DNA from: a virus
Length of the DNA: 29,128 nucleotides
IMG/VR virus record: IMGVR_UViG_3300045009_000068
Coordinates: 1-29,128 of that record
Reading direction: 5' to 3' (one strand)
Translations under genes and position numbers: made by a program
In this document: one piece after another, positions 1 to 29,128 of the stretch
How the letters are laid out: every line of letters begins with the position of its first letter
How positions within the stretch are numbered: the stretch's first letter is position 1
Notes under the pieces: model-generated
Seen by the model: the letters and a program-made list of their open reading frames with translations, nothing else
What the model was told of the DNA's origin: nothing
The model's database searches: none

Positions 1-81
1 GCACATCACCCGACGGCACGGCACGTCTTCTCGTGCCTTCTCCCACGCATACGCCTCGCTCGATGCCGCATCGTCGCTCAT
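1..81 (-). CDS. Hypothetical protein, N-terminal 27 residues only
   Basis: Open on the minus strand from an ATG at 81 to the window edge. The visible part starts MSDDAASSEAYAWEKARED and is hydrophilic. The start is supported by a 4-base ATGA overlap (81-78) with the stop codon of the upstream 39-aa gene, the same coupling used through this operon, and by AGCGAGGACAG just upstream as a weak ribosome-binding site. Function cannot be judged from 27 residues. Confidence 0.6.
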   Translation of the reverse strand, partial: MSDDAASSEAYAWEKAREDVPCRRVMC

Positions 82-197
82 CGCTGTCCTCGCTTCAGTT
101 CGTGTAAGCGTCCCATCCAGTACGCGCAAATCAACCAGATCACTAGGTTCGCGATCAGGAGTAGCACCACGAGAGCCTGTAGTTCGCCGACGCTCAT
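78..197 (-). CDS. Small single-pass membrane protein, 39 aa
   Basis: Starts with MSVGELQALVV and has one strongly hydrophobic segment at about residues 7-28 (ALVVLLLIANLVIWLICAYW), then a short basic tail ending LKRGQR. That is the layout of a one-span inner-membrane protein with a short polar N-terminus and a positive C-terminus. I chose the ATG at 197 over upstream in-frame starts because it lies in an ATGA overlap with the stop of the upstream coiled-coil gene and follows AGAAGGAGCG, a strong ribosome-binding site. Function is unknown. Small membrane proteins of this size can be holins, superinfection-exclusion or host-takeover peptides, but no endolysin lies nearby, so I do not call it a holin. 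Confidence 0.65.
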   Translation of the reverse strand: MSVGELQALVVLLLIANLVIWLICAYWMGRLHELKRGQR

Positions 198-493
198 CGC
201 TCCTTCTTGAAGCAGTCCCATCCGTGCAATAACGCAAACATCCTCGGCGTGCTTTGCTGCATTGGGAAGGGTGAAATGATCCAATCCGTATCGGCTTCGC
301 ATTCCCAATGACACACTTTTCGCCTCGCCTCGTCGCGCTCGGCGCGAAGTTGTTCCACTTTTTGCCTCGCCTCGTCGCGCTCGGCGCGAAGCCGTTCGAT
401 CTCGTCGGCGGCCGCGATCACGGTCGCGTCGTTCAGGTATGTCACGCCTCGGCGCAGGAGGTTGACGAGAGAATCGGTATTAGGGCTCATCAT
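194..493 (-). CDS. Coiled-coil hypothetical protein, 99 aa
   Basis: The N-terminal part (residues about 1-25) is ordinary. Residues about 28-62 form a charged heptad-like coil in which the 14-residue unit LRAERDEARQKVEQ is repeated almost exactly (LRAERDEARRKV). The DNA underneath is a direct repeat with a 42-bp period. The C-terminal 40 residues hold two Cys (CHWEC) and aromatic residues and end FKKER. The gene begins at an ATGATG 2 bases after the stop of the SSB-tailed gene and ends in an ATGA overlap with the small membrane protein, so it is a middle member of the leftward operon. The coil suggests oligomerisation. No family was recognised. Confidence 0.6.
   Translation of the reverse strand: MMSPNTDSLVNLLRRGVTYLNDATVIAAADEIERLRAERDEARQKVEQLRAERDEARRKVCHWECEADTDWIISPFPMQQSTPRMFALLHGWDCFKKER
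322..391. repeat. Direct repeat, 28 bp identical, 42-bp period
   Basis: Bases 322-349 and 364-391 are identical (each starts GCCTCGCCTCGTCGCG and ends GGCGCGAAG). They encode the duplicated LRAERDEAR heptads of the 99-aa minus-strand protein. The period is a multiple of 3 and of the 7-residue heptad, so the duplication lengthens the coiled coil by exactly two heptads and keeps the frame. Confidence 0.8.
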
Positions 494-495
494 GG

Positions 496-777
496 TCAGA
501 ATGGGATGTCAGTGTCAGGGGTGGGCTGGTGCGGACGCTGCGCCTGGCGCGGAACTGGACGCGCTGCCGGCTCGGATCGTGGCGCGTCAGTCTGCTCACG
601 CGGTTCGCTGAACTTGAGCGACAGGAACTCAGTCCCCCTGCTCGATACCTTGACCCACGCCGCAATGTCAACCATGCGACCATTGATCATTGCGTTGCCG
701 CGCCAATCGGGCTGGCGTTCGTGCTGCTTGCGGTTAAGGAACATTGCGCCAGTGTCTGGTTTGGGTTCGTATGCCAT
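496..777 (-). CDS. Putative ssDNA-binding-type small protein with acidic DTDIPF tail, 93 aa
   Basis: Starts MAYEPKPDTGAMFLNRKQH. The core at residues 10-58 (GAMFLNRK, QPDWRGNAMINGRMVDIAAW, SLKFSEP) looks like a compact all-beta phage protein of a common small family I cannot name with certainty. A disordered Arg/Pro/Gln linker (residues 60-86) follows, and the protein ends DTDIPF. Bacterial SSB proteins end in a similar acidic D-D-I-P-F peptide that recruits replication and repair enzymes, so a beta core, a flexible linker and this tail suggest an SSB-like or SSB-mimic role. That is inference. The only ATG is at 777 and its ribosome-binding site is weak. It is followed 2 bases later by the coiled-coil gene. 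Confidence 0.65.
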   Translation of the reverse strand: MAYEPKPDTGAMFLNRKQHERQPDWRGNAMINGRMVDIAAWVKVSSRGTEFLSLKFSEPREQTDAPRSEPAARPVPRQAQRPHQPTPDTDIPF

Positions 778-843
778 GAGTGCTTTTTCGTTGTTTGAGA
801 TTTGCGTGCTAGTTCGCGCTGTGTGTGAAGTTGCGTGATTCGA

Positions 844-1167
844 TCACTGTTCGCCTCCGCGGAACCCAATCCGCCGCACAGCCTTGATGAACGGGTGCGT
901 GCCAACAGCATCGCGCAGGTCAGGGTGCACAAGTTGCAGCTGGACAGGCTTGCCGTCCCACAGTATGCCGAGCAGCTCAACATCCTGCACCTCGTGGAAC
1001 TCGTCCTCCCAAACTTGGCCCCACTGATCGAAATGACCTCGGCGCGTGACGCGCCACTTAACCTCGACAATCGCCTCAATGATGGCTTCCTCGAGCACCT
1101 CGGCCAGATACTCGCTACTAGGCAGGAAGTCGGGTTCCAATTCAACAATCATCTCGGTGGTAATCAC
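844..1167 (-). CDS. Hypothetical protein, 107 aa
   Basis: Starts with GTG at 1167 inside a GTGA overlap with the stop of the upstream 101-aa gene, so translation is probably coupled. The sequence is rich in Glu and Val. An acidic N-terminal helix region (VELEPDFLPSSEYLAEVLEE) leads to beta-looking segments (VEVKWRVTRRG, DEFHEVQDVELLGILWDGKPV) and a basic end (FIKAVRRIGFRGG). There is no signal peptide or membrane segment. I do not recognise the family. A 66-base gap separates it from the next gene of the operon, and I see no hairpin or terminator there. Confidence 0.6.
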   Translation of the reverse strand: MITTEMIVELEPDFLPSSEYLAEVLEEAIIEAIVEVKWRVTRRGHFDQWGQVWEDEFHEVQDVELLGILWDGKPVQLQLVHPDLRDAVGTHPFIKAVRRIGFRGGEQ

Positions 1168-1469
1168 CTGAGCCTCCAGACTCGCAGGATGCGACCATGC
1201 GTCGATGGGCGTTCGCTACGCACGACTCGCCCTGTCCATTCCATTCCGCGGAACACGCTGCCAGCGGCGTTGCCGAGAGCAGCGTAATCCATCCCGCGAT
1301 TCGCCATCCAGATCGCAACATCGTCGGCGTGCACCTCGCCGTACACCGAGCAGGCGTTTCGTGCTGCCCGTCGCGCCTCAGCCAGCAACCATTCACGCCC
1401 GTTCTCTGCCGCAGCCATGCCGGCGTTGCGGCGACGTTCGGACTCCATTGCGTCAAATATGGTGGTCAC
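1164..1469 (-). CDS. Conserved-looking phage hypothetical protein, 101 aa
   Basis: Starts with GTG at 1469 in a GTGA overlap with the upstream gene and ends in a GTGA overlap with the downstream gene. The N-terminal half is helical and charged (residues 1-45). The middle and C-terminus (residues 47-101) have a pattern I have the impression of having met in other phage proteins: DDVAIWMANRGMDYAALGNAAGSVFRG, split here as ADDVAIWMANRG and ALGNAAGSVFRG, then a closing RPSTHGRILRVWRLR. A helix followed by a basic beta wing would fit a small winged-helix DNA-binding fold, but this is a guess from pattern only. Confidence 0.6.
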   Translation of the reverse strand: MTTIFDAMESERRRNAGMAAAENGREWLLAEARRAARNACSVYGEVHADDVAIWMANRGMDYAALGNAAGSVFRGMEWTGRVVRSERPSTHGRILRVWRLR

Positions 1470-1711
1470 GCCACACCTCCTGCGGTCGTGAGAGTTGACG
1501 GAAACGCATTCGTTAGCGGCAGGCCCATGCGTCTGCGCCAGCAGTTGATTGTTTTAATCTCGTTGAGAGCATGATCCCATCCGTGCACCTCGGCAACACG
1601 GTTGGCTGCCCAGACGATTGGTGTCGGATCGTAAACGCCGATGCCGCAACCGTAAAAAGTTGCTAGCATGTACTTAGTGTGCACCGCAGAGTCGTTGATG
1701 TCGTAGCTCAT
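1466..1711 (-). CDS. Hypothetical protein, 81 aa, first gene of the leftward operon
   Basis: Starts at ATG 1711 behind GAGAGGAAACAA, a good ribosome-binding site, and sits directly below the promoter at 1753-1782. The leader is about 35 bases. The protein (MSYDINDSAVHTKYM, GVYDPTPIVWAANRVAEVHGW, INCWRRRMGLP) is soluble, with no recognised motif. The stop overlaps the GTG start of the next gene (GTGA, 1469-1466). As the promoter-proximal gene of a leftward run of small genes it is probably expressed early. Confidence 0.65.
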   Translation of the reverse strand: MSYDINDSAVHTKYMLATFYGCGIGVYDPTPIVWAANRVAEVHGWDHALNEIKTINCWRRRMGLPLTNAFPSTLTTAGGVA

Positions 1712-1729
1712 TTGTTTCCTCTCTGTTAG

Positions 1730-1746
1730 GTCAGCTTCCTGCTGAC
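1730..1746. repeat. Dyad GTCAGC-N5-GCTGAC at the predicted start of the leftward transcript
   Basis: GTCAGC (1730-1735) and GCTGAC (1741-1746) are perfect 6-bp arms with a 5-base spacer. They lie at the expected transcription start of the minus-strand promoter. Their inner CAGC/GCTG half-sites match those of the larger dyad in the promoter spacer, so this may be a second repressor site, or a small hairpin at the 5' end of the mRNA. Confidence 0.5.
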
Positions 1747-1752
1747 ACGGAC

Positions 1753-1782
1753 ACTATATGACAGCGTATATCGTGCTGTCAA
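1753..1782 (-). promoter_or_regulatory. Sigma70-type promoter for the leftward operon
   Basis: Read on the minus strand: -35 TTGACA (1782-1777, perfect consensus), an 18-base spacer, -10 TATAGT (1758-1753, 5 of 6). The predicted start is near 1746, followed by a ribosome-binding site and the ATG at 1711. This is the best promoter match I found in the window. Confidence 0.75.
1759..1781. promoter_or_regulatory. Probable operator: TGACAGC-N9-GCTGTCA dyad inside the promoter
   Basis: Perfect 7-bp inverted repeats (1759-1765 and 1775-1781) fill the spacer between the -10 and -35 of the leftward promoter and overlap most of the -35. A protein bound here would block RNA polymerase. This is the placement of phage repressor operators. 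The repressor is not identified. The HTH-like protein at 5718-5999 is the only candidate in the window. Confidence 0.6.
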
Positions 1783-1812
1783 CACCTCGGCGTGAGAGAT
1801 TCTGCAAATTTC

Positions 1813-1841
1813 TTGAACCCTTCGGTTTGCGATGTGAAGAT
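1813..1841 (+). promoter_or_regulatory. Weak candidate rightward promoter upstream of the phosphoesterase gene
   Basis: TTGAAC (1813-1818), a 17-base spacer, GAAGAT (1836-1841) with a TG two bases upstream of the -10 (extended -10 form). The -10 is poor (3 of 6). It is offered only because some rightward promoter is expected in this divergent intergenic region of about 145 bases. Confidence 0.25.
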
Positions 1842-1856
1842 TCGTAGATTGGTGTC

Positions 1857-2771
1857 GTGTCAGTGTCGATCACGCAACATCAGCCAGGATCGTTCACGGT
1901 TGAGATGTCCGAGGACACGGAATCGTGCGCTCCGAGCAGCGACTGGGAGCAGTATTTCCTGTTGGTTTCGGACGCGCACATCGACAACGCGCACGCTGAT
2001 CGTGCCATGTTCGACAGGCACATGCGTTTGTGCCGAGAGCGCAACGGGTGGTGGCTGTCCAACGGCGATTTCCTCTGCCTGATGCAGGGGAAATGGGATC
2101 CGCGCAGCGACACGAGCGCCTGTCGGCCAGAGCATCAGGAGGGTCGCTACCTCGATGCCGTCATTCGCACGACTGCCGACTACATCGCCCCTCACGCCGA
2201 CATGGCCCTGCTATTCGCGCCCGGCAACCACGAGACTGCCATCCGCAAACGGCACGAAACGGACATGAACGAGCGGCTCGTCGAGGCGCTGCGGCATCGC
2301 AGGCCGGGCGAGTGCCAGGCGTATGCGGGGAGTTACGCGAACTGGGTGCGGTTCCTCGTGCGCCAGCGCGAGCGTCGGCAGGTTGTCGGCGGCAGCGTCG
2401 TGATGTACATGCACCACGGGTACGGGGGTGGCGGCCCCGTCACCCGCGGCACGATTCAGACCTCGCGCATGGCTGTCTACCTGCCTGACGCTGACATCAT
2501 CTGGACAGGCCACACGCACGACGAATGGGTTATGCCGATCCAGCGTGCTCGCCTGTCCCCGCATGGCCGGCCATACCTCGACCGCACCATGCACGTCAGG
2601 TCGCCGGGGTACAAGGACGAGTTCTCTGCTGGCAACGGCTGGGCGGTCGAACGCGGAATGCCGCCGAAACCAAAAGGCGCGCTGTGGTTACGATTCTACA
2701 TGGAGCAGCGTCGAAACAGCAGCGGCAACGCGCAGCGCATGTTGCGCTACGAGGTCCGCGAGGCGCAGTAA
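1857..2771 (+). CDS. Calcineurin-like metallophosphoesterase, 304 aa
   Basis: Contains the motif series of the metallophosphoesterase superfamily in order: D39-x-H41 (VSDAHIDNAH), G70-D71 (NGDF), G123-N-H-E (GNHE), H186-H-G (MHHG) and G218-H-T-H (GHTHD). These residues hold two metal ions that hydrolyse phosphoesters. Family members include SbcD/Mre11 nucleases, cyclic-nucleotide phosphodiesterases and protein phosphatases, and the substrate cannot be told here. A phage DNA-processing or nucleotide role is plausible. There is no signal peptide or membrane segment. The start is uncertain: GTG at 1857 is listed, and ATG at 1905 (residue 17) is an equal alternative. Neither has a clear ribosome-binding site. 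All catalytic motifs lie after both starts. Confidence 0.88.
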   Translation: MSVSITQHQPGSFTVEMSEDTESCAPSSDWEQYFLLVSDAHIDNAHADRAMFDRHMRLCRERNGWWLSNGDFLCLMQGKWDPRSDTSACRPEHQEGRYLDAVIRTTADYIAPHADMALLFAPGNHETAIRKRHETDMNERLVEALRHRRPGECQAYAGSYANWVRFLVRQRERRQVVGGSVVMYMHHGYGGGGPVTRGTIQTSRMAVYLPDADIIWTGHTHDEWVMPIQRARLSPHGRPYLDRTMHVRSPGYKDEFSAGNGWAVERGMPPKPKGALWLRFYMEQRRNSSGNAQRMLRYEVREAQ

Positions 2772-2795
2772 CTAGCCGTTTGAAAAGGACAGATC

Positions 2796-3065
2796 ATGCC
2801 AACACCAGCCAAGGGCAAACGATTCGCCAAGACCGTCCGCAACCCCGAGACCGGACGCACGCGCACCGTGTCATACGGTCAGGCCGGCAGGGCTAAGGGC
2901 GGCGGCGACCGCATCAAGCCCGGGACTGCGAAGGGCGATGCGTACTGCGCACGTTCGCTCGGCCAGATAAGAAGTCATCCGTCAGCAGCACGAGACCCGA
3001 ACAGCCCGCTGCGGCTCTCGCGTGCGAAGTGGAAGTGCAGCGGGGCAAAGAGCAGGAGATCCTGA
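2796..3065 (+). CDS. DUF6321-like small basic protein, 89 aa
   Basis: Very basic and compact, with the recognisable run KTVRNPETGRTRTVSYGQAG, then RIKPGTAKGDAYCARSLGQI and a C-terminal SPLRLSRAKWKCSGAKS. I associate this pattern with DUF6321, found in many phages. The two Cys and many Lys/Arg suggest nucleic-acid contact, but the function is unknown. The start is well placed behind AAAAGGAC. The gene lies 24 bases after the phosphoesterase and 1 base before a second small basic gene. Confidence 0.8.
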   Translation: MPTPAKGKRFAKTVRNPETGRTRTVSYGQAGRAKGGGDRIKPGTAKGDAYCARSLGQIRSHPSAARDPNSPLRLSRAKWKCSGAKSRRS

Positions 3066-3066
3066 C

Positions 3067-3195
3067 ATGGCAAAGCGCGGCCTCTACGCCAACATCAACG
3101 CCCGTCGCAAGGCCGGCACAAGCCGACCCCAGAGCAAGTCCACCGTCAGCGCATCGTCGTACGCGGCGATGAAGCGCGGTTTCAAAAAGAAGTGA
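3067..3195 (+). CDS. Small basic protein, 42 aa
   Basis: ATG at 3067, one base after the preceding stop, behind AGCAGGAGATCC inside the upstream gene, which is a good ribosome-binding site. The product begins MAKRGLYANINARRKAG and ends MKRGFKKK. It has one acidic residue at most and many Lys/Arg. I have the impression of similar 40-50-residue proteins (RGLYANINxRRKAG) next to DUF6321-like genes in other phages. It probably binds nucleic acid or goes into the virion. This is inference. Confidence 0.75.
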   Translation: MAKRGLYANINARRKAGTSRPQSKSTVSASSYAAMKRGFKKK

Positions 3196-3198
3196 CCC

Positions 3199-3474
3199 AT
3201 GCGCGTCCGTCTCGGCGGGCGGTACTGGCGTCTGCGGTTCGTGCCGAACCTAAACAACTACGGTGAGGTCGAGCACGGCGATACCGCCGACACGCGCATC
3301 ATCAGGGTGCGCATGCGTCAGTCGCAGTACGAGATGATGGACACGATCATCCACGAGGCGATGCACGCAGCCAGGCCTGAGCTTGACGAGGACGCGGTGG
3401 CGACAGCGAGCCAGGACATCGCTCGCCTGCTGTGGCGGCTGGGGTACAGGCGCAACAATTGTGACAAAATGTAG
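3199..3474 (+). CDS. Small HExxH zinc-protease-like protein, 91 aa
   Basis: The core is IIHEAMHAARPELDED: H52-E53-A-M-H56 is a classic zinc-binding HExxH, followed by acidic residues (E61, D63, E64, D65) that could supply a third ligand. The N-terminus (residues 1-35) is beta-rich and holds an R-x-W-x-L-R-F pattern. The size and shape recall the catalytic core of SprT-like, ImmA-like or similar minimal zincins in phages. The substrate is unknown. It starts 3 bases after the preceding stop. The gene ends 28 bases from the convergent minus-strand gene, and that gap has no strong terminator. Confidence 0.75.
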   Translation: MRVRLGGRYWRLRFVPNLNNYGEVEHGDTADTRIIRVRMRQSQYEMMDTIIHEAMHAARPELDEDAVATASQDIARLLWRLGYRRNNCDKM

Positions 3475-3502
3475 TGCTTCCGCTCCAGCGACCGAGGTTC
3501 TG

Positions 3503-4066
3503 TCACATCTCCCAGTACACGCGCTCGCCGCGTCGGTAGTGCCGTAACTCGCTGTCACGCCGGCAATGCGTGAAATGCCTGTCGAGGAATCGGCAGTAGT
3601 TGTTCGGCAGCAGCAGATAGCGACCGTCAACACGCTCGATGAGGTTGAGCGGCTTGTGTTCCTGCGGGTAACGCGAGAACCCGTCTGCCCAATCGAGCAC
3701 GATGCCCGTGTGCCTGCCCGCGAATGTTGGGCCGCGAGGGCTACCGATGACAGGCAGCCCCTCGAGGTACTCCAGATGCACTGCTTCGAGGTGCTCGCCC
3801 ATTGCGCCCCACGGTTGCAGGTCGCTCGGAGCGTCAGTCGTGGCAGCATTAGGGGTGGCGGCGAGCTGATGCAGCGGGACGCCGCACCACTGTGCACCTG
3901 TTTCGAGCAGGACGTGCGCCATGACGATCTGGCCGGGCCGAGCGTAGACGGCGTGCCAGATGCCTCGAGTCGTGCCAGCTGGCATGTCGGGGCCGAGAGC
4001 ACGATTCTCGACGTGAACGTACAGGTGGAACGGTAGGTTTGCGTGGCGTGGCATATGATCGCTCAT
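3503..4066 (-). CDS. Conserved phage hypothetical protein, about 187 aa
   Basis: The protein has a coherent pattern: PFHLYVHVENRALGPDMPAG near the N-terminus, then GIWHAVYARPGQIVMAHVLL, ETGAQWCGVPLHQLAA, AVHLEYLEGLPVIGSP and GRHTGIVLDWADGFSRYPQE before a closing HYRRGERVYWEM. I have the impression of similar proteins in aquatic podoviruses, with no known function. The conserved His, Cys and Asp residues would allow an enzyme. I chose ATG 4066 (ATG 4054 is an alternative) because a longer frame would run through the terminator and promoter upstream. No clear ribosome-binding site. It is the only leftward gene between two rightward blocks, probably read from the minus-strand promoter at 4279-4306. 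Confidence 0.75.
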   Translation of the reverse strand: MSDHMPRHANLPFHLYVHVENRALGPDMPAGTTRGIWHAVYARPGQIVMAHVLLETGAQWCGVPLHQLAATPNAATTDAPSDLQPWGAMGEHLEAVHLEYLEGLPVIGSPRGPTFAGRHTGIVLDWADGFSRYPQEHKPLNLIERVDGRYLLLPNNYCRFLDRHFTHCRRDSELRHYRRGERVYWEM

Positions 4067-4222
4067 ACTATGTGCGCGGAGATGTGGGACTGCGGGCCGC
4101 GGCCCAACCGACCACACGGGCCGAGCCAGAAGGCCGCGAGGTACGCCGCTCGGCAGATCATCCGTTGGGGTAACAACAACCCGCCGCCAGGGGCAGGCAC
4201 GACGAGAGTCGTGCGCTGTCCC

Positions 4223-4254
4223 ACAAACGCAAACGCCCAGCCACGGGCCGGGCG
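4223..4254 (-). terminator. Intrinsic terminator on the minus strand
   Basis: Read leftward: CGCCCGGCC (4254-4246), loop CGT, GGCTGGGCG (4242-4234), giving a 9-bp GC stem with one G-T pair, then TTTGCGTTTGT (4233-4223). Stem plus T-rich tail is the form of a rho-independent terminator. It lies only about 20-50 bases below the predicted start of the minus-strand promoter, so it would end most leftward transcripts as a short RNA or act as an attenuator before the gene at 4066. Confidence 0.7.
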
Positions 4255-4278
4255 TCGCGCTAGTTCTCATGCGCCGAG

Positions 4279-4306
4279 ATCGTACTTGACGGGTGCGGTC
4301 GGTCAA
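4279..4306 (-). promoter_or_regulatory. Minus-strand half of a palindromic two-way promoter
   Basis: Read on the minus strand: -35 TTGACC (4306-4301), 16-base spacer, -10 TACGAT (4284-4279, 4 of 6). Predicted start near 4272. It exists because the -35 and -10 of the plus-strand promoter lie in a perfect inverted repeat. Confidence 0.5.
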
Positions 4307-4310
4307 GTAC
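4282..4310. promoter_or_regulatory. Operator-like palindrome GTACTTGAC-N11-GTCAAGTAC
   Basis: Perfect 9-bp arms (4282-4290 and 4302-4310) with an 11-base spacer, giving centre-to-centre arm spacing of 20 bases, two DNA turns, as expected for a dimeric HTH repressor. Each arm carries TTGAC, the -35 of one direction, and the outer TAC is the start of the -10 of the other direction. Confidence 0.65.
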
Positions 4311-4313
4311 CAT
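4286..4313 (+). promoter_or_regulatory. Plus-strand half of a palindromic two-way promoter, for the DUF1376 operon
   Basis: -35 TTGACG (4286-4291, 5 of 6), 16-base spacer, -10 TACCAT (4308-4313, 4 of 6). Predicted start near 4320, so the mRNA would begin at the foot of the leader hairpin and have a leader of about 120 bases before the DUF1376 ATG. Confidence 0.55.
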
Positions 4314-4314
4314 C

Positions 4315-4390
4315 GCCGGCAGAGCGAGTGCAACGCTCCACAATCCAACCTGAGGGTCGGCGGGTCAGCCTGCACTCGCTCCCCGCCGGC
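4315..4390 (+). other. Long-stem hairpin in the leader of the DUF1376 gene
   Basis: GCCGGC (4315-4320) pairs with 4385-4390, and AGCGAGTGCA (4323-4332) pairs with TGCACTCGCT (4371-4380). An unpaired AG faces CCCC. The 16 pairs close a 38-base loop. A competing local hairpin AGCG-N7-CGCT (4323-4337) uses the same left arm, so the RNA could switch between two folds. No known riboswitch class is recognised. Confidence 0.55.
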
Positions 4391-4410
4391 CTTTCAGGAT
4401 TCGCACGGTT

Positions 4411-4428
4411 GTCCGCTAGGTAGCGGAC
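4411..4428 (+). other. Short hairpin GTCCGCTA-GG-TAGCGGAC next to the ribosome-binding site
   Basis: Perfect 8-bp arms with GG between them, ending directly before GGAAGGA (4429-4435), the ribosome-binding site of the DUF1376 gene (ATG 4443, spacing 7). It could be a protein-binding dyad in DNA or an RNA hairpin that limits access to the ribosome site. Confidence 0.5.
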
Positions 4429-4442
4429 GGAAGGACTTGCTT

Positions 4443-5351
4443 ATGTCTGCGCCTTGGTTCCCGATGTACCCAACCGATTTCCTAGTCAGCACAGCGACGA
4501 TGTCGCCCGTCCAGGGCTGGGCGTACACGCAACTGCTGATGTACTCCTGGACGAACGGCTGCATTCCAGATGACCGCGAGCAGTGCGCGGCACTCACTCG
4601 GTGTCCGCTGTCCGAGGCCGACTGGGCGGTGCTTCGCGGGCGGTTCGAGCCAATGGCAACCCCAATGGCCACCCCAATGGCAACCCCAATGGCCACCCTA
4701 TGCAACCCACGCATGGAGCGGGAGCGTGCGCGGGTCAGGGACCGCCACGATGCGGCATCCGAGGCTGGCAAGCGTGGCGCGAAAGCCCGTTGGGAGCGTG
4801 GAAATGGGGTAGCCAATGGCAACCCCAATGGCAACCCCAATGGCCACCCCAATGGCAAATCGATGGCAACCACAACCACAACCACAAACAAACCCCCCCT
4901 ACCCCCCCAAGGGGGGACGGGGGCGGGGGTTGTTGACATTCGTGAGGCGGACCTGCGGAGGCTGGTCATGCGCGAGCCGGCGTGGCGAACGCGCATCGAG
5001 AGAGCGGAGGCAGGTGACCTGTACGACGAGGACAGGCAACCCATCGAGGCGGCCACGGTCCTCGCCACGGCCATGAACACAGTGCGCGACAGGACGCTGA
5101 CCGAACGCGATGCGGTCATCGAGCGCGTGACGGCTCGAGGACTGTCAGGCGACGAGGCTGCGCAGCTGTGGCACGCTTGGTTCGCGGCGCACCTCGGCGG
5201 CGGCCCAGCGCCAGCCGCTGCCTTGCGCAGCGATCTCAACGACAAGTCGATCCGCAATCACGCGAGCGTGTGGAGGGCGCGACTCGGCGGCAGGTACAAT
5301 CCCGAACATGGCGAGACGCAGGGGACCAGTGCTATTGGCGGGGATGGATGA
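4443..5351 (+). CDS. DUF1376 (YdaU-type) putative replication protein, 302 aa
   Basis: Residues about 3-70 (PWFPMYPTDFLVSTATMSPV, GWAYTQLLMYSWTNGCIPDD, then DREQCAALTRCPLSEADWAVL) match DUF1376, a domain at the N-terminus of prophage proteins such as YdaU that are thought to organise replication. Residues about 70-85 (PMAT repeats) and 124-140 (NGNP/NGHP repeats) are low complexity and come from one 12-bp DNA repeat in two frames. A charged helix (ERARVRDRHDAASEAGKRG) lies between them. A Thr/Pro/Gly linker and a helical C-terminal domain (about 165-302) follow. The start at 4443 is set by GGAAGGA. In lambda the origin lies inside the initiator gene O, and the repeats suggest the same plan here. 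That is inference. Confidence 0.8.
   Translation: MSAPWFPMYPTDFLVSTATMSPVQGWAYTQLLMYSWTNGCIPDDREQCAALTRCPLSEADWAVLRGRFEPMATPMATPMATPMATLCNPRMERERARVRDRHDAASEAGKRGAKARWERGNGVANGNPNGNPNGHPNGKSMATTTTTTNKPPLPPQGGTGAGVVDIREADLRRLVMREPAWRTRIERAEAGDLYDEDRQPIEAATVLATAMNTVRDRTLTERDAVIERVTARGLSGDEAAQLWHAWFAAHLGGGPAPAAALRSDLNDKSIRNHASVWRARLGGRYNPEHGETQGTSAIGGDG
4651..4698. repeat. Iteron-like array 1: four 12-bp repeats
   Basis: Four head-to-tail units at 4651, 4663, 4675 and 4687 that alternate CAATGGCAACCC and CAATGGCCACCC without a gap. In the gene frame they read P-M-A-T four times. The alternation makes a perfect 24-bp double unit. Confidence 0.85.
4814..4873. repeat. Iteron-like array 2: three full and two degenerate 12-bp repeats
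   Basis: Units at 4814 and 4826 (CAATGGCAACCC) and 4838 (CAATGGCCACCC), then two diverged units in phase at 4850 and 4862. Here the same DNA unit is read in another frame, as N-G-N-P / N-G-H-P. A lower-GC stretch of ACAACC repeats follows directly (4866-4892), as would suit a melting region next to iterons. Confidence 0.85.
4893..4929. repeat. C-tract/G-tract block with hairpin and quadruplex potential
   Basis: Seven C, TA, seven C, AA, six G, AC, five G, C, five G. The second C run and first G run form a hairpin with a 2-base turn. The three G runs (the first long enough to split) could form a G-quadruplex in single-stranded DNA or RNA. The block lies at the right edge of the iteron arrays. 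Confidence 0.7.
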
Positions 5352-5592
5352 CTGCCTGCTGGGGATCAATTACCCTCGAGCAGGCGAACGCGGGCCGCCC
5401 GTTGCGGTCTACTCCGCCGACATGATCGTGGCCCGCCTGCGCGACAACCAGGGCATGACCGTCAAACAGGCGCGGTGCTGGGTCACCGACGAGATCGAGA
5501 CGAGATGGATGGGGGTCGGCACGCCGCGAATTGTCTGGGCGGCGACAATTCAAGACTTCGGTATTAACAGCACAGGGCAGGTCACCCCGTAG
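5329..5592 (+). CDS. Conserved small phage protein, 87 aa (94 aa if started at 5308)
   Basis: The core AGMDDCLLGINYP, then PPVAVYSADMIVARLRD, GMTVKQARCWVTDEIETRWM and VGTPRIVWA, resembles a small family common in phages in which a Gly-x-Asp start, an AVYS strand, a helix, a GMT turn and an acidic helix end in GTP-I/V-V. The function is unknown. I prefer the GTG at 5329 because AGGGGA lies 5 bases upstream and the protein then starts right at the conserved part. The ATG at 5308 has no ribosome-binding site. The start overlaps the end of the DUF1376 gene by 23 bases, so it belongs to the same operon. Confidence 0.65.
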   Translation: MLLAGMDDCLLGINYPRAGERGPPVAVYSADMIVARLRDNQGMTVKQARCWVTDEIETRWMGVGTPRIVWAATIQDFGINSTGQVTP

Positions 5593-5616
5593 GGCGGCGA
5601 GCCGCGTGCTGATCAG

Positions 5617-5634
5617 GCAACTCCCACGAGTTGC
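5617..5634. repeat. Hairpin GCAACTC-CCAC-GAGTTGC
   Basis: Perfect 7-bp arms (5617-5623, 5628-5634) with a 4-base loop, in the 125-base gap between the DUF1376 operon and the HTH-like gene. No T-run follows on either strand, so at best it is a weak terminator or an operator. Confidence 0.45.
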
Positions 5635-5682
5635 GCAAACCCAGCCCGCGTCAAAGCCGGTATTGTGGGGTCGTAAAATTTT

Positions 5683-5710
5683 TTGCGGTGTCAACTATCG
5701 GGCGTATATT
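5683..5710 (+). promoter_or_regulatory. Candidate promoter of the HTH-like gene, possibly leaderless
   Basis: TTGCGG (5683-5688, 4 of 6), 16-base spacer, TATATT (5705-5710, 5 of 6), preceded by an AT-rich stretch (TAAAATTTTTT, 5674-5684) that could act as an UP element. The ATG of the next gene is 7 bases after the -10, so the mRNA would start at or next to the start codon. Confidence 0.5.
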
Positions 5711-5717
5711 GGCGCAT

Positions 5718-5999
5718 ATGACGGTCAACACGTTCGACGAGTTCCGAGACGCAATCGTCGCGCACCTTGAGGCCCGCGGGGCCACGCGCAACGATCTAGC
5801 GGTCGAACTCGAACGCAGGCAGATCTTGCGTGCACACTCCGTGCGCTGCATCCTGAGCCAGGCGCCTAGCCTGCGCAGGCGGTACGCATCGTTCGCCTCC
5901 ATCCTCGCCATCGCCGACGCGGCAGGATTTGACATCAAACTCTCACCCAAGAAGCGCGGTCGAATCCGCAACCTTTCAACCAAGAATGAAACGGAATAA
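5718..5999 (+). CDS. Small HTH-like (XRE-type) putative transcription regulator, 93 aa
   Basis: Residues about 18-75 follow the XRE-type helix-turn-helix pattern: a helix (DEFRDAIVAHLEARG), the turn-helix TRNDLAVELERRQ, a recognition-like helix AHSVRCILSQ and a last helix FASILAIADAAGFDIKL. A basic tail (PKKRGRIRN) follows. It probably binds an operator as a dimer. The dyads at 1759-1781 and 4282-4310 are candidate targets. The frame runs back to 5631, but I chose ATG 5718 because the HTH pattern begins there and a promoter ends 7 bases before it. There is no ribosome-binding site, as in leaderless lambda cI made from PRM. The gene ends 2 bases before the next small gene. Confidence 0.65.
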   Translation: MTVNTFDEFRDAIVAHLEARGATRNDLAVELERRQILRAHSVRCILSQAPSLRRRYASFASILAIADAAGFDIKLSPKKRGRIRNLSTKNETE

Positions 6000-6001
6000 G
6001 A

Positions 6002-6154
6002 ATGCCAAGCAAGTCACCAGCACAACGCCGCCTGATGCAGGCGGCAGCTCACAATCGCTCGTTCGCCAAGAAGGCGGGAGTCCCGCAGTCCGTCGCCCGC
6101 GAGTTCGTCCGGGCCGACAAGGCCAAGGCGGCGAAGCGCAGACGCTACCGGTAA
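6002..6154 (+). CDS. Small basic phage protein, 50 aa
   Basis: ATG at 6002 behind GGAATAAGA. The product begins MPSKSPAQRRLMQAAAHN, continues FAKKAGVPQSVAREFVRADK and ends KAAKRRRYR. I have the impression of similar 45-60-residue proteins beginning MPSKSxAQxRLMxAAAH next to packaging genes in many phages. Their function is unknown. It is helical and strongly basic, so it may bind DNA or be carried in the virion. It ends 2 bases before the terminase small subunit ATG (TAAGGATG), which suggests coupled translation. It is easy to miss because a longer frame lies over it. Confidence 0.75.
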   Translation: MPSKSPAQRRLMQAAAHNRSFAKKAGVPQSVAREFVRADKAKAAKRRRYR

Positions 6155-6156
6155 GG

Positions 6157-6546
6157 ATGGGCAGGCCGCTAGAGCCTGTACCGCCCGATCAGGCGGCTAG
6201 CCTGATCAAATGGCTGTCAGATGGCCGTCCGCTCCGGGAATGGTGCAGACAGCCGGGAAACACCCCCTGGCAGACGGTCTATCACTGGATGGACAAAGAT
6301 GAGGACTTTGTGAGACGCATCGCACGCGCACGCGAGGACGGCTACGACGTGATCGCCGACCAGTGCATGGTGCTCGCCGACCTCGAGCCGACCGACCCGC
6401 TGCACGTCAACTGGCGGCGGCTTCAGGTCGAAACCCGGCTCAAGCTGCTTGCCAAGTGGAACCCCAAGAAGTACGGCGACCGCCAAACCGTTGACCATGC
6501 CGGCGGCGTGACCCTGAATGTCATCACGGGCGTGCCCAGCGAATGA
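6157..6546 (+). CDS. Terminase small subunit, 129 aa
   Basis: Binds phage DNA and presents it to the large subunit for packaging. Residues 1-45 (GRPLEPVPPDQAASLIKWLS, PLREWCRQPGNTPWQTVYHW) form a helix-turn-helix in which a short basic start is followed by a W-x-x-V-Y-x-W recognition helix. Then come FVRRIARAREDGYDVIADQC and a helix region (HVNWRRLQVETRLKLLAKWN) before PKKYGDR and a short tail. This order fits the Sf6-gp1-like small terminase family. The long open frame upstream is only the shadow of the 50-aa gene. The stop overlaps the large subunit start (ATGA), which supports the call. Confidence 0.85.
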   Translation: MGRPLEPVPPDQAASLIKWLSDGRPLREWCRQPGNTPWQTVYHWMDKDEDFVRRIARAREDGYDVIADQCMVLADLEPTDPLHVNWRRLQVETRLKLLAKWNPKKYGDRQTVDHAGGVTLNVITGVPSE

Positions 6547-7865
6547 CCGCGCAGCGACTCGACTACCAACCTCGAGCATGGCAGCGCGAATGCCATGTGC
6601 GGCGGCGGCGGTTCACCGTGCTCGCCCTGCACCGACGCGCAGGCAAGACGGAACTTGCCATCATGGAGTTGATCGACAAGGCGCTCAAGTGCAAGCAGGA
6701 ACTAGGGTTCTACGTCTATGTCGCCCCGTTCCTCAGGCAAGCCAAAGCCATCGCCTGGGCGAGACTCAAGGGCAAACTGCAACCTCTGCGCCATTCCGCG
6801 CTTGAGATCAACGAGGCCGACCTAGCCGTCACGTTCAAGCACAACGGCGCGACCATTCGCCTGTTCGGCGGCGACAACCCCGACGCCCTGCGCGGCGTGC
6901 GGCTCGACGGATGCGTCATTGACGAGGTCGCCCAGATCCGGCCCGAGGTCTGGAACGACATCATTCAGCCCGCCCTGTCTGATCGCAAGGGCTGGGCCAT
7001 GTTCATCGGCACGCCGGCGGGCGTGAACCTGTTTAGCGAGCTGTTCTACCGCGCCACAAGCCTGCCCGACTGGTGGGCAGCGCGGTACACGGTCAACGAC
7101 ACGGACGCCATCGACCGGGCCGAGGTCGAGCGCCTACAGCGCGACATGCCCGAGAGCGCCTACGCCCGCGAGTACCTGTGCGATTTTACCGCAGCAGGCG
7201 ACAACCAACTCATCACCCTGTCCGACGCTGAAAACGCGGCGCAGCGGCGATACGAGGACGCCGACATCCTCGACATGCCGCTCGTCATGGGGGTGGACGT
7301 GGCACGGTTCGGCGATGACCGCAGCGTAATCGTGTTCCGGCAGGGCCGGTCGATGGAGCCGCCCATCACGATGCAGGGCATCGACAACATGGCGCTTGCT
7401 GGCCGCATTGCCAATCTCATTGAGGACCGCGACCCGGACGCGGTGTTTATCGATGTCGGCGGCGGGGCCGGCGTGATCGACCGCCTGCGGCAGCTCGACT
7501 ACGACGTGGTCGAGGTTAATTTTGGGGCGAAGGCGATCCATCCCAACCTGTATGTCAACAAGCGCAGCGAGATGTGGTGGGGCATCAGGGAGTGGATTGA
7601 CAATGGCGGCGCGATCCCGAATGAATCCACGCTCAAGGCCGAACTAGCCACCCCGACCTACACCTACGACTCGCTTGGCAGGCGTGCGCTTGAGAGCAAG
7701 GACGAGATCAAGAAGCGCCTACAGGGCGGCTCCAGCCCGGACATTGCCGACGCGCTCGCGCTCACGTTCGCGTTCCCGGTCGCCAAGGCGCTGCCACGCG
7801 AGGTCAGGGAGCGGCTAGACCCACGCGCACGGAAGGACTACGACCCCTACGAGGCCATGCAATGA
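6543..7865 (+). CDS. Terminase large subunit, 440 aa
   Basis: The packaging motor: an ATPase that pumps DNA into the prohead and a nuclease that cuts the concatemer. Walker A is LHRRAGKT (residues 29-36, K35), and Walker B is GCVIDEVAQI (D127, catalytic E128). The C-terminal RNase-H-like nuclease has its acidic residues in VMGVDVARFGDD (D252), VFIDVGGGAG (D304) and SPDIADALALTF (D400/D403). The length is usual for podoviral enzymes of the kind seen with BPP-1-like heads. The gene starts in an ATGA overlap with the small subunit and ends in an ATGA overlap with the acetyltransferase. The type of end (headful or fixed) cannot be told from sequence alone. Confidence 0.95.
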   Translation: MTAQRLDYQPRAWQRECHVRRRRFTVLALHRRAGKTELAIMELIDKALKCKQELGFYVYVAPFLRQAKAIAWARLKGKLQPLRHSALEINEADLAVTFKHNGATIRLFGGDNPDALRGVRLDGCVIDEVAQIRPEVWNDIIQPALSDRKGWAMFIGTPAGVNLFSELFYRATSLPDWWAARYTVNDTDAIDRAEVERLQRDMPESAYAREYLCDFTAAGDNQLITLSDAENAAQRRYEDADILDMPLVMGVDVARFGDDRSVIVFRQGRSMEPPITMQGIDNMALAGRIANLIEDRDPDAVFIDVGGGAGVIDRLRQLDYDVVEVNFGAKAIHPNLYVNKRSEMWWGIREWIDNGGAIPNESTLKAELATPTYTYDSLGRRALESKDEIKKRLQGGSSPDIADALALTFAFPVAKALPREVRERLDPRARKDYDPYEAMQ

Positions 7866-8308
7866 ACATTCGACTAGCGACCGTCGAGGACGCAGCCGCG
7901 TTGACAGAGATGGGGCGCGAGTTTATTGAGTACAGCGAGTACCGCAACCTGGCGGTGACAGACGAGCAGTTGCAATCAGGCATAGCCCAGATCATTGCGT
8001 TTGAGTGTTCATTCGTCGCCGAACTCGACGGGCGCATTGTTGGTGCGATCATCGGCGTGACTGGGCCGATGTGGTTTGCGGCGCACATCCGCACGCTAAT
8101 CGAGCTGGCTTGGTGGGTCGATCCGGCCTACCGCACCACCTCGGTTGGCATTCGGCTGATCAAGGAGTTTGAGGAGCATGGCCGTCATCTAGGGGTGCAA
8201 TACATCGCAATGAGCGATCTAGTTGTGGCAGGTGACACACCTGTTGCAAGATTGCTAGGTCGAATGGGTTATAGTGTGACAGAACGTATGCACACGAAGG
8301 AGCTTTGA
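7862..8308 (+). CDS. GNAT-family acetyltransferase, 148 aa
   Basis: The pattern is NIRLATVEDAAALTEMGREF at the start, a beta strand SFVAELDGRIVGAIIGV, then IELAWWVDPAYRTTSVGIRL (the region that binds the acetyl-CoA pyrophosphate, with R-x-x-S-V-G-I instead of the usual R-G-x-G-x-G/A) and a C-terminal VARLLGRMGYSVTER. Length and order are those of a single-domain GNAT enzyme. Similar enzymes often lie between terminase and portal in podoviruses. The target (host protein, virion protein or small molecule) is unknown. Start ATGA-overlaps the terminase. Towards its end the gene is less GC-rich than its neighbours. Confidence 0.85.
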   Translation: MNIRLATVEDAAALTEMGREFIEYSEYRNLAVTDEQLQSGIAQIIAFECSFVAELDGRIVGAIIGVTGPMWFAAHIRTLIELAWWVDPAYRTTSVGIRLIKEFEEHGRHLGVQYIAMSDLVVAGDTPVARLLGRMGYSVTERMHTKEL

Positions 8309-8309
8309 T

Positions 8310-8654
8310 ATGGCAGCAATCTCAACCATCGCGGCAGTAGCCGCAGCGACAGCAGCAGCAGCGGGAACCGGGTATGCCGTCTACGCGGGCGAACGCGCCG
8401 ACAAAGCGCAGAAGAAAGCGATAGCCGAGCAACGCATGGCGCAGCAGAAGGCAGCCGTGCAGGCAGCCTCGCAGCAGCGCCGCAGCGCTCAGGCGATGGC
8501 CGCCGCCAACCGCCGGCAGCCCGACATGGTCGCGATCATGGCCGGGGCCGCCGAGGGCGCAGGCGGTGGCCCGTCTGGCACGATGCTGACTGGACCCGGC
8601 GGCGTGTCGCCGCAAGACCTCGCCTTGGGACGGTCAACCCTCCTCGGAGGCTGA
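8310..8654 (+). CDS. Small virion-type protein upstream of portal, 114 aa
   Basis: An Ala-rich hydrophobic segment (residues 3-27, ISTIAAVAAATAAAAGTGYA) is followed by a long charged Ala/Gln/Lys helix (30-68) and a Gly-rich tail ending GTMLTGPGGVSPQDLALGRS and TLLGG. I have the impression that this tail (GTMLTGP-G-V, then TTLLG or STLLG) is usual in small proteins coded next to podoviral portals. It could be a minor head or ejection protein, since a membrane-seeking N-terminus plus helix resembles small ejection proteins. A good ribosome-binding site (AAGGAG) precedes the ATG, one base after the previous stop. Confidence 0.7.
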   Translation: MAAISTIAAVAAATAAAAGTGYAVYAGERADKAQKKAIAEQRMAQQKAAVQAASQQRRSAQAMAAANRRQPDMVAIMAGAAEGAGGGPSGTMLTGPGGVSPQDLALGRSTLLGG

Positions 8655-8655
8655 G

Positions 8656-10368
8656 ATGAGCGAATACACGGGCGAAGCGCAGTCCTACCCCGACGCACCG
8701 AAGCGGGACAAGCTGCTCACGCGATGGGGCATGCTCAAGAGCGAGCGTGCGTCGTGGCTCGCGCACTGGCAGGAGCTTACCACCTACCTGTTGCCGCGAA
8801 ACGGTCGCTACTTCCGACAGGACCGCGACAAGGGATTGCGGCGGCACAACAACATTTACGACAACACCGGGACTCGCGCTCTGCGCACGCTCGGCGCAGG
8901 CATGATGGCCGGGGCCACAAGCCCTGCTCGGCAGTGGTTCCGACTCGCCACGGCTGACCCCGACCTCAATTCGTACCAGCCCGTCAAGCTCTGGCTCGAT
9001 GATGTCACGCGGCGCATGCAGCTCGTCTTCCAGAAAAGCAACACCTACCGCGCACTGCACACGATGTACGAGGAACTGGGCGCGTTCGGCACGGCGTGCA
9101 GCGTCGTGCTGGCCGACTTCAAGAACGTGATCCACCAGTACCCCGTGACCACGGGCGAGTACTGCATTGCCACGGATTTCCAAGGCCGCGTGACCACGCT
9201 GTACCGCGAGTTCGAGGTGACCGTCGCCGACCTCGTCAAGGAGTTCGGCTACAACAAGTGCAGCATCACGGTGCGCAAAATGTACGACCGTGGCACGCTC
9301 GACTCATGGATCCCGATTATCCACGCCATCGAGCCGCGTGCCGACCGCGACCACAAGAAGCGCGACAGTAAGAACATGCCCTACGGCTCGTGGTACTTTG
9401 AGGTCGGCGGCGAGGACGGCAGGTTCTTGCGCGAGTCTGGGTTTGAGCAGTTCCCTGCGTTAGCCCCGCGCTGGGCGACTGCCGGCGGCGACATCTATGG
9501 CAACAGCCCCGGCATGGAGGCGCTCGGCGACATCAAGCAGTTGCAGCACGAGCAGTTGCGCAAGGCGCAGGCCATCGACTTCCAGACCAAGCCGCCGCTG
9601 CAAGTGCCAATCTCAATGAAGAACCGCGATGTGGAAACTCTGCCAGGCGGGATCTCGTTCGTGGACGGCGCGAGCATGGGAATCAAGACCGCGTTTGAGG
9701 TCAACCTGAACCTGCAATACCTGCTGAACGACATCGTGGATTGCCGCGACCGCGTCCGCAGCGCGTTCTATGCCGACATGTTCCTGATGCTGGCAACGCA
9801 GCCGAATACGCGCATGACGGCCACCGAGGTCGCTGAGCGTCACGAGGAGAAACTGCTGATGCTCGGCCCTGTGCTCGAGCGCCTGCACAACGAACTGCTC
9901 GACCCGCTGGTGGACATCACGTTCACGCGCATGATTCGGGCCGGCATCGTGCCGCCTGCGCCTGAGGAGTTGCAGGGCATGGACCTGAACGTGGAGTTCG
10001 TGTCCATGCTCGCGCAGGCGCAGCGTGCCATCGGCACGAACAGCGTTGACAGGTTTGTGGGCAACCTCGGCGCGATTGCGCAGATGAAGCCCGACGTGCT
10101 CGACAAGTTTGACAGCGACCAGTGGGCGGACATCTATGCCGACATGCTTGGGGTGGACCCGTCGCTCATCATCGCCGACAAGGAAGTTGCGATGGTTCGC
10201 AATGCTCGCAATCAGGCGATGGCAGCGAAGGAGCAGGTGGCTGCGGTCGAGCAGGCTAGCAAGGCAACTCGCAATCTGGCTGCGTCGCCGACCAACCAGC
10301 AGACCGCGTTGACGGACGTGATGAACATGTTCTCGGGGTACGGTAGTCCTAGCGCACTAGAGGTCTAG
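8656..10368 (+). CDS. Portal (head-to-tail connector) protein, 570 aa
   Basis: Forms the twelve-part ring through which DNA enters and leaves the head. The N-terminus has the usual portal start: KRDKLLTRWGMLKSERASWL, then YLLPRNGRYF and RALRTLGAGMMAGATSPARQ with the aromatic W-F-R-L after it. Later come GTACSVVLADF, a wing or clip-like beta region, PGMEALGDIKQLQHEQLRKA (the long helix region) and TRMTATEVAERHEEK. This fits the Head-tail_con family (PF12236) of podoviral portals. The length is normal. The C-terminal 60 residues are Gln/Ala-rich. The ribosome-binding site is CGGAGG. The stop codon lies inside a perfect inverted repeat at 10354-10371. Confidence 0.95.
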   Translation: MSEYTGEAQSYPDAPKRDKLLTRWGMLKSERASWLAHWQELTTYLLPRNGRYFRQDRDKGLRRHNNIYDNTGTRALRTLGAGMMAGATSPARQWFRLATADPDLNSYQPVKLWLDDVTRRMQLVFQKSNTYRALHTMYEELGAFGTACSVVLADFKNVIHQYPVTTGEYCIATDFQGRVTTLYREFEVTVADLVKEFGYNKCSITVRKMYDRGTLDSWIPIIHAIEPRADRDHKKRDSKNMPYGSWYFEVGGEDGRFLRESGFEQFPALAPRWATAGGDIYGNSPGMEALGDIKQLQHEQLRKAQAIDFQTKPPLQVPISMKNRDVETLPGGISFVDGASMGIKTAFEVNLNLQYLLNDIVDCRDRVRSAFYADMFLMLATQPNTRMTATEVAERHEEKLLMLGPVLERLHNELLDPLVDITFTRMIRAGIVPPAPEELQGMDLNVEFVSMLAQAQRAIGTNSVDRFVGNLGAIAQMKPDVLDKFDSDQWADIYADMLGVDPSLIIADKEVAMVRNARNQAMAAKEQVAAVEQASKATRNLAASPTNQQTALTDVMNMFSGYGSPSALEV

Positions 10369-10371
10369 TGC
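10354..10371. repeat. Inverted repeat GCACTAGA-GG-TCTAGTGC across the portal stop codon
   Basis: Perfect 8-bp arms (10354-10361, 10364-10371). The TAG stop (10366-10368) lies in the right arm. As RNA it would be a 7-bp stem with an AGGT loop. There is no T-run, so it is not a normal terminator. It may lower read-through into the capsid genes, mark an RNA-processing site or bind protein. Confidence 0.55.
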
Positions 10372-10396
10372 ACGAGGTTGACAGCAGTCACTCGCC

Positions 10397-10741
10397 ATGA
10401 GCGAACACGACCCACTAGACCTGCGCGGCCAGGAGCGTGCCAAGGCCGACCGGGCGCTACGGGAACGACTAGCCCGCGAGACCGAGGAATCGGACATCAG
10501 GTGGCTGATGTCATCGAAACGAGGCCGCCGCATCGTGTGGCGGCTCATGGACCGAGCGGGAGTATTCCGTAGTTCGTTCAACACAAACTCCATGTCAATG
10601 GCGTTTGCAGAAGGAAATAGGAATTACGGACTACAGATTCTTGGTATTATTCACACACAATGCCCGGAGCTATATCCGGTTATGATGAAGGAACTAACTA
10701 ATGAACGAACCAACGATGACGGCGAGCGCAACGACCCCTGA
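10397..10741 (+). CDS. Bbp19-like phage structural-region protein, 114 aa
   Basis: Residues about 28-100 hold the Bbp19-like pattern: SDIRWLMSSKRGRRIVWRLM, then DRAGVFRSSFNTNS, MAFAEGNRNYGLQILGII and CPELYPVMMKELTNE. The family is named from Bordetella phage BPP-1, where the gene also lies in the head region. Its role is not known for certain. The N-terminus is charged and helical. The last 41 bases overlap the scaffold gene in another frame, and the reading there (NERTNDDGERND) is low complexity. The stretch 10570-10700 is visibly more AT-rich than the rest of the head block. Confidence 0.85.
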   Translation: MSEHDPLDLRGQERAKADRALRERLARETEESDIRWLMSSKRGRRIVWRLMDRAGVFRSSFNTNSMSMAFAEGNRNYGLQILGIIHTQCPELYPVMMKELTNERTNDDGERNDP

Positions 10742-11387
10742 CAGCTCGTCAACATCCGCGACTCCCGCAGCCCCCGTCAACGTGGCGGAGGTTCTCTACG
10801 GGAATGGGCAGAAGGCGACCGACACTCAGACTGCACCCGCCGGCGAGGCCGCGAAGGGCAGCGAGGAGCCGGCCACGGAACAGGTCACGGACAAGGCCGA
10901 GGCTCCTGCCGACGCCAAGCCCGTCGTACCTGAGAAGTACGAGTTCAAGGCTCCCGAAGGACGCGAGTTCGACGGCGAGACCATTGCGGCGTACTCGGAA
11001 GTGGCACGGGAACTCGGACTGAGTCAGGACGCTGCGCAGAAGCTTCTCGACCGCATGGGACCACAAATAGCCCAGCGTCAGGAAGCCCAGATTCAGGCCG
11101 TTCGCAACGAGTGGACAAAGGCGGCCACGAGCGACAAGGAGTTCGGAGGCGAGAAGCTTTACGAGAACCTGTCGGTTGCGAAGAAGGCGCTGGATGCGTT
11201 CGGGACTCCCGAACTCCGTGACCTGCTCAACACGTCAGGCCTGGGCAATCACCCGGAGGTCATCCGGATGTTTTTCCGCGCAGGCAAGGCAATCAGTGAG
11301 GACCGTTTCGTCGGCGGCAGCGCGACCACCTCAAAGACCCGTGGCCCGATGACGTTCGATGACGCGGCGAATGCTCTCTACTCGTAA
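10701..11387 (+). CDS. Putative head scaffolding protein, 228 aa
   Basis: The first 75 residues are disordered and rich in Ala, Thr, Ser, Pro and Glu. The folded part runs from KYEFKAPEGREFDGETIAAY through ELGLSQDAAQKLLDRMGP, a long helix (IAQRQEAQIQAVRNEWTKAA) and DKEFGGEKL to FGTPELRDLLNTSGLGNHPE. It closes with RGPMTFDDAANALYS. Disordered start, long helix and position directly before the major capsid gene fit the scaffold of the BPP-1-like head module. Some relatives are labelled protease, but I see no protease catalytic motif here. Start behind AAGGAACTAACTA. Overlaps the Bbp19-like gene. Confidence 0.8.
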   Translation: MNEPTMTASATTPDSSSTSATPAAPVNVAEVLYGNGQKATDTQTAPAGEAAKGSEEPATEQVTDKAEAPADAKPVVPEKYEFKAPEGREFDGETIAAYSEVARELGLSQDAAQKLLDRMGPQIAQRQEAQIQAVRNEWTKAATSDKEFGGEKLYENLSVAKKALDAFGTPELRDLLNTSGLGNHPEVIRMFFRAGKAISEDRFVGGSATTSKTRGPMTFDDAANALYS

Positions 11388-11411
11388 CCCCCTACACAAG
11401 GAATTTGACAC

Positions 11412-12443
11412 ATGGCACTTCTTTCTACGTCGAATCTGACGCTCGCCGACTGGGCGAAGCGCACCGATCCAGATGGCCGCGTGCCGGTCATCGCGGAACT
11501 CCTCTCGGCATCGAATGAAATCCTTGAAGACTGTGTCTTCAAGGAGGGCAACCTGCCCACGGGCGACCGCGTGGTCATCCGCACTGGTTTGCCCACTGTC
11601 TACTGGCGTGCGCTGAACCAGGGCATCCCCAACAGCAAGAGCACGACCGCTCAGGTTGACGAAGCCTGCGGCATTCTTGAGGCTCGCAGCGAAGTGGACA
11701 AGGATCTGGCGATGCTGAACGGCAACACCGCTCAGTTCCGCCTGTCCGAGGACGTGGCCTTCCTGGAGGCTATGAACCAGACGATGGCGTCCACGATGTT
11801 CTACGGCAACCCCGCCACCGACCCGAAGCAGTTCCTCGGCCTCGCGCCGCGGTACTCGGACATTGGTGCTGGTTCGCCGAACAACTCGCAGAACATCCTC
11901 AATGGTAACGGCTCCGACGCCACCAGCAACACCTCGGTGTACCTCGTGGTGTGGGGCGACAACACCGTCTACTGCCCGTTCCCCAAGGGCAGCAGCGCGG
12001 GCCTCATGCACGAAGACCTCGGTGAGCAGACCGTCTACAACAGCGATGGCAGCCGTTTGCAGGCGTATGCCACCCGCTACCAGTGGAAGAACGGTCTCGT
12101 GGTCAAGGACTGGCGCTACGTTGTCCGTATCTGCAACATCGATACCGACGATCTGATAGCTCAGATCACCACGCAGGCTCCTTCGGCTGCAACGGCGCTC
12201 ATCAAGCTGATGAGCCGCGCCCTGTACCGCATCCCAAACATGCAGATGGGTCGTGCTGCGTTCTACATGAACCGCACCGTTCACTCCGGTCTCGCCATCG
12301 CTGCCCTCGACAAGAGCCAGTATGTGCTCAAGGTCAACGAGGGTCTGTCGCAGTTCGGTCAGCCCTACAGCTGGCTGTCGTTCCAGGGCGTCCCGCTCCG
12401 TCGCGTGGACACCATCGTCAACACCGAAGCCGTCGTGTCCTGA
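11412..12443 (+). CDS. Major capsid protein, 343 aa
   Basis: Main shell protein. The N-terminus (SNLTLADWAKRTDPDGRVPV, IAELLSASNEILEDCVFKEG, then NLPTGDRVVIRTGLPTVYWR) and the middle (STTAQVDEACGILEARSEVD, DPKQFLGLAPRY) match the BPP-1 Bbp17 / GP7-type major capsid family, which has an HK97-like fold with its own topology. Length is usual. No N-terminal delta domain is seen, in line with a separate scaffold. Codon use is even and favours C/G third bases, typical of a highly expressed gene. The ribosome-binding site is AAGGAA. The cement protein gene follows after 25 bases. Confidence 0.95.
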   Translation: MALLSTSNLTLADWAKRTDPDGRVPVIAELLSASNEILEDCVFKEGNLPTGDRVVIRTGLPTVYWRALNQGIPNSKSTTAQVDEACGILEARSEVDKDLAMLNGNTAQFRLSEDVAFLEAMNQTMASTMFYGNPATDPKQFLGLAPRYSDIGAGSPNNSQNILNGNGSDATSNTSVYLVVWGDNTVYCPFPKGSSAGLMHEDLGEQTVYNSDGSRLQAYATRYQWKNGLVVKDWRYVVRICNIDTDDLIAQITTQAPSAATALIKLMSRALYRIPNMQMGRAAFYMNRTVHSGLAIAALDKSQYVLKVNEGLSQFGQPYSWLSFQGVPLRRVDTIVNTEAVVS

Positions 12444-12468
12444 TAGGAACGACAGAAAGGAAACACAC

Positions 12469-12930
12469 ATGATTACCGACGTTCTTCTCACCGTTTCCGG
12501 GTCCAACAACCCAGGCTCCGCCATCAGTGGTCAGGCCATCACCGCTACTGCGGTGAGCACCAACACCATTGACCTCGGCACTGCTCGTGACATTGGCGAG
12601 GGTGAAGGCTTGGCGATGGTCTTTACCGTGATTCAGGCTTTCAACTCGCTGACCTCGCTGACTATGAACGTGATTACCGATGACAATGACGCTCTGTCGA
12701 GCGGCACGGTCATCGGCAGCACGGGCGCAGTTGCTCTCGCCAACCTGACTGCTGGCAAGCAGTACATTGTCCGTCTGCCTGCTCAGATCGCTAGCCTCGG
12801 CGAGCGATATCTGGGCGCGTCGTACACCGTTGCTGGGACGAGCCCCACGCAGGGCAGCATCTTGGCGCAGATCGTCCTTGACGTTCAGGACGGCAAGAAG
12901 TTCTACGCCAGCGGCTTCAGCGTCGCCTGA
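12469..12930 (+). CDS. Capsid cement (decoration) protein, Bbp16-like, 153 aa
   Basis: Starts MITDVLLTVSGSNNPGSA and is almost all beta: TATAVSTNTIDLG, LAMVFTVIQAFNSLTSLTMN, then VIGSTGAVALANLTAGKQYI and GERYLGASYTVAGTSPTQGS. This order fits the BPP-1 Bbp16 cement protein, a jelly-roll protein that sits on the outside of the shell and locks capsomers together. In BPP-1 the same protein is coded directly after the capsid protein. I chose ATG 12469 because AGAAAGGAAA precedes it. The upstream frame is the shadow of the capsid gene. Confidence 0.88.
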   Translation: MITDVLLTVSGSNNPGSAISGQAITATAVSTNTIDLGTARDIGEGEGLAMVFTVIQAFNSLTSLTMNVITDDNDALSSGTVIGSTGAVALANLTAGKQYIVRLPAQIASLGERYLGASYTVAGTSPTQGSILAQIVLDVQDGKKFYASGFSVA

Positions 12931-12942
12931 TGAGGAACCGAC

Positions 12943-13146
12943 ATGGCACGAGTTCGCGCAAAGGTCGTTTGTTTCGTTGACAACGGTCTCCGCAAGGAGG
13001 GCGAAGTCTTTGAGTACAACGGTCCCCACAACGGCAACCTCGAGTACATCGACAAGCCGCCTGTGCGGGAGGAACCCGAGCCTGAAGTGGTCCCTGTGGT
13101 TCGCCGCAGGGGCCGTCCGGCGCGGGATCACCAGAGCGAGGATTGA
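12943..13146 (+). CDS. Small head-module protein with basic GRP tail, 67 aa
   Basis: The N-terminal half forms short beta strands (ARVRAKVVCFVDNGLRKEGE, then VFEYNGPHNGNLEYI), a pattern that looks familiar for a small protein coded just after podoviral capsid genes. The second half is acidic and Pro-rich (REEPEPEVVPVV), then RRRGRPARD, which resembles an AT-hook core (R-G-R-P) that binds the DNA minor groove. The function is unknown. Good ribosome-binding site GAGGAA. It is the last head gene before the hairpin at 13164-13198. Confidence 0.7.
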   Translation: MARVRAKVVCFVDNGLRKEGEVFEYNGPHNGNLEYIDKPPVREEPEPEVVPVVRRRGRPARDHQSED

Positions 13147-13163
13147 TGTCAGGTAGATGAAAC

Positions 13164-13198
13164 AGAGGGGCGTCGGACTCACAACCCGGCGCCCCTCT
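13164..13198 (+). terminator. Strong hairpin between head and tail genes, terminator-like without T-run
   Basis: AGAGGGGCG (13164-13172) pairs with CGCCCCTCT (13190-13198). The stem goes on through one G-T pair and CGG/CCG to 13 bp with a 9-base loop. Only ATGACT follows, so termination would be incomplete or factor-dependent. Placed right after the highly expressed capsid genes, it probably lowers tail expression or protects the 3' end of the capsid mRNA. Confidence 0.6.
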
Positions 13199-13214
13199 AT
13201 GACTAGGAGGCTGC

Positions 13215-13895
13215 ATGGCAAGCGTCGTTGAGATTTGCAATCTAGCTCTGGCGCACCTCGGCGATGACGCGAGCATTGCCAGCATCGACCCGCCGGAAGG
13301 GTCGGCGCAGGCGGAGCACTGCGCACGGTTCTACCCCATTGCGCGTGACTCGCTGCTTCAGATGCACAACTGGAACTTCGCAAGCCGCCGCGTGCTGTTG
13401 GCATCGGTCACGATGCCGTACACGATGTGGAAGTATGCGTATGCGGTCCCAGGCGACATGATGGTCGCCGTCAGCGTGTTGCCGCACGACGCCGAGAACG
13501 ACTACTCGGCCAAGTTCACGCCGAGCGACAACCCCGATTTCCTGCACAACTACGCGCCGCTGGTGGCCGCCGGGCGCTATGTGCCGCAGCCGTACAGCAT
13601 CGAGACCGACACGTCGGGCAACAAGGTGCTGTACACCGATCAAGAGAACGCGCTGCTGCGATACCAAGCGCAGGTGACGGACCCCACAAAGTTCGATCCT
13701 CTGTTCGTCATGGCGCTATCGCATCACCTAGCCGCCATGCTTGCAGGCCCGGTCATCAAGGGCGATCAGGGCGCTGCTGAAGGCAAGCGCCAGACGCAAT
13801 TGATGGTCGTCTATCTGCAACAGGCTCGCATGAGCGACGCCAACCAACGCAACATCAAGCCGGAACACATCACGAGCTGGATCGCGGGACGCTAA
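13215..13895 (+). CDS. Tail tube protein A (gp11-like adaptor), 226 aa
   Basis: Forms the ring between the portal and the nozzle in short-tailed phages. The start ASVVEICNLALAHLGDDASI, with EHCARFYPIARDSLLQMHNW and NFASRRVLLA after it, is the typical opening of this adaptor family: a helix with LG-x-x-x-I, then F-Y-x-x-x-R-x-x-L and a W-N-F-A. A beta part (YTMWKYAYAVPGDMMVAVSV), VLYTDQENALLRYQAQVTDP and a C-terminal helical part (FVMALSHHLAAMLAGP) follow. Length is usual. The ribosome-binding site AGGAGG is the strongest in the tail block, as expected for the first gene after the hairpin. Confidence 0.88.
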   Translation: MASVVEICNLALAHLGDDASIASIDPPEGSAQAEHCARFYPIARDSLLQMHNWNFASRRVLLASVTMPYTMWKYAYAVPGDMMVAVSVLPHDAENDYSAKFTPSDNPDFLHNYAPLVAAGRYVPQPYSIETDTSGNKVLYTDQENALLRYQAQVTDPTKFDPLFVMALSHHLAAMLAGPVIKGDQGAAEGKRQTQLMVVYLQQARMSDANQRNIKPEHITSWIAGR

Positions 13896-13898
13896 CCC

Positions 13899-16604
13899 AT
13901 GCCGAGCACACGGATCTACAGCAGGTCGTTCGCGGGCGGCGAGCTGTCGCCGGAGATGTTCGGTCGCATCGATGATGTCAAGTTCCAAACTGGCGCGGCC
14001 AAGCTGCGAAACTTCATTGCCACGCCGCAGGGGCTAGCCGAGAACCGGGCAGGCACGGCGTTCGTGCGCGAGGTCAAGGACAGCACGAAGCGCACGCGCT
14101 TGATCCCGTTCACCTATTCGACTACGCAGACGATGGTGCTCGAGGTCGGCAACCTGTACATGCGGTTCCACACACAGGGGGCCACGATCGGCCCCGGTAG
14201 CCCTGCCGCGTACAACGCTGCGACCGCCTATGTGGTTGGCGACCTGGTATCGAGCGGTGGAGTGAACTACTACTGCATTGCGGCCACGACGGGCAATGCG
14301 CCGCCGAACGCAACGTACTGGTACGCGATGCCAACGGGCATCTACGAGATCCCGACGCCGTACCTCGAGGCCGATCTGTTCACGCTGCACTATGTCCAGT
14401 CGGCGGACGTGCTGACGATTGTGCACCCCAACTACGCGCCCCGCGAGTTGCGCCGGCTGGGCGCGACCACTTGGACGCTTTCGACCATTTCGTTCGTTGC
14501 GCCTGTTGCGGTCCCAGCTGCGCCAACGGTGACGGCTAGCCGCGGCGATGCGCTCAACATCACGGGCATCACGCAGGCGAACCCCGGCGTCATCACGACG
14601 GTCGGCAATCACGGCTTCGCGGTCGGCGACAGCATATTTGTCAACGGCGGCACGATGACGCAGCTGGCTGGGTTCTACCTCGTGAACAGCGTGCCGGCGG
14701 CCAACACGCTCTCGGTCAAGGCATACGACACGGGCGTGCCTGTTGACACGACGGCCTACACGGCATGGACAACTGGCGGGTTCGTGCAGTTCGGCGACAA
14801 AAGTCTGGACTTCGATAACTACTACGTCGTGACTGCCATTGCGCAGAACGCGGTGGACGAGAGCGCGGCCAGCCCAAGCGGCAACGTCATCAACAACCTG
14901 AACGCCATCGGCGCGAAGAACACGATCTCGTGGACGGCTGTCAGCGGGGCGCTGCGATACAACATCTACAAGCGGCAGAGCGGCCTGTACGGCTACATCG
15001 GGCAGACTGAATCGACATCGTTTGAAGATGACAACATCGCGCCGGACATGGGCATTACGCCACCCATCGTCGAAACGCCGTTTGTGAGTGCTGGCAACTA
15101 CCCTCGGGCCGTGTCGTACTTCGAGCAGCGTCGCATCTTCGCCGGCACGAACAACGAGCCGCAGACGATCTGGATGACACGCAGCGGTACAGAGAGCGAC
15201 CTGTCCTACACGCTGCCGAGCAAGGACAGCGACCGCATCAACATCCGCGTGGCTGCCCGTCAGGCAAACACGATCTGCCACATCGTTCCGCTGACCCAGT
15301 TGCTGTTGTTGACGAGCGCGGCGGAATGGCGAGTCAGCCCGGTCAACAGCGACGTGCTGTCGCCCTCGACCATCAGTGTGCGCCCGCAGTCGTATATCGG
15401 CGCCAACGACGTGCAGCCCGAGATCGTCAACAACACGGTGGTGTACTGCGCGGCTCGAGGCGGCCATGTTCGCGAGCTTGGGTACTCGTGGCAGGCGAGC
15501 GGGTTCGTGACGGGCGACCTGTCAATCCGTGCGGCGCATCTGTTCGATGACCTTGACATCAGCGACATGTGCTACTGCAAGGCTCCGCAGCCCATCCTGT
15601 GGTTCATCAGCAGCAACGGGTACATGCTCGGCCTGACCTACATGCCCGAGCAGCAGATCGGCGCTTGGCATCAGCACGACACGGACGGGTCGTTTGAGAG
15701 CTGCACGGCGGTCGCCGAGGGCAGCGAGGACCGCGTCTACGTGGTCGTGAAGCGCACCATTGGGGGCGTGACCAAGCGATACGTCGAGCGCATGGCATCG
15801 CGTCAAATCACGACGCTAGATCGGTGTTTCTTCGTGGACAGCGGCCTGACGTACGACGGGAACAACACGACGGCCACGACGGTGACCGTCAGCGGAGGCA
15901 CGACCTGGGGGCCGGCTGACGTGCTCACGATCACGGCATCGAGTGCCATCTTCCAGTTCCCATCAGGCAGCAGCCCGCCGACGGACATCAACGATGCCAT
16001 CGTCCTGACCGACACGGCTGGCAACAAGTACCGTTTGCGCATCATCGGGACGAGCAGCACGACGGTGGCGACCGCCCGCGTGGACGTGACGCTGCCTGTT
16101 GCCCTGCGCAACACGGCCACAACGGTCTGGGCGTTTGCCCGTGACACGGTAAGCGGCCTGACGCACCTACAGGGCAAGACGGTCAGCATCCTTGCTGACG
16201 GGGCTGTACAGCCGCAGAGAATAGTTTCTAGCGGCTCCGTGAGCCTCGACCGGGCTGCGGTGGTTATCCACGTCGGCCTGCCCTACGAGAGCGATCTACA
16301 GACCCTGCCGGCGGTGATGAGTTTGGACGGGTACGGGCAGGGCCGCTACAAGAACGTCAACAAGGCGTACATCCGGGTGTTTAAGTCGAGCGGCATCTTC
16401 ATCGGCCCGTCCGCGGATCGTTTGGTCGAGGCCAAGCAGCGCACGACAGAACCCTACGGCTCGCCGCCTAGCCTCAAGAGCGACGAGATCAATGTCGATT
16501 TGAAGCCAGCGTGGCGGGCTAGTGGTCAGGTCTACCTGCGCCAAGTAGACCCGTTACCCGTGTCCGTCGTTGGACTTACGCTTGAAGTCGTACTAGGAGA
16601 CTGA
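13899..16604 (+). CDS. Tail nozzle (gp12-like) protein with added beta modules, 901 aa
   Basis: The tip of the tail tube. The start SFAGGELSPEMFGRIDDVKF and LRNFIATPQGLAENRAGTAF are the signature of podoviral nozzle proteins (G-G-x-L-S-P, then N-F-x-x-x-P-x-G-x-x-x-R-x-G-T). Two extra modules are visible: residues about 100-145 (YNAATAYVVGDLVSSGGVNY, then YCIAATTGNAPPN and YWYA), like a small chitin/carbohydrate-binding CBM5/12 fold, and residues about 218-290 (ITGITQANPGVITTVGNHGF, AVGDSIFVNGG), like the FCCH beta domain. An FN3-like stretch (AAPSGNVINNLNAIG onward, with TISWTAVSGALRYNIYKR) follows before the nozzle body resumes. It lies 3 bases after tail tube A. Confidence 0.85.
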   Translation: MPSTRIYSRSFAGGELSPEMFGRIDDVKFQTGAAKLRNFIATPQGLAENRAGTAFVREVKDSTKRTRLIPFTYSTTQTMVLEVGNLYMRFHTQGATIGPGSPAAYNAATAYVVGDLVSSGGVNYYCIAATTGNAPPNATYWYAMPTGIYEIPTPYLEADLFTLHYVQSADVLTIVHPNYAPRELRRLGATTWTLSTISFVAPVAVPAAPTVTASRGDALNITGITQANPGVITTVGNHGFAVGDSIFVNGGTMTQLAGFYLVNSVPAANTLSVKAYDTGVPVDTTAYTAWTTGGFVQFGDKSLDFDNYYVVTAIAQNAVDESAASPSGNVINNLNAIGAKNTISWTAVSGALRYNIYKRQSGLYGYIGQTESTSFEDDNIAPDMGITPPIVETPFVSAGNYPRAVSYFEQRRIFAGTNNEPQTIWMTRSGTESDLSYTLPSKDSDRINIRVAARQANTICHIVPLTQLLLLTSAAEWRVSPVNSDVLSPSTISVRPQSYIGANDVQPEIVNNTVVYCAARGGHVRELGYSWQASGFVTGDLSIRAAHLFDDLDISDMCYCKAPQPILWFISSNGYMLGLTYMPEQQIGAWHQHDTDGSFESCTAVAEGSEDRVYVVVKRTIGGVTKRYVERMASRQITTLDRCFFVDSGLTYDGNNTTATTVTVSGGTTWGPADVLTITASSAIFQFPSGSSPPTDINDAIVLTDTAGNKYRLRIIGTSSTTVATARVDVTLPVALRNTATTVWAFARDTVSGLTHLQGKTVSILADGAVQPQRIVSSGSVSLDRAAVVIHVGLPYESDLQTLPAVMSLDGYGQGRYKNVNKAYIRVFKSSGIFIGPSADRLVEAKQRTTEPYGSPPSLKSDEINVDLKPAWRASGQVYLRQVDPLPVSVVGLTLEVVLGD

Positions 16605-16606
16605 CG

Positions 16607-17302
16607 ATGTCGGCATTTCCACAGACTCAATTTGCCGCAACGACGCTGCTTACCACAGGCGCGATTGTTGGGCCGCAGTCGCAGCCAGCGCCGTCGTTCT
16701 GGTCGCAGGTAGCCGAGGGGCTGGCCGTCGGCGGGCAGATCGCATCGGTGTTCGGGGCCGCTACCAGTGCCATCGGCGCGTACTACGGCATGCGGTCGCA
16801 GCAGAACCAGCTGCGGATGCAGGCGCAGAACGCTCAGTTCCAAGCCGAGATGTCGCGCATCAACCGCCGTGCCGCCGAGTTCACGGCGGGCGAGGTTGGC
16901 CGGCAGGGCCAGTTGCAGGCGGGCCGCTACACGATGGGCGCAGGGCAGGCTCGGGCGGGCGCAAGGGCGGCGATGGCTGGTCGCGGTATCGCGCTCGGGC
17001 AGGGGTCCGCACGCGACATCATTGCCAGCATGGACATCATCAAAGAGATCGACCGCCTGAATATCAACGCTAGCACGGTGCGTGCGCAGGAGGCGGCACG
17101 GCTTCAGGCGTTCAACCTGGGCACGCAGGCCACGATGCAGAGCCTAACGGCAAGCAACCTGAGCGCGACGGCGGGGACCATCATGCCGTTCTTCGGCGCG
17201 GCTACCAGCCTGCTTGGGAGTGCCGCCGACATCGGGGCTAACTGGGCACGCAATAGGCGATTTGAGGAGCTGCTTGAGGGCGTGTCAACGCGCAGGATCT
17301 AA
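16607..17302 (+). CDS. Putative ejection (internal virion) protein, 231 aa
   Basis: Hydrophobic segment at residues about 34-60 (EGLAVGGQIASVFGAATSAI), then a long Gln/Ala/Arg helix (QNQLRMQAQNAQFQAEMSRI), the conserved-looking GARAAMAGRGIALGQGSARD and IIKEIDRLNINASTVRAQEA, and a second hydrophobic stretch near the end (AGTIMPFFGAATSLLGSAAD). Two membrane-seeking ends around a long coil fit the T7 gp14 type of ejection protein, which enters the outer membrane during infection. The GRGI-x-x-x-x-GS-A motif looks familiar for podoviral internal proteins. Ribosome-binding site AGGAGACTGACG. Two bases after the nozzle gene. Confidence 0.8.
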   Translation: MSAFPQTQFAATTLLTTGAIVGPQSQPAPSFWSQVAEGLAVGGQIASVFGAATSAIGAYYGMRSQQNQLRMQAQNAQFQAEMSRINRRAAEFTAGEVGRQGQLQAGRYTMGAGQARAGARAAMAGRGIALGQGSARDIIASMDIIKEIDRLNINASTVRAQEAARLQAFNLGTQATMQSLTASNLSATAGTIMPFFGAATSLLGSAADIGANWARNRRFEELLEGVSTRRI

Positions 17303-17304
17303 CC

Positions 17305-19389
17305 ATGCCGACCGTACCAACCACATTCGTCCCACAGGTCAACCCGTCTGGTGGCGGCGACATCGGCGACTTTGCCGCGCCGCCCGTGCAGCCGATGGCA
17401 AACTACACGCCGGAGCAGATGCAGCAGTTCGGACGCGCCATGACGCAGGCCGGCAATGTCGCCTTCAGCGTCGGCGTGGCGATTCAGGACACGATCAACG
17501 AGGCCGAGACTAAGGCTAGCGATGTGTCGTTCCTCGAGCAAGCCAACGCCATCATGCGCGGCCAGAACGGCTACCTGAACACCTCCGGCAAGCAGGCAGA
17601 GGACTCATTTCAGGCCACGCAGGATGCGCTCTCGCAGGCTGGTCAGCAGGCGATGGACCGCCTACAGAACGAATCGCAGCGGCGCATGTTTCAGGGCGTT
17701 CTTGCCCGCAACATGCAATCCTTCCAGATGCAGGCGTTCGCGCACCGTGACAAGGAAGTCAAAGTCTATGCCACCAATGAGGCGAAGATTCGGGCGCAGC
17801 AGTACGTCAATCTAGCCGTGCAGGATTACAAGGCACGCGACCAGGTCGGCGAGGACGGCCTGCCGTCGGGTGCGTTCACGGCCAACCTCGGCGTGGCCCT
17901 GAACGAGGCACGCGCCGCGGGCCGGCTGATGGGCTTTGCCGAGGACAGCGCCCAGATGCGCGAGCTTGAGAACGGCGTGTACACGCTGGCAACTCAGGGC
18001 GTAGTCAATCGCCTGATGCTCGACAGCGACTACAACTCGGCACTGTTGTATGTGCGCGAGCAGCTCGAGCGAGGCCGCATCGACGCGAGCGTGGCCGATC
18101 CCCTGATTGCTTCCCTCGACGCGAACCGCAGGAAGCAGATGGTCGAGGACTTGACCGTCAGCATCAAGACTCAGGGGCTGCTCGACAGCAAGGCCGGCAC
18201 AGCGAACTTCGGCGATGTCGTACCGAATGCGAGGTACGACGTGAATGGCAAACGGCTGGACATGTCGGTCGCGCCTGGCACGCCGATCAACGCTCCCGCT
18301 GACGGCACGATCAAGGCTATCGACGGCAACACCGTCGTGGTGGAAACCGAGGACGGAACGCAATACACGCTCAGCAATGTCGATACATGGGGCATGCTTG
18401 AGCAGGGTGCATCGATCCGCAAGGGTGGGCTGGTTGGCGCGGCAGGCAATGACGGCGAGGCCGTTGACGGTCTGTATCCGGTGGGATACAGCATCAAGCG
18501 CAACGGCAAGGCCATCGACCCGCGCAACGCCAACGCCATCGTTGACATGCCACGCGATGAGGCCACGCCGCCGGCGAGCCTGACCGACGCGCTGCGGATC
18601 GCCGCTGAGATCCCGGATGCGGAAATGCGGCGGCTAGTGCAGTCGAACCTGCGCCAGTCATATCAGCAAGACAAGGCCATCGCAGACTTTGAGTACGGCC
18701 AACGCATTGAGGCCATCGAGCAGTACTTGGCACGTCCCGACGCGACCGTTGCGCAGATCCCGCCCGAGGTCTTCGGTGCGCTCAAGCCCAAGGATCAGGA
18801 CAGGCTGCTCAAGGGCCAGCGTGAGAAGGACGAGGTCGATGTGATGGAACAGATCGCACGCGATCCGTCCATTGTCAGTCGGGAATGGCTGAACGAGAAC
18901 CGTAGTCGTATGACGCGCACGACTTTCAACAAGTTGCTCGGCGACCTGAACGATCCGCCCAAGATGCAGGAAGCAAGCGTAGACGCTGATCTTGTCAACG
19001 CAACGCTTGTGCGTAACGGCTTGAATGATCTTGCGTTTCCGCGGCGGGAGGAACAGAAGTCGGCATCGCTTCTGTTCCGCGACAATGTCACGCAGGCTAT
19101 TAGTTACGAGCAAATGTTGACGGGACGCAAGTTGGGCCGCGAGGAGAAGCAGGCCGTCATTGACAATCTGTTACTTGACCGTGCATTCGATGAGTATGGA
19201 GCAAGCAATGTCATTGCCGCAATGACGCCAGAACAGCAGAGTGAGGCTTATGCCGACATCATCGAAAGCATTCCCGACAAGGAACGCCAGCAGATCAAGG
19301 CCGCTCTCGAAGCAACCAATCAGCGCGTCAACGCCGCGAACATGGCGATGATGTATCTCCAGTACGAACGCATGAAGAAGGCTGAGTAA
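17305..19389 (+). CDS. Putative ejection protein with degenerate M23-peptidase fold, 694 aa
   Basis: Mostly helical (residues 30-300 and 420-694), in the T7 gp15 position between the small and giant ejection proteins. Residues about 310-412 read as an M23 (lysostaphin/LytM) beta fold: RLDMSVAPGTPINAPADGTI, then VVVETEDGTQYTLS, GASIRKGGLVGAAGNDG, YPVGYSIKRNGKAIDP. Compared with active M23 enzymes, the first zinc His maps to Gly315, Asp319 is kept, and the H-x-H pair maps to Pro392-Val393-Gly394. So the fold seems present but the zinc site is lost, and the domain may only bind peptidoglycan or serve as structure. The stop overlaps the next ATG by one base (TAATG). Confidence 0.75.
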   Translation: MPTVPTTFVPQVNPSGGGDIGDFAAPPVQPMANYTPEQMQQFGRAMTQAGNVAFSVGVAIQDTINEAETKASDVSFLEQANAIMRGQNGYLNTSGKQAEDSFQATQDALSQAGQQAMDRLQNESQRRMFQGVLARNMQSFQMQAFAHRDKEVKVYATNEAKIRAQQYVNLAVQDYKARDQVGEDGLPSGAFTANLGVALNEARAAGRLMGFAEDSAQMRELENGVYTLATQGVVNRLMLDSDYNSALLYVREQLERGRIDASVADPLIASLDANRRKQMVEDLTVSIKTQGLLDSKAGTANFGDVVPNARYDVNGKRLDMSVAPGTPINAPADGTIKAIDGNTVVVETEDGTQYTLSNVDTWGMLEQGASIRKGGLVGAAGNDGEAVDGLYPVGYSIKRNGKAIDPRNANAIVDMPRDEATPPASLTDALRIAAEIPDAEMRRLVQSNLRQSYQQDKAIADFEYGQRIEAIEQYLARPDATVAQIPPEVFGALKPKDQDRLLKGQREKDEVDVMEQIARDPSIVSREWLNENRSRMTRTTFNKLLGDLNDPPKMQEASVDADLVNATLVRNGLNDLAFPRREEQKSASLLFRDNVTQAISYEQMLTGRKLGREEKQAVIDNLLLDRAFDEYGASNVIAAMTPEQQSEAYADIIESIPDKERQQIKAALEATNQRVNAANMAMMYLQYERMKKAE

Positions 19390-22300
19390 TGCAGGAAGAC
19401 AACCTGTCGGACATCACGCTGACCCCGCGCATCCCGTCCGCCGAGGAGAATCCGTTCATCCCAATGGCGCAGCAGATGGCGCAGCCGGACCAACTCGGGC
19501 TGAACACGCCAGAGGACAACCCGTTCCTCGCCATTGCCAAGGGCATGGGCGGAGAAGGTCAGCCGCCGGCCATTGGGTCGATTGCTAGCACGCTGTCGAT
19601 CAACCCTGACCAAGCAGCGCAGGCGAGCAAGCTTGGCGGTCAGTTTGGTCTTGGTCAGGACATCGCGCTGCGCAACATGGACGAACTGCGCCGGCGTTCT
19701 CTCATTACTCGCTTGAAGCAGACGGGGATGCTTGAGAAGAACTTGGCACTTGCCGAGTCGCTTGCCAATCCTGCGTTCGCGGCTCAGGCTCACGATGACA
19801 TCGACAACCTGGCCGAAACCGGGTCGTGGATTGACAGCATCAGCAAGGGGTTTGAGGGTGGGTTCCTGATGCAGGAAATGGGAGAACTGCGGTTCTCGCC
19901 ATTGAGCGGTGAAAGGTTCTACGGTGCGACCGAAGCGCAGCAAGAGCGCATTGAACAGGTTCGCAAGCGTATGCAGGAAACGCAGGGAAGCGGAATCCTG
20001 TACATGACGGCGCAAGTCATTGCCCAGCAACTTGCGCAAGCGAAGGGAATTGGCACGTTGGCCCTGACGGGATTTGGCATTGGTGGCGCAGCAGGAGGCG
20101 CACCTGGCGCGATTGCTGTCGGTGGTGTTAGTGCAGCGACTGCGATTGTGCTGACCACAGCGCAGATGGAAGCCGGCCTGCTGTACGACGAACTTGAACA
20201 GGCTGGCGTTGATCCAGAAACGGCTACGACGGCAGCCGTCATTGGCGGCACGATCAATGGTGCTATTGAACTGCTCGGCGCGAAGGTCGCAGCAGCTCCA
20301 TTCCGACCATTGATTCGTCGCCTGATCGCAGACCGCGTTAAAGCATTGGCGATGCCGACGATGCGCACGGCGGCAAAGGGATTCGCTAAGGGCTATGCAA
20401 CGCAGGTTGGCACGGAAACGCTCGAAGAAACCGTCCAGGAAATCACTGCTATGGCAGCGAGCGAAATCGCCAAGGCGGCAGATGGGATTGATTCAGAAAC
20501 AACGTGGACGGACGCGCTGACTCGTATCACCGATGCGGCTATCGGTGGTTTCCAAGGCAGCCTGCTGCTTGGCGGTATTGGCCCCGGAGCCAACTTTATT
20601 GTCGATGCGCGGCGAGCCAAGCAGACTGCTGCCCAGCAGAAGTGGCTTGACGGTTTGCAGGAGCGCGTTGAGGAATCCAAGGTCCGCAAGCGCAATCCCA
20701 ATGCGTTCCAAGAGTTTGTTGAGAAGCAGGTGCAGGGAACGACCGTTGACACGATCTATGTTGAAGCGGAGGAGGCCAAGGCCGTTCTTGCGCAGCTCAA
20801 CCTGACGGCTAGCCAGGTTAACGCGATTGTGCCGGGGTTCGCAGAACAGGTGCGCGAACAGCTTGAACGTGGCGGCGATGTCACGATCCCGACTGCGGTG
20901 TTCTCGGCAAAGCTTGCCAACACGGACCTAGGAAACGCCCTGCGACCGCATATGCGCCTGTCGCCTGATGCGTTGAGCGTGACGCAGTTAGAGGCCGTGC
21001 GTGCCGAGCGCGAGCGTATGTCGGCGGCCGGTCAAGATGTCATCGACGAGCGTCTGGCGGCGGAGGACACGGCGTTCGTTGAGAGTGCTACGCGGGTTGA
21101 GGAAACGATGTACGGCGAGCTGACGGCTGCCGGCCAGTCCGCGACAGAGGCCAAGATCAACGCCGAGTTCTTCCGCAACATAATGTCGTCGCTTGCTGAC
21201 CGCGTTGGCGTAACGCCTGAGCAGATGTTTGAGCGTTACCCGTACCGCGTCCGCGGCGAGGGCCAGGCGGCGGGGCCGATGGAGCAGGCGGCTCAAATTC
21301 CTGCACCAGACGCTGGCGTTTTCGATGTCAACAACCCACCGCAGGCGACGCCTGGTGTGCGAGAGAATGTCGCTGGCGATGCGATTGTTGCGTTGATGGA
21401 CTATGACGGGACGGTGTATTACGACGTAAACGCCACGATGCACGGTGATTTGATTGACACATTCCCAGAGATTGCTGACACTGTTATTGATGGTGGATTC
21501 ATCATTAATGGCAAGTATGTACCGAATATGTCAGACGGTGGGTATGCGGCTATCGAAGGTGGAGACGAGCGCATTGCCGAGGTCAAAGAGTTCACTAAGC
21601 GAGTGAACACGCGCACCACGCCGAAAGGGGATCGTGTCAGATTTGCCGAACCAGGCATAGGCGATCAGTTACAGCAAGCCGCCCCCGGCTTCTACTCCGC
21701 TCTTGAGCGCGAAGTCGCGGCCATTGATGCCAAGGCGTTGACCGCAGCCGGCTGGGGCGAGCGGTTCAAGGGGCTGATCGCTAAGGGCGCGTTCAAGGCT
21801 GACGAGCTTGAGTGGTCCGGCCTCGCCGACTACCTGAAGATGCAGGAGGGCAAGGTGTCGAAGGACACCGTGCTGGAATTCCTGCGCGGCAACGGCGTGC
21901 GCGTGGAGCGGGTGTCTCTTGGGGATAACGCGGATGCGTTGATTGCGGCTGCTAACGCTGGAACTGACGCAGCAGAGAACTTGCTGATCGACGCCGACTT
22001 GATGACTGAAGATTTGGCTCAACAGTTTGCCAAGTATCGCCAGTTCATCGTGGTCCGCACCCCGTTTGGAGCCGAGCAGCGGGCATTAGCGTCTGTACGC
22101 ATCGATACGGCGCTTGGCGAGGCGTTTGGAACGGATCTTGATTACTACATTGAGGCAGAATACGTTGAGCAACCTGCGTCAAAGTATGAGCAATACACGC
22201 TCCCCGGCGGCACGAACTACCGCGAGGTGCTGCTGACGCTGCCAGCTGGATTCCAGGCTCCCATGCCTGCGGTATCGCCTGAAGGTTTGGCTGCGCGGGG

Positions 22301-25300
22301 AGTGATCTTTGCTAAGTACGCGCCGCGGCTTGCGGAACTAGAACGCGAGGGCAACAGCCTGATGTTTGCTGGTCGTGCGCTGACCGACGAGGAAGCGCAG
22401 CGATTGGCTGATGTCCGAAACGAGCGCGACGAAATAGAGGAGCAGCGCAATGCTGAGGCACGCGCTGCATACGAAATTCCAGAACGCCCAGCCGCACCGG
22501 AATTCAGCACTGCGCACTGGGATCAACCCAATGTCCTCGTTCACCTTCGCATGAACAACCGCGTCGATGCAGACGGCAAGCGCGTTTTGTTTGTGGAGGA
22601 AGTGCAGAGCGACTGGGGGCAGACGGGTCGCAAGAAGGGATTTGCAACACCTTTGTTGCAAACCTTGCCAGAAGGAACTGTTGTGTACGAGAAGGGGCAA
22701 CACCCAAAGGAACCACATGTAGCCGTTGTTGAGTTGCCATCAAGCATTGGCGGAAGATCGTTGTTCTACGGCGAAACGGTTGAGGAAGCCACTGCTAACG
22801 CTCTTGCATTTACAAAGCCGGGATCAGTTGCTCGCGCCCCGTTTGTTGAAACCACGGATGGCTGGCTGAACCTTGGGCTGAAGCAAGTGCTGCTCGAAGC
22901 TATGCGCGGCAACTATGACCGCGTGGCGTTTGTAAACGGCAAACAGAGCGCCGAGCGGTATGACTTGAGCAAGCAGGTGAGTTTGGTGTCTGTCAACAAG
23001 CAGGCCGATGGCCGATTCCTGACCTATCTTGAAGGCGTTGATGGCACGGCCCTAATCCGCAACCGCGACGGGTTTAGCGACGCCGGGCAAAAGGTGATGA
23101 CCGCTGAAGAGCTAGAGGCGACTGTTGGAAAAGAAGTCGCACTACAGCTCATTGAGGGCAAGCCCAACAAGGACGGTTGGGTCGATGTACGCGGCGACAA
23201 CCTGCGCGTCGGCGGCGAAGGCATAAAAGAGTTTTATGACAAGATCGTGCCTGCGGCCATGAACAAGCTGCTAAAGAAGTACGGTGGCCTACGCATAGGC
23301 CCAGTTGAATTGGAAGGAATGGCCAACATTCCTAAATACGACATCCTAAACACTGGCAGCAGATGGCAACTAATTGATCGCGCAAGCGGCGAGCGCGTTC
23401 CAAACTCGCCAACGTTTCGCTCTGGTGCGGAAGCAGAGCAATGGATTGCAACAAATACAAACACGGTTCAACCCGGTTTCAACATCACGCCTGAACTCGT
23501 CACGAAGTTGGAGTCCGGGCTGCCGCTGTTTCAAGCCGCCCGCGGTCTCGCCCGCGGCGGATTCGACCCAAAGAAGCTCCTGACCACGCTGAACAAGGAT
23601 GCTGACTTCAGCACCTTTGCGCACGAGACGGCGCACTACTTCCTGACGATTCTTGGGGATGTGGCATCACGGCTTGACGCGCCGGATTTTGTCCGTGCCG
23701 ATATGGACACGCTGCTGCGGTGGTTCGGCGTCAAGGATTTGGCAACGTGGAACGCGATGTCGCTGGACCAGCAGCGTCAGTACCACGAGCAGTTCGCATA
23801 CTCGTTTGAAACCTACCTGTTTGAAGGCAAGTCGCCGAGCGTTGAGATGCAGGGTCTGTTCGATCAGTTCGCACGCTGGCTCAAGCAGGTCTATCAGGGT
23901 CTCATCACCAAGATCAATGACATCTACAAGGCCGAGTTCGGCAAGGATCTGCCGATCCTGACGGGCGAGGTGCGCCAGGTCATGGACCGCATGCTAGCGA
24001 CCGATGACCAGATCGCCCGCGCTCAGGCCATCCGCGAGATGAAGCCGCAGTTCCAGACGCAGGAACAGTCCGGCATGGATGATGCGACGTGGGCGGCCTA
24101 TCAGGAACTTCAAGAGCAGGCGACCGAGCGGGCGGTAGCGGAACTGACTACGGCGACCCTCAAGGAAATGGCGTGGATGTCGCGTGCTCGTGGCCGCAAG
24201 CTGCGCGAGCTACAACGTCAGCACGATGACAAGCGCAAGGAGATCAAGGATCAGGTCACTGAGGATCTGCGCATCCTGCCCGTCTACCGTGCGATGGAGT
24301 TCCTGAGGCGCGGCAAGGTGGTCGATGTTGATGGCACGACCAAGCCGGCGACTGGTCAGTTCAAGCTGTCGGTGGCTGGCGTACAGGCTGTCATGCCGCC
24401 GGGCTTCGATGTCGCCACCCTTGGCCGTGGCCGCTACGGCATGGTCAACGAGGACGGCCTGCACCCTGACCTCATTGCTCCGCTGTACGGGTACGCCAAC
24501 GGCGCGGACCTCGTCACGGCCCTGTCAACGGCCAAGCCATTTGCCGAGGCGGTCGCCGAGCGCACTGACCAGCGGATGCTTTCAGAGTTCAGTGAACTGG
24601 CCGACCCGGCTGCGCGTTCGTTGGCGGTTGATCGTGCCATCCACAACGAGGCACGCGCCCGCCTGATTGCGGTTGAGCAGCGGTGGGCAGCCAAGTTGCA
24701 GCAGCCCGTCAACGTCATCATGGAGGCGGCTAGCCAGGTTGCGGCCGAGATCATTGGGCGGCAGAAAATCCGCACCCTTTCGCCACGCGCCTACGCCGCC
24801 GCAGAGGCCCGTGCTGCCCGTCTTGCGACCTCGGCCTACCGCGAACCCCAGTCGCCCGAGCAGGCTGGTCAGACGGCTGCTACGCGGGCCTACAACGAGG
24901 CCATAGCCGCCGGCAAGACGGTGGATGAGGCGACCGCAGACAGCCTAGCGGCAGGCGTGGAGGCGGTCGCCAAGGCCCGTGAACGGCGTGCCGAGTTCGA
25001 TGCCAAGTTCGGCGGTCAGACCCCGGCAGAGGTCGTGATGCGGGCCAAGCGTCAGCAGCTCTTGCAGAACATGCTTGCTCGTCAGGCGCTTGAGGCCCGC
25101 GCCGAGATCGACCGCGATAGGTCGGCGTTCAAACGGTTCTTTGGCTCGGACGAGAAGATCGCCAAGACCCGCAACATGGAGATAGTGTCGGCGGCCCGCG
25201 CCATCCTCGGCTGGTATGGGTTTGGCAAGCGCGACAAGTCGCCTGCGGAATACGTCGAACAATTGAAGGCGTATAACCCGGCTGCATATGCAACCCTTGA

Positions 25301-27632
25301 GCCGCTGATTCTGCGGGCCACGAAGGGGCCGCAGGACTACCGCGACCTGACGGTTGACGAGTTCCGTGTGCTGCGCGACACGGTTAACGGGCTTTGGATT
25401 CAGGCCCGAAAGGACAAGCAGGTCAAGTTGGCCGACCGCACGATGGCACTTGACGAGGTCGTTGGTGAACTTGACAAGCGACTTGAGGAGATCGGCGTAC
25501 CAACGGTTGTGGCTGGCGAACGCCGAGCACCGACGTCCAGAGACCGTGCCGCTCGCAATTTGATGACGCTGCGCTCCACTATGCGCCGCGTGGAGTCGTG
25601 GGCCGACGCGATGGACGGCGTGTCAACCGTGCGTCCGTTCACGATCTACTTGGTTCGCCCTGTACTTGATGCTGTTGACAAGTTCACGGCTAGCCGCAAC
25701 AAGTACATGAAGCGGTTCCGCGACCTAGTGGTTGGCCTCCAGATGCCGGAAGGAACCATTGCGGCTCCAGAACTCAACTACACCTTCGGCGCTGGCAACG
25801 CCGGCATTGGCAAGGCAGAACTTCTCGGAGCCCTGCTCCATACGGGCAACGCCAGTAACTACCGCAAGTTGCTGCTTGGACGCGGCTGGGGTCAGGAGGA
25901 CAAGTTCGGCAACCTTGATGACACGCAGTTCAGGGCGTTCGTCAAGCGCATGCAGGACGAAGGCGTTCTGACAAAGGCGGACTACGAATTCTTGCAGGCG
26001 ATATGGGATCTCAACGAGGAAATCAAGCCCATCGCCCAGAAGGCGCACTACGAGCTGTACGGGTTCTACTTCACGGAGATCCCGGCGAGCGAGGTGGTCA
26101 CGCCATTCGGAACCTATCGCGGCGGCTACGTCCCGGCTGCTGCCGACAAGTTCATGGTGGCGGATGCGGCGCAGCGTGCCGGCGAGGAAGAGCTTGAGTC
26201 TGACTGGCGCAACTCGCTGCCGAGTACCGGACGCGGGTTCACGAAGGCGCGTGTTGCTGGTTACAACAAACCGCTGTCGCTTGACGTTCGTGTGATCGGC
26301 GCCCACATCGATGCCGCGCTTCGGTTCTCCATGATTCAGCCAGCCATTACTCAGGCGCTGCGCATCCTGCGCTCGCGTGAGTTTGCGGCCCGTCTTGACC
26401 GCGTTGACCCCACCGTCAAGCAGGAACTGCTGATCCCGTGGCTAAACAGAACGGCACGGCAGTTGGTATCGCAGCCTGGCAAGTACAAGGCGGTTGACAA
26501 CTTCTGGCGTGGCGTGCGCACGCGGACGGGCATGTCAATCATGTTCGCCAACCTGCGCAACGCCTTGCAGCAGTTCACGGGTTTGTTCCCGGCTGGACTA
26601 AAGGTGCAGCCTCGCTACCTCACGTCGGCGCTGACCGAGTATGTCGGCTCTCCGCAGCGGACGGCCAACAGCGTTGCTGCCCTGTCGCCTTTCATGGAGG
26701 ACCGCCTGCGGGGTCAGTCGTTTGAGATGCAGGAGCAGATCAACGAGGTGCTGCTGAACCCCAGCCGCTTTGACAGGGTGCAGGCATGGACTGACCGACA
26801 CGGGTACTTCCTGCAACAGGCTTTCCAGAACATGGTTGACGTGGTCACCTGGGTAGGCGCTTACAACCAGTCGCTGTCAACAGCCGATACGACGGTGACG
26901 GCAGAGGAGGCCCAGCGCGAGGCCATCGCCGCCGGCGACGCTGCGGTTCGGTTGACGCAGGGCAGCGTGCGCCCGAGCGACGTGTCTGCGTTTGAGTCTG
27001 GAACGCCGTTCTTCCGCACCCTGACGCAGTTTGCTGGTTACTTCAACATGCTCGCCAACCTGAACGCCACAGAGTATGTCAAGGTCATCCGCGACATGGG
27101 TTTCCGTGGCAACAAGGGCAAGTTGGTCTATATCTACATAATGGGGTTCATGCTGCCGGCGGTGGTTGCCGACGCCATCGTCCGCACGCTCGGCGGTGGG
27201 TGGGAGGACGAGGACGAGGACGGCTATCTGGACACGTTCATAAATTGGTTCTTCGGGAGCCAGATCCGGCAGGGCGTGGCGTTCGTGCCGTTTGGCACGA
27301 CGGCCTACACGCTGCTTACAACGGCGTTCGATGACAAGCCATACAACGACCGTATGACTACTAGCCCATCCGTTGCCTCGCTTGAGGCGGCAACAGTTGG
27401 CGTCGGCAAGGCGGCAATTGCCGTGGTTGACGAGGAGAAGGACGCGACGGGCAGGAACGTCCGCGACGTGCTGACGCTCTTGAGCCTGGCGACCGGGATT
27501 CCGTTCAGCGTGCTCGGTCGCCCCGCCGGGTATCTGATCGATGTTCAGCGTGGCGAGGTCGAACCCACTAGCACCTACGATATGATCCGTGGCACGATTA
27601 CTGGTACTGCCACGCCGGAGAGCAAGCGATGA
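19389..27632 (+). CDS. Giant polyvalent-type ejection protein, 2747 aa, with HExxH and LPD38-like domains
   Basis: The largest gene, in the T7 gp16 position. Visible parts: Gly/Ala hydrophobic segments (about 208-305, membrane-seeking); a helical part to about 650; a conserved-looking module (about 755-1400) with FYSALEREVAAID, ADELEWSGLADYLKM, VLVHLRMNNRVDADGKRVLF, EVQSDWGQ (1071-1078) and GGEGIKEFYDKIVP (1275-1288), a pattern I connect with large phage and conjugative-element polyvalent proteins; a zincin with H1412-E-T-A-H1416 and likely third ligand E1467 in HEQFAYSFETYLFEG; a charged coil (about 1570-1630); and an LPD38-like C-terminus (about 2060-2740) with one membrane-like helix (about 2577-2604) and an acidic WEDEDEDGY. 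No lytic transglycosylase motif is seen. It probably enters the host with the DNA, forms part of a channel and carries enzyme modules. Confidence 0.8.
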   Translation: MQEDNLSDITLTPRIPSAEENPFIPMAQQMAQPDQLGLNTPEDNPFLAIAKGMGGEGQPPAIGSIASTLSINPDQAAQASKLGGQFGLGQDIALRNMDELRRRSLITRLKQTGMLEKNLALAESLANPAFAAQAHDDIDNLAETGSWIDSISKGFEGGFLMQEMGELRFSPLSGERFYGATEAQQERIEQVRKRMQETQGSGILYMTAQVIAQQLAQAKGIGTLALTGFGIGGAAGGAPGAIAVGGVSAATAIVLTTAQMEAGLLYDELEQAGVDPETATTAAVIGGTINGAIELLGAKVAAAPFRPLIRRLIADRVKALAMPTMRTAAKGFAKGYATQVGTETLEETVQEITAMAASEIAKAADGIDSETTWTDALTRITDAAIGGFQGSLLLGGIGPGANFIVDARRAKQTAAQQKWLDGLQERVEESKVRKRNPNAFQEFVEKQVQGTTVDTIYVEAEEAKAVLAQLNLTASQVNAIVPGFAEQVREQLERGGDVTIPTAVFSAKLANTDLGNALRPHMRLSPDALSVTQLEAVRAERERMSAAGQDVIDERLAAEDTAFVESATRVEETMYGELTAAGQSATEAKINAEFFRNIMSSLADRVGVTPEQMFERYPYRVRGEGQAAGPMEQAAQIPAPDAGVFDVNNPPQATPGVRENVAGDAIVALMDYDGTVYYDVNATMHGDLIDTFPEIADTVIDGGFIINGKYVPNMSDGGYAAIEGGDERIAEVKEFTKRVNTRTTPKGDRVRFAEPGIGDQLQQAAPGFYSALEREVAAIDAKALTAAGWGERFKGLIAKGAFKADELEWSGLADYLKMQEGKVSKDTVLEFLRGNGVRVERVSLGDNADALIAAANAGTDAAENLLIDADLMTEDLAQQFAKYRQFIVVRTPFGAEQRALASVRIDTALGEAFGTDLDYYIEAEYVEQPASKYEQYTLPGGTNYREVLLTLPAGFQAPMPAVSPEGLAARGVIFAKYAPRLAELEREGNSLMFAGRALTDEEAQRLADVRNERDEIEEQRNAEARAAYEIPERPAAPEFSTAHWDQPNVLVHLRMNNRVDADGKRVLFVEEVQSDWGQTGRKKGFATPLLQTLPEGTVVYEKGQHPKEPHVAVVELPSSIGGRSLFYGETVEEATANALAFTKPGSVARAPFVETTDGWLNLGLKQVLLEAMRGNYDRVAFVNGKQSAERYDLSKQVSLVSVNKQADGRFLTYLEGVDGTALIRNRDGFSDAGQKVMTAEELEATVGKEVALQLIEGKPNKDGWVDVRGDNLRVGGEGIKEFYDKIVPAAMNKLLKKYGGLRIGPVELEGMANIPKYDILNTGSRWQLIDRASGERVPNSPTFRSGAEAEQWIATNTNTVQPGFNITPELVTKLESGLPLFQAARGLARGGFDPKKLLTTLNKDADFSTFAHETAHYFLTILGDVASRLDAPDFVRADMDTLLRWFGVKDLATWNAMSLDQQRQYHEQFAYSFETYLFEGKSPSVEMQGLFDQFARWLKQVYQGLITKINDIYKAEFGKDLPILTGEVRQVMDRMLATDDQIARAQAIREMKPQFQTQEQSGMDDATWAAYQELQEQATERAVAELTTATLKEMAWMSRARGRKLRELQRQHDDKRKEIKDQVTEDLRILPVYRAMEFLRRGKVVDVDGTTKPATGQFKLSVAGVQAVMPPGFDVATLGRGRYGMVNEDGLHPDLIAPLYGYANGADLVTALSTAKPFAEAVAERTDQRMLSEFSELADPAARSLAVDRAIHNEARARLIAVEQRWAAKLQQPVNVIMEAASQVAAEIIGRQKIRTLSPRAYAAAEARAARLATSAYREPQSPEQAGQTAATRAYNEAIAAGKTVDEATADSLAAGVEAVAKARERRAEFDAKFGGQTPAEVVMRAKRQQLLQNMLARQALEARAEIDRDRSAFKRFFGSDEKIAKTRNMEIVSAARAILGWYGFGKRDKSPAEYVEQLKAYNPAAYATLEPLILRATKGPQDYRDLTVDEFRVLRDTVNGLWIQARKDKQVKLADRTMALDEVVGELDKRLEEIGVPTVVAGERRAPTSRDRAARNLMTLRSTMRRVESWADAMDGVSTVRPFTIYLVRPVLDAVDKFTASRNKYMKRFRDLVVGLQMPEGTIAAPELNYTFGAGNAGIGKAELLGALLHTGNASNYRKLLLGRGWGQEDKFGNLDDTQFRAFVKRMQDEGVLTKADYEFLQAIWDLNEEIKPIAQKAHYELYGFYFTEIPASEVVTPFGTYRGGYVPAAADKFMVADAAQRAGEEELESDWRNSLPSTGRGFTKARVAGYNKPLSLDVRVIGAHIDAALRFSMIQPAITQALRILRSREFAARLDRVDPTVKQELLIPWLNRTARQLVSQPGKYKAVDNFWRGVRTRTGMSIMFANLRNALQQFTGLFPAGLKVQPRYLTSALTEYVGSPQRTANSVAALSPFMEDRLRGQSFEMQEQINEVLLNPSRFDRVQAWTDRHGYFLQQAFQNMVDVVTWVGAYNQSLSTADTTVTAEEAQREAIAAGDAAVRLTQGSVRPSDVSAFESGTPFFRTLTQFAGYFNMLANLNATEYVKVIRDMGFRGNKGKLVYIYIMGFMLPAVVADAIVRTLGGGWEDEDEDGYLDTFINWFFGSQIRQGVAFVPFGTTAYTLLTTAFDDKPYNDRMTTSPSVASLEAATVGVGKAAIAVVDEEKDATGRNVRDVLTLLSLATGIPFSVLGRPAGYLIDVQRGEVEPTSTYDMIRGTITGTATPESKR
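22641..22662. repeat. Inverted repeat TTTGCAAC-N6-GTTGCAAA inside the giant gene
   Basis: Perfect 8-bp arms with a 6-base loop (22641-22648, 22655-22662), inside the AT-richer stretch that codes for the residues just after the EVQSDWGQ motif. It is in frame and read as part of the protein. It may be chance, an insertion scar or an RNA hairpin. Confidence 0.4.
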
Positions 27633-29128
27633 CGATTAGCAGCACAGTTCGCACCGCAGGTCCGTTCATCGGGAACGGCACGGCATCTGTCTTCCCCTTC
27701 ACGTTCAAGGTTTTCGCCGCCGGCGACCTTGATGTCATACGCCTAGCGACGAGCACGGGCGTAGAAACCACGCTGGTCCTGAACTCGGACTACTCGGTCA
27801 GCCTGAACGGCGACCAGAACACGAACCCCGGCGGCAGCATCACGCTGCTTGCCGGCGCCCTGGCAACCGGGTTCACGCTCGTCATCACCTCGGACATCGC
27901 CAACCTCCAGCCCACGGACCTGACGAACCAGGGCGGGTTCTACCCTGAGGTCATCACGGACGCGCTAGACCGGGCGACGATCCAGATCCAGCAGATCAGC
28001 GACATCGGGGATCGGACGCTCAAGATCCCGATTACTGACGGCAGCCTGAACATGGAGCTGCCGACCGCGACGCAGCGAGCCAACTCATTCTTGGCGTTCG
28101 ACGCAAGCGGCCTACCCACAGTCGTGACGGCAGGCTCAAGCGGTGCGCCAGCCACGATCACGCATCAGACGTTCAGCGGCACGGGGTCGCAGACGGTGTT
28201 CACGTTGGCCTCAGACCCCGGTGCGCTCGGTAACAGCGCACAGGTCTACATCGGCGGCGTGTACCAACAGCGCAGCACCTACACGATTGCCGGTACGACG
28301 CTGACCTTCAGCGCGGCCCCGGTGGCGGGCACAAACAACATTGAGTTCGTGAACTTCCTGACGAGCAACATCGGCACAACTAGCGCGGACCTTGTGACCT
28401 ACACGCCTGCGGGCGCAGGCGCGGTGGCTCGCAGTGCCTCCAGCAAGCTTGGCGACGTAGTCAGCGTCAAGGACTTTGGGGCTGTTGGGGATGGGGTGAC
28501 GGATGATACGGCAGCGATTCAGGCGGCGATTACTGCATCCGTTGGAAATTCGTTGTTTTTCCCGCCAGGAACGTACATGACTACCGGCGGCCACGTGCTG
28601 ACAAACCAATATGTTTTCGGTGCAAGCAGAAACGCTTCCATCATAAAGAAAGCAAGCGGTAACCTAAACATCATTGTGCTTTCTAACACCGCAACCGACG
28701 CCGCAGCAATCTCGGATCTGACCATTGACGGCAACAGTCTGAACGGTCACGGCATCTTTGTAGCAAATACGCAACTGTCTGCGGCAGCATACACCCCGTC
28801 ATTCATTACGCGGATGAGGATCAGAAACATCGGCGCGGCGGTTACCACGGTAAACGTGACCGGAATTACGGCAGCCAATCCTGGAGTTGTCACAACTAGC
28901 GCAGCACATGGGCTAGCAATTGGAAGCGTTGTGTGTGTCAAGGGTGTACAAGGGCTTGATACAATAGCCCCAGCGTTCGTCGAGTGGTTGGATGCCGGAA
29001 GCGGGTACACGCCAGGAACGCACAGCCTGCCACTTACGTATGTCAGCGGAGAGACTGCTACGACGTATGGCATCGCAGACATTGTTGTTTTAGGTAGCGG
29101 GTGTGTTACGAGCGTGACGATCACGACG
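27629..29128 (+). CDS. Tailspike / tail fibre protein, N-terminal 500 residues (runs off the window)
   Basis: Starts in an ATGA overlap with the giant gene. Residues 1-120 (STVRTAGPFIGNGTASVFPF, LVLNSDYSVSLNGDQN, then GGFYPEVITDALDRATIQIQ) are the common podoviral head-binding domain that attaches the spike to the tail. A second beta module (about 170-255, HQTFSGTGSQTVFTLASDPG, YIGGVYQQRSTYTIAG) follows. From residue 277 comes VVSVKDFGAVGDGVTDDTAA, the classic opening of a pectate-lyase-type right-handed beta helix, so this is probably a depolymerase spike that cuts host surface sugars. Residues about 408-440 (VTGITAANPGVVTTSAAHGL) repeat the module seen in the nozzle. From about 28530 the DNA is more AT-rich than the N-terminal part. 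Confidence 0.88.
   Translation, partial: MTISSTVRTAGPFIGNGTASVFPFTFKVFAAGDLDVIRLATSTGVETTLVLNSDYSVSLNGDQNTNPGGSITLLAGALATGFTLVITSDIANLQPTDLTNQGGFYPEVITDALDRATIQIQQISDIGDRTLKIPITDGSLNMELPTATQRANSFLAFDASGLPTVVTAGSSGAPATITHQTFSGTGSQTVFTLASDPGALGNSAQVYIGGVYQQRSTYTIAGTTLTFSAAPVAGTNNIEFVNFLTSNIGTTSADLVTYTPAGAGAVARSASSKLGDVVSVKDFGAVGDGVTDDTAAIQAAITASVGNSLFFPPGTYMTTGGHVLTNQYVFGASRNASIIKKASGNLNIIVLSNTATDAAAISDLTIDGNSLNGHGIFVANTQLSAAAYTPSFITRMRIRNIGAAVTTVNVTGITAANPGVVTTSAAHGLAIGSVVCVKGVQGLDTIAPAFVEWLDAGSGYTPGTHSLPLTYVSGETATTYGIADIVVLGSGCVTSVTITT

Follow-up and report, generated by a model that had tools for sequence, protein, structure and literature searches.

In phage lambda the replication origin is laid out inside gene O, the gene of its initiator (PMC7466680, PMC8022706), and the iterons of lambda, P22 and phage L differ, each set being matched to its own initiator (PMC8022706). 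We noted that the four annotated iterons of lambda gene O start at offsets of 0, 2, 2 and 1 modulo 3, with an inverted repeat located after them. An active origin, oriJ, was reported for the Rac prophage of E. coli (PMC3945230). For Bartonella, the run-off replication origin (ROR gene 4) was proposed to be phage-derived and to be contained in an O-like gene that precedes a helicase gene; palindromes occur within it, and its GC content first dips and then peaks (PMC3610622). An origin within an initiator gene is already known; what would be new here is this layout for DUF1376, a family of unknown function. In the literature covered, which excluded most subscription papers, we found no report tying DUF1376 to an origin.

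The DNA analyzed here (referred to as the window) is a linear virus record with a length of 29,128 bp. It includes a DUF1376 gene (4443–5351, plus strand, 302 amino acids) that contains two arrays of one 12-bp unit. We consider it probable (about 0.78) that the arrays serve as iterons in an origin of phage replication which, like that of lambda in gene O, is placed within the gene encoding its own initiator. The window shares with the origin of lambda in gene O (gene 18 in P22 and phage L) tandem iterons of the dyad type, which occur in several frames at a central position of the (here putative) initiator gene, downstream of the part for the DNA-binding N-domain, and which precede a strand-asymmetric tract and an inverted repeat. 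In contrast to lambda, the iteron has a length of 12 bp instead of 18–20 bp, one array lies in the predicted wing of the DNA-binding domain and no helicase loader gene was seen in the window family. We detected no similarity between DUF1376 and lambda O, with an hhalign probability of 0.4% for the one O sequence compared. The layout proposed for the Bartonella ROR origin resembles that of the window as well. A link between ROR and DUF1376 was rejected, as the DUF1376 gene that we found in a Bartonella assembly (L224) lies among different genes.

Repeat arrays and flanking elements in the window

Array 1 (4650–4698, plus strand) consists of four 12-bp iterons CCAATGGC(A/C)ACC in the frame P-M-A-T (codons CCA ATG GCA ACC), and array 2 (4813–4873, plus strand) of five 12-bp iterons, three of them exact and two degenerate, in the frame N-G-N/H-P (codons AAT GGC AAC CCC for N-G-N-P). 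Exact matches to CAATGGC(A/C)ACCC were found seven times in the window, four at 4651–4698 and three at 4814–4849, all of them inside the DUF1376 gene, compared to 0 in 100 dinucleotide shuffles; the degenerate copies lie at 4850–4861 and 4861–4872. The core CCAATGGC occurs 10 times in the window versus 1.3 expected, with 8 of these 10 within the two arrays, and the arrays are also the top-scoring tandem repeats of the whole window. A previous sequence-only reading of this DNA had reported the seven exact units, the two arrays and the degenerate copies at these positions, together with an offset of 163 bp (1 modulo 3) that places one unit in two reading frames, and our counts bear out each of these observations. 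It had also drawn the parallel to lambda. There, too, the iterons differ in their frame within gene O, and the argument from reading frames hence has a proven precedent.

Directly at the start of array 2 we observed a 19-bp dyad, GGGTAGCC-AAT-GGCAACCC (4807–4825), in which an inverted half-unit opposes the first array 2 unit. This dyad is the sole match in the window and is absent from the shuffles, and the inverted half-unit before array 2 is also present in most close relatives. Tandem dyad-symmetric repeats of one DNA unit are hence found within a putative initiator reading frame. Array 2 runs into an A/C-only, strand-asymmetric tract composed of (ACAACC)n and C7 (4867–4899, plus strand), a candidate unwinding region. 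With 33 nt it is the longest A/C-only run of the window (the runner-up has 12 nt), its A+T content is only modestly high, and most relatives show a similar A/C run just past array 2. The tract is followed by a C/G block (4893–4916), made up of paired C7 tracts at 4893–4899 and 4902–4908 and an inverted repeat C6-CAA-G6 at 4902–4916. Almost every relative has paired C-tracts (C6-7) after array 2, and such tracts were observed in E. coli ydaU as well. Most relatives also show the C/G inverted repeat, with a differing stem sequence, but L037, L038 and L080 do not. We rejected it as a conserved hairpin, since it is not universal and exceeds a synonymous null in some relatives only. The ACAACC stretch and the G/C-tract block that had been pointed out after the arrays are both real, while the 19-bp dyad, the full A/C-only extent and the inverted repeat had gone unnoticed.

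The DUF1376 protein and the location of the arrays

The gene at 4443–5351 scored 30.8 bits against the PF07120 profile and narrowly exceeds the cut-off of 30.1 bits, in agreement with the earlier assignment to DUF1376; among the relatives the scores reach up to 35.4 bits. A profile–profile comparison between the group of the window gene and distant DUF1376 sequences yielded a probability of 97.4%, and the PHROG match of the gene was to families annotated as ‘primosomal protein’. Using the window protein as query, tblastn gave no match at 1e-5 among named phages, and the distant DUF1376 phages were reached only via other queries and looser limits. A comparison of A1 to bacterial genomes gave no relative, and among solved structures there was no convincing relative by sequence.

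The product is a putative replication initiator with a predicted winged-helix N-domain, a disordered linker and a helical C-domain. In the AlphaFold2 model the helices of the N-domain span residues 10–17, 22–38, 45–52 and 58–65, and the predicted wing (codons 69–87, 4647–4703, plus strand) is formed by strands 69–71 and 85–87 with a loop that is encoded by array 1. Array 1 corresponds to residues 70–85 of this wing loop, which is the least confident part of the predicted N-domain (pLDDT <50 for residues 74–79). Array 2 corresponds to residues about 124–144 and is contained, together with the A/C and C/G tracts, in the predicted disordered linker (codons 121–163 with pLDDT <50, 4803–4931, plus strand). 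The model thereby shows both arrays in two structurally permissive stretches of the predicted protein, and a second array in the initiator's own predicted wing is unusual. A fold search with the predicted structure returned winged-helix matches that were generic and weak only (Z up to 5.6), with no specific initiator among them. Many relatives encode short proteins of 163–180 amino acids (L008, L010, L055–L057, L053, L066, L078 and others), which end soon past the C/G tract and do not have the helical C-domain of the window protein. The conserved tail of these short relatives (DPNWVPF, LPF type) is possibly a short motif that binds a host replication protein.

Change of the DNA unit among relatives

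Of two scans of viral contigs, one resulted in 27 loci and the next in a list of 56 loci, in which these 27 are included. With few exceptions the close relatives possess the two arrays, with the P-M-A frame in array 1 and the N-G frame in array 2, and the iteron copy number varies freely among relatives. In the distant loci L020/L076, L024/L085, L079 and L080 the linker repeats alone are kept, and within the linker of L080/L081 the unit has two readings, M-A-T-P and N-G-D-P. In the L038 clade and in L078 both sites carry a new 20-bp palindrome, AGGGTGGCTCAAGC(C/A)ACCCT, which occurs in more than one frame and at spacings of 11, 12, 23 and 34 bp; owing to distances of 23 and 34 bp between the copies in the L038 linker, a single unit is translated there into both GGSSNPT and RVAQATL. 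Units of the type AGCCA(A/T)TGGCT were found at both sites in L053 and L063. A/T flips at the palindrome centre appear as amino acid changes in both arrays (N to I in L056 and L020, M to L in L053). Where the unit of a relative changes, the change affects both arrays together, and the mean fraction of array 1 8-mers found in array 2 is 0.40 for comparisons within an iteron type, compared to 0.08 for those between types, while the N-domain identity between iteron types is still at about 70–80%. The sequence-only reading had expected the unit to be kept while its frame shifts, and the relatives do keep the DNA unit in both frames. It had named PMAT/NGNP peptides kept without the DNA unit as evidence to the contrary, and the opposite was observed.

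We compared the longest word shared between array 1 and array 2 to a synonymous null, for which the protein was fixed and the codons were redrawn from background usage in 2000 draws. The longest exact word common to the window arrays has 34 nt, compared to a null mean of 7.5, and was reached in 0 of 2000 draws. The shared words of L035, L037, L055, L057, L062, L066, L070, L072, L073 and L078 are also above the null (at most 29 of 2000 draws). A weaker excess was observed for L038, L053, L056 and L063, because the array peptides are alike or codon usage alone yields overlap, and L052 shows none. In codon counts, which were drawn from related sequences and hence are not independent, the Asn of N-G is encoded by AAT in 70 of 70 cases (16 relatives), whereas other Asn residues of the same linkers use AAC in 14 of 17 cases, and the Pro preceding M/L-A is encoded by CCA in 27 of 37 cases versus 18 of 104 at other positions.

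Both sites are swapped jointly while the peptides vary freely, and therefore selection keeps the DNA and not the protein. From the comparison of sequences it is close to certain that the 12-bp unit has a role at the DNA level, and both arrays are shown to carry the same unit, which is selected as DNA and evolves in concert between them. That a PMAT/NGNP linker peptide is kept for flexibility or binding, with the DNA repeats as a by-product, is hardly credible. The segments do lie in tolerant regions of the protein, and the N-G and P-M-A peptides recur in close relatives; however, the synonymous null is rejected, the Asn of N-G is always AAT (70/70), the peptide changes completely to RVAQATL/GGSSNPT upon a change of the DNA unit, and the N to I and M to L replacements reflect no more than a flip at the centre of the palindrome in the DNA. 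Neutral slippage with gene conversion between two low-constraint segments of functionless DNA would produce copy numbers that differ among relatives, as is the case here. We regard it as very improbable, considering that the dyad symmetry survives the replacement of the motif, that the layout persists across lineages with N-domains only about 70–80% identical, and that a family-wide excess of repeats and palindromes, described below, is not found in the N-domains of the same genes. The arrays thus represent a clean natural case in which DNA selection overrules protein selection: a unit of 12–20 bp is kept in at least two frames and swapped jointly at two sites, while the peptides are altered beyond recognition.

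Proposed origin function in the window and in DUF1376 genes at large

For a survey of the family, DUF1376 genes from phages and prophages were thinned to 62 at <70% identity. An excess of frame-crossing or inverted 8-mer repeats was observed in 22 of the 52 testable linkers (p ≤ 0.05) compared to 5 of 62 N-domains (Fisher 1.8e-5), the excess being not significant in over half of the 52 linkers. An earlier DUF1376 set compared to flanking reading frames gave a result that agreed with the linker repeat excess. The linkers contain 131 palindromes versus 51 expected (p 2e-7) and 65 GCA-n0-3-TGC dyads versus 19 expected, and in the N-domains neither excess was significant. In the linker of a Plectonema phage we found AGCAATGCT at 12-bp spacing, and the linker repeat of the phiAX1 DUF1376 gene is TGCAAATGCA. 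The DUF1376 gene of an Octadecabacter phage has TAGCAATGCTA once near the wing and once in the linker (L092:1740–1750 and 1857–1867), a placement which resembles the two-site layout of the window. The ydaU gene of the E. coli Rac prophage, DUF1376 by annotation, is similar to the window in its linker repeats AAGCAGATGTTCAA followed by paired ATCCCCCCC tracts, but the repeat is a different one and no wing array was seen. In detail, its linker (L091:5472–5651) shows AAGCAGATGTTCAA at spacings of 33, 33 and 12, inverted TGTTCAAACA/TGTTTGAACA and the paired tracts. The ydaU linker is a candidate position of Rac oriJ; in the papers covered we found no passage that gives the exact position of oriJ.

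Ten genes downstream of DUF1376 genes were scanned, of which four are clear helicases or loaders (DNA primase/helicase, DnaB, DnaC-like and P-like) and one gave a weak loader match. The next gene is DnaB in the Plectonema phage and ydaV, a DnaC-like loader, in the case of Rac ydaU. A DnaB-type helicase or DnaC-like loader was absent in the window and in G001 and G003–G011 (11 records of unknown completeness). Several of these records span 32–40 kb.

We propose that the winged-helix N-domain of the DUF1376 protein would bind the dyad units in both arrays, with GGGTnGCy and rGCnACCC halves as binding sites at a spacing of 11–12 bp, which is about one helical turn. The bound protein would build a nucleoprotein core that may strain or open the neighbouring A/C-only tract, the presumed unwinding site, and that would recruit the host helicase. 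The helicase step would have to use the host, because no DnaB/DnaC-like gene was found in the window family. The reason given for the arrays by the sequence-only reading is very probably right: the relatives uphold the DNA-level role of its candidate origin, whereas the origin, as opposed to another protein-binding site, is what we infer, along with binding by the DUF1376 product. The GC skew, which the sequence-only reading had suggested as a check, is flat in the window with no switch at the arrays and neither supports nor refutes an origin; in four longer relatives the skew follows gene orientation.

A DNA-level role would also be fulfilled by operator or roadblock sites, at which the DUF1376 protein or a repressor controls the gene without any origin. 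Repeated sites of the dyad type that include an inverted half suit any dimeric winged-helix binder, and no observation made here tells operator and origin apart. We nevertheless consider operators unlikely, since the sites are located 200–430 bp inside the gene and not at a promoter, recur together with the A/C tract and the C-tracts, and belong to a gene that in distant DUF1376 phages occupies the initiator slot before helicases or loaders. Less probable still is a packaging site (pac/cos-like) used by the terminase. The gene of the small terminase subunit (PF20901) at 5929–6546 starts about 600 bp downstream, shortly after this module, but distant DUF1376 phages whose linkers also carry repeats have a helicase or loader as the next gene, and a terminase match was obtained for 0 of the 10 downstream genes scanned.

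It is possible, at slightly less than even odds, that DUF1376 proteins at large are O-like phage initiators with their own origin in the linker, and that in the clade of the window the origin spread into the wing loop, so that site and reader became coupled. In that case a change of the DNA site would also alter the protein segment that may recognize it, and the wing-loop array raises the question of whether the specificities of iteron and initiator can evolve together in a single step. The proposal offers a concrete and testable function for DUF1376, which we encountered in many Proteobacteria, in their phages and prophages, and predicts the positions of the origins of these elements.

Three further genes of the window were noted. 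A calcineurin-like phosphoesterase related to phage DNA repair exonucleases (phrog_7339) is encoded at 1857–2771 and is also present in G001. A GNAT-type acetyltransferase gene (7862–8308) is located between the large terminase and head–tail connector genes. A reading frame of 2747 amino acids (19389–27632) has an LPD22 polyvalent-protein domain near its start and adjoins an M23 peptidase gene.
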